Part shown: one piece after another, positions 1 to 64,000 of the stretch | How the letters are laid out: each line of letters starts with the position of its first letter | How positions within the stretch are numbered: the first letter of the stretch is position 1 | Origin: Knoellia remsis | GTDB lineage: Bacteria; Actinomycetota; Actinomycetes; Actinomycetales; Dermatophilaceae | NCBI RefSeq assembly: GCF_003002895.1 | Contig: NZ_PVTI01000017.1 | Location: 1-64,000, forward strand | Length of the DNA stretch: 64,000 nt | Reading direction: 5' to 3' | Notes under the pieces: generated by a model | What the model was told of the DNA's origin: nothing | Seen by the model: only the letters and a program-made list of their open reading frames with translations | The model's database searches: none | Translations under genes and position numbers: made by a program

Positions 1-709
1 GCCGGGTTGTTCTGGTTGCCGTACTCGTCGTAGCTGGCCCAGCCGGTGATGCTGGTGGCGGCCGTGTCGGCGGTTTGTGCGGCGGGCACGTCCACGGTGG
101 TGACGATGTCGCCGTGGGGGTTGGCCAGGGAGAGGCTCAGTCCGCCGTCGTCGTTGATGGTGGCGGACAGGTCACCGCCGAGGGACTCGGTGAACCGGGT
201 CGTCGACGTGGACCCGTCCGGGGTGGTGGTCTCAGCCCAGGCCGGGTTGTCGGAGTCGTCGGTGTACCTGCGCGTGGTCCTCGTGGTGCCGGAGGGGTCG
301 GTCGTGGTCTGGGTGGAGCGGCGACCGTTGGCGTCCAATGTGAAGACCGTCGAGGTGTCGCCCTGAGAGACTGAGCGGGGCTGGTCGTCATCGAAGTACC
401 CCAGCATCACATCCCCACGCGACGGGTCGGGGGCGTCCGCGGCCGGCATGGTCGTTTGCCGCCCGAACGTGTCATAGGTGTAAGCGCCGTTGTCGTCCGC
501 GGCGGTGGTGGGCCGGTCCGCGCCGTCCCAGCCACGCGTCGTGACGGTCGCGGTCGTGCCGGCAGCAGCGCAGTCCCCACCCTCATGGGTGGTCGTGGCT
601 TTGGCGGTGCGGCGACCATTGGCGTCGAACGTGTACGCCCGCGTCACACAAGGGGGAATCACCTCGCCAGTATCGGCGTTGGTGACCGACTCCGCAGCCT
701 GGGCCGAGC
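1..709 (-). pseudogene. Third Rhs tip cassette, partial (runs off the left edge)
   Basis: On the minus strand this stretch encodes YD/RHS repeats almost identical to those of the full-length Rhs gene (about 4,265-4,975) and of the orphan cassette (about 1,749-2,467). The similarity breaks abruptly near 709, just after the codons for AQAAESVT-type sequence, and unrelated sequence follows. The frame is open through to position 1, but no start codon or signal peptide belongs to it. It therefore looks like a displaced C-terminal fragment. Its toxin tip, if it has one, lies left of the window. The three copies differ by scattered synonymous and conservative changes, so they are diverged duplicates and not assembly artefacts. 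Confidence 0.75.
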
Positions 710-786
710 CAGCGACAGCGAGGGCTTCGGGAACCGAGTTCGCGAGCGGCAGGCTCGCGAACTCGCTCGTCCGCGGCTGCCAGGTC

Positions 787-1104
787 TCACTCCCCAGGAG
801 AGTAACGACGTCGTCGCTCATGCCGATACTGCAGATAGCGTGAAAATAGGGGTACTACCGGCCCCCCATCCCCTCTCCTCACGTAGGCCCCGGTTACGAA
901 TACTGAGACCATGCATAGAATGATCAGCCCAGGGATCCAAGGCTCCTCCAGTCTCAACCAAAAGGCAGAGGCGAGCACCGTCAGCGAAACACTCGGCGCA
1001 AACTGGGCCCAGCGCGGAACATCCGGATGCTCAACATACCTCAGGGCGAGGGCAAGAATCGCTACTCCAAGCAAAATGCCGCCTTCTAGGGTCACCCCGT
1101 CCAC
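787..1104 (-). CDS. Small three-helix membrane protein, candidate immunity to orphan Rhs tip
   Basis: This is a 105-residue protein with three hydrophobic segments (about residues 8-24, 33-51 and 55-74) and a basic tail ending in RRRRYSPGE. It starts at GTG 1104, overlapping the last codons of the orphan Rhs tip gene (stop at 1092) by 13 bases, so translational coupling is likely. In Rhs/polymorphic-toxin loci the short gene directly after the toxin tip is normally its immunity gene. A membrane immunity protein would suit a membrane-acting tip, and that tip carries a hydrophobic helix. I recognise no named family. The function is inferred from position only. A start three codons further in (GTG 1095) is also possible. 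Confidence 0.6.
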   Translation of the reverse strand: MDGVTLEGGILLGVAILALALRYVEHPDVPRWAQFAPSVSLTVLASAFWLRLEEPWIPGLIILCMVSVFVTGAYVRRGDGGPVVPLFSRYLQYRHERRRRYSPGE

Positions 1105-3029
1105 CTTCGGTACGGATGAGGAACTCCCAAGGTGTTACTGCCCGTGTAGGAGCGGATTCCATAATATGCATGCGTGGCAATACGACGAACTATGCGCCGC
1201 CGATTGGCCCTGTATGCTGCCCGGACGCTCGGATACGAGGAGTAACTTCGACGCGGGAGGAATCTTGAAAGACCTCGAATACTACCTCGGTGACGGCCAA
1301 TGTACTTACCCCAACCTCTAACTGCACTGAATCGTCCGCCCAGGACATCAATGATCGAGTCACGAGCAAAGGACCCCCACCCATAGCCCCGTTCCGTGCG
1401 CTTGCGTCGATAGTTGTTCGCGATACTAAAACCAGCCGCCACTGCACCAGCCAGTGCACAAGCTCCTGCGGAAGCAATTATGCAAACGCCCATCGCCGCA
1501 ACTCCAGACCACTTGGCCGCCTTTTTCAGCCACCCCCACTTGCGCCCGTCGAGGTCGAACTTGTTGATGGGGTCGTTGGGGTAGGTGTAGGCGCTGTCGT
1601 TGCCGCCGGGGACGGGGTCCAGGCTGGTGAAGAGGCCACGCACGGCGTTGTAGTACCGCACCCCCATCAGGGTGAGTCCGGCAGTGGCGGACGTGGTGGA
1701 GCGTTGTTTGGCTCCAAGCCAGCCGTACCCCAGCGGTCCGTCGACGGCGTCGGTGGCTGTCTGGTTGTTCTGGTTGCCGTACTCGTCGTAGCTGGCCCAG
1801 CCGGTGATGCTCGTCGCGGCCGCGTCCGCGGCTTGTGCGGCGGGGACCTCCACGGTAGTGACGATGTCGCCGTGGGGGTTGGCCAGGGACAGGCTCAGGC
1901 CGCCGTCGTCGTTGATGGTGGCGGACAGGTCTCCGCCGAGGGACTCGGTGAACCGGGTCGTCGACATCTGCCCGTCCGAGCTCGTGGTGTCGGCCCAGGC
2001 TGGGTTGTCGGAGTCGTCGGTGTACTTCCGCGTGGTCCTCGTGGTGCCGGAGGCGTCCGTGGTGGTCTGGGTCGAGCGGCGCCCATTGGCGTCCAACGTG
2101 AAGACCGTCGAGGTGTCGCCCTGAGAGACTGAGCGGGGCTGGTCGTCATCGAAGTACCCCAGCGTCACATTTCCACGCGACGGGTCGGGGGCGTCAGCGG
2201 CCGGCATGGTCGTTTGCCGCCCGAACGTGTCGTAGGTGTAGGTGCCGTTGTCGTTGCTGCCGGTGGTGGGCCGGTCCGCGCCGTCCCAGCCGCGCGTCGT
2301 GACCGTCGCGGTGGTGCCAGCCGCCGCGCAGTCCCCACCCTCATGGGTGGTGGTGGCTTTGGCGGTGCGGCGCCCGCTGGCGTCGAACGTGTATGCCCGC
2401 GTCACACAGGTCGCGCTCACATCACCAGTATCACTGTCGGTGACGGACTCGGCAGCCTGGGCCGAGCTCAACCGTCCGGCGAAGTCGTAGGTGTACTCGC
2501 GCCCGTACCCGGTACCTGCTCCTGCGGCCTGCGCGGTCCACGGCTGCACGTCGCCGATCTCGGTGACCCCGTCGCCATCGCTGTCGAACCCAGCCCCATC
2601 ACCAGTGTTCTCGAAGCGGGTACGGCCGGCGCCGTCGGAGATGCTGGTCCAGGTCAGCCACGGCTGGTCCTGCTGAGGTGTCCCCGGCGTCCAGGTCGTC
2701 TCACCGGTGTCGGGGTCCGTGGAGGCAGTGACAGGGGTGACCTGTCCGAGGTAGGACAGCCCGGTCTGCTCCCCAGCCTCGTCATACGTCGTGACCTGCG
2801 TCAACCGCCCAGGCAGGGACTGGCGGGTCATGTTCCCATCCAAGTCATAGGCCGCGCCATAGGTCAGCGCCCCCGCAGACCCGCCACGGGTCACCGTCAG
2901 TGACGTGGCCAGGCCGCGGCGTTCACCCTCGCCGTCGTAGCCCATCGTCGTGGTGCCCTTGGCATCCGTGACGGACTTGACGCGCCCGGCAGCGTCATAG
3001 CTCGTGGTGACGGTCCCGGCATCCCCCAC
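1092..3029 (-). CDS. Orphan (displaced) Rhs C-terminal cassette with alternative toxin tip
   Basis: The frame carries YD repeats and the RHS-associated core (GVRYYNAVRGLFTSLDPV) nearly identical to the end of the full-length Rhs protein, ending at PINKFDLDG. After that the sequence is unrelated to the main copy. The tip is about 150 residues: a hydrophobic segment (AAMGVCIIASAGACALAGAV) followed by a very basic region with many Arg and Tyr. Homology to the main copy extends upstream to about 3,107, but no good start codon or signal peptide exists there. GTG 3029 is the first start in frame, and the frame is open back to a stop near 3,167. It is probably silent as it stands and usable only after recombination with the full-length gene through the shared repeats. 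The tip is visibly more A+T-rich than the repeats, consistent with separate acquisition. The toxin activity is not recognised. Confidence 0.75.
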   Translation of the reverse strand: MGDAGTVTTSYDAAGRVKSVTDAKGTTTMGYDGEGERRGLATSLTVTRGGSAGALTYGAAYDLDGNMTRQSLPGRLTQVTTYDEAGEQTGLSYLGQVTPVTASTDPDTGETTWTPGTPQQDQPWLTWTSISDGAGRTRFENTGDGAGFDSDGDGVTEIGDVQPWTAQAAGAGTGYGREYTYDFAGRLSSAQAAESVTDSDTGDVSATCVTRAYTFDASGRRTAKATTTHEGGDCAAAGTTATVTTRGWDGADRPTTGSNDNGTYTYDTFGRQTTMPAADAPDPSRGNVTLGYFDDDQPRSVSQGDTSTVFTLDANGRRSTQTTTDASGTTRTTRKYTDDSDNPAWADTTSSDGQMSTTRFTESLGGDLSATINDDGGLSLSLANPHGDIVTTVEVPAAQAADAAATSITGWASYDEYGNQNNQTATDAVDGPLGYGWLGAKQRSTTSATAGLTLMGVRYYNAVRGLFTSLDPVPGGNDSAYTYPNDPINKFDLDGRKWGWLKKAAKWSGVAAMGVCIIASAGACALAGAVAAGFSIANNYRRKRTERGYGWGSFARDSIIDVLGGRFSAVRGWGKYIGRHRGSIRGLSRFLPRRSYSSYPSVRAAYRANRRRIVRRIATHAYYGIRSYTGSNTLGVPHPYRRWTG

Positions 3030-3212
3030 CTGGGAGGTGACCCGGCCCCACCGGTCATACGTGGACGTGGTCCGCCCCGCGGTGTCGGCGTCGCTGCCGG
3101 CGGCGTAGACGCTGTGTACAACACTATGACCCCCATGATCCGGTTGACGTGGCGGTGTGGCTGAGACTCACCATCTAGGGCAAGCTGCACGATGTCGGCC
3201 ATCGCACGCATG

Positions 3213-3626
3213 CTAGCCACGCTTCGACAAGATGAATTTCTTGGAATGCACATTGATAGCCATGAATGACCGTCTTCGTCCGAAGAGCCCTTTCTTGAAT
3301 TCTATTCGAAAGCTGCCCTCCACATACTGCCTGGAAATGTCAACGATCTCAGCGAGCAGTTCCTTTTGTTCCTCCGCCGACCATTCGCTGACAGAATATC
3401 CGTAACCGAGATCGACTCGCACGATGAAAACTTCATCGCCCAAGTCAACATCCACCCAACGATCAGAGCGCGTCGCAGAAATGCGCACGGCTGGATAAAG
3501 AGTCGAACTGCGAGATGGCTTGAGGGTCATGTCGAGACTGAGCTTGGAGCAAGCTGCAGCCAAGAAGTGCACCATCGCTTCAGGCTCTAATGGGCCGGGC
3601 GACTGTCTCCCGTTCGCTAGTTCCAA
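3213..3626 (-). CDS. Candidate immunity protein of the full-length Rhs toxin
   Basis: This is a soluble protein of about 137 residues with no membrane segment or named family. It contains mixed beta-type sequence (DRWVDVDLGDEVFIVRVDLG), an acidic helix (SAEEQKELLAEIVDI) and a basic C-terminus. I chose TTG 3626 because the purine-rich AGGTGGAG lies just upstream and the start overlaps the TAG stop of the Rhs gene at 3617, the coupling expected of a toxin/immunity pair. The open frame extends to 3692 inside the toxin tip, and ATG 3575 is a shorter alternative. Base composition is markedly lower in G+C than the genome, like the adjacent toxin tip. The immunity role is inferred from position. Confidence 0.6.
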   Translation of the reverse strand: MELANGRQSPGPLEPEAMVHFLAAACSKLSLDMTLKPSRSSTLYPAVRISATRSDRWVDVDLGDEVFIVRVDLGYGYSVSEWSAEEQKELLAEIVDISRQYVEGSFRIEFKKGLFGRRRSFMAINVHSKKFILSKRG

Positions 3627-6600
3627 CGTCTCCACCTCTCGCCCTTGTATCGGGAGTATGTGTAGCGCTTCGTATGGAAGTCTACGCCCCAAGTCCGGCC
3701 TGACACGTGCCCATGGAATCGAGTGAACTTACGTTCTCCCCCGGAGGACTTTAGCCACTTTCGCCTCGTGTTTCCCCATGAAACGCGGAACTCGCCCTTA
3801 CCCTGTGAGCGCCCGATTCGAAGGTATGGGTTTCCATCGCGGACAAAACTTCTGACGCGATCAACCCGAGAGGCAACACGGTACGCAGACCGTCCTGCTC
3901 TGTACGCTTTGTAACCGCGATAAGCCATAAGCCCACCACGGACAGCAAGGCCGGCCGCGCCCAGCCCAGGGACGAACATTGATCCCCAGAGTGCCGCCTT
4001 GCCAGCTTTCCGCCAGAATGACTTGCGCTTCCACCACGGCTTTTGGCCGTCGAGGTCGGTCTGGTTGATGGGGTCGGCGTTGGAGTAGTCGTAGGCGAAT
4101 GCGCTACCGCCGGGGACGGGGTCGAGGCTGGTGAACAGGCCCCTCACTGCGTTGTAGAACCTGACTCCCATCAGCGTGAGTCCGGCGGTGGCTGACGTGG
4201 TGGAGCGTTGTTTGGCTCCGAGCCATCCGTAGCCGAGGGGTCCGTCGACGGCGTCGGCGGCTGCCGGGTTGTTCTGGTTGCCGTACTCGTCGTAGCTGGC
4301 CCAGCCGGTGATGCTCGTGGTGGCCGCGTCACTGGTTTGGGCGGCGGGGATGTCCACGGTGGTGACGATGTCGCCGTGGGGGTTGGCCAGGGAGAGGCTG
4401 AGTCCGCCGTCGTCGTTGATGGTGGCGGACAGGTCTCCGCCGAGGGACTCGGTGAACCGGGTCGTCGACGTCTGCCCGTCCGGGCTCGTGGTCTCGGCCC
4501 AGGCCGGGTTGTCGGAGTCGTCGGTGTACTTCCGCGTGGTCTTCGTGGTGCCGGAGGCGTCCGTGGTGGTCTGGGTCGAGCGGCGCCCTGCGGCGTCCAA
4601 CGTGAAGACCGTCGAGGTGTCGCCCTGAGAGACTGAGCGGGGCTGGTCGTCGTCGAAGTACCCCAACGTCACATTCCCACGCGACGGGTCGGGGGCGTCA
4701 GCGGCGGGCATGGTGGTTTGCCGCCCGAACGTGTCGTAGGTGTAGGTGCCGTTGTCGTTGCTGCCGGTGGTGGGCCGGTCCGCGCTGTCCCAGCCACGCG
4801 TCGTGACCGTCGCGGTCGTGCCGGCCGCCGTGCAGTCCCCGCCTTCGTGGGTGGTGGTGGCTTTGGCGGTGCGGCGCCCGTTGGCGTCGAACGTGTACGC
4901 CCGCGTGGCACAGGAGGCTGTCACCTCACCAGTATTACTGTCGGTGACCGACTCGGACGCTTGGGCCGAGCTCAACCGTCCCGCGAAGTCGTAGGTGTAC
5001 TCGCGCCCGTACCCGGTGCCGGATCCTGCGGCCTGCGCGGTCCATGGCTGCACGTCGCCGATCTCGGTGACCCCGTCACCGTCGCTGTCGAACCCGGCAC
5101 CATCGCCGGTGTTCTCGACGCGGGTACGGCCGGCGCCGTCGGAGATGCTGGTCCAGGTCAGCCACGGCTGGTCCTGCACCGGCGTGCCCGGCGTCCAGAT
5201 CGTGTCGCCGGTGTCGGGGTCCGTGGAGGCGGTGACAGGGGTGACCTGTCCCAGGTAGGACAGCCCGGTCTGCTCCCCGGCCTCGTCATACGTCGTGACC
5301 TGCGTCAACCGCCCGGGCAAGACCTGGCGGGTCATGTTCCCGTCCGCGTCATACGTCGCGCCATAGGTGAGGGTCCCCGCGGACCCGCCACGGGTCACCG
5401 TCAGTGACGTGACCAGGCCGCGGCGTTCACCCTCCCCGTCATACCCCATCGTCGTGGTGCCCTTGGCGTCCGTGACGGACTTGACGCGCCCGGCAGCGTC
5501 ATAGCTCGTGGTGACCGTGCCGGCATCCCCCACCTGCTGGGTCACTCGGCCCCACCGGTCGTACGTGGACGTGGTCCGCCCCGTCGTGTCGGCGTCGCTG
5601 CCGGCGGCGTTGAGGTTGCCGGTGTACGCGACCAGCCCGGTGGCCGGGTCGTACCTCGTAAACGTGCCCGGCCGGGCCGACGCCGCGGACTGTCCGGCCA
5701 TCCCGGTCGCGACCGTCTTCGACGCCACGGGGCGTTCGGCGGCGTCGAACGTCGTCGTCGTGGTCCGCACGCTACTGCCGGAGGTTTCCTTCTCCTCCGC
5801 GGCGGTGAGCCACATCGAGTACTTCGTCACCGTCGTGTCGGGGATCGTGACCCCGGCCGGTTGCGCGGCGGGGTAGGTGCGGCACACCGACCCGGCCCAC
5901 TCCGGCCTGCCGCCGCAGGCGGCGTTCGGTGCGGCCTGCGCGGCGGTCGTGTAGTAGGCGGTCTTCGTCGTGCCCGCATCGGCACCGTTCGAGAGGGGCT
6001 GTCGGGTGTCGGTGACCCGGCCCATGGTGTCGTAGCGGGTGACCTTGACGATGTTCTGAGCCGTGTCGCCCGGGTTGACGGTGGTGACCCGGGACGCGGT
6101 CCCCAGGGTCCAGCCGTCACCTTCACTGGTGTCGGCGGGGTTGAGCTTGCCGTACTCGGTCTTCGTCGTCGACAACACCTCAATGTCGGCAGCCCCGGCG
6201 ACGGCGGCACCGCCGGCGACGCCGGTGGTCTCGGTCGTGGGCAGCGAGTACCGCTGCCCCGTGGCGGGGTTGATGCCGCCGTTCGGGGCGCCCTCGTCAT
6301 AGACGGTCTTGGTGTGGGGGCGGGCCCGCACCGTGCTCCCGTCAGCCAGCGCCACCACGCGGGCGGGGGCGAAGGTGTCCGTGACGCGTGACCCGGCCGG
6401 CAGGATCACCTTGTCCCCGTCTTTTTCCTCGGTGTTGTACAGGGTCTGTGTGGAGAGGGCGTCAACCTGCTCGTCGGACCAGCCCGGGTTCGCCCGGGCG
6501 GTCGCCGCCGCGGACGCGTCCAGGGTGCGGATGACGTTGTCGTTGGCGTCGTAGTCGCTCGACGTGACCAGCCACTGGCCCGCGCCATAGCTCGCGGTGT

Positions 6601-9600
6601 TGACGGTGTACCCGAGCGCGTCCACATAGGACAGGTCCGCATAAGACCAGTCCACGGACGTCCCGGTGACCGGGCCGGTGTAGTCCTGCCCGAACACCGC
6701 GAACCCGGTCACCGGGTTCTTCGCCTGCCGGTAGTCCCCGACCGCGTCCGAGACATCCGGCAGTCCGGTGCCGGAGACCGGGACGCCGTACACGAACCGG
6801 CTCGTGACCACGTCCGCGCCACCAGAGGTGGGTGCCTCGCGGGAGACCTGCGTCAGCTTCCCCTCACCGTCGTAGGCGAGCTTCGTGCCCGCCAGGGCCG
6901 CGCTAGTGACGGACGCGATCCTGGTGCTGGTGCCAGCCCACGTGTACGCGGTCCCGAGGCCGGAGCGGGGGTCGGTGACCTTCACCAGACGCCCCAACGC
7001 GTCGTAGGAGTACACCGCGACCACGACCGGTTTCATCGCTCCCGTGGCCGGATCCCACAGCTGAGCAGTCACCTGCTTCACCCGACCCGCGAAGTCACCC
7101 GCCGCTGTCGCGGTCGCGGTCGTCGAGGCCGCGTAGGTGATGTCCAGGGCGCGGCACCCCTTCACCAAGGCGCCGGTGGTGGGGCAGGAGGTGCCGGCCA
7201 TCCCGTCCGGGACCGGGGCCACGATCCGCGTCACCCGCCCCGTGCCCGGGTCGGACCCGAACGTCGTGCGCCCGGACTGGCCCGGCTCACCGATCGCGTC
7301 CGGACGCCACACCGTCACCGACGTGGTCGACGGCGCCGTGGTGGGTTTGAACGTCGTGTACGTGCCGTCCTCCTCGGTCAACGTCAGCACCGTGGACGTG
7401 CCGGTCCCGGTCAGCTTCAGCACCGTGCCGGAGGTGTCGGTCTCGTCCGTGCCCGCAAGGTAGGTCGTGCCCGACGGCGCGTACGTGCGGGTCCCGGCCG
7501 GGTTCACATAGACCAGCGGGTCACCGCCCTCGCCGTCGATGAACACGATCGACCCATCGACGCGGGTGTTGTCGACCACCGCCATGCCGGCCAGGCCCGC
7601 GTCGGAGCCTTCGAGGTTCGCGGTGAACCCCGGCCCGAACACCCCGGTCACCGGGTCGCTCGGCCAGTTGCTGGTGGTGCCGTCACCATTGAAGCTTGCG
7701 TGCGAGCGAGAGATCGAGATGTCCCCGGTGTACCCCGGCACACTGACGTCGGTGCCGGACATGGCGACCTCACCGGTGTACAGGGCGACCTGTCCCGGGC
7801 CGGCCTCCGCGACGGGGTAGCCGGCACCGAACGCGTGCGGCAACCGCGTCACCGTCATCGGTGACTGCGACCAGGTGCACTGCGTCCCGTTCGCGCCGCC
7901 GGTGTAGGTGAAGCAGACCTGCACATCCAGCCGCACCGGCGTGCGTGAGGGCACATCCTCACTCTTACCGGCCTCGCGCACCGCGCTGGTCAGGTCGAAG
8001 TTCACCGCGTACGCCGCCGGCGCACTGCTCGAGCCCGGAGTGACCGGCTTCGACGCGGCCTCACCCGTGGCGTCGGTCCAGCCGTCGGCCTCGTTGCCGG
8101 AGCCCGCGACCCGCCACTGCACCTTCGCCGACACACTGCTCGCGCCACCCCTGGGCGGTCCGCCCGCAGCGACACGGATCTTGCCCGACGAGGACGTGCC
8201 CGCCGTCGGCAGCGACAACGACGCACTGCCCCACCCGAACCCATACGACGTCACCGGCCCCGGCACCAGCGACCGGCCGACCGGGGTCACCTTGACCTCG
8301 TGGTAGCCGCGGCTCGACGCCGGGAACGTGTACGTCGCCTGCACCACCGAGGCGTCGTTCGTCGCAGTAATCGTCTTCCTGGGCTGCGCGAGGCCGTCGA
8401 GCGTGACATCGAGGTACCCCGGCGCGCGGTACCCACCGGCGACACCCGCAGCGGTGACCTTGCACGTCACCGTCCCCGCCGGGTCCTCATCGGTCCACGT
8501 GCCATTGGCGTACCCGCGGTCACACGACACCCCCGCCGCCGGTGGCGCCGTGGTCTGCACATAGAACGTCCGCCACGGCGACCACGTCCCATTCCACAAA
8601 CCCCGGTCATCACGCACCGCAGCCCGCACGTAGTACGCCGGCTGCGACGACGTGTTCTCCGCCAACGCCGTCGGCACCTCACACGACGCCGACGCCCCCG
8701 ACGCCACCAACCCCGACTCACACGACGTCACCCGCGTGTTGCCCGACGTGTCCTTGTGCACCTCGAACGTCACCCGCACCTGCGAACCATCCGGATCCGT
8801 CGCCGACGACGTGAACGACGGCTTGGTGTCCCTCGTGAACACATAACCCGCACTCGCCCCCGGGGGCACGTACGTGTTCGCCGGAGCCGCGACCGTCGGC
8901 GTCGCCGCCGCGTTCGGCTTCCGGTTGTACGTGTACGTGATGTACGGGTCCTGACTCGACTCAGACGAGTAGAACTTCTTCCACCCATACGAGTCCGTCT
9001 CCGACGCCGACAGCTTCAGCGACCCGTTCTGCCACCCCGTCGTCGACCACGACCGCGCCACCGGCGTGATCGGCACCGACACCCGCCCCGCCGCACACGA
9101 AGAGCTGAACCCCTTCGCCACATTCACCGACCCCGCCAGCTCATACTGCGCCGGCTGGTTCCCCCACGTCGTCCCCGTCCCCGCAGCCCCCGACTTGTAC
9201 GCCGAGAACGTACGCGCACTACACGAATACGAATGAAACTCATACAACGACAACGACGCCGCCGTGATGTCCTTACCCTGCAACCCCGAAATCGGGAAGT
9301 TCAGATACGACCGCGCCACATCACCGCCACCGTTATACGTCCCCACCCGCAGCTCCGTCATCGTCTGCGGCGTCTTCGACTCCGCATACGACTTCGACAC
9401 AAACGTGTCAAAACTCGTCACCGTGTTCCCACCCGAGGCATACGTCGGATCCACCGTGATCGGGAACACCCGATCCTTCGCAGCGAACCACTCCCGAGCC
9501 ACCGACAACGTCAACATCGCCCGACCCTTGCCCTGCTGCGCCACCGACATCGCCACCGGTGTCTGGTTCACCCGGTTGCCGGACTTCTCATCCACGGCAC

Positions 9601-10498
9601 CATCCCACGCCCACGGCGCCGCGAACGAGGACACCACCTTCCCCTTGGCGTCCACGAAGGACACACTGCCGTCCTTCTCGCCGCGCGCCGTCAAACCCTT
9701 CGTCTTCACCGGGAACGAGAACGCCACATCCGCACCCGCCGCCGACTTCGCCAGCAACGCATCCCGCGCCGCCGCGGTCTTGACCACGACATCGGACTCG
9801 AACCCCGACCGGCGCGAGGACACCACGAAATCCACACCTGGCGTCACGTCCGGGTAAGTCGCCACCTCACCCTTGAGCACCGGCGCCGGCAACACCCCCG
9901 GCCACCCCAACGCGACACTGCGACCAGAGCGCTCGTCGACCGCGGCGGCGTCCGTGCCCGACCCGCCCCTGGCACCCCACCCCAAGCCCTTACCGGCGCC
10001 AGCGGTCTTGCCCGCGACCGACAGCCCGCCCGGGTGACCCGTCGCCCCCGCCGTGCCATCGGACTTGGGCTCCATCGACAAATCCACGTTCACCCACGCG
10101 GCCTTCTTCGCATCCTTCGCCTTCGGGTCCTTGAACCGCACCGGTCCCAGATGCTGCTCCGTGGTCAACGTCCCATCCGGATTCACAAACGTCGACGACA
10201 CCTCATCCCGCAACCCCTCCACCTCAACCCGCGACCCCTGCGCCCGCGCCGACACCCGCGCACTAACCACATCCGGGCGCGAGCTCACCTTCACCGCCGG
10301 CGCCTTCGCCACCACGGCCGCCCGCCCGGGAACAGCAGCCGCCGACGGGGACGCATCCGCGACCGGCGCAATCGTCACCACCAACGCTGCCGACGCCGCA
10401 TACCCCACACCCCGCAACCACGGCCGCAGCAACCCACCCCGATACAACGACTCAAAGAAGCGCGAACGAGCCTCCATTGGCCCAACCCATCTCGTCAT
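3617..10498 (-). CDS. Secreted DNRLRE/RHS-repeat polymorphic toxin
   Basis: This is a protein of 2293 residues. A signal peptide near residues 20-60 (hydrophobic AASAALVVTIAPVADA) indicates Sec export. A DNRLRE-type region lies at about 350-555 (PTYASGGNTV, then ending in YNRKP). Ig-like segments follow to about 1,000, then YD/RHS repeats from about 1,150 (for example YDALGRLVKVTDP, YDAAGRVKSV). The RHS core GVRFYNAVRGLFTSLDPV at about 2,115 ends in PINQTDLDG. The final ~145 residues are a basic, Trp- and Tyr-rich tip with a hydrophobic helix and LRIGRSQGKGEFRVSWGN. In this family the RHS repeats form a shell around a C-terminal toxin used against competing cells. I chose ATG 10498 because GGGGGG lies six bases upstream; the frame extends to 10615. 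The toxin tip has no assigned activity. Confidence 0.88.
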   Translation of the reverse strand: MTRWVGPMEARSRFFESLYRGGLLRPWLRGVGYAASAALVVTIAPVADASPSAAAVPGRAAVVAKAPAVKVSSRPDVVSARVSARAQGSRVEVEGLRDEVSSTFVNPDGTLTTEQHLGPVRFKDPKAKDAKKAAWVNVDLSMEPKSDGTAGATGHPGGLSVAGKTAGAGKGLGWGARGGSGTDAAAVDERSGRSVALGWPGVLPAPVLKGEVATYPDVTPGVDFVVSSRRSGFESDVVVKTAAARDALLAKSAAGADVAFSFPVKTKGLTARGEKDGSVSFVDAKGKVVSSFAAPWAWDGAVDEKSGNRVNQTPVAMSVAQQGKGRAMLTLSVAREWFAAKDRVFPITVDPTYASGGNTVTSFDTFVSKSYAESKTPQTMTELRVGTYNGGGDVARSYLNFPISGLQGKDITAASLSLYEFHSYSCSARTFSAYKSGAAGTGTTWGNQPAQYELAGSVNVAKGFSSSCAAGRVSVPITPVARSWSTTGWQNGSLKLSASETDSYGWKKFYSSESSQDPYITYTYNRKPNAAATPTVAAPANTYVPPGASAGYVFTRDTKPSFTSSATDPDGSQVRVTFEVHKDTSGNTRVTSCESGLVASGASASCEVPTALAENTSSQPAYYVRAAVRDDRGLWNGTWSPWRTFYVQTTAPPAAGVSCDRGYANGTWTDEDPAGTVTCKVTAAGVAGGYRAPGYLDVTLDGLAQPRKTITATNDASVVQATYTFPASSRGYHEVKVTPVGRSLVPGPVTSYGFGWGSASLSLPTAGTSSSGKIRVAAGGPPRGGASSVSAKVQWRVAGSGNEADGWTDATGEAASKPVTPGSSSAPAAYAVNFDLTSAVREAGKSEDVPSRTPVRLDVQVCFTYTGGANGTQCTWSQSPMTVTRLPHAFGAGYPVAEAGPGQVALYTGEVAMSGTDVSVPGYTGDISISRSHASFNGDGTTSNWPSDPVTGVFGPGFTANLEGSDAGLAGMAVVDNTRVDGSIVFIDGEGGDPLVYVNPAGTRTYAPSGTTYLAGTDETDTSGTVLKLTGTGTSTVLTLTEEDGTYTTFKPTTAPSTTSVTVWRPDAIGEPGQSGRTTFGSDPGTGRVTRIVAPVPDGMAGTSCPTTGALVKGCRALDITYAASTTATATAAGDFAGRVKQVTAQLWDPATGAMKPVVVAVYSYDALGRLVKVTDPRSGLGTAYTWAGTSTRIASVTSAALAGTKLAYDGEGKLTQVSREAPTSGGADVVTSRFVYGVPVSGTGLPDVSDAVGDYRQAKNPVTGFAVFGQDYTGPVTGTSVDWSYADLSYVDALGYTVNTASYGAGQWLVTSSDYDANDNVIRTLDASAAATARANPGWSDEQVDALSTQTLYNTEEKDGDKVILPAGSRVTDTFAPARVVALADGSTVRARPHTKTVYDEGAPNGGINPATGQRYSLPTTETTGVAGGAAVAGAADIEVLSTTKTEYGKLNPADTSEGDGWTLGTASRVTTVNPGDTAQNIVKVTRYDTMGRVTDTRQPLSNGADAGTTKTAYYTTAAQAAPNAACGGRPEWAGSVCRTYPAAQPAGVTIPDTTVTKYSMWLTAAEEKETSGSSVRTTTTTFDAAERPVASKTVATGMAGQSAASARPGTFTRYDPATGLVAYTGNLNAAGSDADTTGRTTSTYDRWGRVTQQVGDAGTVTTSYDAAGRVKSVTDAKGTTTMGYDGEGERRGLVTSLTVTRGGSAGTLTYGATYDADGNMTRQVLPGRLTQVTTYDEAGEQTGLSYLGQVTPVTASTDPDTGDTIWTPGTPVQDQPWLTWTSISDGAGRTRVENTGDGAGFDSDGDGVTEIGDVQPWTAQAAGSGTGYGREYTYDFAGRLSSAQASESVTDSNTGEVTASCATRAYTFDANGRRTAKATTTHEGGDCTAAGTTATVTTRGWDSADRPTTGSNDNGTYTYDTFGRQTTMPAADAPDPSRGNVTLGYFDDDQPRSVSQGDTSTVFTLDAAGRRSTQTTTDASGTTKTTRKYTDDSDNPAWAETTSPDGQTSTTRFTESLGGDLSATINDDGGLSLSLANPHGDIVTTVDIPAAQTSDAATTSITGWASYDEYGNQNNPAAADAVDGPLGYGWLGAKQRSTTSATAGLTLMGVRFYNAVRGLFTSLDPVPGGSAFAYDYSNADPINQTDLDGQKPWWKRKSFWRKAGKAALWGSMFVPGLGAAGLAVRGGLMAYRGYKAYRAGRSAYRVASRVDRVRSFVRDGNPYLRIGRSQGKGEFRVSWGNTRRKWLKSSGGERKFTRFHGHVSGRTWGVDFHTKRYTYSRYKGERWRRWN

Positions 10499-10571
10499 GC
10501 AGCCCCCCATCAGGGCCAACCCGGAAGAACCATGCAACACCCCCCACGCCCCCGCCACCCGGGGCAGCAGC

Positions 10572-10593
10572 CGTGACCAAAACGTGACCAAAC
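10572..10593. promoter_or_regulatory. Tandem direct repeat upstream of the Rhs gene
   Basis: CGTGACCAAA occurs twice head-to-tail, 11 bases apart (one helical turn), about 75 bases upstream of the Rhs start and about 100 bases before the divergent dehydrogenase. Such spacing fits a regulator binding one face of DNA. No regulator is identified. Confidence 0.35.
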
Positions 10594-10692
10594 ACACCGA
10601 CCATCCACCCGACACGCCGTGCTAGCACACAGGAAAACCACAGCGACTGCATGGGGCCCATGCTTCGCGTGACCATGCGCGACGATGGGCAC

Positions 10693-11748
10693 ATGACCCT
10701 CCCCGTGCAGATGGGCGGCGTGCGCCTGCCCGGCGACAGCACCGTCGAGCACGTCACCGTCGACGTCCCCGCCCCCGGACACGGTCAGGTCCTGCTGCGC
10801 ATGCGGGCCTCCTCGATCTGCGGCAGCGACATCCGCGCGATCTACCGCGAGCACCTCGGGCACGGCGCCGAGGCGTACCAGGGCGTCATCGCCGGCCACG
10901 AGCCCGCTGGAGAGGTCGTCGAGCTCGGCCCCGGCGTGACGACTCTCGAGGTGGGCGACCGGGTCGCGGTCTACCACATCACCGGGTGCGGGTCCTGCGA
11001 CGAGTGCCGCATCGGCTACCCCATCGGATGCACGTCACCGAGCCGCGCCGCCCACGGATGGCAACGCGACGGCGGCCACGCCGACTACATGCTCGCCGAG
11101 GCCATCTCGTGCCTGCGCCTGCCCGACAGCCTCTCCTACGTCGACGGTGCGCTGGTCTCGTGCGGCTTCGGGACGGCATACGAAGGACTGCTGCGCGGGA
11201 AGGTGAGCGGACGCGACCGGCTACTCGTCAAAGGACTCGGCCCGGTCGGTCTCGCCGCCGCCATGTTGGGGCGGCACTTGGGTGCCTCGACGATCATCGG
11301 CCTCGAACCCAACGCCGAACGCGCTTCTCTCGCAACGCAGCTCGACCTCGTCGACGTCGTCGTCACCAATCCGGACGACCTCGCCGCTGCCGTCGGCGAT
11401 GCCACCGAAGGGCGGGGCTGTGAGGTGACCATGGACTGCAGCGGCCACCCGGCTGCGCGGCACGCCGCGCTCGAGCACACCGCCACACGAGGTCGCTGCG
11501 TCATGGTCGGCGAGGGCGGCCGCATCGACTTCGCGGTCTCGGACCTGCTCATCCACAAGCAGGCGAGCCTGCTCGGCTCGTGGGTCAGCTCGCTCGGTCA
11601 CATGGCCGAGTTGCTCGACCTCCTCGACCGGTGGGGCGAGCGTCCCGAACGCGTGGTCACCCATCGCTTCTCCCTCGCCGATGCCGGCGAGGCGTATGCC
11701 GTGGCCGCCGAGGGCGCCTCGGGCAAGGTCGTCATCGAGTGGGACTGA
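10693..11748 (+). CDS. Zinc-dependent alcohol/polyol dehydrogenase (MDR family)
   Basis: This 351-residue medium-chain dehydrogenase probably oxidises a secondary alcohol or polyol with NAD(P). The catalytic zinc ligands are visible as the Cys in SSICGSD and the GHEP motif. A structural-zinc loop follows (GCGSCDECRIGYPIGC spacing), then a Rossmann segment (GLGPVGLAAAMLGRHLGA). ATG 10693 is chosen for its match to family length; upstream in-frame ATGs at 10651-10675 would add 14 atypical residues. Xylulokinase lies about 0.7 kb downstream on the same strand, so oxidation of a pentitol to xylulose is plausible. The HEPN/MNT remnant separates them, so an operon is not certain. Confidence 0.85.
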   Translation: MTLPVQMGGVRLPGDSTVEHVTVDVPAPGHGQVLLRMRASSICGSDIRAIYREHLGHGAEAYQGVIAGHEPAGEVVELGPGVTTLEVGDRVAVYHITGCGSCDECRIGYPIGCTSPSRAAHGWQRDGGHADYMLAEAISCLRLPDSLSYVDGALVSCGFGTAYEGLLRGKVSGRDRLLVKGLGPVGLAAAMLGRHLGASTIIGLEPNAERASLATQLDLVDVVVTNPDDLAAAVGDATEGRGCEVTMDCSGHPAARHAALEHTATRGRCVMVGEGGRIDFAVSDLLIHKQASLLGSWVSSLGHMAELLDLLDRWGERPERVVTHRFSLADAGEAYAVAAEGASGKVVIEWD

Positions 11749-11825
11749 CCAGTTCCGGCCCCTTCGACGGGAAGGACAGGACCGCGACGGCTGCTCACCG
11801 ACAACGCTGGTCTTGTCCTGAAGGT

Positions 11826-11978
11826 TCAGGCGTCGGGGAGGGTCGAAAGAATCTTGCGGACAGCGGCAACGTCAGACGGCAACCGCTCCGCGAGCGCATT
11901 CCACAAGATGGCGTAGTCCACTGCGTGGTAGCGGTGGGCGGTTCGCTCCGCACGATCCGTCACCGGAGTCCCCTGTGC
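11826..11978 (-). pseudogene. Remnant of a HEPN (DUF86) toxin
   Basis: Directly after the TGA of the MNT gene, and in the same frame, about 50 codons encode AHRYHAVDYAILWNALAERL and end with an LP...IL pattern and stop at 11826. This matches the C-terminal third of HEPN/DUF86 RNases, where the R(N)xxxHxY active site is followed by VD..I.W.....LP. The Arg-to-His spacing here looks two residues short, and the N-terminal two-thirds (about 80 residues) is absent. No start codon with a ribosome site is seen. An internal deletion has apparently fused the intergenic region to the tail of the toxin. The reading was done by hand translation. Confidence 0.6.
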
Positions 11979-12311
11979 TCAGAGCGGTCGCGCGTCGAGG
12001 AGGACGGACTCGTGGGCGGCGTTGAGGCCGCCGTCACTGATCACATCGACGTGAACGCCAAGAAGATCCTGAAGATCCTCGATGAGCTCAGCTTGATCGA
12101 AGACCGACGCATCATGGGCAAACGACACGAGCAGGTCGACATCGCTTCCTGCGGCATCTTGACGACGGGCGATGGACCCGACGACGCGAACATTCCCGGC
12201 GCGGTGGCGACGCGCAAGCCGCAGCACGGCATGGCGGTGACTGGCCAGCACCGTCGAAGGACGCAGCTGACTCGAGTCAGCTGCCCGTCCTGTCGTCATG
12301 TTGAGTGCCAC
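11979..12311 (-). CDS. MNT-type nucleotidyltransferase antitoxin
   Basis: This 110-residue protein has the minimal nucleotidyltransferase signature GSIARRQDAAGSDVDLLVSF (GSxAR...SDxDLLV), typical of MntA antitoxins that AMPylate or neutralise HEPN RNase toxins. The start is GTG 12311, just after a run of eight G on the coding strand; ATG 12299 is an alternative. The normal partner gene follows immediately downstream but survives only as a C-terminal fragment. This antitoxin is therefore probably an orphan left after toxin loss. It is antisense to the flanking dehydrogenase and xylulokinase genes. Confidence 0.8.
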   Translation of the reverse strand: MALNMTTGRAADSSQLRPSTVLASHRHAVLRLARRHRAGNVRVVGSIARRQDAAGSDVDLLVSFAHDASVFDQAELIEDLQDLLGVHVDVISDGGLNAAHESVLLDARPL

Positions 12312-12415
12312 GCCCCCCCCATGATAGTGGCGAGCGCGCCCGCCACAGGCGGATCCTCCGCCGGTAGCGGGTCTGCAGACCCGTCACTGTCCACCCGCAC
12401 ACCATGGAGAGACGC

Positions 12416-13840
12416 ATGACATCTACGCGCAGTGCGCGCAGGCTCGTCGCCGGTGTCGACACGTCCACGCAGTCGTGCAAGGTGCTCGTCTGCGACGCCG
12501 AGACCGGCGAGGTCGTCCGGCAGGGGCGGGCGAGCCACCCCGATGGCACCGAGGTACACCCGGATGCGTGGTGGGCGGCCTACGAGGAGGCCACCCAGGA
12601 CGGCCTGCTCGACGGCGTGAGCGCGATCGCCGTCGGAGGTCAGCAGCACGGCATGGTGACGCTCGACGAGACCGACGAGGTCGTTCGCCCGGCCCTGCTG
12701 TGGAACGACACCCGTTCGGCCGCCGAGGCGACCGCACTCGTCGACGAGTTCGGGGGCGCCCAGCGGTGGGCCGATGAGGTCGGCGTCGTCCCGGTCGCGA
12801 GCTTCACCATCACCAAGCTGCGCTGGCTGCGCGACCACGAGCCCGGCAACCTCGCCCGCACCCGCAGCTGCGTCCTGCCGCACGACTGGCTGACCGGGCG
12901 GATCCTCAAGCAGGGCAACGGCTTCCGCGAGTGGGTCACCGACCGTGGGGATGCGTCGGGCACCGGCTACTGGTCGGCCACAACTGGCGCCTACCTACCC
13001 GAGCTCGTCGACCTCGCCATCGGCCGCGAGCTCGGGCTGCCGAGAGTCCTCGGCCCCACGGAGCGTGCCGGTGAGACCGCTGACGGCCTCGTGGTCGGCC
13101 CCGGCACCGGCGACAACGCCGGTGCCGCGCTCGGGCTCGAGCTCGCGCCCGGCGACGCCGTCATCAGCCTGGGCACGAGCGGCACCGCGTTCGCCCGCCA
13201 CGACGCGCCCGTCGCCGACCCCAGTGGCTCGGTGGCCTCGTTCGCCGACGCGACCGGGCAGTTCCTGCCGCTGCTCGCGACCCTCAATGCGGCCCGCGTC
13301 ATGACAGCCGGGGCCTCGATGCTCGGAGTCGACCTCCCCGAGCTGGACCGGCTGGCCCGCGCCGCCGAGCCCGGTGCCGGCGGCTTGACCCTGCTGCCCT
13401 ACCTCGACGGTGAGCGCACCCCCAATCTGCCCGACGCTGCCGGCACGCTCGCCGGGCTGACTCGCACGAACGCGACCCCGGAGAACCTCGCCCGAGCCGT
13501 CGTCGAGGGCATGCTGCTCAACCTCGCCGAGGCCCTCGACCACCTCCGCGGCCAGGGCGTGGACGTCCAGCGGGTCCTGCTCATCGGCGGCGCAGCCGCC
13601 TCAACAGCGGTGCGGGACAACGCCGCCGGGCTCTTCGGCGTGCCGGTCCACGTCCCCGTCGGTGGCGAGTACGTCGCCCTCGGCGCCGCCAGACAGGCGG
13701 CTGCCGCCCTCACCGGTGACGGCTTCCCGACGTGGGAGGTCCGCACCGACGCGGTCCTCGAGCCGGACGCGACACAGGCCGAGCGGATCGCCGAGATCCG
13801 GGGTCGCTACGCCGACCTGCGCGGCCGCCTCCACGGCTGA
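12416..13840 (+). CDS. xylB: Xylulokinase
   Basis: This is a 474-residue FGGY-family sugar kinase that phosphorylates D-xylulose to xylulose 5-phosphate for the pentose phosphate pathway. The N-terminal ATPase motif VAGVDTSTQSCKVLV, the substrate segment GGQQHGM, WNDTRS, and the C-terminal-domain motifs GTGDNAG and SLGTSGT are all in the expected order, and the length is normal. ATG 12416 is used because GGAGAG lies nine bases upstream. No isomerase or xylose transporter is in the window. The upstream polyol dehydrogenase could supply xylulose instead. Confidence 0.9.
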   Translation: MTSTRSARRLVAGVDTSTQSCKVLVCDAETGEVVRQGRASHPDGTEVHPDAWWAAYEEATQDGLLDGVSAIAVGGQQHGMVTLDETDEVVRPALLWNDTRSAAEATALVDEFGGAQRWADEVGVVPVASFTITKLRWLRDHEPGNLARTRSCVLPHDWLTGRILKQGNGFREWVTDRGDASGTGYWSATTGAYLPELVDLAIGRELGLPRVLGPTERAGETADGLVVGPGTGDNAGAALGLELAPGDAVISLGTSGTAFARHDAPVADPSGSVASFADATGQFLPLLATLNAARVMTAGASMLGVDLPELDRLARAAEPGAGGLTLLPYLDGERTPNLPDAAGTLAGLTRTNATPENLARAVVEGMLLNLAEALDHLRGQGVDVQRVLLIGGAAASTAVRDNAAGLFGVPVHVPVGGEYVALGAARQAAAALTGDGFPTWEVRTDAVLEPDATQAERIAEIRGRYADLRGRLHG

Positions 13841-13856
13841 CCGGCGGCCCGGCCCC

Positions 13857-15107
13857 TCAACCCGGGACGATGAAGCCGGCGAGTGCGAGACGTCGCCGCA
13901 GTGCGTGGTCGAGCTCGCGTGGATCGCGTATGCCGTCCAGCACCTCCGCGACCGCGTCCCGGTCACCGGCCGGCACCGCGAACCGGCCGATCCGGCTGAC
14001 GAAGGTGCACTCGTCGCCGTCGCAGACCCAGTGACCGGAGAGCGAGCCGCGGGCCCGCCACGTCACGGCCGGGTCGTCGATCCGGTCGGCCGCGTCGACC
14101 TGGGCGAGCACGCCGAAGGCCTCGGCACGCTGGGCGCCACGCACCTGCCCACGCAAGAGCTCGACGAGCTCGTCGTCAGCCACTTCGGTGAGCGCTTTGG
14201 CCACGAGGTCGCGCACGACCGCGGCGTCGGCCTCGACTTCGAGGGACGAGGAGCCGGCCCGACCCGCTGTGATCGGCAGCGAGCGCCGGGCTTCGACGTC
14301 CTCCGCGAGCCGCGCGCCGACCCGCGCGAGCAGGGCGTCGACGAGGTGGCGCCGGGTCCACACGTGCACGCCGACAGTGAGGTGGATGCTCGTGCCGCCG
14401 AGTGCGGTCGCGGAATGCAACCAGCCGCGAGGAAGGTAGAGCGCGTCACCGGGCCGCAGCGTCTCCTCGAGGAACGGCTCGCGCCGCGCTGCCTCGGCCA
14501 CGGCGCCCCGACGCTGGTCCCACGGCTGGTCGCGCAGCGGGGCCTCGAGGACGGGCGGGCGGATGCGCCACCGCTTCTCGCCGGCGATCTGGAGGACGAA
14601 GACGTCGTGGACGTCGTAGTGGTCGGCAAACCCCTGGTTCTGCTTCGGGGTGACGTAGGCGTTGACCTGCACCGGGTGCCCGAGGTCGTCGGCGAGCGCG
14701 GCCGAGAAGTCACGCACCGGCGCCCACGACCGGTGCAGCGCCTGCAGCACGAGCGTTGCGCCAGAGGCGAACTCGCGCAGGATGCGGTCCTCGCTCAGCT
14801 GGTCGCCGATGCCGGCGCCAACCCCTCCGCCGAGAGTGAAGGCTGCGTCGCCCAGGGTCGTCCCGTCCTTGGCCATGCGGGCAAAGGGGGTGCGCAGCGC
14901 CCGGTCCGCGACGAGCTCGTCCACCGCGGCCGCGCTGAAGAGGTCCCCGAAGTCCCGTGGCAGGTCCTCCCCGCGCGTGAGCAGAGGCTCGCGGGACCAG
15001 ATGCGGGACGCGAAGTCCGCGGACGGCATACCGACGATGCGCGCCAGCGCACGAGAACCCGCGCCCGACACCGGAGGTGAGGGGCGCGGGTCCTCGTGGT
15101 CACTCAC
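13857..15107 (-). CDS. JmjC/cupin 2-oxoglutarate oxygenase (ROX family)
   Basis: This 416-residue protein resembles the ribosomal oxygenases (NO66/MINA53/YcfD group), Fe(II)- and 2-oxoglutarate-dependent hydroxylases of protein side chains. The cupin iron site is visible: HYD in FADHYDVHDVFVLQ supplies His and Asp, and RGWLHSA supplies the distal His. AGEKRW follows the first motif as in the family. A dimerisation or winged-helix-like C-terminus follows. Its ATG overlaps the stop of the upstream acidic gene by four bases (ATGA at 15104), so the two are co-translated. Known members hydroxylate His or Arg of ribosomal proteins; the substrate here is unknown. Confidence 0.85.
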   Translation of the reverse strand: MSDHEDPRPSPPVSGAGSRALARIVGMPSADFASRIWSREPLLTRGEDLPRDFGDLFSAAAVDELVADRALRTPFARMAKDGTTLGDAAFTLGGGVGAGIGDQLSEDRILREFASGATLVLQALHRSWAPVRDFSAALADDLGHPVQVNAYVTPKQNQGFADHYDVHDVFVLQIAGEKRWRIRPPVLEAPLRDQPWDQRRGAVAEAARREPFLEETLRPGDALYLPRGWLHSATALGGTSIHLTVGVHVWTRRHLVDALLARVGARLAEDVEARRSLPITAGRAGSSSLEVEADAAVVRDLVAKALTEVADDELVELLRGQVRGAQRAEAFGVLAQVDAADRIDDPAVTWRARGSLSGHWVCDGDECTFVSRIGRFAVPAGDRDAVAEVLDGIRDPRELDHALRRRLALAGFIVPG

Positions 15108-15712
15108 TGGGACTGGTCGGCTCCCGCGCCGGTGCCGGTGCCGCCCTGGGCGCCGCCGTCGGCACCGCCGTCGTGCTCACCGGGGACACCGGACTCGCCG
15201 GCGCCGCTGTCGGCGGGACCCTCGGCGTCGTCGGACGAACCGGGGACGCCGGAGCCGGACTGGCCGCCCTGGTCGGACTGGCCGCCCTGACCGGAACCGT
15301 CGGCGCCGCCGTCCGCGCCACCATCGTGCTGACCGGGCAGCGACTGGTCGCCCGCCCCGCTGTCCGCCGGGCCCTCGACACCGGACGCTCCCGCGCCGGC
15401 ACCGCTCTCGTCACTCGAGCTGCCGAAGTCGGACGAGCCGGAGGTGTCGGACGAGCCGGAGGAGTCACCGGAGCCACCGAAGTCGGCGGAACCGGCCGAG
15501 CCACCCGAGCCCTGGGAGCCGAGGTTGCCGCCCTCGTCGGCGGGCTCGGAGCCGAAGCCGCTCGGGTCGCCGGAGGCGCCGGCCTCACCGGAGGCCACGC
15601 GCTCGGAGTCGAACTGCCCGGAGTCCATGCTCGAGCCGAGCTCCTCGGAGCCGGTCTCGGCACCGCTCTCGTCGGGCTGGGCGCCGGAGTTGATGTCAGG
15701 GTTCTGCGTCAT
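15104..15712 (-). CDS. Acidic Gly/Ser/Asp-rich low-complexity protein
   Basis: This 202-residue protein is composed mostly of Gly, Ser, Asp, Ala, Glu and Gln. It has no Lys, a single Arg and no predicted fold. It contains a near-duplicate block: GPADSGAGDQSLPGQHDGGA (from residue 114) and GPADSGAGESGVPGEHDGGA (from residue 165). The only two histidines in the protein, His129 and His180, sit at the same position of this repeat. GGAGG lies five bases before the ATG. It is translationally coupled to the downstream JmjC/cupin hydroxylase. I do not recognise the family; a role as partner or substrate of the hydroxylase is a hypothesis. Confidence 0.75.
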   Translation of the reverse strand: MTQNPDINSGAQPDESGAETGSEELGSSMDSGQFDSERVASGEAGASGDPSGFGSEPADEGGNLGSQGSGGSAGSADFGGSGDSSGSSDTSGSSDFGSSSDESGAGAGASGVEGPADSGAGDQSLPGQHDGGADGGADGSGQGGQSDQGGQSGSGVPGSSDDAEGPADSGAGESGVPGEHDGGADGGAQGGTGTGAGADQSQ

Positions 15713-15813
15713 TGCGTACCTCCATGTCGGCGGTCGACACCTCGTGGTGTCCGTGACTCCTGTCTACCGCCGTGGCTGCGAGACCGCCACCGGTCGGACG
15801 GGAAACTCGCTGG

Positions 15814-17046
15814 TCAGGCCGTCGTGCCCGGCTCAAGGCGCGTGCCGGGCTCGATGACGACGTCGCGTCCGATCCGGCTGTCCTTGCCGACGAGGACGAG
15901 CCGGTCGTCGCCGATGCGGTTGCCCGGCGGGGTCGCCCCGATGCGGGCGCCGCGGCCGATCGTCGACCCCGAGTCGACGACCGCGGCACGCACCTGTGCC
16001 CCCGCCTCGATGTCCACCTGCGCGAAGATCACCGAGTCCTCGACGACCGCGCCCTTGGCGATGCGGACCCCGGGCCCGATGACGCTGCGGACGACGGTGC
16101 CGGAGATGTCGGCACCGGCCGTGACGACGGAGTTGTCGACCGTGGCGTCCTTGCGAACCATGGCGCACGGCAGCTCGGGCCAGCGCGTGAGGATCGGCCA
16201 CTCGGGGTCGTCGAAGACGTCGACCCGACCGGCGAGCAGGTCGCGGTGGGCGGCAACGTACTCACTCGGGGTCCCGAGGTCGCGCCAGTAGCCGGGGAGG
16301 GCGAAGGCGTGGACCTTGCCCTTGTCGACGAGCCGGGGCACGAGGTGCTCGCCGAAGTCGCCCACGCCGGAGTCCTCCTCGTCGGCCTCGTTGACCCGCT
16401 CCTGGCGGATGTCCTCGAGGGTCTTCGCGAGGACCTTGGGGTCGTAGGCGAAGATCTCCGACGCGATCGTCGTCGTCTTCGGCTTGTCCGGCTTGTACTC
16501 GAAGCCGGTGACGCGACCGTCGCGTGCGACCTCCACGACGCCCTTGGCCGACGCCTGCTGCTTGGTCACCTCGGTCGTGACGATGGTGCAGGACGAGCCG
16601 CGCTCGAGGTGCTGCTCGACGACGTCACGCAGATCGACGGTGCACACCGAGTCGGCGCTGAGGACGAGCAGCACGTCGGGGTCGAACGCCATGATGTCGT
16701 CGAGGCTGCGGTAGAGGTCGTCACCGTTGCCGGCGCTGAACCCGGACTGCGACGCGGCACCCGCACCCTCCTGCGGCGGCAACCACTCGAGGCCGCCGCG
16801 AGTGCGGTCGAGGTCCCACGGGCGGCCGCTCGCGACGTGCTTGTGCAGGCTCGTCGCCTGGTACTGCACCGACAGCCACACATCCTTGACGCCACTGTTC
16901 GCGAGCGACGACAGGGCGAAGTCCACGAGCTGGTACTGACCGGCATACGGCAAGGCGGGCTTGGCCCGCTCACGGGTGAGCACGTCCATGCGGGATCCCT
17001 GTCCCCCGGCCTGGACGATGGCAAGAACCTTGGGTCGTCGAGACAT
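15814..17046 (-). CDS. glgC: Glucose-1-phosphate adenylyltransferase-like protein
   Basis: This 410-residue nucleotidyltransferase fits ADP-glucose pyrophosphorylase, which makes ADP-glucose for glycogen. The N-terminus has the catalytic loop AGGQGSRMDVLT..RAKPALPYAG. The middle contains DVLLVLSADSV and PGYWRDLGTPSEYVAAHRDL. The C-terminal ~100 residues are left-handed beta-helix hexapeptide repeats (IGPGVRIAKGAVVEDSVIF). An ATG with CACAGT seven bases upstream sets the start; the frame is open far upstream but that extension is not homologous. A branching-enzyme-like gene lies at 42.9-44.7 kb. Other NDP-sugar specificities cannot be excluded. Confidence 0.82.
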   Translation of the reverse strand: MSRRPKVLAIVQAGGQGSRMDVLTRERAKPALPYAGQYQLVDFALSSLANSGVKDVWLSVQYQATSLHKHVASGRPWDLDRTRGGLEWLPPQEGAGAASQSGFSAGNGDDLYRSLDDIMAFDPDVLLVLSADSVCTVDLRDVVEQHLERGSSCTIVTTEVTKQQASAKGVVEVARDGRVTGFEYKPDKPKTTTIASEIFAYDPKVLAKTLEDIRQERVNEADEEDSGVGDFGEHLVPRLVDKGKVHAFALPGYWRDLGTPSEYVAAHRDLLAGRVDVFDDPEWPILTRWPELPCAMVRKDATVDNSVVTAGADISGTVVRSVIGPGVRIAKGAVVEDSVIFAQVDIEAGAQVRAAVVDSGSTIGRGARIGATPPGNRIGDDRLVLVGKDSRIGRDVVIEPGTRLEPGTTA

Positions 17047-17100
17047 GTCCACGACTGTGCCGTATGCCGCACGCGTGCGCGAGTGCCTGAACGGGTCACC

Positions 17101-17106
17101 TAGGTT
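17101..17106 (+). promoter_or_regulatory. -10 box for a leaderless transcript
   Basis: TAGGTT (TANNNT) ends six bases before ATG 17113, and no ribosome-binding sequence is present. This predicts transcription starting at or next to the A of the ATG. Confidence 0.5.
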
Positions 17107-17112
17107 GGGACC

Positions 17113-18405
17113 ATGACTGACTCTCGCGAGTTCGACCTTGTCCTCGTCGGCGCGACCGGGTTCGTCGGCCGCCTCACGGCCCAGCACCTCGCGGAGCACG
17201 CGCCGTCGTCGGTGCGCATTGCCCTCGCCGGGCGTTCCGAGGCGCGGTTGGCCGCGGTGCGGGACTCGTTGCCGGGTGCGGCTCGCGACTGGCCACTCGT
17301 CGTCGTGGACACGACAGACCCTGCTGCGGTGGCGTCGCTCGCCGAGCGGACTCGCGTGGTCGTCACCACCGTGGGTCCGTATGCACGGCTCGGTATGCCG
17401 CTCGCATCCGCGTGCGCGGCCGCGGGCACGCACTATGCGGACCTCACCGGCGAGGTGCTGTTCGTGAGGGACAGCATCGACACCAACGACACCGTGGCGC
17501 AGGAGTCGGGGGCGAAGATCGTGCACGCGTGCGGGTTCGACTCGATCCCGTCTGACCTCGGTGTGTGGCTGACGGCGCAACAGGCGGCCGCGGACGGGGA
17601 GGGCACGCTCGGGGAGACGCTGCTGCACGTGCGCACGCTGCGGGGCGGGGTCAGCGGCGGGACGATCGACTCGATGCGGGTGCAGGCGATCGAGACGGCC
17701 GGGTCGCGCGAGCGTCGTCGGGCGGTGCTCGACCCGCATGGTCTGTCGCCGGATCGCGCGGCGGAACCGCCGTCGCGCAACCGGGCGGTGCGTGCCGCGT
17801 CGTCAGGTGGCGGCGTGGCGGGTTCGGTCGCGGGGGTGCTCGACAAGGCGAAGGCGATCTCCGGGGTGCGCTTCGACGAGGTGACGAAGCGGTGGGTGGC
17901 GCCGTTCTTCATGGCGTCGTTCAACACGCGGATCGTCCGTCGCAGCAACGCGTTGACGGGGTGGTCCTATGGCCGCGAGTTCCGCTATGACGAGGTCATG
18001 GACACCGGCCGCGGACCGCTCGGCGCGGTCAAGGCGGGCGCGACGGCGGGGGTGCTCGGCGGGCTCTTCGCTGGCATGTCGACGGGGCCGGGGCGTGCGG
18101 TGCTCGACCGGGTGCTGCCCAAGCCCGGCGAGGGTCCCTCGGAGAAGACGATGGACTCGGGGAAGTTCGTCATGCAGGTCGAGACGACCACGACGACGGG
18201 CGCGCGCTACCGCACGACGGTCGGGGCGCCATACGACCCCGGCTACACCGGCACGGCCATCATGCTCGGACAGGCCGGGCTCGCCCTCGCGCAGGACGAC
18301 CTCGGGCCGCGCGGTGGAGTGCTCACGCCGGCCGTCGCGCTCGACGGAGCGCTCGTGGAGCGGCTGCGCGGGTTCGACTTCGAGTTCGAGGTGGAGCGCC
18401 GGTGA
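17113..18405 (+). CDS. Saccharopine dehydrogenase-like oxidoreductase (trans-acting enoyl reductase type)
   Basis: This 430-residue protein has an N-terminal NADP-binding Rossmann fold (LVLVGATGFVGRLTAQHL), then VTTVGPYARLG and CGFDSIPSDLG. These are characteristic of the saccharopine-dehydrogenase-like family that includes the mycobacterial trans-acting enoyl reductase. A hydrophobic membrane-associated stretch lies near residues 310-330 (AGATAGVLGGLFAGMS). Members reduce C-C double bonds of lipid or polyketide intermediates, or have unknown roles; the substrate cannot be read from the sequence. It overlaps the next gene by four bases (GTGA), so the two form an operon. Confidence 0.82.
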   Translation: MTDSREFDLVLVGATGFVGRLTAQHLAEHAPSSVRIALAGRSEARLAAVRDSLPGAARDWPLVVVDTTDPAAVASLAERTRVVVTTVGPYARLGMPLASACAAAGTHYADLTGEVLFVRDSIDTNDTVAQESGAKIVHACGFDSIPSDLGVWLTAQQAAADGEGTLGETLLHVRTLRGGVSGGTIDSMRVQAIETAGSRERRRAVLDPHGLSPDRAAEPPSRNRAVRAASSGGGVAGSVAGVLDKAKAISGVRFDEVTKRWVAPFFMASFNTRIVRRSNALTGWSYGREFRYDEVMDTGRGPLGAVKAGATAGVLGGLFAGMSTGPGRAVLDRVLPKPGEGPSEKTMDSGKFVMQVETTTTTGARYRTTVGAPYDPGYTGTAIMLGQAGLALAQDDLGPRGGVLTPAVALDGALVERLRGFDFEFEVERR

Positions 18406-18908
18406 GCGATGGCGGCTTCGTCATCCGCGAGATGACCGAGGAGGACTGGGTGCTGTTCCACCCGACGTTCGAGGAGGTCGTCGCCGAGGGTGAGACGTAT
18501 GCCTATCCCGAGGACCTGCCGCGCGACGCCGCCCGTGAGCTGTGGGTCGAGTCGCCGCCCGGGGTGACGGTCGCGGCCGTCGACGAGGGGACTGGTGAGG
18601 TTCTCGGGTCGGCCAAGACCGGGCCGAACCGTCCTGGTCGGGGCTCGCACGTCGCGACGGCGTCGTTCATGGTGTCGCCGGCGGCGCGCGGCCGTGGGGT
18701 CGGGCGCGCGCTCGGCGAGTGGGTCGTGGCGTGGGCTGCTGAGCAGGGGTATGCCGCGATGCAGTTCAACGCGGTCGTCGAGACGAACGAGCCGGCAGTG
18801 TCGTTGTGGCGCTCGCTCGGGTTCGAGGTCATCGGGACGGTGCCGGAGGCGTTCGACAGCCGCAGCCACGGCCGCGTCGGCCTCCACGTCATGCACCGCT
18901 CCCTCTGA
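18402..18908 (+). CDS. GNAT-family N-acetyltransferase
   Basis: This 168-residue acetyltransferase has the acetyl-CoA loop SPAARGRGVGRALGEWVVAWA (R/QxxGxG/A type), followed by the conserved NEPAVSLWRSLGFEVIGTVP near the C-terminus. It resembles the RimI/PhnO-like group that acetylates small molecules or protein N-termini; the substrate is unknown. GTG 18402 overlaps the upstream stop, which indicates translational coupling. Confidence 0.85.
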   Translation: MSDGGFVIREMTEEDWVLFHPTFEEVVAEGETYAYPEDLPRDAARELWVESPPGVTVAAVDEGTGEVLGSAKTGPNRPGRGSHVATASFMVSPAARGRGVGRALGEWVVAWAAEQGYAAMQFNAVVETNEPAVSLWRSLGFEVIGTVPEAFDSRSHGRVGLHVMHRSL

Positions 18909-18923
18909 CCCGTCCCCCCGACT

Positions 18924-18977
18924 TATTGCGCACAGTTCGCATGCGAGCGCCAGCGAGCCTGCGAGCTGTGCGCAATA
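18924..18977. repeat. Intergenic palindrome, family B (possible bidirectional terminator)
   Basis: TATTGCGCACAGTTCGCA at 18924-18941 pairs with 18960-18977 (17 of 18 matches) around an 18-base loop. It lies between two convergent genes, which suits a bidirectional terminator, although no T-tract follows. The same sequence core recurs at 39751-39802. Confidence 0.7.
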
Positions 18978-18998
18978 CGTCGCAAGAACGGGCCGGGG

Positions 18999-19754
18999 TC
19001 AGGTGAGCTTGCGGACGACGCCGAGGGGTAGGTGACGCATCGCGGTGCCGAGGGGCTTCCATGGCCAGGCCGGGACGCGGGCCGAGTCGACGCCCTTCTC
19101 GATCGCCTCGACGATGCCGCGAACTCCCTCTTCGGTGCCGACCATGAACCTCGTCTGCTGGGCGACCTTCTCGTTCATCTCCGAGCGGATGTAGCCGGGA
19201 TAGATCGTCGTCACGGTGATGTCGAGGTCGGGCTTGCCGAGCATCTCCGACCGGATCCCCTCGGCGAGCGCCGCGACCCCGGCCTTCGTCGCGGCATACG
19301 TCGTCATCGTCTTGGGCATGCCGCGCATCGCGGACATCGACGAGATGACGACGAGGTGACCGCGCTTCGCCTCACGGAACAGCTCCATCGCGGCCTCGCA
19401 CTGCGCGAGCGCGCCGACGAAGTTCGTCATCGCCGTCTCGCGGTTCGCGTCGTAGCGGCCGGTGCCGATGGGCGCACCCTTGCCCAGGCCGGCGTTGACG
19501 ACGACCCGGTCGAGCCCACCCAGCTCGTCCGCCAGCGAGCGGAACACCCGGAACACCGCGTCATCGTCGGTGACGTCGAGTGCCGCGATCGCGACGCGCC
19601 GATCCGGCTGTGCCGCAAGGATCTCGGCGCGCAGCTCCTCGAGTCGTTCGGTGCGCCGGGCGCACAGCGCGAGGTCGTTGCCGGCGGCGGCGAGCTGGCG
19701 GGCGAGCTCGGCGCCGATGCCGGAGCTGGCCCCGGTGATGAGGGTGGTGGTCAT
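18999..19754 (-). CDS. Short-chain dehydrogenase/reductase (last gene of catabolic operon)
   Basis: This 251-residue SDR has the cofactor motif TGASSGIGAELARQL, the NAG motif (VVNAGLGKG) and the catalytic Tyr and Lys in YAATKAGVAAL, with the catalytic Ser in VISSMSAM. An Arg-rich segment after the second strand (LCARRTERLEEL) suggests NADP(H). It lies 14 bases after the phosphatase gene, with GGAG upstream of ATG 19754, at the end of the five-gene operon that begins with acyl-CoA dehydrogenase. Oxidation of a hydroxy intermediate of that pathway is plausible. Confidence 0.85.
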   Translation of the reverse strand: MTTTLITGASSGIGAELARQLAAAGNDLALCARRTERLEELRAEILAAQPDRRVAIAALDVTDDDAVFRVFRSLADELGGLDRVVVNAGLGKGAPIGTGRYDANRETAMTNFVGALAQCEAAMELFREAKRGHLVVISSMSAMRGMPKTMTTYAATKAGVAALAEGIRSEMLGKPDLDITVTTIYPGYIRSEMNEKVAQQTRFMVGTEEGVRGIVEAIEKGVDSARVPAWPWKPLGTAMRHLPLGVVRKLT

Positions 19755-19768
19755 GTCGGCAGTGCTCC

Positions 19769-20476
19769 TCAGCGGGTCGTGAGCAGGTCGGGGACCCGCT
19801 CGAGATGGGTCGTGTCGTTGAAGGTCCGCAGCACCGGGCGGCGGGCGGCCCCGCCGTCCCCGGCGCCGACGGACACGGTCGTGAGTGAGGCGTTCGCGAG
19901 CACCCGCTGCAGCGCGGTCCACGTCGGCGCGCCACCGTCGAGCAGCGACGCGGCCACCCAGGAGATCGCCCCCGCGGAACTGACGACGACCGCCGTCTCC
20001 CCCGGCCCCAGCTCGTCGGCCACCTCGCCCAGCCCGCCGAGGACCCGCTCACCGAACGCCGCGAACGGCTCCCCGTAGTCGGCGTCGTTCTCACCCGCCA
20101 CCCAGCGCTGCGTCGCCACGGCATACATCTCGTCGAAGGCCGCGCGCGGCCGCAGCGTGCGTGCCATGTCCGCCTTGAGCAGGGTCATCGAGCGGTATGC
20201 CGGTTTGTATGCCGTGAGGATGCTCGCGTGGTCGTACTCGTCCCAGCCGGGTCGGGTCTGCGGCGTCAGGTCCCAGCCGGCGGCCTCGACGAGCCCGGTC
20301 GCGGTGTCGCGCTGGCGCTCCATCGTGCCGGAGACGACGAGCGTCGGCGCGAGGTCGCGTGTAGCGAGCTCGGCACCGACGATGCGCGCCTGTTCGCGCC
20401 CGAGGTCGGAGAGCTTGTCGTAGGCGCGCTTGCCCCAGGACGCCTGGCCGTGCCGGACGAGGACGATCCGGCTCAT
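19769..20476 (-). CDS. Histidine phosphatase family protein
   Basis: This 235-residue phosphatase has the phosphohistidine motif LVRHGQASWG at the N-terminus and the second catalytic His region replaced by VVVSSAGAISW, where many members have a His; loss of that His would alter activity. The start overlaps the kinase stop by four bases (ATGA at 20473). A longer frame up to 20539 exists but is not conserved-looking. Sitting directly after a phosphotransferase in a coupled operon, it might remove phosphate from a pathway intermediate. That is inference. Confidence 0.8.
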   Translation of the reverse strand: MSRIVLVRHGQASWGKRAYDKLSDLGREQARIVGAELATRDLAPTLVVSGTMERQRDTATGLVEAAGWDLTPQTRPGWDEYDHASILTAYKPAYRSMTLLKADMARTLRPRAAFDEMYAVATQRWVAGENDADYGEPFAAFGERVLGGLGEVADELGPGETAVVVSSAGAISWVAASLLDGGAPTWTALQRVLANASLTTVSVGAGDGGAARRPVLRTFNDTTHLERVPDLLTTR

Positions 20477-21582
20477 CTCCCGCCCTTCGCGCGCGATCCA
20501 GCACGCCGCTCCTGCCAGCGGTACCTCGCGATGAGCCACCGGCAGCGCAGGTCGAGGTAGCGGACGAGCCAGCGCATCTGCTTGGCCTTGGGGTTGTGCG
20601 TCTCACCGCGGTAGGAGCGCAGGTAGATCTGCTGCGCGATCACGGCGAGCCGGAAGAGCCCGAAGACCTCGTAGAACGCCCACCGCCGCGCGTCCATCTC
20701 GATGCCCATCGCGGCGCAGTAGTAACGGACCGCCTCGACCCGGCCGAGCATCCCCCGCTCGTGGGTCGGTTGCAGCCGAAGCCGCTTGGCGACGGGGTCG
20801 CTGTCGGCCTCGATCCAGTAGGCCATCGCGCCACCGAGGTCCATGAGCGGGTCTCCCACCGTCGCCATCTCCCAGTCGAGGATGCCGACGACGCGCGTCG
20901 GGTCAGCGGGGTCGAGGACGAGGTTGTCGAAACGGAAGTCGTTGTGGATGAGGACCTGCGCGACGTCGTCGGGCTGGTGCTCGGCGAGCCAGGCCATCGT
21001 CGAATCGAAGGACCCGACGTCAGGCGTGCGCGCCTTGCGCAGCCGCGCCGACCAGCCCGACACCTGCCGCTCGACGTAGCCGGGTCCGCGGCTGAGGTGC
21101 CCGAGCCCAGCCGCCTCGACGTCCACGCTGTGCAGCGCCACGAGCGTGTCAAGAGCGTTGCGGCACAATAGGTTCACGTCCTCCGACGTCATGCCCAGGG
21201 AATCCGGGATGTCCCGCCGCAGGATCGTGCCGTCGATGCGCTCCATGACATAGAACTCCGAGCCGATGACCGACTCGTCCCCGCAGTACGCGACGATTCG
21301 CGGCACCGTGTCGAGCACCCGACCGAGACTCGCCTGGATGTCGCTCTCCCGGCGCATGTCGTGCGCCCCCTTGGCCTTGGTCCCCGAAGGCGGGCGCCGG
21401 AGAATGAGGTCGCGGCCGGCATACCGAAGCAGGTAGGTGAGGTTCGACGCACCCCCGGTGAACTGCCGCACCTCCGGAACCCCGTCGAGACCCGGCTCAC
21501 CAGAAGCGTTGTCCCGCAACCATTGTGCGAGCGCCTCGACGTCGAAGGCGTCCTCGTCGCGGACCGGTGACCCGTCGCTCAC
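20473..21582 (-). CDS. APH-fold phosphotransferase (ACAD10/11 and LvaA-like kinase)
   Basis: This 369-residue aminoglycoside-phosphotransferase-fold kinase has the catalytic loop HNDFRFDNLV and the metal-binding ILDWEMATVGDPLMDLG, plus the N-terminal FTGGASNLTYLL nucleotide segment. This subgroup is found beside or fused to acyl-CoA dehydrogenases: the kinase half of human ACAD10/ACAD11, and LvaA of Pseudomonas levulinate catabolism. There it phosphorylates the 4-hydroxyl of 4-hydroxyacyl-CoA. The gene order here (dehydrogenase, SDR, kinase; four-base overlaps) supports the same chemistry. It is unlikely to be an antibiotic-resistance kinase. Confidence 0.82.
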   Translation of the reverse strand: MSDGSPVRDEDAFDVEALAQWLRDNASGEPGLDGVPEVRQFTGGASNLTYLLRYAGRDLILRRPPSGTKAKGAHDMRRESDIQASLGRVLDTVPRIVAYCGDESVIGSEFYVMERIDGTILRRDIPDSLGMTSEDVNLLCRNALDTLVALHSVDVEAAGLGHLSRGPGYVERQVSGWSARLRKARTPDVGSFDSTMAWLAEHQPDDVAQVLIHNDFRFDNLVLDPADPTRVVGILDWEMATVGDPLMDLGGAMAYWIEADSDPVAKRLRLQPTHERGMLGRVEAVRYYCAAMGIEMDARRWAFYEVFGLFRLAVIAQQIYLRSYRGETHNPKAKQMRWLVRYLDLRCRWLIARYRWQERRAGSRAKGGR

Positions 21583-22367
21583 GTGCGCGCCTTCCGCGCG
21601 AGCCGCTTGCCGGCGTTCGTCGCGACGAGGTTGTATGCCGGCCGCGCGAGTCGCTTGGCCCAGTAGGCCTGGTGGCCGATCCGGTCAGTGAGGATGATCC
21701 GCTTGTGCCGGTCGATGCCCTTGAGGACGATCTCGGCGACCTCGTCGGCGGTCATCGACGCCTTGGTGATGAGCTTGACCGCGGTCTCCTCCATCGCCGT
21801 GTCCTTGCCCTGCAGGGACTGGTGCAGGTTGGTCTTGAAGAAGGCGGGACAGACGGCGGAGACATGGATGTTCCACGGCGCGAGCTCGAAGCCGAGGGTC
21901 TCGGACAGGGCGACTACCCCGGCCTTGGCCGCGTTGTAGGACGACATGCCGGGGCCGTGGATGAGACCCGCGAGCGAGGCGGTGTTGACGATGTGGCCCG
22001 AACGCTGCTCCTTGAGCAGGGGGGTGAACGTCTGGCAGCCGCGCACGACCCCGAGGAGGTTGACGTCGAGGACCCGCTCCCAGTCGGCGATGGACTCGAC
22101 GTCGATGCGTCCGCCCGTCGCTACGCCGGCGTTGTTGACGAGGACGTCGAGGCCGCCCCACGTGTCGCGGACGTGGGCGAGGGCGGCGTCCCAGTCCTGC
22201 TGGCTGCGCACGTCGAGCCGCACGTAGTCGACGCCGGCCGGCACCGAGTCGGGACGCGTGTCGGCGAGGTCGGCGACGAGCACGGAGTCGCCGCGTGCGA
22301 GGAACGCGTTCGCGAGCGCGAGGCCGAGGCCGGACGCTCCGCCGGTGACGAGGACACGACGGCTCAT
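21579..22367 (-). CDS. Short-chain dehydrogenase/reductase (LvaD-like context)
   Basis: This 262-residue SDR has TGGASGLGLALANAF for the cofactor, NNAGVATGG, the catalytic Ser in VNTASLAG and the YNAAKAGVVALSE Tyr/Lys pair. The C-terminus is basic and extended (KRLARKART). ATG 22367 overlaps the acyl-CoA dehydrogenase stop (ATGA), and its own stop overlaps the kinase start, so it is translated in a chain with both. A role in oxidising or reducing a hydroxyacyl/ketoacyl intermediate is inferred. Confidence 0.85.
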   Translation of the reverse strand: MSRRVLVTGGASGLGLALANAFLARGDSVLVADLADTRPDSVPAGVDYVRLDVRSQQDWDAALAHVRDTWGGLDVLVNNAGVATGGRIDVESIADWERVLDVNLLGVVRGCQTFTPLLKEQRSGHIVNTASLAGLIHGPGMSSYNAAKAGVVALSETLGFELAPWNIHVSAVCPAFFKTNLHQSLQGKDTAMEETAVKLITKASMTADEVAEIVLKGIDRHKRIILTDRIGHQAYWAKRLARPAYNLVATNAGKRLARKART

Positions 22368-23632
22368 GAGCGGCTCGCCTTCTCTGCGTAGGGGTGGAGG
22401 AGGATGCGGGCGACGACGCCGAGGTGGACCTCGTCCGGACCGTCGGCGAGGCGCAGCGACCGCGCGCCCGAGTAGGCCGCCGCGAGCGGGAAGTCCTCGG
22501 ACATCCCTGCCCCGCCGTGCAGCTGGATCGCCATGTCGATGACGTCGCACGCCATCTGCGGCACGACCGCCTTGATCTCGCTGACCTCGCTCAGCGCGCC
22601 GAGCGAGCCCTCGGTGTCGAGCTTCCACGCGGCGTGGTGGACGAGGAGGCGCGCCTGGTTGATGGCGATGCGGGCCTTGGCAAGCCGCTCGCGGTTGCCG
22701 CCGAGGTTCGCGATCGGCTTGCCGAAGGCGGTGCGCGTCGTCGACCGTTCGCAGGCGAGCTCGAGGGCCCGCTCGGCGAGGCCGATGAGCCGCATGCAGT
22801 GGTGGACGCGCCCGGGTCCGAGCCGTCCCTGCGCGATCTCGAAGGCGCGACCCGGCCCGGCGATGATGTTCGTGACCGGCAACCGCACGTCGGTGAGCGT
22901 CACCTCGCCGTGCCCGATGGGCTCGTCATAGTGGCCGAGCGCCGAGAGCATCCGCTCGATGCGCACGCCCGGGTGGTCGAGCGGCACGAGCACCATCGAA
23001 TGGCGGGAGTGCCGCGACGCCTCGGGGTCGGTGACGCCCATGAAGATGCCGACCTTGCAGTCCGGGTTCCCCACGCCGGTCGACCACCACTTGCGGCCGT
23101 TGAGCACGACCTCGTCGCCGTCGATCGTCGCGGTGGACTCCATGTTCGTCGCGTCGGAGGAGGCGACGCCCGGCTCGGTCATGAGGAACGCGCTGCGAAT
23201 CCGCCCGTCCAGCAACGGTTCCAGCCATTCGGCCTGCTGCTCCGGGGTGCCGTACTTGAGCAGGACCTCCATGTTGCCGGTGTCCGGTGCGTTGCAATTG
23301 AAGATCAACGGCGCGAGCGACGAGCGACCCATCTCCTCGGCGACCGGGGCGTAGTCGGCGTTCGACAGACCGGTGCCGCCATCGGTGCCGAAACGAGCGG
23401 CGTACGGACCCTCGTGCCCCGCGGGGAGGAAGAGGTTCCACAGCCCCTGCGCGCGCGCCTTGCCCTGCAGCTCGGCGACGAGTGGGTGCGCCGGCCACGG
23501 GTCCTCACCTCGGGCACGACGCTCGGCGACGTCGGTCGCGATGACCTGCTCGGCGGGTTCGATCTCGGTGTCGATGAACGCGCGGACGCGGGCGGCAAGG
23601 TCGCGGGATCGCTCGGACGGTGCGAAGTCCAT
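22364..23632 (-). CDS. Acyl-CoA dehydrogenase (ACAD10/11- and LvaC-like)
   Basis: This 422-residue flavoprotein has the usual three-domain ACAD order: N-terminal helices, the middle beta domain (FLMTEPGVASSDATN, which binds FAD) and the C-terminal helical domain with LHGGAGMSEDFPLA. The length, slightly over the usual ~385, and the neighbouring kinase match the ACAD11/LvaC subgroup. In that subgroup the enzyme eliminates phosphate from 4-phosphoacyl-CoA to shift a 4-hydroxyacid into beta-oxidation. It is the first gene of a five-gene coupled operon. Its ATG at 23632 is predicted to be leaderless, with TAGGTT six bases upstream and a palindrome next to it. Confidence 0.88.
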   Translation of the reverse strand: MDFAPSERSRDLAARVRAFIDTEIEPAEQVIATDVAERRARGEDPWPAHPLVAELQGKARAQGLWNLFLPAGHEGPYAARFGTDGGTGLSNADYAPVAEEMGRSSLAPLIFNCNAPDTGNMEVLLKYGTPEQQAEWLEPLLDGRIRSAFLMTEPGVASSDATNMESTATIDGDEVVLNGRKWWSTGVGNPDCKVGIFMGVTDPEASRHSRHSMVLVPLDHPGVRIERMLSALGHYDEPIGHGEVTLTDVRLPVTNIIAGPGRAFEIAQGRLGPGRVHHCMRLIGLAERALELACERSTTRTAFGKPIANLGGNRERLAKARIAINQARLLVHHAAWKLDTEGSLGALSEVSEIKAVVPQMACDVIDMAIQLHGGAGMSEDFPLAAAYSGARSLRLADGPDEVHLGVVARILLHPYAEKASRS

Positions 23633-23638
23633 ACCGAC

Positions 23639-23661
23639 AACCTATGGTAAGCGCCCGCTTA
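23639..23661 (-). promoter_or_regulatory. Leaderless -10 box and palindromic operator of the catabolic operon
   Basis: On the minus strand, TAGGTT (23639-23644) ends six bases before ATG 23632. Just upstream, at 23648-23661, is a perfect 14-base palindrome, TAAGCG-N2-CGCTTA, inside the expected -35/-10 spacer. The shape suits a TetR-type repressor. No regulator gene is adjacent. Confidence 0.6.
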
Positions 23662-23697
23662 GTGGCTAGTGCTCTCGGTCACCCTCCAGCGTGTGGA

Positions 23698-23719
23698 GGC
23701 GTTCAATTGGTGAGTTTTT
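23698..23719. repeat. Family C interspersed sequence, single copy
   Basis: GGCGTTCAATTGGTGAGTTT is nearly the reverse complement of the two direct copies at 37393-37462 (core TTCAATTGGGTGACTTTTTC). It lies between the operon promoter and the end of the enoyl-CoA hydratase gene. Confidence 0.45.
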
Positions 23720-23725
23720 CTCGTC

Positions 23726-24562
23726 TCAGCCGCGGGGGTCCAGACCTGCACGGCGGCGGTATGCCGGTCGCTCGCCGGTCGTGGCCGCGCGCCGGGCCTC
23801 GGCGGTGTTGGCATTGACGAGCAGCCGCGCCTGCTCGAACCGCTCGCGCGCGAACGTCCGCCGCGCCCCGGCCACCCACGTCCGGTCGAAGAGCCGCTTC
23901 GCCGCCGCGACCGAGTCCGGCGACCGCTCGGTGATGCGCTCCGCGAGAGCCAGCGCACCGGCATACGGGTCGGCGTTCTCCTCGGTCGCGAGACCGAGCC
24001 GCACCGCCTCAGCGCCCGAGATCGTCTCGCCGGTCATCGTGAGCCGCTTCGCGACGTCGATGCCGACGAGCTGCGAGAGCGCTTGGATGCCGGACATGTC
24101 GGGGACGAGCCCCCACTTCGCCTCGAGGACGCTCCAGCGCGCGTCCGGCGTCGTGATGCGGATGTCGGCCGCGAGCGCGATCTGCAGGCCGCCGCCGAGG
24201 CAGTGGCCGTGGACGGCGGCGATGACCGGCACCGGCACGCGACGCCATGACCAGCACGCCTCTTGGAAGGTGTTCGTGCCCCGCCATGGCCGCGGCAGGA
24301 AGGCGGCGGCGACCCGATTCGGTTGTCGCAGAACGGTTCCGAAGTCGAGACCGGCGCAGAACGCGTCACCCTCACCGGACAGGATGACCGCGCGCAGTGA
24401 CCTGTCGCCACGGAGCCGGTGTGCGGTCGCGACGAGCTGGTCGAGGGTGTCGAGGGTGAGGGCGTTGAGCTTGTCCGGCCGGTTGAGCGCGACGTGTGCG
24501 ATGCCCGACTCGATGCGGCTCGTGACGAGGGGGCCTGGCGTGGCTGCGGCGACATCCGTCAT
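23726..24562 (-). CDS. Enoyl-CoA hydratase/isomerase (crotonase) family protein
   Basis: This 278-residue crotonase-fold protein has LNRPDKLNALT, the oxyanion segment SGEGDAFCAGLDF and VHGHCLGGGLQIALAADIRI. The first catalytic Glu position (GxGLE in true hydratases) reads EAKWGLVPDMSG here, so the precise reaction is uncertain. It is predicted to be leaderless, with TAGAGT seven bases before ATG 24562. It lies upstream of the acyl-CoA dehydrogenase operon on the same strand but under its own promoter, and would serve the next beta-oxidation step. Confidence 0.82.
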   Translation of the reverse strand: MTDVAAATPGPLVTSRIESGIAHVALNRPDKLNALTLDTLDQLVATAHRLRGDRSLRAVILSGEGDAFCAGLDFGTVLRQPNRVAAAFLPRPWRGTNTFQEACWSWRRVPVPVIAAVHGHCLGGGLQIALAADIRITTPDARWSVLEAKWGLVPDMSGIQALSQLVGIDVAKRLTMTGETISGAEAVRLGLATEENADPYAGALALAERITERSPDSVAAAKRLFDRTWVAGARRTFARERFEQARLLVNANTAEARRAATTGERPAYRRRAGLDPRG

Positions 24563-24586
24563 GCCGCCGACTCTAGGCCGCGACGG

Positions 24587-25783
24587 TCAGTGCCCGACCG
24601 GGGCTGTGACGCGCGCCCGCTGGTCCGAACGGTGCTTGATGAGGCTGAGGCCGAGGACACCGGCGCCGAGAACCGAAAGACCGGCCCCGACCCAGCTCGG
24701 CGCGGTGTAGCCGTACCCGCCCGCGATGACGACACCGCCGAGCCAGGCGCCGAGGGCGTTGGCGAGGTTGAGCGCGGCGTGGTTGCTCGCGGCGCCCAGC
24801 GTCTGCGCGCGTCCGGCGACCTGCATGAGCCGCAGCTGGAGGTTGACGACGAGCACGCCCGCAAGGACGGAGGAGAGGAAGTAGAAGAAGACCGCCGTCG
24901 GCCACCACTGCGCGGTGAGCGCGAACGCCACGAGCGTCGCACCCATGCCGACACAGCCGATGGTGATGGAGCGCAGCACCGACCACTCGCCGAGGCGGCC
25001 GGCGAGCGGCGTGCCGACGAGCCCGCCGATGCCGGAGGCCAGCAGGAAGAGCGGGACGGCGCTCGCCTCGAGCCCGGTCACGTCGGTGACCGTCGGAGCG
25101 ATGTAGCTCGCCATCGCGAACATGCCGCCGAAGCCGATCGCGCCGACGAGCAGGGTCAGCGCGACCTGCGTCGTCGCGAAGTCCCCCAGCTCGCGCCGGA
25201 TCGTCGACTCGATGTCGCGGTCGATGTGCGGCACGAAGGCGACGAGCAGCCCGACGGTGAGCACTCCGAGGACGGCGACGAGCCAGTAGGCCGCCTGCCA
25301 CCCGAGGTGCTGCCCGAGCCAAGTGGCACCGGGCACGCCCGCAACGTTGGCGATGGGGATGCCGAGCATGACCCGGCTCACCGCGCGCCCGTGCTGGCCG
25401 CGGGCCGCGAGGTCCACGGCCACGAGGGCGGCGACACCGAAGAAGGCACCGTGCGGCATACCGGCAAAGAACCGCGAGAGGAGCAGCCAGCCGTAGTCCG
25501 GCGCGAGCGCGGTCGCGACATTGCCGACGACGAAGGCGACCATGAGCCCGATGAGCAGCTCGCGGCGCGGCCAGGTCGCACCGAGCACGGCGATGAGCGG
25601 CGCGCCGACGACGACGCCCGCGGCATACGCGGAGATGGCGTGGCCGGCGTCCGGGATGGACACCGAGATGCCCGAGGCGATGTCGGGCAGCAGCCCCATC
25701 GTGACGAACTCCGTCGTGCCGATGGCGAATCCGCCGAGGACGAGGGCGACGGTCGCGAGGAGGGCATGGCGGGGCTGGGGCAC
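24587..25783 (-). CDS. MFS transporter, DHA1 (AraJ/chloramphenicol-efflux type)
   Basis: This 398-residue membrane protein has about twelve hydrophobic helices and begins GGFAIGTTEFVTMGLLPDIA, the signature of the arabinose-efflux/DHA1 subgroup (AraJ, NepI, CmlR). Motif A is degenerate (GATWPRRELLIGLM). It probably exports a drug, nucleoside or sugar using the proton gradient; the substrate is unknown. The start is GTG 25783 with TATCCT a few bases upstream. Confidence 0.82.
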   Translation of the reverse strand: MPQPRHALLATVALVLGGFAIGTTEFVTMGLLPDIASGISVSIPDAGHAISAYAAGVVVGAPLIAVLGATWPRRELLIGLMVAFVVGNVATALAPDYGWLLLSRFFAGMPHGAFFGVAALVAVDLAARGQHGRAVSRVMLGIPIANVAGVPGATWLGQHLGWQAAYWLVAVLGVLTVGLLVAFVPHIDRDIESTIRRELGDFATTQVALTLLVGAIGFGGMFAMASYIAPTVTDVTGLEASAVPLFLLASGIGGLVGTPLAGRLGEWSVLRSITIGCVGMGATLVAFALTAQWWPTAVFFYFLSSVLAGVLVVNLQLRLMQVAGRAQTLGAASNHAALNLANALGAWLGGVVIAGGYGYTAPSWVGAGLSVLGAGVLGLSLIKHRSDQRARVTAPVGH

Positions 25784-25870
25784 GTCTCAGGATAAGGAGC
25801 GAGGACGGCCTGGCATTCCCGGCGCCGACCGGTGGGCCCACGACATCGCGCGGCGCCGCTCCACCACTCC

Positions 25871-25876
25871 TACGAT
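25871..25876 (+). promoter_or_regulatory. -10 box for a leaderless transcript
   Basis: TACGAT ends seven bases before ATG 25884. No Shine-Dalgarno sequence lies between them. Confidence 0.5.
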
Positions 25877-25883
25877 CGACGGT

Positions 25884-26858
25884 ATGCGCGCTGCACTCGT
25901 CACCCGGCTCGACGGTCCCGACGCCGTGGAGGTCACCGACGTCCCCGACCCGGAGGTGCCGGAGGGGCAGGCGCTCATCGAGGTCGCGGCCGCGGGGGTG
26001 GCGTTCCCGGACGTGCTGCTCACCCGCGGCGAGTACCAGATCACGCCGCCGCTTCCGTTCGTCCCGGGCGCCGAGGTGTCGGGTTTCGTGCGGGTCGCGC
26101 CGGCGGGGTCGGGCCTCGTCGAGGGGCAGCGGGTGGCGGCGTTCCCGTTCCTCGGCGGGTTCGCGGAGCGGGTGGTGTGCGACCCGGGGCTGGTCTGCCC
26201 GCTGCCGGACGGCGTGACCTTCGACGCGGGGGCGGCGCTGCCGATGAACTACCTCACCTGCCACTTCGCGCTGCGGCTGCGCGGCCGGCTCGCCGAGGGC
26301 GAGAAGGTCCTCGTCCACGGCGCCGCCGGTGGGATCGGCACCGCTGCGATCCAGCTCGCCAAGGCGTGGGGTGCGAGCGTGTATGCCGTGACGTCCGATC
26401 CCGCGAAGGGTGACGTCGCGCGCACGGCCGGGGCCGACGAGGTCGTGCCGGCGGACGGGTTCCGGGAGGCCGTCGCCGACCTCACGTCGGGTCACGGGGT
26501 GGACGTCGTCGTCGACCCGGTCGGTGGGGACCGGTTCACCGACTCGCTGCGCTCGCTCGCGCCGCTCGGGCGGCTGCTCGTCATCGGGTTCACGGCCGGC
26601 TCGATCCCCGAGGTGCGGGTGAACCGGCTGCTGCTGAACAACCTCGACGTCGTCGGCGTCGGGTGGGGCGCCTACTGGGCCGGGGCGCGGTCGCGGCCGG
26701 AGTTCGTGCGCTCGCAGTGGGATGACCTCGTGCCCCTGCTCGAGTCCGGCGCGATCGACCCGGTCATCGGGGAGGTGCGCTCGCTCGACGAGGTGGGCGT
26801 GGCGCTGCGCGACATCGACGAACGCCGCGCCACCGGCAAGGTCCTCCTCACCCCCTGA
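25884..26858 (+). CDS. NADPH:quinone oxidoreductase family protein
   Basis: This 324-residue zinc-free MDR protein (QOR type) has GVAFPDVLLTRGEYQ, PFVPGAEVSG and the NADPH motif VHGAAGGIGTAAIQLAKAWGA, and lacks the zinc ligands of alcohol dehydrogenases. Members reduce quinones or alpha,beta-unsaturated carbonyls. The leaderless start at 25884 is chosen; the frame runs upstream into the MFS promoter region. The gene ends at a cluster of family A repeats and converges on the YhgE/Pip gene. Confidence 0.87.
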   Translation: MRAALVTRLDGPDAVEVTDVPDPEVPEGQALIEVAAAGVAFPDVLLTRGEYQITPPLPFVPGAEVSGFVRVAPAGSGLVEGQRVAAFPFLGGFAERVVCDPGLVCPLPDGVTFDAGAALPMNYLTCHFALRLRGRLAEGEKVLVHGAAGGIGTAAIQLAKAWGASVYAVTSDPAKGDVARTAGADEVVPADGFREAVADLTSGHGVDVVVDPVGGDRFTDSLRSLAPLGRLLVIGFTAGSIPEVRVNRLLLNNLDVVGVGWGAYWAGARSRPEFVRSQWDDLVPLLESGAIDPVIGEVRSLDEVGVALRDIDERRATGKVLLTP

Positions 26859-26864
26859 CCGCGC

Positions 26865-26969
26865 GACTGATTGCCCGTTCTGGTCGTTCCCCCCTCCACT
26901 GATTGCCCGTTCCGGTACCTCCCCGCTCCACTGATTGCCCGTTCTGGCTGCCGGAACGGGCAATAAGTC
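26865..26969. repeat. Family A repeat cluster (three direct units plus one inverted)
   Basis: ACTGATTGCCCGTTC occurs at about 26866, 26898 and 26930, spaced 32 bases apart. The third copy can pair with CCGGAACGGGCAATAAGTC at 26951-26969 to form a hairpin. The cluster fills the gap between convergent genes and includes the stop codon of the YhgE/Pip gene. A terminator function is plausible. Confidence 0.75.
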
Positions 26970-28967
26970 AGAAGAGGGTGGGCTGGTCGGCAACCTTCGG
27001 AATGGGTATGCCGCTCGCGCGCGTCCGCACGTGCAGCCGCCGCGCCGCCGCGGTCGAGAGCAGCAGCGCCCCAGCACCCCACGCGACCAGCACGGCCACG
27101 TCGAGTCCGAGCTTCATCGTCGGCCCGCCGTAGGCGAGGGCACGAAGGCCCTCCACGGCATACGACATCGGCAGCACGTGGTGCAGCCACTGCAGCGGCC
27201 CGGGCAGCGTCTCCCACGGGAAGGTCCCGCCCGCGCTCACGAGCTGGAGCACCATGAGGACGAGCGCGATGAACTGTCCGGTGTCCCCGAGCCGCGCCAT
27301 GAGCCCGTGGATGATCGCCATGAAGCTCATCGACACGAGCACCATGAACGCGAGCATCCACCACGGGTGCGCGAGGTCGATGCCGACGGCGAACCGGACG
27401 ATGATCCACGTCAGCACCGCCTGAGCGACACCGATGACGGCCGGCGCGAGCCAGCCACCGACCGCGACGGGGACGACCGCCCAACGTGACGTCAGCGCTT
27501 CCTCGACGAGCGGGCGCGCCCGGGTGAAGAGGGTGAACCCTCCGATCCACAGCGCGAGCGACAGGAAGAACGGAGCCAGCCCCGCGCCATACGACCCTGC
27601 CCGGGCCAGCGCCTCGGAGACGACACCCACGGGCGACCCGACGGTCTGTGCCACGGCCTTGCGCTGGGCGTCGGTGGGGTTGGGGATCTGCTTCGCACCG
27701 TCGGCGAGCGACGAGGAGAGTTTCGCCGCTCCCGAGTCGAGCTTGGCGAGGCCGTCGTCGAGGGCCTTGGCGCCCGAGGCCAGCTGGTTGGCGCCCGTGA
27801 GGGCCTGCTGCTGCCCGGCGTTCAGCTCCTTGGCGCCGGAGGCGAGCCGCGCCCCAGCCGAGGCCGCGGCGTCGATCCCGGACTCGAGCTCCTTGGACGC
27901 GGCGGCGAGCTGGGCGGCGCCGTCGGCCACCTGGTTCGCGCCGGTCGACAGCCGGGTGAGGTCGGCGGAGGTCGACTGCAGGGTGGCGTTGGCGTCGCGG
28001 ATGGGGGTGCGCAGCTTGGCCGTCTCGGCGAGGACGGCGTCGACCTGCTCGTCGGTGAGCCCGGCCGCGCGCAGCCGCTCCGGCAGGGCCGCGTCGAACG
28101 CGTCGAGGTCCTTGGTGAGGTCACTGCCGGCGGTCGCGACCTTCTGGCCCACGTCCGCGATGCGCTTGTTGCCGTCCGCGACCTGACGGGCGCCGTCGGC
28201 GAGCTTGGCGGTCTGGCCGGGCAGGGCGTCGGTGCGCTTGTCGAGGGTCGTGAGGCCAGAGCTCAGCTCGGTCGCTCCGGAGGACAGCTCAGCCGCCCCG
28301 ACCGCGAGCTTCTTCTGACCCGCGGCGAGGTCGGCGGCGCCGCTGCTCAGCTTCGTCGAGCCCGAGTGCGCGTCCTTGGCGCCGGTCGCGAGCTGGGACG
28401 CCCCCTTGGCGGCCTCGCCCACCTGGTCGTGGATCGTCGAGAACCGCCGAGCATCTCGCTCGCAGCCGTTTGACTCACCTGCTGCGCCACCGACACCTGC
28501 ACCTGCTCGACGACCCGGTCGGCAATGGTCCCCGCGAGATAGTTCGTCGCATCGTTGGTGTCGAGCTCGAGGTTCGCGAGCCGCGGCGTGAAGTCCGCAC
28601 TCGAGGCGAGGTCGGCGCTGAAACTCTGCGGGATCGTGAGGACGAACGCGTAGTCCCCCTCGCGCAGCCCGCGCTGCGCCTCGGCCGCGTCGACCTCGCG
28701 CCAGTCGAGGTCACGCGCCTTGAGCAGGGTGTCGGCGACCTCGTCCCCGACCTGGAGCTTCTCGCCGTCCGCGAGCGTCGTCCCGCGGTCCTCGACGACG
28801 ACGGCCGCCGGCAGCCCGTCGAGGTTCGCGTAGGGGTCCTTGTTCGCATAGAGATACAGCCCGGCATACAGCGACGGGACGACGATCATCGCGGCGAGGG
28901 CGACCTTGGCGAGGGTCGTCTCGGTGAGCCGGCGGAGCTCGGTGAGGGCGACGCGGAGGGCGGTCAT
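26968..28967 (-). pseudogene. YhgE/Pip membrane protein, interrupted by a frameshift
   Basis: Two overlapping frames together make one YhgE/Pip-family protein. The N-terminal part from ATG 28967 has TM helix LAKVALAAMIVVPSLYAGLYL and the extracellular YhgE domain. The C-terminal part has alternating Ala/Gly/Lys heptads (LATGAKDAHSGSTKLSSGA) and about five C-terminal TM helices (ABC-2-like). The join is near 28440: the sequence GGCGGTTCTCGACGAT reads correctly (GGFSTIHDQVGEAA) if one T is added. The full product would be about 666 residues, normal for the family. Phage-infection-protein/YhgE members are membrane proteins linked to ESX/WXG100 export or lipid transport. Either the gene is broken or a base was miscalled. 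Confidence 0.8.
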
Positions 28968-29020
28968 GGCGGGACCCCTGTGGTCGGGAGACGGCTGTCG
29001 ATGGTGCTTCCATGATGGGC

Positions 29021-29057
29021 GGTACTGTGGCGTACCACCGCGGTACGCTACGGTACC
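29021..29057. promoter_or_regulatory. TetR operator, clustered GGTAC palindromes
   Basis: Alternating GGTAC/GTACC half-sites occur at 29021, 29031, 29042 and 29052. GCGTACC-N5-GGTACGC (29030-29048) is a perfect palindrome. The block sits four bases before the TetR ATG and about 55 bases from the divergent YhgE/Pip start, so one repressor could control both. Confidence 0.65.
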
Positions 29058-29060
29058 ACC

Positions 29061-29639
29061 ATGGCCACCACACCTGCGAACCGTTTGCTCGACGCCCTCG
29101 CCGAGGCGTTCGTCGAGCAGGGCCTCGCACACACGACGGTCGCCGACATCGCCCGCATCGCGGGCACGAGCAAGCGCACCTTCTACGAGCACTTCGCCTC
29201 CAAGGAAGACGCCTTCCTCGCCCTGTATGCCGGCCGCGCCGATGCGCTCGTCGCCGCCATCTCCGCTGTCGTCACCGACCCGACCGCACCCATCGAGGAG
29301 CAGGTGCGCGGCGCCGTCCGCGCCTACCTCGACCACCTCGCCGACAACCCGGCACTCGTGCGCGCGCACATGCTCGAAGCCCACTCCCTCGGCCGCACCG
29401 GGCTCGACGCGAGACGGTCCCTCATCGACCGCCACGCGGCCTACCTGCGCGGTCTTGTCGACGAGGCGAGCCGGCACCACGACGACGTGCGGCGACTTTC
29501 GACGCCCGAGTCGGTCGCCGTCGTCGCCGGGCTCATCGAGCTCACCCTGCGCGCCGTCCTCGACGGCCGGACCCTCAACTCGCGCAGCCAGGTCGACCAC
29601 GCGTCGAGCTTCATCCTCGACATCGTCCGCGCCGGCTGA
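29061..29639 (+). CDS. TetR/AcrR family regulator
   Basis: This 192-residue regulator has an N-terminal helix-turn-helix, TTVADIARIAGTSKRTFYEHFASKEDAFLALY, and a helical ligand domain typical of the family. It is divergent from the YhgE/Pip gene, with the operator cluster between them, so it most likely represses itself and that membrane protein. The ligand is unknown. Confidence 0.88.
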   Translation: MATTPANRLLDALAEAFVEQGLAHTTVADIARIAGTSKRTFYEHFASKEDAFLALYAGRADALVAAISAVVTDPTAPIEEQVRGAVRAYLDHLADNPALVRAHMLEAHSLGRTGLDARRSLIDRHAAYLRGLVDEASRHHDDVRRLSTPESVAVVAGLIELTLRAVLDGRTLNSRSQVDHASSFILDIVRAG

Positions 29640-29646
29640 GCGCCGG

Positions 29647-30666
29647 TCAGGCGGGCAGGGCGAGGGCTACGCCGGCCACGACGATCCCGCGACCGTCGTC
29701 CTCGTATGCCGTCCGCTCTAGCGCCGCAAGCGCCACACCGACCAGCGTGGCCGGGTCCCGGGTGGGCTCCTCAAGTGCTCCCTGACTGACGAGGGTGGCA
29801 CCGTCGTCGAAACGGAGGTGCACGTCGACGCGGGTGGCCGGCCGCGGGTCGTCGCCCAAGCGATCGAGCGCGCGAATCACGTTGTGTTGCAACGACTCGC
29901 GGACCCGGGAGCGCTGCCGGGTCGGCCTGCCCAGCGAGATCGTCGACGAGACCGACTTGCGAGGGCCGGGCAGCTTCACGGTCGCGTCATCGGTGCCGTC
30001 ACGGATGGCGACGAGGTTCTTCGCCTGAGGCTTGGCGATGCGGCGTTCGACGAGAGCCTCGACGGTCCAGCCGCAGAGGTCGGCGACGTGGACGATGCCG
30101 GCGTCGTGCAGCTTGCCGGCGGTCATGGGGCCCACTCCCCAGAGGTCGGCCACCGGGAGCCGGGGCCGCACCCGCGCCTCGGTGTCGGCATCGACGACGA
30201 CAAGGCCATCCGGCTTGGCCCGCCGCGAGGCGAGCTTGGCGAAGAGCTTGGCCCGGGCGACCCCCGCCGAAACCGGGAGACCGAGCTCGCGGCGGACGCG
30301 GCGCCGCAGGTCCGCGGCGATGCGTCCGGCCTCGTCGACGGAGCCTCCATCGAGAGCGGACACGTCGAGGAACGCCTCTTCCATCGACCCCGGCTCGACG
30401 AGCGGCGTGACCTCACGGAACAGCGCCATGAGGTCGGCGCTCACCGACTCATAGGTCTCGCCCCGGAACTCGGCCACAACGAGCTCGGGCCAGCGTCGCA
30501 GCGCGTGACGCAACGGCATACCGGCATGAACGCCGAGCGCCCGTGCCTCGTACGACGCACAGGCGACCACCTGCGGACCGACGACGACCGGACGTCCGCG
30601 AAGGTGCGGGTCGTCGCGAACCTCGACCGAGACGAAGAACGCGTCGGCGTCAGCATGGATGAGCAC
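29647..30666 (-). CDS. dinB: DNA polymerase IV (Y family)
   Basis: This 339-residue translesion polymerase has the N-terminal HADADAFFVSVE (first catalytic Asp), YEARALGVHAGMP, the palm motif SMEEAFLDVSAL, and helix-hairpin-helix WGVGPMTAGKL, followed by a little-finger domain. The palm motif is normally SxDEAF; here the first acid is Glu (SMEE), a conservative change at a catalytic metal ligand. The start is GTG 30664-30666. The C-terminus is short and shows no clear beta-clamp-binding peptide. Confidence 0.87.
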   Translation of the reverse strand: MLIHADADAFFVSVEVRDDPHLRGRPVVVGPQVVACASYEARALGVHAGMPLRHALRRWPELVVAEFRGETYESVSADLMALFREVTPLVEPGSMEEAFLDVSALDGGSVDEAGRIAADLRRRVRRELGLPVSAGVARAKLFAKLASRRAKPDGLVVVDADTEARVRPRLPVADLWGVGPMTAGKLHDAGIVHVADLCGWTVEALVERRIAKPQAKNLVAIRDGTDDATVKLPGPRKSVSSTISLGRPTRQRSRVRESLQHNVIRALDRLGDDPRPATRVDVHLRFDDGATLVSQGALEEPTRDPATLVGVALAALERTAYEDDGRGIVVAGVALALPA

Positions 30667-30738
30667 TCACCCACCCTCGCACCTGCCCCCGACAGCGCAC
30701 CCGGCGTCACACGGGCGCGGCTCTGACAGACTCGGACC

Positions 30739-32823
<2,085 letters not shown>

Positions 32824-32851
32824 CGCCCCACCGCCCACCGCACGGATCGGG

Positions 32852-33499
32852 TCACTCGTCGAGCGGCCCGCTGAGGTAGCGCTGGACGCTCGGGCCGACG
32901 AGTGCCACGACCTGCTCCCGCGGGAGGCCGGCGACCGGCTGGATGCGCAGGACGCAGCGCACCATCACCATCCCGAGGAGCTGGGTCGCGGCCAGGCTGG
33001 CACGCAGCTCGGCGTCCTCGGTGTCGAGGTGCCGGGCGTAGCTCGCGAGGATCTCGGAGGCGATGAACTCGGTGAAGCTCCGCCGGGCGGCGTCGTCGGT
33101 CATGGCGGTGCGGAACATCGTCAGCAGCGCCGGACCGGTCTCTGGGGCCTCCCACAGGTCGAGGAAGGCGCTGACGAGCCGAGCGCCGGCCCGTGCGACG
33201 CCGTCGGCGAACGCGCCGTCGATGAGCTCCGCCGGCCGGACGGGGATGTCCATCGCCGCGGTGAAAAGGTCCTGCTTCTTGCCGAAGTAGTAGGGGATGA
33301 GCGCGACGTCGACACCCGCAGTGGCCGCGACCCCGCGCAACGTCGTTGCGGCATAACCGGATTCGCTGAACGACGTCCGTGCCGCCTCGAGGATGCGTGC
33401 CTTGGTGTCGACGTCGGCGCGCGGACCGGGGCGCCCGGCACGCGGACCGGGGCGCCCGGCACGAGCACGTGGCGTGGAGGTGGAGCGAGCGCGCGGCAT
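32852..33499 (-). CDS. TetR family regulator
   Basis: This 215-residue regulator has HTH segment TTLRGVAATAGVDVALIPYYFGKKQDLFTAAM, the 'YYFGsK' variant common among TetR proteins controlling transporters. The N-terminus has a short internal duplication (ARAGRPGPRAGRPGPRA) produced by a 21-base tandem repeat. It is divergent from the membrane protein at 33610, with two palindromic operators between them, and so is likely an autorepressor that also controls that gene. Confidence 0.87.
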   Translation of the reverse strand: MPRARSTSTPRARAGRPGPRAGRPGPRADVDTKARILEAARTSFSESGYAATTLRGVAATAGVDVALIPYYFGKKQDLFTAAMDIPVRPAELIDGAFADGVARAGARLVSAFLDLWEAPETGPALLTMFRTAMTDDAARRSFTEFIASEILASYARHLDTEDAELRASLAATQLLGMVMVRCVLRIQPVAGLPREQVVALVGPSVQRYLSGPLDE

Positions 33500-33530
33500 G
33501 GCTCCAACCTAGTTGTCACTCCCGCGTCGC

Positions 33531-33590
33531 TCAACAACCGTTGAATTCTCGGCGCCACTCCGCTACGGTGCATTTCAACGTCTGTTGAAT
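33531..33590. promoter_or_regulatory. Two palindromic operators for the divergent TetR
   Basis: TCAAC-N4-GTTGA at 33531-33545 and TTCAAC-N4-GTTGAA at 33574-33589 are the same palindrome, about 43 bases (four helical turns) apart, in the gap between the TetR start and the membrane-protein start. GAGGAGGAGC before ATG 33610 is a strong ribosome site. Confidence 0.7.
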
Positions 33591-33609
33591 CCCTCGAGGA
33601 GGAGCACGG

Positions 33610-34752
33610 ATGTCGACCACCAGGCCCACCGGGGACACCCCGGCGTCCACACCACGGCCCCTACCGGAGCACGCACCGAACCACACTCCGGAGCACGCGC
33701 CCGAGCCCGCACCGCACCCCACTGGAGATCCCGCGTCCGCCGCCGTGCCGAGCCGGGCACACGCCACGACGTCGGAACACTCCCCGCGCTCGAGCCATCG
33801 ACCGTCGACGGGCGTGCTACTCGCCGCGGTCCCCGTGACTCTCGCCGCGCTCGTCGGCCTCGTGCTGGTCGCCTTCGGGCTGCCCGCGGTCAAGGCCGCA
33901 CCGCACGACCTGCCACTCGGCGTCGCGGGCCCCAAGCTCATGACCGAGCAGCTCACTTCTGCTCTGGCACAACGTGATCCGGGGGCTTTCGACGTCCGGG
34001 TCTATGACGACGAGGTTGCCCTGACCCGGGCCATCGAGAACCGCGAGGTCTACGGCGGGCTCCTCGCGACGCCGCGTGGGTCGACCGTCCTCACGGCGTC
34101 GGCGGCCAGCCCGGTCGTGGCCCAGTCGCTCATCGCGATGGGGACGGAGATCTCGCGCCAGAGCGGAGGGACGGGGACGCCGACCGTGCGCGACGTCGTG
34201 CCGCTGACCCGGGACGACCCGCGCGGAGCCGGGCTGGGGGCGGCGTTGCTCCCGCTCGTCATTGGCGCGATCCTGCCTGCCGTCGTGTTCACCCGCTTGG
34301 GGGCCTCGCGCCGGGTCATGCTCGCCGCAGGCGCGGTGTATGCCGCGGTGGCCGGCCTGGCGTTCGCCGCGGTCCTGCACTTCGGGTTCGGCAGCATCGC
34401 CGGGAACTTCTGGCTCGAGGCAGGCGTGTTCGCCGCGACCATCGGCGCCGGGATGCTCGCGCTCCTGGGGCTGCACCGCGTCCTCGGAATGGTCGGTCTG
34501 GGACTCGGCGCCGCCCTCCTCGTCCTCGTCGGGAACCCGCTCTCGGGCGCCCAGTCCGCCCCGGAGTTCCTCGCCTCGCCGTGGCGCGAGATCGGCCAGT
34601 CCATGCCGCCCGGCGCCGGGTCGCAGCTGCTGCGCTCGGTGGCGTTCTTCGACGGAGCCGGCGCGAAGGACGCGTGGATCGTCATCGGCGCATGGGCGCT
34701 GGCCGGCCTGCTGCTGCTCGCCCTGCCCTCTCGACGACGCTCGGAGGGGTGA
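33610..34752 (+). CDS. ABC-2-like multi-span membrane protein under TetR control
   Basis: This 380-residue protein has a Pro/Thr/His-rich N-terminal ~65 residues, one TM helix (STGVLLAAVPVTLAALVGLVLVAF), an extracytoplasmic domain (about 95-210: HDLPLGVAGPKLM, DVRVYDDEVALTRAIENREVYGGL) and about five C-terminal TM helices. This layout matches the ABC-2-type/YhgE-like permease group and DUF3533-type proteins. Function is unknown; efflux or envelope maintenance is a guess from the TetR pairing. The hydrophilic N-terminus is unusual and may mean translation starts further in. Confidence 0.75.
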   Translation: MSTTRPTGDTPASTPRPLPEHAPNHTPEHAPEPAPHPTGDPASAAVPSRAHATTSEHSPRSSHRPSTGVLLAAVPVTLAALVGLVLVAFGLPAVKAAPHDLPLGVAGPKLMTEQLTSALAQRDPGAFDVRVYDDEVALTRAIENREVYGGLLATPRGSTVLTASAASPVVAQSLIAMGTEISRQSGGTGTPTVRDVVPLTRDDPRGAGLGAALLPLVIGAILPAVVFTRLGASRRVMLAAGAVYAAVAGLAFAAVLHFGFGSIAGNFWLEAGVFAATIGAGMLALLGLHRVLGMVGLGLGAALLVLVGNPLSGAQSAPEFLASPWREIGQSMPPGAGSQLLRSVAFFDGAGAKDAWIVIGAWALAGLLLLALPSRRRSEG

Positions 34753-34847
34753 GGGCGCGGCAGGGCCGGCGGACTTTGCCGAACCCTTGCCGAACGCTCA
34801 CCGCGGCTTTGCCCACGCGCCCGTATGCCGGCCGCAGGCTTGTCGCC

Positions 34848-36128
34848 ATGCCCACCTCCCCCTCCCCTGCCTCCTGCGCGCCCGGCCGTGGCCGCGCGGC
34901 CGGCCACGGCCTCGCTTCGAGTGCGCGGCCACCACTGCGCTCGCGCACTGTCGCGCTCGTCCTCGTCGCGCTGCTCGCGCTGACCCTCGGCCTCGCCGCC
35001 GCCGTTGCCCTGTCCACGGCAACCGCCCGATCCGCCTCTGCCGCAACGCCGCTCACGGTCAGCCAGGCCATCGCGACGCAGAACGGCTCGACCCAGACGG
35101 TCCGCGGCTACATCGTGGGCGAGCCGGTCGCGACGACGACGGTCAACCGCAGCAACTTCACCGCCGACTACGCCATCGCGCTCGCCGACTCGGCGAGCCA
35201 GACCGACACGACGAAGATGCTCTACGTCCAGCTGACGACGCAGTGGCGCAGCGCCTGGGGGCTGAAGTCCAACCCCGGCAACCTGGGCCGGCTCGTCGAC
35301 GTCACCGGGCAGCTCACGGCCTACTTCTCGCACCCCGGCCTGAAGAACCCGACCGCCATCACCGCTGCCGGGACGACCGCGAGCCCCACTCCGACCGCGA
35401 CGGCCACCCCGAGCCCGACACCGACCCCGACCGCGACCGGCGGCACCGGCTACTACGCCGCCGCCGAGGGCAAGACGGGTGCGGCACTGCGCACCGCACT
35501 GCACGACATCATCAGCAACCAGAGCGTGCTCACCTACGACCAGGTGTGGACCGCGCTCAAGGACACCGACCAGGACCCGAACAACACCGCCAACGTCATC
35601 GAGCTCTACTCCGGCCGCTCGATCGCCAAGACGCTCAACGGCCCCGACCCCGACGACTGGAACCGCGAGCACGTGTGGCCGCAGAGCAAGGGCGGCTTCG
35701 GCACGACGCCCGGCCCGGGCACCGACGTGCACGCCCTGCGCCCCGAGGACGTCACCGTCAACGCCGACCGCGGCAGCCTCGACTTCGACAACGGCGGCAC
35801 GGCCGTCAACCAGTGCTCGGACTGCTGGCGCGACGGCGACTCGTTCGAGCCGCGCGACGCGGTCAAGGGTGACGTCGCCCGGATGATCTTCTACATGGCG
35901 ATCCGCTACGAGGGCGGCGACGGCTTCGCCAACCTCGAGCCCAACGACGTCACCGGCAACGGCTCGGTCCCCGCCATCGGCAAGCTCTCGACGCTCAAGG
36001 CGTGGAGTGCGGCCGACCCTCCGGACGCCTTCGAGAAGCGCCGCAACGAGCGGATCTACGCGCAGTGGCAGGGCAACCGGAACCCGTTCATCGACAACCC
36101 GCAGTGGGTCACCTCGATCTGGCCGTGA
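34848..36128 (+). CDS. Secreted endonuclease I family nuclease
   Basis: This is a 426-residue exported protein. The signal peptide is at about residues 33-65 (VALVLVALLALTLGLAAAVAL...ARSASA). An OB-like DUF6359 domain follows at about 68-165 (PLTVSQAIATQNGSTQTVRGYIVG), then a Thr/Pro linker (SPTPTATATPSPTPTPT), then an endonuclease I domain with the beta-beta-alpha-metal motif DDWNREHVWPQSKGGFG near residue 270. It would degrade extracellular DNA or RNA without strong sequence preference. The frame is open upstream; ATG 34848 is used because the signal peptide follows it. Confidence 0.87.
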   Translation: MPTSPSPASCAPGRGRAAGHGLASSARPPLRSRTVALVLVALLALTLGLAAAVALSTATARSASAATPLTVSQAIATQNGSTQTVRGYIVGEPVATTTVNRSNFTADYAIALADSASQTDTTKMLYVQLTTQWRSAWGLKSNPGNLGRLVDVTGQLTAYFSHPGLKNPTAITAAGTTASPTPTATATPSPTPTPTATGGTGYYAAAEGKTGAALRTALHDIISNQSVLTYDQVWTALKDTDQDPNNTANVIELYSGRSIAKTLNGPDPDDWNREHVWPQSKGGFGTTPGPGTDVHALRPEDVTVNADRGSLDFDNGGTAVNQCSDCWRDGDSFEPRDAVKGDVARMIFYMAIRYEGGDGFANLEPNDVTGNGSVPAIGKLSTLKAWSAADPPDAFEKRRNERIYAQWQGNRNPFIDNPQWVTSIWP

Positions 36129-36135
36129 GGTCTCG

Positions 36136-36612
36136 TCATCCGCCCAGGGTCGACAGGGCGTCACCGTCCATGCGGAAGACGGTCCACTCGTCCTGCGGCA
36201 CCGCACCGAGGCTGCGGTAGAACCCGATCGAGGGCTCGTTCCAGTCGAGGACCCACCACTCGAGCCGCTGGTAGCCGCGCTCGACGCACGTGCGCGCCAG
36301 GGTCGCGAGGAGCTCACGCCCGAGACCGCTCCCGCGATGCGCCGGCTCGACGAAGAGGTCCTCGAGCCAGATCCCGTTGACGCCGGTCCACGTCGAGAAG
36401 GTGAGGTACCAGATCGCCATCCCGACGACCTCGCCGTCGACCTCGGCGACGTGCGCGAACGTCGTCGGTGTCCCGGAGACCGGGAAGAGCGCCATACGGA
36501 AGTGCTCCTCGGTCGCTTGGACCGCGTCCGGCTCCTTCTCGTAGATGGCGAGCTCGCGCACGAGTCGCAGGATGGCCGGCACGTCGTCGGGCGTCGCCTC
36601 GCGGATGGTCAT
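36136..36612 (-). CDS. GNAT acetyltransferase (diamine acetyltransferase-like)
   Basis: This 158-residue acetyltransferase has MTIREATPDDVPAILRLVRELAIYEKEPD at the N-terminus, LEDLFVEPAHRGSGLGRELLATLA (acetyl-CoA loop) and VLDWNEPSIGFYRSLGA near the end. This pattern resembles the spermidine/spermine (SAT1-like) N-acetyltransferases and related thialysine acetylases. ATG 36612 is predicted leaderless (TACGCT six bases upstream). The frame is open beyond it into the divergent gene, but that part is not used. Confidence 0.87.
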   Translation of the reverse strand: MTIREATPDDVPAILRLVRELAIYEKEPDAVQATEEHFRMALFPVSGTPTTFAHVAEVDGEVVGMAIWYLTFSTWTGVNGIWLEDLFVEPAHRGSGLGRELLATLARTCVERGYQRLEWWVLDWNEPSIGFYRSLGAVPQDEWTVFRMDGDALSTLGG

Positions 36613-36618
36613 TCCGTG

Positions 36619-36641
36619 AGCGTATGCCGCGGGCGTACGTT
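36619..36641. promoter_or_regulatory. Divergent leaderless promoter pair
   Basis: On the minus strand TACGCT (36619-36624) ends six bases before ATG 36612. On the plus strand TACGTT (36636-36641) ends six bases before ATG 36648. The two starts are only 35 bases apart, leaving no room for untranslated leaders. One copy of the GTATGCCG word lies between the boxes, and another contains the plus-strand ATG. Confidence 0.55.
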
Positions 36642-36647
36642 GGACGT

Positions 36648-37049
36648 ATGCCGTCCACGCGCGTTCCCGCTGACCTGGCCCCGCTGCTCGAGGCTCCGAA
36701 CTACGGCCACGTCGCGACGGTCCGTCCCGACGGGTCGCCACAGGTGAACCCGATGTGGTTCCTCTGGGACCGCGACACCGACACGATCCGGTTCACGCAC
36801 ACGACGAACCGCGCGAAGTACCGCAACCTGCAGGCCAACCCGGCCATGGCGATGGAGGTGCTCGACCCCGAGAACCCGTACCGGTTCGTCGAGGTCCGCG
36901 GCCGGCTCGTCGAGACCGTCCCGGATCCTGAGGGTGCGTTCTACCCGGTGCTCGGGGCGCGCTACGGCAACCCCGAGACGCCGGTGCCGCCGGATGCGCC
37001 CGACCGGGTCATCCTCGTCATGTCGATCGACAAGGTCATCGGCAAGTGA
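36648..37049 (+). CDS. PPOX-class F420-dependent oxidoreductase
   Basis: This 133-residue split-beta-barrel flavin/deazaflavin protein has GHVATVRPDGSPQVNPMWFLWD, THTTNRAKYRNLQANP and RFVEVRGRLVE, typical of F420H2-dependent PPOX-class reductases (Rv1155-like). Substrates may be quinones or tetrapyrrole-related compounds. ATG 36648 is leaderless. It overlaps the next gene by four bases (GTGA at 37046). Confidence 0.87.
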   Translation: MPSTRVPADLAPLLEAPNYGHVATVRPDGSPQVNPMWFLWDRDTDTIRFTHTTNRAKYRNLQANPAMAMEVLDPENPYRFVEVRGRLVETVPDPEGAFYPVLGARYGNPETPVPPDAPDRVILVMSIDKVIGK

Positions 37050-37396
37050 GCGTCGGCGGGGATGAGCTGGTCTTCCACGTCACCCGTCCGGCGACGTGGG
37101 AGCAGGCGGTCGCCGACGGGGCATTCACCGAGTCGACGCTCGACCGCTCGCTCGAGGAGGAGGGCTTCATCCACTGCTGCGACGCGGTGCAGCTCGACTT
37201 CGTGCTGAACGCGTTCTATGCCGGCGTCGACGAGGACCTGCTCCTGCTGACGATCGACCCGGAGCTGCTCGAGTCGCGGCTGGTCCGCGAGGTCGGCGTG
37301 CCCGAGACGGGCGAGACGTTCCCCCACGTCTACGGACCGATCAACCCCTCCGCCGTGGTCGAGACCCAGCTCCTCCACCCGCCCCACACCCGGTGA
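37046..37396 (+). CDS. DUF952 family protein
   Basis: This 116-residue protein has LVFHVTRPATWEQAVADGAF, EEGFIHCCDAVQL and PETGETFPHVYGPINPSAVV, the recognisable DUF952 pattern (glutathione-S-transferase-domain-like small proteins of unknown function). The GTG start overlaps the PPOX gene stop, so the two are co-translated. The stop codon lies inside the first family C repeat. Confidence 0.85.
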   Translation: MSVGGDELVFHVTRPATWEQAVADGAFTESTLDRSLEEEGFIHCCDAVQLDFVLNAFYAGVDEDLLLLTIDPELLESRLVREVGVPETGETFPHVYGPINPSAVVETQLLHPPHTR

Positions 37397-37462
37397 AGAA
37401 GTCACCCAATTGAACGCCGGGAACAGCCCCCACCCCGTGAAAAAGTCACCCAATTGAACGCC
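37393..37462. repeat. Family C repeat, two direct copies
   Basis: GTGAAGAAGTCACCCAATTG at 37393 and GTGAAAAAGTCACCCAATTG at 37437, each followed by AACGCC, lie 44 bases apart in the gap between two convergent genes. A third, inverted and degenerate copy is at 23698-23719. Confidence 0.7.
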
Positions 37463-37513
37463 TAGGGCCTTCACCGCCCACGGGTTCCGACTCGCAGAGC
37501 GGAAAGTGGTGAG

Positions 37514-38419
37514 TCAGGGAACGCGGCCGCGGCGGGCGGGGTGGGTGTTGAGATCGAGCAGCATCTCGAGCAGGCGCTCGGCCGCCGGGTTCGGCCGGGC
37601 GGTCTCGCGCACGAGTGCCGAGATCTCACGCATCGGCGTCGGGTCGGTGATGCGCAGCCGCGTCACGTCCGGCGGCAGTGACCGCGCCGCGAGCCGGGGC
37701 ATGACCGAGATGCCCACCCCGGCCGCCACGAACTGGATGGCCGAGTGGTACTCCTGCGCCTGGACCGTGAACCGCGGCGTGAAACCCGCTGCGGCACAAG
37801 CGGACACGACGATCCGGTGCCCGAGCGAGCCCACGAGGTCGTTCGACACCCACGTCTCACTCCGGAGGTCGGCCAGGGCGACGGTGCGCTCGTGGACGAG
37901 GTGGTGCCGAGTCGGGATGACCGCGACGAACGGGTCGGTCGCGAGCGGGACCTTCCGATAACCGGGCCGCCCGCCCCCGTCCGGCGGGTCGATGACGATG
38001 TCGATGTCGGGGGTGACGTTCCGGCTCGTGACCTCGGTGAGGACGAGCTTGACGGTGATGTCCGGCAGCTCCTTGGTGAGCCGCTTGACCAGACGCGGCA
38101 TCCACGCCGCGCCTGCCGAGCTGAAGTAGCCGACGGTGAGCCGACCGCTCCGCCCCTCGCGCAGGTCGGCGACGACCGAGTCGAGCCGGCCCCATTGGCT
38201 CATCGCCTCTTCGCTCTGCGCGGCGAGCTCGAGTCCGGCCGGTGTGGGCGTGATCCCGCGCCCGGCCCGCTGGAAGAGCACCAATCCGGTCTCGCGCGCG
38301 AGCGCCGAGAGGTGCTGGCTCACCGCGCTCGAGGTCAGCCCGAGGTTGTCGGCAGCCGCCTGCACGGAGCCTCCGGCGACGACGGCGCGGAAGACGCTGA
38401 GGCGGTGCGGGTCGAGCAT
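37514..38419 (-). CDS. LysR family transcriptional regulator
   Basis: This 301-residue regulator has the N-terminal winged helix LSVFRAVVAGGSVQAAADNL...SAVSQHLSALARETG and a periplasmic-binding-like effector domain (GRLTVGYFSSAGAAWMPRLV, AAGVGISVMPRLAA). ATG 38419 has TATGAT six bases upstream, so it is predicted leaderless. The divergent neighbour is a very small open frame, an unusual LysR target. The regulated gene is not evident. Confidence 0.88.
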   Translation of the reverse strand: MLDPHRLSVFRAVVAGGSVQAAADNLGLTSSAVSQHLSALARETGLVLFQRAGRGITPTPAGLELAAQSEEAMSQWGRLDSVVADLREGRSGRLTVGYFSSAGAAWMPRLVKRLTKELPDITVKLVLTEVTSRNVTPDIDIVIDPPDGGGRPGYRKVPLATDPFVAVIPTRHHLVHERTVALADLRSETWVSNDLVGSLGHRIVVSACAAAGFTPRFTVQAQEYHSAIQFVAAGVGISVMPRLAARSLPPDVTRLRITDPTPMREISALVRETARPNPAAERLLEMLLDLNTHPARRGRVP

Positions 38420-38501
38420 GCGCTGATCATACAGTGGTGCTTAACAACCATGTAGCAAAGTCACGTTGTGCTAATGAGTGTGGGTCGCGAGAATTGGCGT
38501 C

Positions 38502-38672
38502 ATGATCCCCCGCACGCAGACCTTCCACACCGCCGTCCGCATCGCCGACCGCATCCGCAGCTTCGCCCGCCCCGGCACCTCGGGCTGGAACAACATCCCC
38601 GACATGGACCGTGCCCGCACCGGTCACGAGCTCATGGTCGCCCTCCAGTGGGAGCAGCACCGCCCCCGCTGA
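38502..38672 (+). CDS. Hypothetical small protein, divergent from LysR
   Basis: This 56-residue open frame begins MIPRTQTFHTAVRIADRIRS and ends ALQWEQHRPR. It has a basic N-terminal helix and a conserved-looking tail (GWNNIPDMDRARTGHELMVA). Codon bias is normal for the genome (G/C third positions). No ribosome site is clear; ATG 38478 would give 64 residues. It lies head-to-head with the LysR gene at the place where a LysR target is expected. Family not recognised. Confidence 0.45.
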   Translation: MIPRTQTFHTAVRIADRIRSFARPGTSGWNNIPDMDRARTGHELMVALQWEQHRPR

Positions 38673-38680
38673 CCCCAAGG

Positions 38681-38763
38681 CAGCACCGTCCCGAACCGTC
38701 CCATGGGGTGAGCTCGGGACACCAGCACCGTCCCGAACCGTCCACTTGGGTGAGTTCGGGACA
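38681..38763. repeat. Family D tandem hairpin repeat
   Basis: Two units of about 41 bases share CAGCACCGTCCCGAACCGTC and end in GGGTGAG(C/T)TCGGGACA. Within each unit GTCCCGA(A)C pairs with G(T/C)TCGGGAC. They fill the gap between convergent genes and end at the stop codon of the SGNH hydrolase, so a tandem terminator is plausible. Confidence 0.7.
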
Positions 38764-39702
38764 CTAGCGACTTGCGCGCACCTCGCGATCGAGCTCCTGG
38801 AGCTCCTCGCGCCGGTCCTCGCGGACGAGTCGCACGACCCGATCCGGGTCGATCCCCGCACGTCGCGCGCCGTCGAGGCTCGGGCCGGACAGCAGGTCCG
38901 GCAGCGAGAACGTCGGCGCGTCGCCGCGTCTGGCGGGCCCCTCCTCGACGCGCACTTCGGGCCGGTCGCGCTGCGGCAGCACTGAGGGCTCCACTCCGAA
39001 TCCCTCAGCCACCAGCCGCGCATAGGCCTCGTGCCCGGCGCCGTTGGGGTGGTAGGACTCCTCGAGCGGCCACCCGACCCCGTTGATCCACTCGACCGCG
39101 TCACAGACCGCGTGCCCGTCGAACGCCGCGCGCGGGTCGACGAACCTCGCACCCACCTTCGCGGCCGCCGCGCTGATGACGTCGGCGAGCTCGCCCGTGC
39201 CGCGCTCGATGCGCGACATCTCGTGGGGGCTGAAGAAGGTCAGCGCATTGCAGTCCGTGCCGTTGAAGATGACCGGGTATGCCGTGAGCACCAGCTCCGC
39301 TGTCGGCGCACCTTCGCGGACGCGCCCCAGGAGGGCGTCGAGCCGCCCGGGCAGCTCCTGGGTCACGAGAGCCGACGCCTCGTCGAGGACCCGGTCGGAG
39401 TCGGTCATCCAGGCCGGCTTGGCGCACTCGACGAGCACTGGGACGAAGCCGGCGTCGTTGCCGCCGATGGTCAGGGAGACGTGGGTGGTCTCCGGGCCGA
39501 GCGCGGCGACCTGGTCCTCGACGACGTTCGCCACCGTCGCGCCGAGGCACGCCTGGTAGGCGAGGTCCACCCCGAGCGAGCGGGCGACGCTCACGGGATA
39601 GCCGGCGAAGGCGCGCCAGCACTCGCTGCGCCCGGGACCACCACCCACGCCCGCGGCATACGAGTCTCCAAGGGCGACATACGGCAGGCTCACGCGACTC
39701 AT
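38764..39702 (-). CDS. SGNH/GDSL-type esterase
   Basis: This 312-residue hydrolase has block I YVALGDSYAAGVGGGP (catalytic Ser in GDSY), the Gly of block II region, block III TIGGNDAGFVP, and the C-terminal ESYHPNGAGHEAYA carrying the Asp/His-type pair (H in YHPN). Lipases and esterases of this type act on acyl glycerols or peptidoglycan/lipid esters. No signal peptide is seen from ATG 39702; the upstream open frame is not convincing. The last ~60 residues are charged and carry no domain. Confidence 0.85.
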   Translation of the reverse strand: MSRVSLPYVALGDSYAAGVGGGPGRSECWRAFAGYPVSVARSLGVDLAYQACLGATVANVVEDQVAALGPETTHVSLTIGGNDAGFVPVLVECAKPAWMTDSDRVLDEASALVTQELPGRLDALLGRVREGAPTAELVLTAYPVIFNGTDCNALTFFSPHEMSRIERGTGELADVISAAAAKVGARFVDPRAAFDGHAVCDAVEWINGVGWPLEESYHPNGAGHEAYARLVAEGFGVEPSVLPQRDRPEVRVEEGPARRGDAPTFSLPDLLSGPSLDGARRAGIDPDRVVRLVREDRREELQELDREVRASR

Positions 39703-39750
39703 CCAAGCAAAAGCGACCGACGTCGGCCATGCTGAGGACCCATCCACCCA

Positions 39751-39802
39751 CGACTGGTTGCGCACAGTTCGCGTCGTCGTGCGAAGGATGCGCAACCAGT
39801 CG
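39751..39802. repeat. Intergenic palindrome, family B
   Basis: CGACTGGTTGCGCACAGTTC at 39751 onward pairs with 39781-39802 (19 of 22 positions) around an eight-base loop. It lies between divergent genes, so it cannot be a simple terminator for either. It shares its core with 18924-18977. Confidence 0.7.
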
Positions 39803-39820
39803 GACGAAAGGGAACGGCAC

Positions 39821-40564
39821 GTGGCACGCAGGGCGAGGGAGCCGCACCACTGGGCGGACGACAGCCGACGGGCGTGGGTAGCCGTTGTCGTCTCCGTGAC
39901 GGTGGCCATCGCCGTGCGGCTCGTCGCGCGCTGGGTCGACTTCGGCGGCGGGCGCGAGGACGACCAGGTCGAAGGGCTGGCGACGGTGCTGACGCTCTTC
40001 ATCGTCATGCTCGCGACGTACCTCGTGCACACGTGGCGGGTCTTCTCCCGCTACGAGCCCGCGCAGCTCGAAGAGGCGGTCGAGGCGACGACGACGTTCA
40101 GCGAACGCAGCGGCTCCCCGCAGCTCGCGCGGGCATTCCACTGGCGGTGGGGGACGGGCGCAGGGTCGTGGCTCGTGACGACCGCGGCGATGAGCCTCTT
40201 CGTCGTCGGTGCGCTCATCCTCACCGAACGGTTGAAGGCCAGCCCGGTCCTCGTGCTCGGCTCACTGCTCGTCGTCGCCCTCGCGTGGATGGTCATGGCG
40301 GTGAGCGGGACGCTCATGCTCGTGCGCCAGGACCTCGGGCCGAAGGGGCCGGGGCGCGCGCTGCAGTTCCCCGACGACGGCGGTCACGCGTGGGGCGACT
40401 ACTTCTATCTCGGCATGCAGGTGTGCACGACGTTCTCGACGTCGGACGTGTCGGTGATGACGACGCGGATGCGCGAGGTGATCACGTCGCTCGTCGCGAC
40501 GGCGTTCGTCTTCAACACGGTCATCGTCGCGATGCTCGTGTCGGTCCTGCTCTCGCAGGGCTGA
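39821..40564 (+). CDS. DUF1345 family membrane protein
   Basis: This 247-residue protein has about five TM helices and the DUF1345 hallmarks ATYLVHTWRVFSRYEP, the C-terminal DYFYLGMQVCTTFSTSDVSV and a final helix (TAFVFNTVIVAMLVSVLLS). The DYxY...TTFSTSD segment resembles an ion-channel pore loop, but function is unknown. GTG 39821 is chosen because AAAGGGA lies seven bases upstream; earlier starts lie inside the family B palindrome. Confidence 0.8.
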   Translation: MARRAREPHHWADDSRRAWVAVVVSVTVAIAVRLVARWVDFGGGREDDQVEGLATVLTLFIVMLATYLVHTWRVFSRYEPAQLEEAVEATTTFSERSGSPQLARAFHWRWGTGAGSWLVTTAAMSLFVVGALILTERLKASPVLVLGSLLVVALAWMVMAVSGTLMLVRQDLGPKGPGRALQFPDDGGHAWGDYFYLGMQVCTTFSTSDVSVMTTRMREVITSLVATAFVFNTVIVAMLVSVLLSQG

Positions 40565-40593
40565 CCGTCGACGACGGACGAGCCCTCAGATGC

Positions 40594-40641
40594 ACTGATT
40601 GCCTGTCCCCGGCAGACACCTGCCGGGAACCGGCAATCAGT
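40594..40641. repeat. Family A palindrome between convergent genes
   Basis: ACTGATTGCCTGTCCCCGGC at 40594 onward pairs with 40621-40641 (19 of 21) with a six-base loop. It is placed between the DUF1345 gene and the thioredoxin gene, which converge. A bidirectional terminator is likely. Confidence 0.75.
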
Positions 40642-40657
40642 CGGAAGAAGCGCGGCG

Positions 40658-41041
40658 TCAGGAGTCCTGCTGGCCCTGGGCGGCCTGCTGCTCGGCGACC
40701 TTGGCGCGCACGTCGTCCATGTCGAGGCCCTTGATCTGCTCGATGATGCCGTCGAGCGCGGGCGCGGGCAGCGCCCCCGGCTGGGCGAAGACGAGGATCG
40801 AGTCGCGGAACGCCATGAGCGTCGGGATGGACGTGATCTGCGCGGCCGCGGCGAGCTGCTGCTCGGCCTCGGTGTCGACCTTGGCGAAGACGACGCCGTC
40901 GTGCTTCTCGGACGCCTCCTCGAAGACGGGCGCGAACCGCTTGCACGGCCCACACCACTCGGCCCAGAAGTCGACGAGCACGATGTCGTTGCCCGTGACG
41001 GTCTTCTCGAAGGTGTCGGCGGTGAGCTCGACGGTGGCCAT
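40658..41041 (-). CDS. trxA: Thioredoxin
   Basis: This 127-residue thioredoxin-fold protein has VLVDFWAEWCGPCKRFAPVFE (CxxC near residue 30) and the cis-Pro segment ITSIPTLMAFRD. A charged C-terminal extension (DDVRAKVAEQQAAQGQQDS) makes it longer than classical TrxA (~108). It acts as a cytoplasmic dithiol reductant. GGAG lies upstream of ATG 41041. The 270 bases before the aminotransferase hold no gene. Confidence 0.88.
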   Translation of the reverse strand: MATVELTADTFEKTVTGNDIVLVDFWAEWCGPCKRFAPVFEEASEKHDGVVFAKVDTEAEQQLAAAAQITSIPTLMAFRDSILVFAQPGALPAPALDGIIEQIKGLDMDDVRAKVAEQQAAQGQQDS

Positions 41042-41312
41042 GGATGCTCCTAGGGGTCGCGGATGGAACTTCTCGCCCGTCTCAACACCGCACGGGGCGC
41101 CGATCATCCACCGGCGCGCGGCCGGCATACCCCGGAGAACCCGGACGGCGCCCCTCAGCCTGCCAAAAAGCCTCCGGACATGCCACGGGCGCGCGTCGGT
41201 ACAGGGGGTTTCACGACGCGCGCCCGGCTGACTCACAGACTAGCGAGAAAACATGGTCGTTGAACAGTCTTCGACCGATGTGATGCCGACCGCTTTGCCG
41301 GACGAGCGCGCC

Positions 41313-41318
41313 TATGCT
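41313..41318 (+). promoter_or_regulatory. -10 box that sets the aminotransferase start
   Basis: TATGCT ends seven bases before GTG 41326. The ATG inside this hexamer (41314) would be an upstream in-frame start, but as part of the -10 box it would not be transcribed. Confidence 0.5.
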
Positions 41319-41325
41319 GGCGAAG

Positions 41326-42717
41326 GTGACTGACACCGCCGCAGGAACCGCCCCGTCGAGCGCCACCCCGTCGAGCCCCGCGCAGCGCGTCCGCTCCGTG
41401 ACCGACGACGACCGCGCCCACGTCTTCCACTCGTGGTCGGCGCAGGCCCAGATCTCCCCGCCCGAGATCACCTGGGCCGAGGGCTCGAGGTTCGAGACCG
41501 CCGACGGCACGCGCTACCTCGACTTCTCGAGCCAGCTCGTCAACGTCAACATCGGCTACCAGCACCCGAAGCTCGTCGAGGCGATCCAGCGCCAGGCCGG
41601 CCGACTGCTCACCGTGAGCCCGGCGTTCGCCAACGACATGCGCAGCGAGGCAGCCCGGCTCATCGCCGAGGTCGCGCCCGGGGACCTCGACTCGGTGTTC
41701 TTCACCAACGGCGGCGCCGAGGCGACCGAGAACGCCATGCGCATGGCCCGCCTGCACACCGGTCGGCAGAAGGTGCTCACGACCTACCGCAGCTACCACG
41801 GTGCGACGGCGGGCGCGATCGCCGCCACGGGTGAGCCGCGGCGCTGGCCGTCGGAGCCGTCGGTGCCGGGGATCGTGCACTTCTGGGGTCCGTACCTCTA
41901 CCGCAGCGCCTTCCACGCGAGCACCGAGGATGAGGAGCGCGACCGGGCCCTGCAGCACCTGCGCGACACGATCATGGTCGAGGGTCCGCAGACGATCGCC
42001 GCGATCATGCTCGAGTCCGTCGTCGGCACCAACGGCGTGCTCGTCCCGCCGCCGGGCTACCTCGCCGGAGTGCGCGAGATCTGCGACGAGCACGGCATCG
42101 TCTTCATCGCCGACGAGGTCATGGCCGGGTTCGGGCGGTGTGGCGAGTGGTTCGCCATCGACCGGTGGGAGGTCACGCCCGACCTCATCTGCTTCGCCAA
42201 GGGCGTCAACTCCGGCTACGTCCCGCTCGGCGGTGTCGTCATCTCGCGGGCCATCGCGGACACCTTCGCGGACCGGCCCTACCCCGGCGGGCTGACGTAC
42301 TCAGGGCACCCGCTCGCGTGCGCGTCGGCGGTCGCGTCGATCGGGATCTTCCGCGAGGAGGGCATCCTCGAGCACGTCCGCGGGGTCGAGGAGACGGTGC
42401 TGCGGCCCGGGCTCGAGGCCATCGCCGCGCGCCACCCGTCGGTGGGCGAGGTCCGTGGCGTGGGGTTCATGTATGCCGTGGAGCTGGTTCGCTCACGCGT
42501 GTCCCGTGAGCCGTTGGTCCCGTTCAACGCGTCCGGGGAGGCGGCCGCTCCGATGGCCGAGTTCGCGGCCGAGTGCAAGCGGCTCGGGTTGTGGCCGTTC
42601 GTGCACTTCAACCGGACCCACGTCGTGCCGCCATGCACGACGACCGCCGACGAGATGCGCGAGGGTCTCGAGAAGCTGGACGCCGCGCTCGAGGTGACCG
42701 ACCGGCATACGGCCTGA
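41326..42717 (+). CDS. Class III aminotransferase (taurine/beta-alanine-pyruvate type)
   Basis: This is a PLP-dependent transaminase of about 463 residues with FTNGGAEATENAMRMARLHTG (phosphate cup), SYHGAT, FIADEVMAGFGRCGEWFA (PLP-ring Asp) and the Schiff-base Lys in CFAKGVNSGYVPLGG. The closest recognisable types are taurine-pyruvate, beta-alanine-pyruvate and related omega-transaminases; the substrate cannot be fixed. GTG 41326 is preferred over ATG 41314 because of the -10 box. Confidence 0.87.
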   Translation: MTDTAAGTAPSSATPSSPAQRVRSVTDDDRAHVFHSWSAQAQISPPEITWAEGSRFETADGTRYLDFSSQLVNVNIGYQHPKLVEAIQRQAGRLLTVSPAFANDMRSEAARLIAEVAPGDLDSVFFTNGGAEATENAMRMARLHTGRQKVLTTYRSYHGATAGAIAATGEPRRWPSEPSVPGIVHFWGPYLYRSAFHASTEDEERDRALQHLRDTIMVEGPQTIAAIMLESVVGTNGVLVPPPGYLAGVREICDEHGIVFIADEVMAGFGRCGEWFAIDRWEVTPDLICFAKGVNSGYVPLGGVVISRAIADTFADRPYPGGLTYSGHPLACASAVASIGIFREEGILEHVRGVEETVLRPGLEAIAARHPSVGEVRGVGFMYAVELVRSRVSREPLVPFNASGEAAAPMAEFAAECKRLGLWPFVHFNRTHVVPPCTTTADEMREGLEKLDAALEVTDRHTA

Positions 42718-42780
42718 ACCCGCAGGCGCGATCGGGTCGAGCCGTGGCGCCGAGTCCCTGTCATTGCGCCAGAGTGCTTG

Positions 42781-42837
42781 GGTCTTGACCCGTACTGTGG
42801 AACAGAGTCGGCGCGTTCCAGAGTACGGGTCAAGACC
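42781..42837. terminator. Long stem-loop between convergent genes
   Basis: GGTCTTGACCCGTACTGTGG at 42781 onward pairs with 42815-42837 over 23 bases with one mismatch and an 11-base loop. It sits between the aminotransferase and GH13 genes, which converge. There is no T-tract. The strength of the stem exceeds ordinary terminators in the window. Confidence 0.65.
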
Positions 42838-42902
42838 TGAGCATGACGAGGTGACCGGTGCGATCCGCCCGCGACTCCTCCGCCATCGTCCTCACCCGCA
42901 CC

Positions 42903-44717
42903 TCACGTACGGGTGAGGACGACCGCGCTGTAGGGGCCGACGGTCACCGCGCCGCTCTGGTCGCAGCCGTCCATCGCCGGACCGGACGCCTCGACGTCGA
43001 AGGCGTCGACACCCCCGAACTCCGGCGCATAGAGGGGCGAGTCCGAGTTGAACCGCACCGCCCAGCGACCCGGCGCCGGCAGCCCCACGGGCAGGTCGCG
43101 CAGGACGGCCGTCGAGAAGTTGAGGACGACAACGGTGTCGTCGTTCGCCCCTCCCTCGTCCCAGCGGTGCAGGACGATGACCTTGGCGGTGTTGTCGACG
43201 CGCAGCAGGGTGGAGCCGGCGCCGCGCAGGCCAGCACTGACGCCGTCGGCGTTGCGGCGCAGCCGGATGAGGTCGCGGTGCAGGGCGACGATGCCGGCGT
43301 TGCGCTCGGATTTGCCCCAGTCGAGGGCGACCGAGTCGTCGAACCACCGGTCCTCGAGGAACTCCTGCCCCTGGAAGAGCATCGGTATGCCGGGTGCGCA
43401 CATCACGGTGACGAAGCCGAGCGCTGCGCGCTTCTTCGCGGCCCAGGAGCCGGCGTCCCCGGGAGCGACCGCCTCGGGGAGGCGGGTCTTGCCGTTGGCG
43501 ACCTCGTCGTGCGACTCGGTGTAGATGATCCGCGAACCGGCCGCCCCGCGCCCCTCGCCGAGCAGGGCCCGGCCGACGGCGTCCATGTCGCGGTGCTCGT
43601 CGCTGAGCTGGACGAGCGCGTCACGGACGGGGTGGACGAACCCGGCGTCCCACTGCGCGTCGAACCCGAGCCCGCCCTCGTCGGCCGGCTCGGTGACGGT
43701 CGGGTCGCTCTGGTTGTCCTCGGCGATGATCAGCTTCCATGGCTGCCGGCCGTGCAGGTCTCCGGTGAGCCAGCGCAGGTAGTCGGCGCCGCCGGGCAGG
43801 GCCGCGCCGGGGTCCCACGTGCCGCCGGTGACGGAGCGGATGTAGTTCGTCGCGTCGAACCGGAGCCCGTCGACCCGGAACTCCTCCAGCCACAGCGCGG
43901 CGCTGTCGCGGAGGAACCCGCGCACCTCGGGGCGCCCGTAGTCGGGGCGAGTGTCGCCCCACGGGGTGTCCGCACGCCAGTCGTTGTAGAAGTAGATGCC
44001 GCCGCCGTCGTTCTCGTACCAGCCGTCGAAGCGCCACAGGTCGAGGTCGGAGGGGCCGATGTGGTTGTGCACGACGTCGACGACGACGGCCATGCCGTGC
44101 TCGTGTGCCGCCTTGATGAACGCCTTGAACGCGTCCGGTCCGCCGTACCCGGACTCGACGGCGAAGAGGTGACTCGGGTTGTAGCCCCACGAGATGTCGC
44201 CGGCGTACTCGAACGGCGGCATGACCTGGATGACCGAGACCCCGAGGTCGCGCAGGTGCGGCAGGCGCGCCGCGGCGCTCTCGAAGCTCCCCCGCTGCGC
44301 CCCATCACCACCGAAGGTGCCCACGTGCAGCTCGTAGATGACCACGTCGTCCCAGGACGGCATACGGAACTGCACCCCGCCCCAGTCGAACGATGACGGG
44401 TCGTACACCACGCAGTTGCCGACCGAGCTCGTCATCTGACGGGCATAGGGGTCGGCGCGCCACAGCACCTCGGACCCGGTGTCGACCTGGAAGCGGTACT
44501 CCGCCCCCGGCGTCACACCCGGGACGTGCGCCGACCACGTGCCCGAGGACCCGTCGCCGTCGCGCTCGAGCTGCGGGTTGTTGCCGCTGTCCCACCCGTT
44601 GAAGCTCCCCGTCACCCAGACATGGGTCGAGTTCGGTGCCCACACCCGGAAGGTGACCCCGCCGTCGACGGGCACAGCGCCCATTCCGGCGTGGGGCGAG
44701 GGCGCGGTGAAGTCCAT
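42903..44717 (-). CDS. GH13 alpha-amylase family protein, branching-enzyme-like
   Basis: This 604-residue protein has an N-terminal CBM48/E-set domain (VTFRVWAPNSTHVWVTGSFNGWD) and a GH13 barrel: DVVHNHIGPSDLDLW, nucleophile in VDGLRFDATNYIR (near 286), general acid in LIIAEDNQ (near 332) and the final Asp in YTESHDEVANGKTR. The motif set and the alpha-amylase C-terminal domain resemble glycogen branching enzymes (GlgB) and trehalohydrolases more than amylases. TAGGTT seven bases before ATG 44717 indicates a leaderless start (TTG 44726 is an alternative). It could work with the GlgC-like enzyme at 15.8-17.0 kb. Confidence 0.83.
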   Translation of the reverse strand: MDFTAPSPHAGMGAVPVDGGVTFRVWAPNSTHVWVTGSFNGWDSGNNPQLERDGDGSSGTWSAHVPGVTPGAEYRFQVDTGSEVLWRADPYARQMTSSVGNCVVYDPSSFDWGGVQFRMPSWDDVVIYELHVGTFGGDGAQRGSFESAAARLPHLRDLGVSVIQVMPPFEYAGDISWGYNPSHLFAVESGYGGPDAFKAFIKAAHEHGMAVVVDVVHNHIGPSDLDLWRFDGWYENDGGGIYFYNDWRADTPWGDTRPDYGRPEVRGFLRDSAALWLEEFRVDGLRFDATNYIRSVTGGTWDPGAALPGGADYLRWLTGDLHGRQPWKLIIAEDNQSDPTVTEPADEGGLGFDAQWDAGFVHPVRDALVQLSDEHRDMDAVGRALLGEGRGAAGSRIIYTESHDEVANGKTRLPEAVAPGDAGSWAAKKRAALGFVTVMCAPGIPMLFQGQEFLEDRWFDDSVALDWGKSERNAGIVALHRDLIRLRRNADGVSAGLRGAGSTLLRVDNTAKVIVLHRWDEGGANDDTVVVLNFSTAVLRDLPVGLPAPGRWAVRFNSDSPLYAPEFGGVDAFDVEASGPAMDGCDQSGAVTVGPYSAVVLTRT

Positions 44718-44786
44718 GCCGGACAACCTAAGAGGTCCGAGGCGCGAACGGGTGGACGGTCCGCGTCAAGCCGCTCGGGCAGCGGT

Positions 44787-44829
44787 CCGCGGCGTGGCGG
44801 TGAGCGCGCCCACCCCCGCCACGCCGCGG
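44787..44829. repeat. Perfect 14-bp inverted repeat in a divergent promoter region
   Basis: CCGCGGCGTGGCGG at 44787-44800 has a perfect inverted copy at 44816-44829, with a 15-base spacer. It lies in the 286-base gap between the GH13 gene and the LuxR-type regulator, which holds no gene. It may be an operator or a cruciform/hairpin. Confidence 0.55.
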
Positions 44830-45003
44830 ATCGTTCACGAACCCCCCTTCAGGCTCGTGACACGTCGATGATCGTGCGGCGCCGGCCGCGAGTCGAGGCG
44901 TGTGGCGAGAGCCAGCCGACCCCCTTGACGGCCCCGGACGCGGTTGCTATTGGAGAATTCCTCCGACAAGAGCGATCACACCGACCACATCGTGGGGAGG
45001 ACC

Positions 45004-45708
45004 ATGTCGGACGCACGACAGGTGGCGCTCGCGCTCCTGGCACGGATGAACGAAGTGGCCCACCCGGGTCGCCCACTCCCCGACGGCCTCGCCCTCTTCG
45101 GGATCGGGCACGCGGAGGTGACGCGTTCACTCGTCGCCCTGGAGCAGCGGACCCGGCACTCGGCGTGGAACATCCATCCGCAGCCGAGCTTCGACCCCGA
45201 GGACGGCGCCTACGAACTCGACCGACGCTCTCGCGAGCGAGGCCTCGATCTCCGCATGATCACCCCACCGCGGACCCTGCGCTTCAACCCCTTGCTCACG
45301 TCGCTGTCCCCGAACCTGCTCCTCGGCCCGGCGATGTTCCGGCTGCTGCTGCTCGACCGCACGATCGCCCTGCTCGACGGCCCGCCCATGCCCGACGGCG
45401 AGACGACGTTCTGGATCGTCACCGGTGGCAGCCTCCTCGAGGACTCGATCGCGCTGTGGGACGCCACCCTGCGCGAGTCCCGGCGCGCCGTGCCCGAGGG
45501 CTCGCCGCCACCCCTCGACCGGCGCCAGCTCGAGGTGGCCCGCGGCGTCTGTCTCGGCAGGACCGACGCCGCGATCGCCCGGCAGCTCGGGATCTCCCAG
45601 CGCACCGTCGCCCGGGACGTGGCCGCCATCCTCGAGGTCACCGGAGCGCGCTCGCGCGGTGAGGCCATCCTCAACATGCTCGGCCGTGGCCGACAGAGCC
45701 GGACCTGA
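45004..45708 (+). CDS. LuxR-type HTH regulator
   Basis: This 234-residue regulator has a C-terminal HTH LDRRQLEVARGVCLGRTDAAIARQLGISQRTVARDVAAIL (residues ~176-215), followed by GARSRGEAILNMLGRG. The middle part (SRERGLDLRMITPP..FNPLLTSLSP) resembles TrmB/phospholipase-D-like effector domains of actinobacterial regulators. GGGGAGGA upstream of ATG 45004 is a strong ribosome site; an extended frame to 44944 is less likely. A tandem paralogue follows 12 bases later but is interrupted. Confidence 0.82.
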   Translation: MSDARQVALALLARMNEVAHPGRPLPDGLALFGIGHAEVTRSLVALEQRTRHSAWNIHPQPSFDPEDGAYELDRRSRERGLDLRMITPPRTLRFNPLLTSLSPNLLLGPAMFRLLLLDRTIALLDGPPMPDGETTFWIVTGGSLLEDSIALWDATLRESRRAVPEGSPPPLDRRQLEVARGVCLGRTDAAIARQLGISQRTVARDVAAILEVTGARSRGEAILNMLGRGRQSRT

Positions 45709-45720
45709 GCGAAGCGTCCG

Positions 45721-46425
45721 ATGTCCGAGGCGCTCCGGTTGGGCTACGCCCTCAGGAACGACGCCGTCGCGGCGGTGTTGTCCGGCGAGGCTGCCGCGCG
45801 GGGGTTGCGTCCGTTCGGCATGGGTCAGGGCGAGATCATGGCCCGGCTGGCGCGTGTCGAGTAGCACACCCATCGTTCGGCGTGGAACATCACGCCCCGC
45901 AACATCTTCGACCCCGACGACACGAGCTTCGACCTGGACCGCCGCTCGAGGGAGCGCGGGCTGGACATGGGCTTCATCACGTCGGCTCGGACCATCCGGA
46001 TGCACCCGCTGCTCACGTCGCTGAGTCCTCGGGTGCGCGTGGGACCCTGCGCGCTGCGACTGGTCATCTCGGATTCGCGACTGGCGGTCATGGAGGGTCC
46101 CGACCTCGTCGACGGCCGGACCATGGCCTGGGTGGCGGCGGGTGGCGAGTTCCTCGAGCGTTCCCTCGAGGCCTGGCACGCTGCCCTGGCCGAGTCCGAG
46201 CCGGCGCTGCCGCCGCGAACGGACCCGCCTCTGGACGCCCGCCAGCTCGAGGTCGCCCGGCTGGTCTGTCTCGGGTCCACCGACGCCGCGATCGCCCGGC
46301 AGTTGCAGATATCCCGGCGCACCGTTGCCCGTGACGTCTCGGCGATCCTCGACGTGACCGAGGCTCGCTCACGAAGCGAAGCGATCCTCAACATGCTGGG
46401 TCGGGGCCATCACAGCCGCAGCTGA
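45721..46425 (+). pseudogene. Paralogous LuxR-type regulator with an amber stop
   Basis: The frame begins ATG TCC GAG at 45721 and aligns along its whole length with the preceding regulator: SAWNI, LDRRSRERGLDMGFITSARTIRMHPLLTSLSP, and LDARQLEVARLVCLGSTDAAIARQLQISRRTVARDVSAIL. Codon 48 (45862-45864) is TAG where the first copy has CAG (EQ-T-H-SAWN). A single C-to-T change explains it. The remainder stays open and well conserved, so inactivation looks recent, or an internal start (ATG 45967) gives a DNA-binding fragment. Confidence 0.82.
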
Positions 46426-46428
46426 ACC

Positions 46429-48357
46429 TCACTCATCGGGGTTCGTCCGTATGCCGTCCGCGTGCGGTATGCCGTGTGCGGCCAGGAGCGCATCGCTCGC
46501 CTTCTCGCTCACGAGGTAGACCGCGGAGGCGATGAAGAACCCGGGGATGTCGGGGAAGACGCCGGCGTCGACGACGCGCAGGCCGTCGACCCCACGGACC
46601 CGGAAGTCGCCGTCGAGGACGGCGCCGGGGTCGTCGTCGCGGCCGATACGAGTCGTGCCGCAGGCATGGTGGCCCCACGCCTGCGCCCTGACGAACTCGC
46701 CGAGCTGCTCGCGGGTCTGCACATCGGCGCCGGGGACGAGCTCGCGGGCGACCTTGGCGTCCTCGAGCCGGGAGAGGATGTCGCGGGCGACCTCGACACC
46801 TTCGACGACGCCTTCGAGGTCCTGCTCGGGGCTCCCGTCGCCCTCGCCGAAGTAGCGGAAGGCGATGTCGGGGACGTCGGTCGGGTCGGCCGAGCGGAGG
46901 CTGACCGAGCCGGCGCGGTTCGTCGTGTGGCCCTTGAGGACGAGGACGGAGACGAGGTTGCGTTCGGCGACGGCGTCGCGGGCGTAGCCGGGATAGTAGC
47001 CGCGGAAACCGATGGGCAGCGCGAAGATGATGAGGTCGGAGTCGGGCTGCGAAAGGGCCTGTGCTGCAGTCGATCTCGTGACGAGAGCGGCGAGGGATCC
47101 GTTGGTCGAGTAGGGGCCGCCGGCGTCGTCGCGCCATTCGGTGAAGAGCGGGTCGTCGCTCTCGGCCTCGGGGTCGTCGGGGACGTCGAGGGCTGATCCG
47201 GCGAAGATCGGGTAGTCGCGGTCGAGCTCGGCGACGAGGGACACCTCGTAGCGGTCGTGCAGGTTGGACCCGACACCGGGAGCGTCGACCCGGACCTCGA
47301 TGCCGTGCTCGCGCAGCTGCTCGGCCGGGCCGACGCCGGAGAGCATGAGCAGCTGCGGGGTGTTGAAAGCGCCACCGGCGAGGATGACCTCCTTGCGGGC
47401 GCGAATTGTCCTGCGCTGCCCAGCCGCAGGCTCGGGTGAAGCGCTCTCGTGGAGCGGGCTCGCGGCATACGCATGCGGTTGGTCGAGGTACTCGACCCCG
47501 ACGGCGCGGTCGCCCTCGAACACGACCCTCGTCGCGAGGGCGCCGAGCCGCACCTGCAGCCGGTCGGGGTGGCGGGCCATGACGTCCTCGACCCGCTCAC
47601 GCGAGCCGTTGCGGTGCCCGTCGCGCACGGCCACGGGGATGAAGCTCATCCCCTCGAAGTCTCCGGGAGTGTCGGCGGCGTTGACGTCGCGCGGGAGGGA
47701 GATGTCGTCGGCGATGCCGAAGCGGGCGCGGGCGGTTCGTTCGATGGCGCCGATGATGTCGAGGAACATCGGCTCGCGCCCGCCGACCTCGGGGTTGGCG
47801 CGGGTCGTGCCGAGCCAGCCGCCGTGACCGTGGGCCGCCTTGGTGTCGCGGGTGGCCTCGTCGTCGCCGGGGAGGGGTTCGGCGTCGACGCCCTGCCAGT
47901 CCTCGATGCGCTGCCACCGTTCGCGCATCGCGTCCGGGCCCCAGGACGGGTCGCCGGTGAGGTCGGCGAGACGCTGCCAGTCGCTGTCGTGCGGGAGGAT
48001 CGTCACCATCGCGCTGACGGCGGTGCTGCCGCCGAGGGTGCTGCCGCGCGGATAGAGGACGCCACCGCGGTCGGCGACGAGCTTGTCGTCGGCCTGCTGC
48101 TGCGCGTCGTCGTCCCAGTGGCGAACGAAGAAGTCCCAGCGCAGGTCCGCGTCCTCGCTGGCGTAGGCCTGCATGATCGGGATCGAGTAGTAGGGGCAGG
48201 CGTGGTCGTCGCCGGCCTCGAGGATCACGACGCTGTGGCCGGCGAGGGCGAGGTTCGCGGCGAGCGGGCCGCCCCCGGCTCCCGATCCCACGACGACGAA
48301 GTCGACCTCGTCGTAGATCTCGTCAGCGGGCTGACCCGCAGCATCGGCGCTGCTCAT
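46429..48357 (-). CDS. GMC family oxidoreductase
   Basis: This 642-residue FAD enzyme has the N-terminal dinucleotide motif FVVVGSGAGGGPLAANLALAGHSVVILEAG, the GMC signatures GSTLGGSTAVSAMV and ILAGGAFNTPQLLMLSGVGPA, and the C-terminal catalytic WGHHACGTTRIG and FPDIPGFFIASAVYLVSEKA. Members oxidise alcohols such as choline, glucose or cholesterol. The substrate is not clear; it is somewhat distant from choline dehydrogenase BetA. AAGGTGGGGG precedes ATG 48357. It ends three bases from the pseudogene on the other strand. Confidence 0.87.
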   Translation of the reverse strand: MSSADAAGQPADEIYDEVDFVVVGSGAGGGPLAANLALAGHSVVILEAGDDHACPYYSIPIMQAYASEDADLRWDFFVRHWDDDAQQQADDKLVADRGGVLYPRGSTLGGSTAVSAMVTILPHDSDWQRLADLTGDPSWGPDAMRERWQRIEDWQGVDAEPLPGDDEATRDTKAAHGHGGWLGTTRANPEVGGREPMFLDIIGAIERTARARFGIADDISLPRDVNAADTPGDFEGMSFIPVAVRDGHRNGSRERVEDVMARHPDRLQVRLGALATRVVFEGDRAVGVEYLDQPHAYAASPLHESASPEPAAGQRRTIRARKEVILAGGAFNTPQLLMLSGVGPAEQLREHGIEVRVDAPGVGSNLHDRYEVSLVAELDRDYPIFAGSALDVPDDPEAESDDPLFTEWRDDAGGPYSTNGSLAALVTRSTAAQALSQPDSDLIIFALPIGFRGYYPGYARDAVAERNLVSVLVLKGHTTNRAGSVSLRSADPTDVPDIAFRYFGEGDGSPEQDLEGVVEGVEVARDILSRLEDAKVARELVPGADVQTREQLGEFVRAQAWGHHACGTTRIGRDDDPGAVLDGDFRVRGVDGLRVVDAGVFPDIPGFFIASAVYLVSEKASDALLAAHGIPHADGIRTNPDE

Positions 48358-48384
48358 GCCCCCACCTTGCCATCCACGCCAGGG

Positions 48385-49788
48385 TCAGGGGTGGGTCATG
48401 TCCTCCGGGACGACCCACTCGTCGAACTGCTCGGCCGTGACGTCACCGGACGCGAGCGCCGACTCGCGCAGGCTGATGCCTTGCTTGTGCGCGTTCTTGG
48501 CGATGGCGGCGGCCTTGTCGTAGCCGATGTGCCGGTTGAGGGCGGTGACGAGCATGAGGTTGGACGTCAGGTTGGCGTTGATCCGCTCGGTGTTGGGCTC
48601 GATGCCGCGGGCGCAGTGCGCGGTGAACGAGCGGCAGCCGTCGCTGAGGAGGCGGATCGACTCGAGCACGGCGTGTGCCATGACCGGCTTGTAGACGTTG
48701 AGCTGGAAGTTGCCCTGCGACCCGGCGAAGGCGACCGTCGCGTCGTTGCCGAAGACGCGCGTCGCGACCATGGTCAGCGCCTCGGCCTGGGTCGGGTTGA
48801 CCTTGCCCGGCATGATCGAGGAGCCCGGCTCGTTCTCGGGGATTTTGAGCTCTCCCAAGCCATTTCGTGGCCCGGAGGCGTACCAGCGGACGTCGTTGGC
48901 GAGCTTCATGAGCACGCCGCCGAGGGTGCGCAGGCTCGCGCTGAGGGTGACGAGCGCGTCGTGTGCGGAGAGGGCCGCGAAGAGGTTCGGGGCCTGCCGG
49001 AACTCCTGTCCGGTCTCGGCCGCGATCTTCGCCGCCGCGAGCTCACCGAACTTCGGGTGCGCGTTGAGGCCCGTCCCGACCGCAGTGCCACCGATGGCGA
49101 GCGCGCGCGCCGCGTCCACGGCATACGACACTGCGTCCATCGCCTCGTCGATCTGCGCGACCCAGCCCCCGAAGACCTGCCCGAGCGTCACCGGGGTGGC
49201 GTCCTGGAGGTGGGTGCGGCCGACCATGACGACGTCCTCGTATGCCGTGCGCTTCTCGTCGAGGACCGTGCGCAGCTCCGCGACCGCGGGCTCGAGCCGC
49301 TCGACGACGTCGAGGACGACGGCGATGTGCATGGCGGTGGGGAAGGTGTCGTTGCTCGACTGGCCGCGGTTGACGTGGTCGTTGGGGTGGACCGGTGTCT
49401 TGGAACCGCGTTCGCCGCCGGCGAGCTCGATGGCGCGGTTGGAGACGACCTCGTTGGTGTTCATGTTGGACTGCGTGCCCGACCCGGTCTGGAAGACGAC
49501 GAGCGGGAACTGGTCGTCGAGGTCGCCCCTGATGACGTCGTCGGCGGCGCGGACGATGAGGTCGGCGACGTCCTGCGGGAGCTCGCCGAGCTCGCCGTTT
49601 GCCTGGGCGGCGGCCTTCTTGAGGATGCCGAGGGCCCGGATCATCGGACGCCCCCAGACGAAGGTGTCGCGGCCGATGTCGAAGTTCTCGATGCTGCGCT
49701 GGGTCTGCGCGCCCCAGTACGCGTCGGCCGGGACCTCGATCGTCCCCATCGTGTCGGACTCGGTGCGCGTTGCCTCGCCGTTCGCCAT
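48385..49788 (-). CDS. fumC: Fumarate hydratase class II
   Basis: This 467-residue TCA-cycle enzyme interconverts fumarate and malate. Active-site motifs [49 protein letters not shown] and the fumarase/aspartase signature [13 protein letters not shown] are all present, and the length is normal. ATG 49788 has CATACT six bases upstream and no ribosome site, so it is probably leaderless. The leader and first codons (MANGEA) are nearly repeated at the gene just upstream. Confidence 0.95.
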
Positions 49789-49830
49789 GACACCAGTATG
49801 CGCGTGTCCGCAACACGCAAATCCGGCCCC

Positions 49831-50178
49831 TCAGGTCGTCGGGACCCGGCCCTCTTCGATCTCGCGGACCCACCGATCCATGAGCTCGTCCGGTGTGACG
49901 CGCGGCGGCAGGACGGTGCGGGTGATGATCTTCGGCGCGCCGAGTGGCCCGGTGTCCTGACGCACTCCAACCTTCCACCTCGGGCGAGCAGCCCTCCTGA
50001 GGAGGCGCCCGAGCGGCGCGACGACATAGGCCACGGGGTTGGAGATCGGGTCCGGCCCCGCCTCAGTGCGGAGCAGGGCACAGGTGGGTACGGCGACCAC
50101 CGTGAGCCGGCGCCCGTCCGGAGAAGTCGCCACGACCTCCCGACGCCACCGCTCAGGCCGCGCATCGCCGTTTGCCAT
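49831..50178 (-). CDS. Hypothetical protein sharing the fumC leader
   Basis: This 115-residue protein begins MANGDARPERWRREVVATSP and ends DELMDRWVREIEEGRVPTT. It has a beta-rich first half (RLTVVAVPTCALL) and a C-terminal helix. No family is recognised. The bases from about 12 before the ATG through codon 6 nearly duplicate the fumC start (CATACTGG..., MANG-D/E-A), including the -10-like CATACT, so it appears to use a copied promoter and start. It lies immediately upstream of fumC on the same strand, 42 bases away. Confidence 0.65.
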   Translation of the reverse strand: MANGDARPERWRREVVATSPDGRRLTVVAVPTCALLRTEAGPDPISNPVAYVVAPLGRLLRRAARPRWKVGVRQDTGPLGAPKIITRTVLPPRVTPDELMDRWVREIEEGRVPTT

Positions 50179-50240
50179 GGCGCCAGTATGCGCGGCCTTC
50201 GACCTGCCCCGGTGGGCGCCCGGAGGCACCCTTGTCTCTT

Positions 50241-50290
50241 CACGTCGATGACGGATAAGTGTTCGTACACACCTATTCGTCATCGACGTG
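50241..50290. repeat. Long near-perfect inverted repeat in a divergent promoter region
   Basis: CACGTCGATGACGGATAAGT (50241 on) pairs with 50269-50290 at 20 of 22 positions with a six-base loop; one mismatch would be G-U in RNA. It lies between divergent genes (start codons at 50178 and 50367), so it is an operator, a mobile-element remnant or a leader hairpin, and not a terminator for either gene. Confidence 0.65.
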
Positions 50291-50366
50291 CGTCGCCGCC
50301 CCGCGGTCTTGCCGTTCCTCGGATGGGGTGATGCACGACAATGGGGCGCATGACCGAGGCAGTCCG

Positions 50367-51167
50367 ATGACCCAGCCGCAGCCGATCGAGTCCTGGCTCA
50401 CCGATATGGACGGCGTGCTCGTCCACGAGGAGCACGCCATACCCGGCGCCGCCGACTTCATCGCCGCGCTGCGCGAGTCGGGCCGGCCGTTCCTCGTCCT
50501 GACGAACAACTCGATCTACACCGCCCGCGACCTGCGCGCCCGCCTCCTCGCGAGCGGCATCGACGTGCCCGAGGAGGCCATCTGGACCTCCGCGATGGCG
50601 ACCGCGCAGTTCCTCGCCGCCCAACGACCGCAGGGCACGGCATACGTCGTCGGCGAAGCCGGCCTCACCACGGCACTGCACGACGTCGGCTACATCCTCA
50701 CGAGCCGCCACCCCGACTACGTCGTCCTCGGCGAGACCCGCACCTACTCCTTCGAGCAGATCACCCAGGCCATCCGGCTCATCGAGAAGGGCGCCCGCTT
50801 CATCGCCACCAACCCCGACCCGAGCGGCCCGTCGACCGAGGGCAAGCTGCCCGCCACCGGATCTGTCGCCGCACTCATCTCGACGGCGACGGGCCGCAAG
50901 CCCTACTTCGTCGGCAAGCCGAACCCGCTCATGATGCGCAGCGCCCTCAACCAGATCGACGCGCACTCGGAGTCCACCGTCATGATCGGCGACCGCATGG
51001 ACACCGACATGGTCTCCGGCCTCGAAGCCGGCCTGCGCACGATCCTCGTCCTCACCGGGTCGACGACGCCGGAGATGGTCGAACGCTTCCCCTACCGGCC
51101 GACGGCGGTGATGGACTCCATCGCCGACGTGGTCCCACTCGTCGAGTCCGGGGGGCCGATCGGATGA
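50367..51167 (+). CDS. HAD-IIA family sugar phosphatase (NagD-like)
   Basis: This 266-residue HAD hydrolase has motif I WLTDMDGVLVHEE (DxDG), motif II VLTNNS, the cap region, Lys in FVGKPNPLMMRSAL and motif IV VMIGDRMDTDMVSGLEAGLRTILVLTG. It probably dephosphorylates small sugar or nucleotide monophosphates. GAGG eight bases before ATG 50367 supports this start over an upstream extension. Its stop overlaps the next gene (ATGA). Confidence 0.9.
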   Translation: MTQPQPIESWLTDMDGVLVHEEHAIPGAADFIAALRESGRPFLVLTNNSIYTARDLRARLLASGIDVPEEAIWTSAMATAQFLAAQRPQGTAYVVGEAGLTTALHDVGYILTSRHPDYVVLGETRTYSFEQITQAIRLIEKGARFIATNPDPSGPSTEGKLPATGSVAALISTATGRKPYFVGKPNPLMMRSALNQIDAHSESTVMIGDRMDTDMVSGLEAGLRTILVLTGSTTPEMVERFPYRPTAVMDSIADVVPLVESGGPIG

Positions 51168-52222
51168 GCGCACCGCACCGTGTCGGTTTGCCGGACCTTG
51201 CCGGTATGCCGTCCGGCTGGCATGCGCGCGTGCCGTCGCCGGACGACGTTCCGGCGCTGGTGGACCTCGCCGAGGCGCACCAGCGGGCGGTCAAGGGCTC
51301 GGCCTCGGTCGACGCCGCGACGGTCGAGAGCAACGTCGCCGGGACGGGTTCGTGGACGCGCCAGCAGGTCGTCGTCACCGACGGCGACGGTGCGGTGCGT
51401 GGCTGGGCTGCGGTGCACGACCGCGCGGCCGGGAGGACGCTCGTCGAGGTGACCGTCGCCGTCGACGAGCTCAGCGCGGCCGACGCGAACGCCCTCGCCG
51501 CAACGCTTTTCGCGTGGGCGGAGGAGGTGGGGCTCGACATCGCGGCCGGCCGCGAGCTCGACGGCACGCAGCTCGACTCTGGGGCGTATGCCGCGGATCC
51601 GCGCCAGCGCGGCTGGCTCGCCGCCGCGAGATACCGGCAGACGCGGACCTGGCTGCAGATGTCCCGGCCAGTGACTTCGGCGGAGGCGCGCGACGGGGCG
51701 CTCCCGGCGCCGCGCGACGGTGTGACGATCCGGCGGGTCGCCAAGCACGAGAACGGAACCCCGGTCGCCGCCGACCTCCAGACCGTGCACCGGATGCTCG
51801 AGGAGTCCTTCGCCGACCACTTCAACAGCTATCGCGAGTCCTTCCCCGAGTTCCTGTCGCGACTGCGCGAGGACCCCGGTCACCGCTGGGATCACTGGTG
51901 GATCGCCGAGGTCGAGGTCGACGGCGAGATGGTGCCCGGCGGTGCGCTCGTCGGGACGATCCTGCCGCCGGATGCCTCGGGTGCTGGTGGCAGCTACGTC
52001 GACTACATCGGCGTGCACCGGCTGGCTCGCGGGCGCGGGGTGGCGAAGGCGTTGCTGCACACCGTGATTCGTGACGCCGCCGAGCGTGGGCACAACCGCG
52101 TCGGGCTCGAGGTCGACGCCGACTCCCCGACCGGCGCCGACGGGCTCTACCTCTCGATGGGGTGGACCACGTCCTACAAGACCGAGTCCTGGCACCGCGA
52201 CGTCACGACGCCGACGACCTGA
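51164..52222 (+). CDS. Tandem-GNAT acetyltransferase
   Basis: This 352-residue protein has two GNAT modules. The N-terminal one is degenerate (ARVPSPDDVPALVDLAEAHQR...VRGWAAVHDRAAG). The C-terminal one is active-looking (DYIGVHRLARGRGVAKALLHTVIRDAAERGHNRVGLEVDADSPTGADGLYLSMGW). The layout resembles mycothiol synthase MshD but lacks enough signature to assign it. It is co-translated with the HAD phosphatase. Its last 49 bases overlap the 3' end of the convergent chelatase gene. Confidence 0.83.
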   Translation: MSAPHRVGLPDLAGMPSGWHARVPSPDDVPALVDLAEAHQRAVKGSASVDAATVESNVAGTGSWTRQQVVVTDGDGAVRGWAAVHDRAAGRTLVEVTVAVDELSAADANALAATLFAWAEEVGLDIAAGRELDGTQLDSGAYAADPRQRGWLAAARYRQTRTWLQMSRPVTSAEARDGALPAPRDGVTIRRVAKHENGTPVAADLQTVHRMLEESFADHFNSYRESFPEFLSRLREDPGHRWDHWWIAEVEVDGEMVPGGALVGTILPPDASGAGGSYVDYIGVHRLARGRGVAKALLHTVIRDAAERGHNRVGLEVDADSPTGADGLYLSMGWTTSYKTESWHRDVTTPTT

Positions 52223-52869
52223 GCCAGGCCCTCACCCGCCGCGAGTGGCGAGGTGACGAGGTCGGCGCCTGCGTCGGCGAGCCGGTCGTGGAAGAAGCCC
52301 TCGGCCAGCAGGTAGCTCGCGACGACGACAGACTCCGCACCGGCAACGCGAGCCGACGCGACGGCGTCGGGAACCGACGGCGGCGAGCCCGCGGCATACG
52401 CGACGGTGACCGGCCCACTCCATACCGAAGCAAGCAGCTCGCCCATGGCGGTGACGTCCTCGGCGGCCTCGGTGCGGCTCGACCCGGCTGCGGCAAGGAC
52501 GACGTGCGCACCGGCCGGGACGCCGGCGGCCTGCAGCCGATCGGTCACGAGGGTGGCGAGTGCGGCGTCGGGACCGAGCGGCTTGGTCACGCGCACCCCG
52601 GGGTGCCGGGCCGCAGCGTCGGCGATGTCGACGTCGACGTGGTAGCCGCGGCTGAGCAGCAGCGGCACCACCACCACGCCGCCCCCGGATCCAGCCTTCG
52701 CAACGACGTCGTCGAGGACCTCGCCGACGAGCGGCTCCTGGACATCGACATAGGTGAGCGAGACCTCGACCGACGGCAGCGCCTCGGCCACGGCGGCCGC
52801 GAGCGCCCGCACGGTCTCGGCACCGCGCGGGTCACGAGTGCCGTGGGCGACGAGGACGAGAGCGTTCAC
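52174..52869 (-). CDS. Sirohydrochlorin chelatase-like protein (CbiX/SirB)
   Basis: This 231-residue protein has [21 protein letters not shown] at the N-terminus (the metal-binding His of CbiX), [21 protein letters not shown] in the middle (second His) and a second ferrochelatase-like half ([14 protein letters not shown]). Members insert Fe or Co into sirohydrochlorin for siroheme or B12. The start is GTG 52869, overlapping the PPOX gene stop by four bases. No sulfite/nitrite reductase genes are in the window. Confidence 0.82.
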
Positions 52870-53288
52870 CCGTCCATGGTGCCGTCGAGGGGCGAGACGA
52901 GGACGACGGTGTCGCCGTAGGTCATCTGTTTCTTGCGTTGCGCGAGCCGTCCGACGAGACGGAAGAACTTCGTCTGCCAGCCGTACTTCTCGCGCACGGC
53001 GCGCTGGACCTCGTCGAAGTCGGGGCCGCCCTGCACCATCTCGGCGACGGCCTCGACCGGCGTGCTGCCCTCCTTGAGTGTGCCGCGGCGGCCGCTCGGC
53101 TGCACGGTGACGCGGCTCGTGTGGGCGAGACGCCTGGTCTTGCCCGTGCCCATCGTCGTGTAGAAGCCGATGCGCCGGCCGTCCGAGAGCGGGACCACCC
53201 ACACGGGCGTGCTGACCGGCGCACCGTTCCGGCGGAAGGTGGTGAACGCGATGAACTCCTCGGACCCGATCTGCGCGACGTCGGCCAT
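52866..53288 (-). CDS. PPOX-class flavin/F420-dependent protein
   Basis: This 140-residue protein is of the PPOX split-barrel class: [23 protein letters not shown] and [21 protein letters not shown] are typical of actinobacterial F420-dependent members. The ATG at 53288 lies next to the 13-bp palindrome shared with the divergent dioxygenase. It is co-translated with the chelatase gene. Substrate unknown. Confidence 0.83.
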
Positions 53289-53294
53289 ACACCC

Positions 53295-53329
53295 ATCCTG
53301 CCCTGCCCGTCCAGCCGGCAGGGCAGGAT
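53295..53329. promoter_or_regulatory. Perfect 13-bp palindrome between divergent genes
   Basis: ATCCTGCCCTGCC at 53295-53307 is exactly mirrored at 53317-53329 around nine bases. The right arm contains CAGGAT, the probable -10 box seven bases before ATG 53337, and the left arm begins seven bases from the PPOX start. A bound regulator would block both promoters. Confidence 0.6.
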
Positions 53330-53336
53330 GAACGGC

Positions 53337-54212
53337 ATGACGGAGAGCAACACGCGGGCCATCGAGGACGGGATCCACACCGACTTCGCGCGGGAGATGA
53401 GCTACGGCTCCTACCTCGACCTCGACCGGCTGCTCAGCGCGCAGCACCCGGTGAGCAACCCGGAACACCACGACGAGCTGCTCTTCATCATCCAGCACCA
53501 GACCTCGGAGCTGTGGCTCAAGCTCGTGCTGCACGAACTGCGTTCTGCCGCAAGCCTGCTCGCGCAGGACGAGATGCGAGTCGCGCTCAAGCGCATTGCC
53601 CGAGTCAAGCACATTCAGCGCACCCTCACCGACCAGTGGTCCGTCCTCGCGACGCTCACGCCGACCGAGTACAGCCAGTTCCGCGGGTTCCTCGGGCACG
53701 CGTCGGGCTTCCAGTCCTGGCAGTACCGCGCCGTCGAGTTCATGCTCGGCAACAAGCACCCCGGCATGCTCAAGGTCCACGAAGCCGACCCCGCGGCATA
53801 CGCGATCCTCACCGAGCTTCTCGAGGCGCCGAGCATCTACGACGAGTTCCTCCGCTACCTCGCCCGGCGCGGGTACGCGATCCCGCAGGACGTCCTCGAG
53901 CGCGACGTCACCCGCGCGCACGTCCCGAGCGCGGAGCTCGTGCGGGTCTTCACCGAGATCTACGAGAGCGCCGAGGACAACTGGGACGTCTACGAGGCGT
54001 GCGAGGAGCTCGTCGACCTCGAGGACAACTTCCAGCTGTGGCGCTTTCGGCACCTCAAGACGGTGCAGCGGACGATCGGCATGAAGTCCGGCACGGGCGG
54101 GTCGAGCGGCGTCGGGTTCCTCCAGCGCGCCCTCGAGCTCACGTTCTTCCCCGAGCTGTTCTCGGTGCGGACCGAGGTCGGCACCACCGCACCACCCGCA
54201 CCTGGCCACTGA
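53337..54212 (+). CDS. kynA: Tryptophan 2,3-dioxygenase
   Basis: This 291-residue heme dioxygenase opens the indole ring of L-tryptophan to N-formylkynurenine. The family motif [20 protein letters not shown] and the following [39 protein letters not shown] are unmistakable, and the C-terminal [17 protein letters not shown] is conserved. No formamidase or kynureninase is adjacent. ATG 53337 (leaderless) is chosen; ATG 53328 lies inside the palindrome. Confidence 0.95.
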
Positions 54213-54314
54213 TTGCCCGTTCCGGCAGCCAGAACGGGCAGTCAGTGGCCCGTCCCTCTCCGACTGATTGCCGGTTCCCAGCACCCCGCCCTGCCGGAAA
54301 CGGGCAATCAGTCG
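54206..54314. repeat. Family A repeat, two successive palindromes
   Basis: CCACTGATTGCCCGTTC (54206-54222) pairs with 54232-54248 (16 of 17). CGACTGATTGCCGGTTCC (54261 on) pairs with 54296-54314. Both follow the dioxygenase stop codon directly. Together with 26865, 40594 and 63964 this defines the repeat family. Confidence 0.75.
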
Positions 54315-54330
54315 GTTCGTCTCACTCCGC

Positions 54331-54361
54331 GAAATAGTGATTAGGCCCTATTTACTATTTC
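54331..54361. promoter_or_regulatory. A+T-rich inverted repeat upstream of the sugar operon
   Basis: GAAATAGT at 54331-54338 is mirrored by ACTATTTC at 54354-54361 in an unusually A+T-rich patch about 80 bases before the MFS gene. It is a candidate promoter/operator for the MFS-glucosidase operon, possibly bound by the TetR encoded at its end. Confidence 0.5.
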
Positions 54362-54441
54362 TGTCCCGGCGGCTGCACTGGACGACAGGAGGGCACGGCA
54401 CCGGCGCCGCGCCCCGACGTCCAGCCCCTGGAGTGTCAACG

Positions 54442-55743
54442 ATGACCATCCCGACCCACACCGCCCTCGACCCACGGCCCACCCCGCGCGGACTCGAGTG
54501 CGGCCAGAAACCCACCGAGCCGAAGTCGCCGCTCTTCGTCGCCGTGCTCGGCCTCGCCCAGTTCGGCATCTTCGTCGCGCTCCTCGGACCGGTGATGGTC
54601 TCGATGGCGCTCAAGGTCAACAGCCTCGTCACCGACCCGACCGAGCGCACGAGCGCCGTCGGTCTCGTCCTCGGCGTCGGCGCGATCGCCGCGTTCGTCG
54701 GCAACGCGCTCTTCGGCCGGCTGTCCGACCGGACGACGAGCCGCTTCGGACGCCGCCGTCCGTGGCTCGTCGGCGGCGTCCTCGTCATGGCCCTCGCGCT
54801 GCTCGCCATCTCCCAGGCCACCGCCATCTGGCAGCTCGCCGTCGGCTGGTTCATCGCCCAGCTCGGCGCCAACGCCGCGTTCGCGCCCTACATCGCGACC
54901 CTCGCCGACCAGCTGCCCGAGAAGCAGTACGCCAAGGTCTCGGCCATGGTGGGCACCATGCAGTCGGTCAGCATCCTGGCCGCGACGGCCATCGCCACGC
55001 AGTTCACCGAGAACATGCTGGCGTTGTTCATGGTGCCCGCGCTCATCGGTGTCATCACGGTCGTCGGGTATGCCGCGGTGTTGCCGGACCCGGTGCTGCG
55101 CGAGCGGCCTGCGCCGCTCGACCTGCGCACCCTCGCGAGCACCTTCTGGGTCAACCCCGTGAAGCACCCCGACTTCGGGTTGGCCTGGTGGAGTCGGTTC
55201 CTCATCATCCTGTCGAGCTTCCTGTTCACGACGTTCCGGCTGAACTTCCTCGTCGACCGGGTCGACCTCACCGACGCCGAGGCGGCCGCCGCGGTCTTCA
55301 CCGGCGTGCTCATCTACACCGTCGTCCTCGTCGTCGCGTCGTGGGTTGCCGGCGTCATCTCCGACCGCACCGGCCGCCGCAAGGGTCTCGTCGCCGCCTC
55401 CAGCCTGCTCTTCGGCATCGGCGTCGCGATCCTCGCCCAAGCCCACTCGCTCCCGGCGTTCTATGTCGTCGAGGCGATCATGGGCGTCGCCTACGGCATC
55501 TACGTCAGCGTCGACCTCGCCCTCGTCCTGCAGGTGCTGCCCAACCCCGAGGACTCCGGCAAGGACCTCGGCGTGTTCAACATGGCCAACGCCATCCCCC
55601 AGTCCGCCGCGCCGTTCCTCGGCTCGGTCCTGCTCGCGTCCGGTGCCGCCGCCGGCCCGAACTACCAGCTCCTCTTCTGGGGTGCCGCCATCGCCGCCGC
55701 GCTCGGTGCCCTCGTCGTCCTCCCCATCCGGAAAGTGAAGTGA
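54442..55743 (+). CDS. MFS sugar transporter (GPH/SUC-like)
   Basis: This 433-residue, twelve-helix transporter has FGRLSDRTTSRFGRRRPWLVGGVLVM in the loop after helix 2 and a matching VAGVISDRTGRRKGLVAAS in the second half, the arrangement of glycoside/sucrose symporters. GGAG lies upstream of ATG 54442. It precedes the GH3 glucosidase by seven bases and so probably imports the beta-glucoside or oligosaccharide that enzyme cleaves. Confidence 0.85.
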   Translation: MTIPTHTALDPRPTPRGLECGQKPTEPKSPLFVAVLGLAQFGIFVALLGPVMVSMALKVNSLVTDPTERTSAVGLVLGVGAIAAFVGNALFGRLSDRTTSRFGRRRPWLVGGVLVMALALLAISQATAIWQLAVGWFIAQLGANAAFAPYIATLADQLPEKQYAKVSAMVGTMQSVSILAATAIATQFTENMLALFMVPALIGVITVVGYAAVLPDPVLRERPAPLDLRTLASTFWVNPVKHPDFGLAWWSRFLIILSSFLFTTFRLNFLVDRVDLTDAEAAAAVFTGVLIYTVVLVVASWVAGVISDRTGRRKGLVAASSLLFGIGVAILAQAHSLPAFYVVEAIMGVAYGIYVSVDLALVLQVLPNPEDSGKDLGVFNMANAIPQSAAPFLGSVLLASGAAAGPNYQLLFWGAAIAAALGALVVLPIRKVK

Positions 55744-55750
55744 CCGCGCC

Positions 55751-58249
55751 ATGACCACCACCGACACGACCACCAGCACCGACTACGCCGCCCTCGTCGC
55801 GCGGCTCGACCTGCCGACCAAGGTGCGCCTGCTCACCGGAGCCACGGCTTTCACGCTCCACGGCGAGGAGTCGATCGGCCTGTCCCCCATGGCCTTCAGC
55901 GACGGCCCGACCGGCGTGCGCGGCCTGAAGTTCACCGGCGGCGAGAAGGTTGCCCTCGTCCCCAACGCCACGCTCCTCGCGAGCGCCTGGAGCGAGGACA
56001 CCGCCCGCGAGGTCGGCGAGCTGCTCGCCGAGGAGGCCGAGCGCCAGCAGATCCACGTCGTGCTCGGGCCGACGATCAACCTGCACCGCTCCCCGCTCGG
56101 CGGTCGGCTCTTCGAGGCCTACTCCGAGGACCCGCTGCTCACCGGACGTCTCGCCGCGGCATACGTGAACGGCTTGCAGGACAAGGGGATCGGGGCCTGC
56201 CTCAAGCACCTCGTCGCCAACGAGTCCGAGACGCTGCGCAACTACATGAACTCCGTCGTGAGCGAGCGGGCCCTGCGCGAGGTCTACCTCCTGCCGTTCG
56301 AGATCGCCGTCGACGAGGCGAATGCGTGGTCGATCATGGCGGCCTACAACGACGTCAACGGCGTCGCGGCCACCGAGCAGGACCACGTCAACAACGTCGT
56401 CGTCAAGGGCGAGTGGGGCTGGGACGGCCTGCTCATGAGCGACTGGTACGCCACGAAGACCAGTGCCCCCGCCGCCCTCGGCGGGCTCGGCCTCGTCATG
56501 CCCGGGCCGGACGGCCCGTGGGGTGAGGCTCTCGTGCGCGACGTCGAGTCGGGTGCCGTCCCCGAGTCGGTCATCGACGAGCACGTATGCCGGCTGCTGC
56601 GGCTCGCGGACCGCGTGGGTGCCCTTGGGGGACAGCGGGAATGGCCCGCCACGAGCCTCGCCCCGGACGCGCCCGAACGCCGCGCGCAGCTGCGCCGGCT
56701 CGCCACGGACGGCATGGTCGTGCTCCGCAACGAGGGTGACGTCCTCCCCCTCGCACGCGACACGACGGTCGCGCTCATCGGGCGCCACGCCGTCGACACC
56801 GTCTGCATGGGCGGCGGCTCGGCGACGGTCAACCCGCCGCACCAGGTCTCGGTCGCCCAAGGGCTCTCCGAGGCGCTGGGCGACGGGGTCACGGTCGTCG
56901 ACGCCGTGCCCGTGCGGGCGCTGACCCTCCCGGCCCGCACCGATCTGGTCCGCGACCCCGAGAGCGACGAGCCCGGCATCCGGGTCGAGCACATCGACGC
57001 CGCCGGCGAGGTCATGCTCGCCGTGCACAGCGACGACGCGACGGTCACGACCGGCTGGGACGACGACCTCCCGCGTCCGACCGAGGTCCTGCGGCTGCGT
57101 GCAGTCGCCGCAGCCGGTGGTCAGACCCGCGTCGGTGTCAGCGGGACAGGGTCTTGGGTGCTGCGGGTCGACGGTGACGAGGTCGGGTCCGTCGTCCTCA
57201 CCGCCGAGGGCGCCGACCCCGGCGAGGCGGTGCTCAAGCCGCCGCAGTGGACCACCGACCTCGACCTCGCCGAAGGCGCACTCGTCGAGGCCGAGCTGAC
57301 GATCGTCCGCTCCGAGCCGCAGCCCGGCCCAGATGGCAAGGTCAGCACCCTCTCGCACGCCATCGCCTCCGGCATGGGGATGAAGGGCCTGCTCCTCGAG
57401 GAGGTTCCCCGACCGCTCGACGAGGTGCTGCAGGACGCGGCCGCCGCAGCGCGGGACGCCGATGTCGCCGTCGTCGTCGTGGGGCTCACCCCCGAGCAGG
57501 AGGGCGAGGCCGCGGACAAGTCCACCCTCGCGCTCCCGGGAGAGCAGGACGCGCTCGTGCGCGCCGTCGCCGAGGCCGCCCGGCGGACCGTGGTCGTCGT
57601 CAATGCCGCGACCCCGGTGCTCATGCCGTGGGCCGACGAGGTCGACGCGATCCTCGTCGTCGGCCTGCCCGGGCAGGAGGGCGGGTATGCCGTCGCCGAC
57701 GCGCTCCTCGGGGTGCGCGAGCCCGCGGGCCGGCTCGTCACGACGTGGCCGGCCGCGGACGGCGCGGCCCCCGCATGGGACGTCGAGCCGACCGACCTGC
57801 AGCTCGAGTACGGCGACGACACCTTCGTCGGCTACCGCGGCTGGCACGCCGGTCGCGCGGCCACGCCGGCGTTCTGGCTCGGCGCCGGCGAGGGGTACGG
57901 CGCGTGGGAGTACGCCGACGCCACTCTCGTCGAGGACACGGTGGAGGGTGACGGGCCGCAGACCCCGAGGCTGCGAGTCTCGTTGTCCAACACCGGTCCT
58001 CGCCCATCCCGCGAGGTGGTCCAGGTCTACTTCCAGCCCAGCGAGGACGACGAGCCGGTGCGCCTCGTCGGCTGGGGTGCCGCGACCGTCGATCCCGGCG
58101 AGGGCACCACGGTCGAGGTCGAGACCGACCCGCGCCTGTGGCGGCGCTGGGACGAGTCCGCGAACGCCTGGTCGACCCTGCAGCCGGGTGGTGAGCTGCT
58201 CGTCGCCCGAGGCCTGGGCGACATCCGGGCCCGGTTGCCCCTGGCGTGA
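55751..58249 (+). CDS. GH3 beta-glucosidase with PA14 insert
   Basis: This 832-residue cytoplasmic-type enzyme has no signal peptide. The GH3 N-terminal barrel has GPTINLHRSPLGGRLFEAYSEDP, KHLVANESE and the nucleophile Asp in GLLMSDWYATK (near residue 231). A PA14-like insert lies at about 410-530 (EVMLAVHSDDATVTTGWDDD). The C-terminal alpha/beta domain has GLPGQEGGYAVADALLG and a fibronectin III-like end (NTGPRPSREVVQVYFQP). It hydrolyses beta-linked glucosides or xylosides taken up by the adjacent MFS protein. Confidence 0.9.
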   Translation: MTTTDTTTSTDYAALVARLDLPTKVRLLTGATAFTLHGEESIGLSPMAFSDGPTGVRGLKFTGGEKVALVPNATLLASAWSEDTAREVGELLAEEAERQQIHVVLGPTINLHRSPLGGRLFEAYSEDPLLTGRLAAAYVNGLQDKGIGACLKHLVANESETLRNYMNSVVSERALREVYLLPFEIAVDEANAWSIMAAYNDVNGVAATEQDHVNNVVVKGEWGWDGLLMSDWYATKTSAPAALGGLGLVMPGPDGPWGEALVRDVESGAVPESVIDEHVCRLLRLADRVGALGGQREWPATSLAPDAPERRAQLRRLATDGMVVLRNEGDVLPLARDTTVALIGRHAVDTVCMGGGSATVNPPHQVSVAQGLSEALGDGVTVVDAVPVRALTLPARTDLVRDPESDEPGIRVEHIDAAGEVMLAVHSDDATVTTGWDDDLPRPTEVLRLRAVAAAGGQTRVGVSGTGSWVLRVDGDEVGSVVLTAEGADPGEAVLKPPQWTTDLDLAEGALVEAELTIVRSEPQPGPDGKVSTLSHAIASGMGMKGLLLEEVPRPLDEVLQDAAAAARDADVAVVVVGLTPEQEGEAADKSTLALPGEQDALVRAVAEAARRTVVVVNAATPVLMPWADEVDAILVVGLPGQEGGYAVADALLGVREPAGRLVTTWPAADGAAPAWDVEPTDLQLEYGDDTFVGYRGWHAGRAATPAFWLGAGEGYGAWEYADATLVEDTVEGDGPQTPRLRVSLSNTGPRPSREVVQVYFQPSEDDEPVRLVGWGAATVDPGEGTTVEVETDPRLWRRWDESANAWSTLQPGGELLVARGLGDIRARLPLA

Positions 58250-58355
58250 CGTGCTTGACGTGACCACCAGAACGGGCACCTCCGCCGAACCCACGGTGAG
58301 CGAGGCGCGCGGCACCGCGGTCACACCGGCGACGGGACGGCATACAGTCATCGCG

Positions 58356-59006
58356 ATGCCCACGACGCCGACACCCCCGACGACCCCCGCCCGCGGTCGC
58401 GGCCGGCCGCGTGGTGGGGACCCGGCGCAGACGCGAGAGCGCATCCTCGCCGCAGCGGCGGAGCAGTTCGCCGAGTCGGGCTACCACGGGACGACGATGG
58501 TCGCCGTCGCCAAGGCGGCCGGGCTGAGCCAGACCGGCCTGCTGCACCACTTCCCGACGAAGGAGGAGCTGCTCGCGGGGGTGCTCGAGCGACGCGACAT
58601 CGAGGACACCGCGGGACTGTGGGATGACAGCCTGCGCGGGTGGGAGTGGTTCGACGCCCTCGTCCGGCTGGCGAAGCACAACGAGTCACGCGAGGTGTTC
58701 GTGCGGCTGTTCACGGCGATGGCGGGCGAAGCCGTCGACGACGGTCATCCCGGGCATGCGTGGTTGCGCTCCCACCACGACGCCGCCCGCAGGGTCATCG
58801 CGAGAGCGCTCGCTCAGGCGAAGGAGGACGGCACGTGTCACCCCGACGCGCCCGCCGACCTCATCGCTCAGGCCACCGTCGCCGTCATGGACGGGCTGCA
58901 GCTGCAGTGGCTCGCCGAGCCGGCCGTCACCGAGATGGCCGCGCCGATGCAGGCTCACGTGGACGCGGTCCGGGCCCGCTGGGAGATTCCGTCAGGGGCG
59001 CGGTAG
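58356..59006 (+). CDS. TetR family regulator of the glucoside cluster
   Basis: This 216-residue regulator has HTH sequence TTMVAVAKAAGLSQTGLLHHFPTKEELLAGVL after a basic N-terminus (RGRGRPRGGDPAQTRERIL). ATG 58356 has TACAGT seven bases upstream (leaderless). The long open frame through the glucosidase gene is not coding. It is the likely local regulator of the MFS/GH3 operon. Its last bases overlap the convergent SRPBCC gene by 15. Confidence 0.86.
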   Translation: MPTTPTPPTTPARGRGRPRGGDPAQTRERILAAAAEQFAESGYHGTTMVAVAKAAGLSQTGLLHHFPTKEELLAGVLERRDIEDTAGLWDDSLRGWEWFDALVRLAKHNESREVFVRLFTAMAGEAVDDGHPGHAWLRSHHDAARRVIARALAQAKEDGTCHPDAPADLIAQATVAVMDGLQLQWLAEPAVTEMAAPMQAHVDAVRARWEIPSGAR

Positions 59007-59441
59007 GCGTTCCAGCGCGGCCGTGAGGTCGCGCACCGTGTCGCGTGCGACCTTGCGGAAGACGAGCGACATGAGCGGGTCGGCGAACCGCGCCATTCCC
59101 GTGAAGGTGATGGTCGCCTCGTAGCGGACCCGGGTGCGTGCGTTGTCCACGACCTCGAGCCCGATGTCGTCACGCGTGTGAGCGGTCGAGTTGCTGCCCT
59201 CGAAGACGACGCCGTCGTCGCGCAGCGACACGAGTTCGTACGTGAGCTCGGTGGTCCGGCCGAGGACCTTGCTCACGTTGTGCCAGCGGCTGCCCACCTC
59301 GACAGGAGCGCCAGGCACACCGATCCGCGTGCACTCCACCGTGCCCGGATCCCACTCGACGGCGTTCTCGAAGTCGGCAAGGTAGGGCACGGCCAGCTCC
59401 CGCGGGCACCGGACGTCGAACTCCTCGATGATGTGGACCAC
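58992..59441 (-). CDS. SRPBCC family protein
   Basis: This 149-residue START/Bet v1-fold protein has IEEFDVRCPRELAVPYLADFENAVEWDPGTV and a C-terminal long helix (MSLVFRKVARDTVRDLTAALERL), typical of polyketide cyclase/SRPBCC ligand-binding proteins. GTG 59441 with GAGGAG six bases upstream is chosen over a 242-residue frame. Ligand unknown. Confidence 0.8.
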   Translation of the reverse strand: MVHIIEEFDVRCPRELAVPYLADFENAVEWDPGTVECTRIGVPGAPVEVGSRWHNVSKVLGRTTELTYELVSLRDDGVVFEGSNSTAHTRDDIGLEVVDNARTRVRYEATITFTGMARFADPLMSLVFRKVARDTVRDLTAALERLPRP

Positions 59442-59511
59442 GGCCAGCTCCTCACGTCGGTTCCCTCCACCGTATGCCGCGGCGCACCACCGCGCTTGCG
59501 ACACTGGGGCG

Positions 59512-59988
59512 ATGACGACCTTCCGCGCGACCAAGCGCTCCGACGCGACGGTGCAGCACCCCCGCGACCGTGTGTGGGAGATCCTCACCGACCCCGCCGC
59601 CGTCGCCCGGCTCACGCCGATGGTCCGGTCCATCACGGCGACCGACGACCTGTGGCACTGGCAGCTCGTGTCGATTCCCGTTCTCGGACAGTCGTTCGCG
59701 CTCGACTTCACCGAACGCATGACCTACGACCCGAAGTCCTCGATCACCTTCGCGCACGCCCCGCAGGGCGAGGAGCGCGCCGGCACCGACGGCCGCTACG
59801 ACCTGCGCGAGTCCGGCACCGCCAGCTCACCCGCGACCGACCTCAGCATCGACCTCACCGTGTCGGTCGACCTGCCCTTCCCGAAGCTGGCGAAGCCGGC
59901 CATCCAGACGACGATGCAGGGCGTCCTCGCCGCGATGGGCGCCGGCTTCGCCCGCTCGATCGAGAAGGAGCTCACCGCGCGCCGGTGA
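59512..59988 (+). CDS. SRPBCC family protein
   Basis: This 158-residue protein is of the same fold as its divergent neighbour: ATVQHPRDRVWEILTDPAAVARLTPMV, a central strand region and the final amphipathic helix (MQGVLAAMGAGFARSIEKEL). It may bind a hydrophobic ligand. GACACT lies six bases before ATG 59512, suggesting a leaderless start. Confidence 0.8.
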   Translation: MTTFRATKRSDATVQHPRDRVWEILTDPAAVARLTPMVRSITATDDLWHWQLVSIPVLGQSFALDFTERMTYDPKSSITFAHAPQGEERAGTDGRYDLRESGTASSPATDLSIDLTVSVDLPFPKLAKPAIQTTMQGVLAAMGAGFARSIEKELTARR

Positions 59989-60000
59989 CCCGGCCGCGCG

Positions 60001-60666
60001 TCAGCGGCGCGGCTTCTCGGTCGCACCCACATGCTCGTCGCACCAGTGCACGAGCGGGCGCAGGGCCCGCCAGTCCTCGCGGACGCGATCGGCGGCCTCG
60101 TCGGACTCGAGCCAGTCCGGTATGCCGTGGTCGCGCCGCGCGGTGAGCGTGCGGTGCCGCAGCAGCTCGAGTCGCGGGTGGTCTCGGGGTATGCCGCGTG
60201 GCCGCGTCGCGAGGAGGTCGCCGCCGATGTCGCAACCGTTGTCCAGCAACGCATCCACGATCTCCGTGAGCTGCTCGCCGGTGGCGTCGTCGTCGACGGC
60301 GGCTCGGTAGCGGGCCACCTGATCGGACTCCGAGGCATAGAAGCCGCCCGCGGTGAGGAGCCCCTCGGCCCCGACCTGGACGTACCAGCCGAGCCGCTTG
60401 TGCTGCCCCACGAAGGCACCCTGGTGGGTCTTGTACGGCGACTTGTCCTTGCTGAACCGCACGTCCCGGTTCGGGCGGAAGACCGTCGCCTCGCCGAACT
60501 CGTCGGCGAGCACGTCGGTGAGGTGACTCATCGGCTCACGCACGCTCGCGGCATACCGGTCGCGGTTGGCCGCCCACCACTCGCGCGTGTTCGACGACTC
60601 GAGCTCGCGATAGAAGGCGACGGCGTCGAGGGGGATGCCGTCGACCGGTGCTGGTTCGGTGGTCAC
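60001..60666 (-). CDS. DUF2461 family protein
   Basis: This 221-residue protein has FYRELESSNTREWWAANRDRY, VFRPNRDVRFSKDKSPYKTHQGAF and GGFYASESDQVARYR, the DUF2461 pattern. Function is unknown across the family. TAGCGT seven bases before GTG 60666 sets a leaderless start; the frame extends to 60729 without support. Confidence 0.85.
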   Translation of the reverse strand: MTTEPAPVDGIPLDAVAFYRELESSNTREWWAANRDRYAASVREPMSHLTDVLADEFGEATVFRPNRDVRFSKDKSPYKTHQGAFVGQHKRLGWYVQVGAEGLLTAGGFYASESDQVARYRAAVDDDATGEQLTEIVDALLDNGCDIGGDLLATRPRGIPRDHPRLELLRHRTLTARRDHGIPDWLESDEAADRVREDWRALRPLVHWCDEHVGATEKPRR

Positions 60667-60755
60667 GTCTCCGACGCTAGCCCGTGGGTCCCGGCGGCAC
60701 CGCACGACGGCGGTTCTGACGCGGGCCACGAACCTGAGCGCCGACGGCCTCCGGT

Positions 60756-62240
60756 TCAGCCGAAGCCGTGCTCGGCCAGGGGGTCGTGCAGCGCCTCCTC
60801 CTCGTAGGCGAGGTGCGCGAGCAGGGTGTTGGCGAGGGCGTCGACGGCTTCGCCGAGATGGGCGAGAGCCTTCTGGCCGTCGGCACCGTAGCCGGGTTCG
60901 CCGACCAGCGCGACCAGCGCCCGGTCGAGGCCCTCGAGGAGCTCGGCGACCACCTCGTGCTCCTCGTGCAGGCGGGTGATGACTGGCTCGAGGTCCGCGT
61001 CGGAGCGCAGCAGGTGCGGGAAGATGCTGCGGTCCTCGAGGGTGTGATGGCCGGTGACGATGCGGCAGTAGGACTCACAGTAGGCACCGAGGGTCCAGTT
61101 GTTCTGGCGCATCGTCATCGTGTTGATGACGGAGCGGGCTGCGCCGACGGAGGCGTGGCCCTCCTGCACCTGGCGGACGATGTCGCGGACCTGCGCGAGC
61201 TCGGCCCGCAGCCCGTCATGGATGCCGACGAGGTGCTGCGGGACCGCCAGCTGCTCCGCGGTGAAGCGTGAACCCTGTTGTGTCGCAGTGCTGTCGGTCG
61301 AGTCGCTGGCGACGCTGGAACTGACACCGACCTCGGCCCGCTGCTCACTCGGGCGCGGACCGGCCGCACGCTCCTCCTCGACGAGCTCCCGGGCGAGCGG
61401 CGCGACCTCCTCCGCCCACGTGCGGACGACCGTGGGGTCGTCGGCGCCGAGGATGAAGGTGCTCATGCCCACCGTGACGGCGAGGTCGGTGACCTGCTCG
61501 GCCCAGTCGCGCGGCGTGCCTTGGAACAGGCCCGACCCGGTGCCGAAGCGGCCGACAATGTTGTAGATCCGGCGGACGTCCTCGGGTGCGCGGCCCGCCG
61601 CGCGGGCGGCCTCGTCGACGCGGGCGCTCAGCTCCGGCAGGGCGGGCGGGTCGGCATACCCCATGCTCGGCACCCATCCGTCGGCGAGTTCACCGGTGAT
61701 CCGCAGCATGCGCGGCTTGTAGGCGCCGAGCCAGATCGGGATGTCGTGGGCCGGCCGTGGGCCCGGCCGCAGGCCGTGCGTGCGGTAGTGCTCGCCGTCG
61801 AAGCGGCTGCTCTGCCCCGACCAGAACTGCCGGATGACCGTCATCGCCTCGACGAGCGCGTCGACGGACTCCTTGGGCGTGCGTCGCGGTCCGCCGGCCG
61901 CCTCGATGGCGTCCCAGAACGCGCCGGCGCCGAGGCCGAGCTCAACCCGGCCGTTCGTGAGCACGTCGAGCGTCGCGGTCGCCTTGGCGAGGCCGACCGG
62001 CGGGCGCAGCGGCAGGTTCGCCACGTTGGTGGAGAGCCGGATCCGGGTGGTGCGCGCCCCGATGAACGACAGCAGCGTCCACGTGTCGAGGTGGGCCGCC
62101 TGGTACGGGTGGTCCTGGATGCTCACGTGGTCGAGGCCGACGACGTCCGCGAGCTGCGCCAGCTCGATCAGGTCGCGGTGGCGGGCGGAGTCCGGGCTCG
62201 GGAAGATCCCGAACTCGAGCTCGTGACCGTAGTCGGGCAT
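60756..62240 (-). CDS. Luciferase-like (F420-type) monooxygenase fused to a hemerythrin domain
   Basis: This is a 494-residue protein. Residues 1-300 are a luciferase-like TIM barrel (ELAQLADVVGLDHVSIQDHPYQ, TNVANLPLRPPVGLAKATATLDVLTNGRVELGLGAG), typical of F420-dependent mycobacterial oxidoreductases. After a Ser/Thr-rich linker (~300-345) comes a hemerythrin HHE domain (~350-490), with iron-ligand candidates in GIHDGLR, TGHHTLEDRSIFPHLL, RLHEEHEVVAELL and HLAYEEEALHDPL. The hemerythrin part could sense or bind O2 or NO. ATG 62240 is selected (GACAAT seven bases upstream). Confidence 0.85.
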   Translation of the reverse strand: MPDYGHELEFGIFPSPDSARHRDLIELAQLADVVGLDHVSIQDHPYQAAHLDTWTLLSFIGARTTRIRLSTNVANLPLRPPVGLAKATATLDVLTNGRVELGLGAGAFWDAIEAAGGPRRTPKESVDALVEAMTVIRQFWSGQSSRFDGEHYRTHGLRPGPRPAHDIPIWLGAYKPRMLRITGELADGWVPSMGYADPPALPELSARVDEAARAAGRAPEDVRRIYNIVGRFGTGSGLFQGTPRDWAEQVTDLAVTVGMSTFILGADDPTVVRTWAEEVAPLARELVEEERAAGPRPSEQRAEVGVSSSVASDSTDSTATQQGSRFTAEQLAVPQHLVGIHDGLRAELAQVRDIVRQVQEGHASVGAARSVINTMTMRQNNWTLGAYCESYCRIVTGHHTLEDRSIFPHLLRSDADLEPVITRLHEEHEVVAELLEGLDRALVALVGEPGYGADGQKALAHLGEAVDALANTLLAHLAYEEEALHDPLAEHGFG

Positions 62241-62280
62241 GGCACGCATTGTCGCAGCCAGCCTCGGGTAGGAGCACGGC

Positions 62281-63147
62281 ATGACCCGTGAGCAGCTCAC
62301 CGATCTCCCCGAACAGCACCAGCAGTGGCCCGGCAGCGTCGACCAGCTCCAGCCACGACCCGACCATGGCGAGAGCTCGTGGACCGGTCGCGGCCGGCTC
62401 GAGGGCAAGCGCGTCCTCATCACCGGCGGCGACTCCGGCATCGGCCGCGCCGTCGCCGTGACCATGGCCAAGGAGGGCGCCTCCGCCGTCGCCATCGCGC
62501 ACCTGCCGCAGGAGCAGGAGGACGCCGACGAGACGGTCCGGCTCGTCGAGGAGGCCGGCGCCACCGCCCACGCCTTCGCGGCCGACATCACCACCGCTGC
62601 GGCGTGCCAGAACCTCGCCACCAAGGCGACCGACGCGCTCGGCGGGCTGGACGTCCTCGTCAGCAATGCGGCATACCAGATGACGTTCGACGACATCGAG
62701 AGCTTCCCGCCGGAGCAGGTTGAGCAGACCTTCGCGACGAACGTCTTCGCGACGTTCTGGCTCGTGCAGGCGCTCGTGGGCGAGCTCGAGAAGAGCAACG
62801 GCTCGGTCATCGTGACGACGTCCATCCAGGCGTACGAGCCGTCCGGTCACCTGCTCGACTACGCCGCGACGAAGGCCGCGCTGAACAACATGGTCGTCAA
62901 CCTCGCCGGAGAGCTCGGGGAGCGCGGCATCCGGGTGAATGCCGTCGCGCCGGGCCCGATCTGGACGCCGCTCATCCCGTCGACCATGGCCGCGGACAAG
63001 GTGCCCGGCTTCGGCGAGGACACCCCGCTGGGCCGCGCCGGGCACCCGGTCGAGGTGGCCGCGGCCTACGTGTTCCTCGCGAGCGACGAGGCGAGCTATG
63101 TCTCCGGCACGGTGATTGGTGTGACGGGCGGTCGCCCGGTCTTCTGA
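62281..63147 (+). CDS. SDR oxidoreductase, general-stress type (YhdF/YdaD-like)
   Basis: This 288-residue SDR has a ~40-residue N-terminal extension (LTDLPEQHQQWPGSVDQLQP...GRLEGKRVLITGG) characteristic of this subgroup. It also has ITGGDSGIGRAVAVTMA, SNAAYQM in place of NNAG, catalytic Ser in TTSIQAY and YAATKAALNNM, with the APGPIWTPLIPS loop. It is divergent from the luciferase-hemerythrin gene, with 40 bases between the starts. Substrate unknown; relatives are stress-induced. Confidence 0.88.
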   Translation: MTREQLTDLPEQHQQWPGSVDQLQPRPDHGESSWTGRGRLEGKRVLITGGDSGIGRAVAVTMAKEGASAVAIAHLPQEQEDADETVRLVEEAGATAHAFAADITTAAACQNLATKATDALGGLDVLVSNAAYQMTFDDIESFPPEQVEQTFATNVFATFWLVQALVGELEKSNGSVIVTTSIQAYEPSGHLLDYAATKAALNNMVVNLAGELGERGIRVNAVAPGPIWTPLIPSTMAADKVPGFGEDTPLGRAGHPVEVAAAYVFLASDEASYVSGTVIGVTGGRPVF

Positions 63148-63195
63148 CCTGTCGCGCTGGGCTCGGCGACGTCGGATGGCTGACACGATGGCCGG

Positions 63196-63957
63196 GTGGC
63201 GACCCTGCTCACCCTCAACGTGTCCAACCCGCCCAAGGCGCGGGCAGAGGCCCTGCTGCACTGGCTGTGGCCGCGCGACGAGGACGTGTGGGTGCTCACC
63301 GAGGTGGGCACCGGCGCCGGGTCGTCGTTGCTGGTGTCGGTATGCCGTGCCGCCGGCTTCGACGTGCACGTCACCGACCGTTCAGACCTGGGTGTGCTGA
63401 CGGTGTCTCGGGCCGGGTCGCTGGCCGAGGCGCCCGTCGAGTCGCCGGCCGTGCTGCCCGGTCGCGTGGACTCCCTCGTCTGGCAACCGAATTCGCACAC
63501 GAAGACTTCAGGTGTCGAGCTGCGGTTGCTCGCGGCCTATGGCGCGGCGAGCGACCCCGTGCGCTACTCGAGCAAGGCGCAACGCGAGCGCAAGCGGCAG
63601 TGGCTCGCGGCATACGACGACGCCTTGGGCGAGTGGGTCGGTCGAGGACCGCGTGGGGTCGTCATCGGCGACCTCAACCTCGTCGACCCGGTGCACGACG
63701 ACGAGCTGAAGTTCGTCCTCCCGGAGGAGACCCAGGCGTATGCGGCGCTGTCCGAGCGGCACGGTCTCGTCGACGCGTTCCGGGTGCATCACGACGACGC
63801 GCAGGTGTCGTGGGTCGACCACACCGGCGTCGGGTGCCGCTACGACCACGCGTTCGTGACGAAGGACCTGACCGTGACGGCGTGCGACCTCGTCCACGAG
63901 CCGCGCCTCGACGACCTCACCGACCACTCCGCCCTCACCCTCACGGTGGCCGCCTGA
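63196..63957 (+). CDS. Endonuclease/exonuclease/phosphatase family protein
   Basis: This 253-residue DNase I-fold protein has LLTLNVSN at the N-terminus (Asn of motif I), VLTEVG (metal Glu), VVIGDLNLVDP (GDLN), VSWVDHTGVGCRYDHAFV and the final TDHSALTLTV (catalytic His). All hallmark residues of a Mg-dependent phosphodiesterase or phosphatase are present. The start is GTG 63196, with CACGAT six bases upstream. Substrate unknown. Confidence 0.82.
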   Translation: MATLLTLNVSNPPKARAEALLHWLWPRDEDVWVLTEVGTGAGSSLLVSVCRAAGFDVHVTDRSDLGVLTVSRAGSLAEAPVESPAVLPGRVDSLVWQPNSHTKTSGVELRLLAAYGAASDPVRYSSKAQRERKRQWLAAYDDALGEWVGRGPRGVVIGDLNLVDPVHDDELKFVLPEETQAYAALSERHGLVDAFRVHHDDAQVSWVDHTGVGCRYDHAFVTKDLTVTACDLVHEPRLDDLTDHSALTLTVAA

Positions 63958-63963
63958 CCAACG

Positions 63964-64000
63964 ACTGATTGCTGGTTCCCGGCACCGCACCTGCCGGTTT
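63964..64000. repeat. Family A repeat, left arm cut by the window edge
   Basis: ACTGATTGCTGGTTCCCGGC directly after the last stop codon, followed by ACCTGCCGG, matches the left arm and start of the right arm of the palindrome at 40594-40641. The rest lies beyond the window. Confidence 0.6.

Follow-up and report, generated by a model that had tools for sequence, protein, structure and literature searches.

A five-gene operon of Knoellia remsis as a probable bacterial counterpart of the ACAD10/11 route for 4-hydroxy fatty acids, with a histidine-phosphatase-fold protein that carries serine for its second catalytic histidine

The window analyzed here is a 64,000-nucleotide stretch of the Knoellia remsis genome (contig NZ_PVTI01000017.1). 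Its minus strand carries, between positions 18999 and 23632, five intact genes in the order ACAD, SDR1, kinase, histidine-phosphatase-fold protein (HP) and SDR2 (Table 1). The first-pass annotation had claimed that ACAD, SDR and kinase are coupled by four-base overlaps and followed by a phosphatase-family gene and another SDR. Both claims are borne out: the ACAD/SDR1 and SDR1/kinase junctions are the overlaps ATGA and GTGA, and the two last genes encode His_Phos_1 and adh_short proteins. A further overlap (ATGA), additional to those claimed, joins kinase and HP, and 14 bases separate HP from SDR2. The exact five-gene order was found at 10 of the 80 closest loci, and SDR2 occupies the same position in the clusters of relatives; in the control for the same order, one of 19 remote loci had it, plus one close relative. 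Since distant phyla share this cluster order, the arrangement is not due to chance. The operon is real.

Table 1. Genes and candidate operator at the Knoellia remsis locus.
Feature	Position	Strand	Description
SDR2, second short-chain dehydrogenase	18999..19754	minus	adh_short; PRK08251 379 bits (cut-off 253)
HP, histidine-phosphatase-fold protein, 235 aa	19769..20476	minus	PF00300 (His_Phos_1) 8.4e-20; ATG start overlapping kinase
APH-fold kinase, 369 aa	20473..21582	minus	PF01636 (APH) 2.1e-52; GTG start in 4-base overlap with SDR1
SDR1, short-chain dehydrogenase	21579..22367	minus	adh_short 1.8e-50; start inside 4-base overlap with ACAD
ACAD, acyl-CoA dehydrogenase	22364..23632	minus	intact ORF; ACAD N, M and C Pfam domains
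Perfect inverted repeat TAAGCG-NN-CGCTTA	23648..23661		candidate operator; centre ~22 bases before ACAD start
Enoyl-CoA hydratase family gene (PRK07509)	23726..24562	minus	354 bits (cut-off 249); 93 bases upstream of ACAD

The inverted repeat in front of ACAD is present as a single copy in the genome assembly, with zero copies of the reversed-pattern control. Relatives carry TTGAGCAnTGCTCAA centred ~29 bases before the start, and the repeat of the window sits near that spot. The relatives' operator itself was not found in the genome of the window when up to two mismatches were allowed, and a search of the same genome for a close TetR homologue returned weak matches alone (best 1.8e-9 at 30% identity). 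The enoyl-CoA hydratase gene further upstream is plausible as the next step of the pathway discussed below, though it is no conserved member of the cluster: a strong hydratase match upstream of ACAD was seen at one of the 80 loci (L123), 2.8 kb off.

The first-pass annotation had matched the kinase and dehydrogenase to ACAD10/11 and LvaA/LvaC alike. The ACAD10/11 half of that match stands, with ACAD11 as the best characterized PDB match and its active-site residue set conserved, while the likeness to LvaA/LvaC is remote. Among PDB entries the kinase matches 9o56 (236 bits) and ACAD11 (8v3v, 169 bits); scores drop to 24-36 bits for the phosphotransferases of macrolides and capreomycin and for an APH-like protein. 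The window kinase is 33% identical to ACAD11 and 25% to the kinase of L214, an lva pair carried by a plasmid of P. aeruginosa. Drug-type phosphotransferases were compared by bit scores; the kinase phylogeny that had been called for as a check places the window kinase on the ACAD11 side, and a 100/100 branch separates six kinases that neighbor LvaB-like genes. The human ACAD11 kinase has a long branch and lies outside the 64-row branch of the window kinase; it groups with 22 actinobacterial kinases, 21 of them from loci without a close adjacent HP or with a looser link. The motifs HNDFRFDN (HNDxRxDN) and LDWEMAT (DWE) are intact in the window kinase, and motifs of the HxD[F/Y/W]xxDN and DWE types occur at all 94 loci with a kinase match above 300 bits. 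We propose that this protein is a 4-hydroxyacyl-CoA kinase of the ACAD10/11 type.

The dehydrogenase leads to the same family. Its best PDB matches are 4hr3 (581 bits) and ACAD11 (8v3u, 421 bits), with all other PDB ACADs at or below 144 bits, and it is 50% identical to human ACAD11 and 35% to the annotated LvaC of L214. In PMC12440821, handling of 4-phosphoacyl-CoA is tied to a set of Arg, His, Arg and Asp residues (R626, H634, R637 and D753 of ACAD11). The corresponding residues of the window ACAD are R270, H278 and R281, on the active-site helix, and the catalytic D397. This set is present in all 82 ACADs scoring above 350 bits, but none of the 17 other ACADs encoded at the same loci has it; all 13 ACADs of intermediate score have it too, six of which are LvaC-like and come from LvaB-linked clusters. 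Judged by its sequence, the ACAD is of the ACAD11 type. The ACAD domains of ACAD10 and ACAD11 are given as 62% and 56% identical to LvaC in PMC11342911, against 34% found here between ACAD11 and the LvaC of L214; the published figure may be a similarity, or a different LvaC may have been used.

The operon probably specifies, in bacterial form, the route by which ACAD10/11 handle 4-hydroxy fatty acids, and HP probably serves the kinase step as a dedicated partner. The pathway assignment bears most of this confidence, and what HP does there is a guess that could about equally be right or wrong. In the proposed scheme, a CoA ligase encoded elsewhere would form 4-hydroxyacyl-CoA, or SDR1 and SDR2 would produce it from 4-oxoacyl-CoA. 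The kinase, going by its homology, would phosphorylate the 4-hydroxyl to give 4-phosphoacyl-CoA. ACAD would then remove the phosphate to leave 2-enoyl-CoA with no net oxidation, a reaction taken over from ACAD10/11 in which Asp397 would act as the base and Arg270, His278 and Arg281 would lie at the phosphate. Enoyl-CoA hydratase and ordinary beta-oxidation would complete the breakdown. HP would most likely bind and slowly hydrolyse the phosphorylated intermediate or stray products, preventing phospho-compounds from building up; the invariant serine described below implies an altered turnover.

HP has the expected fold: its AF2 model has a mean pLDDT of 96 and superimposes on PGAM5 with a Z score of 22.9 over 176 residues (2.2 A, 23% identity). 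The RHG motif, the nucleophile His9, the acid Glu80 and both arginines (R8 and R54) are retained. Residue 167 (counted from the ATG at 20476) is serine where the second catalytic histidine is expected, so the replacement noticed in the first-pass annotation is real, and R8, H9, R54, E80 and S167 are kept in 94 of 94 rows of the family alignment. As a control, the second histidine was found in all nine other His_Phos_1 proteins of the genome (six read from the alignment, three from their sequences directly). We considered whether an invariant C-terminal histidine stands in for the missing one; Asn220 is conserved, and His224 is histidine in 90 of 94 rows and thus follows no strict rule. Loss of the second histidine is expected to impair phosphatase turnover in the histidine phosphatase superfamily. 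Since HP has the fold but serine in place of this residue, phosphatase activity should not be assumed, and since S167 is fixed while the nucleophile, both arginines and the acid are invariant, HP appears to be an altered enzyme or a phosphate sensor rather than a product of decay.

HP is no stray neighbor of the kinase. It lies near the kinase at 50 of the 80 closest loci, and at 41 of these its match starts within 20 bases of the kinase end. The pairing occurs in Actinomycetota, Pseudomonadota, Myxococcota and Deinococcota; in Burkholderia multivorans and Sulfitobacter the order is the other way round, HP preceding the kinase. The remaining 30 kinase loci, including those of Phycicoccus and Janibacter, the nearest of the named relatives, have no nearby HP, although some of them end at contig ends; the pathway thus does not require HP. 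An HP gene lies apart from any kinase within the stretch examined in 18 genomes of the class. Fusions of kinase and HP genes were sought and none was found among the 80 loci. A single-sequence search of the phylum for HP was insensitive (2 of 149 genomes), and a four-row profile was used instead, giving matches in at least 30 of 197 genomes.

A rival and less likely role for HP is that of a slow or dead phosphatase that binds the phospho-intermediate and holds the kinase back, in the manner of the degenerate HAD domain of ACAD10. That HAD domain, according to PMC11342911, is without one Asp of its DxD motif, has negligible phosphatase activity and restrains its kinase. The HP family is likewise without exactly one known catalytic residue, and its gene overlaps that of the kinase. 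However, His9 and Glu80, which a pure regulator would not need, are as invariant as the serine, the HP and HAD folds are unrelated, and contact between HP and kinase is hypothetical. Its evolutionary extension is speculative and rather doubtful: HAD in animal ACAD10 and HP in bacteria would have been recruited separately beside a 4-hydroxyacyl-CoA kinase, each losing one catalytic residue, as sensors of the phospho-intermediate that throttle the kinase. If true, one pathway would contain a convergent safety device from bacteria to mammals, and the catalytically complete histidine phosphatase of lva-type operons (L216, L218) would represent a third recruitment. Only recently were mammalian enzymes linked to the branch of beta-oxidation that handles 4-hydroxy acids (PMC11342911, PMC12440821), and this operon family, in which the genes are separate, would offer a simple and widespread bacterial model of the route. 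It also raises the question of why a phosphatase-like neighbor of the kinase is found repeatedly with one catalytic residue fixed as serine.

SDR1 scores 282 bits against PRK05650, slightly below the cut-off of 297, and is 31-32% identical to LvaD, the two SDRs together spanning 31-37%. We propose SDR1 as a candidate 4-oxoacyl-CoA reductase/4-hydroxyacyl-CoA dehydrogenase. A further idea, unlikely in our judgment, is that the two SDRs act as an oxidation/reduction pair inverting the C4 stereocentre and so bring both enantiomers to an R-selective kinase. With the R form, the product yield of the ACAD10 kinase is about four times higher (PMC11342911), and two different SDRs flank kinase and HP at the 10 loci with the exact order; against this, one of the two is missing from many loci, and sequence does not reveal which substrates an SDR uses.

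A strict lva reading, in which the operon would serve the catabolism of levulinate/4-hydroxyvalerate, is in our view improbable. The reaction types are alike, both SDRs resemble LvaD to the extent given above, and LvaC shares the Arg/His/Arg/Asp set with the window ACAD. However, the identities to the L214 pair (25% and 35%) and the 100/100 branch between the window kinase and the LvaB-linked kinases place the pair with ACAD10/11 and make the likeness to LvaA/LvaC remote, so levulinate, the substrate suggested by the first-pass annotation, is not specifically indicated. No DUF6285 (LvaB) match was found anywhere in the genome at E 0.01, and no AMP-binding (CoA ligase) family match in the contig of the window at E 1e-20, with 13 elsewhere in the genome, in line with the claim that both genes are lacking here. 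Nor was an lva-type transporter, symporter, PrpR/LvaR-type regulator or CoA ligase seen among the 18 operon and neighboring ORFs scanned. A second claim, that a histidine phosphatase has no place in the described pathway, has to be amended: in addition to its recurrence beside kinases in four phyla, such a gene adjoins the lvaA homologue of P. citronellolis LA18T, where its role is putative and lvaB is missing from the cluster (PMC6692424). The same paper gives 59% identity between the LA18T kinase and LvaA, which places that kinase in the other branch. We also considered whether a kinase is accompanied by either LvaB or HP but never by both, and rejected this, as Azoarcus pAZKH (L122) and Stutzerimonas (L216) carry both DUF6285 and a histidine phosphatase; the phosphatase of the Stutzerimonas lva operon has a normal second histidine, unlike HP. 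It is very improbable that chance alone brought together an ACAD of ordinary beta-oxidation, a drug-type APH and generic SDRs: the family names (ACAD, SDR, APH, His_Phos_1) taken alone are compatible with this, but drug-type phosphotransferases score 24-36 bits against 236 (9o56) and 169 (ACAD11), the ACAD has phospho-specific residues and the gene order is repeated in distant phyla.

The preferred reading, a bacterial ACAD10/11-type route, places the operon beside several known systems. Human ACAD11 and ACAD10 presumably carry out the same two reactions as the window kinase and ACAD (PMC12440821, PMC11342911). Human ACAD11 is one polypeptide, whereas here kinase and ACAD are separate overlapping genes, to which the operon adds two SDRs and the histidine-phosphatase-fold partner; ACAD10 instead carries an unrelated, degenerate HAD domain. 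According to PMC11342911, Burkholderia orthologues can stand in for each of the domains of ACAD10. With branch 1 of the histidine phosphatase superfamily (PGAM5, PhoE/YhfR, RosC and phosphoserine phosphatases) HP shares the fold, the RHG motif, the second arginine and the acid Glu, but it differs in its invariant serine and in its C-terminal Asn220 and His224. The Pseudomonas lva operon (LvaABCDE; L214, with annotated lvaB) has kinase, ACAD and SDR in common with the window, together with the catalytic Asp and phosphate-site residues of the ACAD, while its LvaB (DUF6285), CoA ligase, symporter and PrpR-like regulator were not found at the window operon. The lva cluster of P. citronellolis LA18T (PMC6692424) resembles the operon in having a histidine phosphatase beside the kinase and no LvaB.

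The genes for the acyl-CoA dehydrogenase (ACAD), SDR1, the APH-fold kinase, the histidine-phosphatase-fold protein (HP) and SDR2 are all intact, and since four-base overlaps join ACAD/SDR1, SDR1/kinase and kinase/HP and only 14 bases separate HP from SDR2, the five are probably co-transcribed as a single transcript. The intact genes and overlaps bear out the coupled operon of the first-pass annotation. Its pathway reading, a levulinate-type 4-hydroxyacid operon resembling both ACAD10/11 and LvaA/LvaC, was right in kind, but the type is that of ACAD10/11 and not that of the kinase (LvaA) and ACAD (LvaC) of the Pseudomonas levulinate (lva) operon.

Features of the operon region and of two plasmid-borne relative loci
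Feature	Position	Strand	Remarks
Five-gene operon	23632-18999	minus	ACAD, SDR1, kinase, HP, SDR2
Perfect palindrome	23648-23661		sole copy in assembly; nearly same place as the relatives' TTGAGCAnTGCTCAA, different sequence
Enoyl-CoA hydratase gene	93 bases upstream of ACAD	minus	
Long open frames	24573-27077	both	between hydratase gene and ABC-2 ORFs; no Pfam matches at 1e-5
ORFs with ABC-2 membrane matches	26968-29600		
lva operon, Stutzerimonas plasmid	L216:4946-12354		lvaB-like DUF6285 gene; canonical histidine phosphatase (SHD motif) gene between DUF6285 gene and ACAD
DUF6285-kinase cluster, Azospirillum sp. B510 plasmid	L218:6363-9703		histidine phosphatase gene split by IS21-type insertion

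The best PDB match of the ACAD is 4hr3, a putative ACAD (581 bits), followed by ACAD11 (421 bits), and none of the remaining PDB ACADs exceeds 144 bits. The protein is 50% identical to ACAD11 and 35% identical to LvaC from the lva operon of a P. aeruginosa plasmid. In one study, R626, H634, R637 and D753 of ACAD11 are tied to the phosphorylated substrate (PMC12440821), and their counterparts here are R270, H278, R281 and D397. Counted after removal of short hits, this R/H/R/D set is kept in 82/82 ACADs above 350 bits and in 13/13 intermediate ones, including six LvaC-like ACADs from LvaB-linked clusters, while the helix motif and the Asp are missing from all 17 other ACADs at the same loci.

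The kinase matches PDB entry 9o56 (236 bits) and ACAD11 (169 bits); scores fall to 24-36 bits for macrolide and capreomycin phosphotransferases and for an APH-like protein. The kinase phylogeny that the first-pass annotation had proposed as a check (97 rows, with HP-bearing rows of loci L123-L202 reduced to one in three) separates six LvaB-linked kinases from the other 91 rows (100/100), which include the window kinase and human ACAD11. The latter has a long branch and groups with 22 other actinobacterial kinases (91/95), outside the 64-row branch of the window; the nearest named rows to the window kinase are mostly Intrasporangiaceae (Phycicoccus, Janibacter). The solved 9o56 protein carries the label 'aminoglycoside phosphotransferase'. 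It shares 38% identity with the window kinase and clusters with two Deinococcus kinases near which a Ser-type HP (Ser replacing the second catalytic His) is encoded; its drug-resistance name may conceal a 4-hydroxyacyl-CoA kinase.

Following the enzymology in PMC11342911 and PMC12440821, the kinase would convert 4-hydroxyacyl-CoA and ATP to 4-phosphoacyl-CoA, from which the ACAD would remove phosphate to yield a 2-enoyl-CoA that would enter beta-oxidation. AMP-binding proteins number 13 genome-wide and none in this contig, so CoA activation would have to be supplied from elsewhere, and LvaB has no match in the source genome (3.57 Mb), in agreement with the earlier remark that a CoA ligase and an LvaB-like gene are absent. 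Levulinate is not specifically indicated as substrate; longer 4-hydroxy acids, as with ACAD10/11, are at least as likely.

With one end base relaxed, TTGAGCnnnGCTCAA has 16 matches in 1.96 Mb of fetched loci, all of them 26-114 bases upstream of the cluster's first gene, at 12 actinobacterial loci (including L034:5837, L084:4768 and L123:3879), and 13 read exactly TTGAGCAnTGCTCAA. The looser TGAGCnnnGCTCA has 21 matches, 18 upstream of the first gene. At the three loci read (L034, L084 and L123), a divergent gene starts inside the repeat, and its N-terminal translation, read by eye, appears TetR-like. This promoter repeat is absent from the window, where the hydratase gene occupies the place of the divergent gene.

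The operon is widespread. A scan of the genome_contigs set with the kinase alignment gave at least 588 relatives, and the following counts concern the closest, the best 80: the same-strand surroundings of the kinase include an ACAD in 60 and an HP in 50, with the exact five-gene order in 10, ACAD-kinase-HP-SDR2 in 16 and ACAD-SDR1-kinase-HP in 12. The five-gene order is seen in Kribbella, Nocardioides, another Nocardioidaceae bacterium, Zhongshania, Paraglaciecola and Pyxidicoccus. Two more genomes of the source genome's class (L084, L112) share it, as do plasmids from a rhodobacterium and a Pseudoalteromonas. Deinococcus plasmids bring ACAD, kinase and HP together in a neighbourhood shared with other genes, and HP precedes the kinase in Burkholderia multivorans and Sulfitobacter. 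On two Sulfitobacter plasmids (L226, L227), a Ser-type HP lies immediately 5' of a kinase. Two each of ACADs and SDRs accompany them, along with a thiolase or a nitronate monooxygenase and an ABC transporter of the branched-chain amino acid type; such a cluster probably links transport to catabolism, and its substrate could help put a name on the pathway.

Among 20 kinase loci from the taxonomic order of the source genome, HP adjoins the kinase in the sole close relative (L034) but lies within 2 kb in just 1 of the 19 remote loci (L041, 1.5 kb off); the linkage is therefore strongest in the window's branch. The HP family is present in at least 30 of 197 genomes of the class, 18 of these 30 having no kinase near HP in the fetched stretch and two a remote kinase only. 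Each of these 20 genomes encodes an ACAD11-type kinase at some position (E 1e-20), which is weak evidence since such kinases are common in the taxonomic order (31/119 genomes).

The Ser-type HP is the most interesting part of the operon, and its conservation reaches far beyond the source genome. Its AF2 model is a confident HP fold (mean pLDDT 96), closest to PGAM5, PhoE and RosC (Z about 22). Residue 167 lies between strand 161-166 and helix 168-178, the place of the superfamily's second catalytic His, and aligns with that His when compared with the genome's paralogues; the other nine His_Phos_1 proteins found in the genome all have His there. The replacement suspected in the first-pass annotation extends to 94/94 family rows (fragments removed; at least one pair from one genome), in which R8, H9, R54, E80, S167, G169, N195 and N220 are invariant. 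A fixed Ser in an otherwise invariant site argues for altered chemistry or a phosphate-binding role rather than decay. No experimental test of a Ser-type HP was found in the literature consulted.

Phosphatases also accompany lva-type operons. In P. citronellolis, a histidine phosphatase is reported to adjoin the lvaA homologue and is suggested, as a conjecture, to dephosphorylate 4-phosphovaleryl-CoA (PMC6692424). In L216 and L218, the phosphatase beside the kinase and LvaB-like gene belongs to a different subfamily with the normal His, unlike the Ser of the window HP, and that of L216 would represent a second, separate phosphatase recruitment. A parallel to the window HP comes from the HAD domain of ACAD10, which is reported to be missing one catalytic Asp, to be almost inactive and to hold back the kinase (PMC11342911), each protein being without one catalytic residue, Asp in ACAD10 and His, replaced by Ser, in HP.
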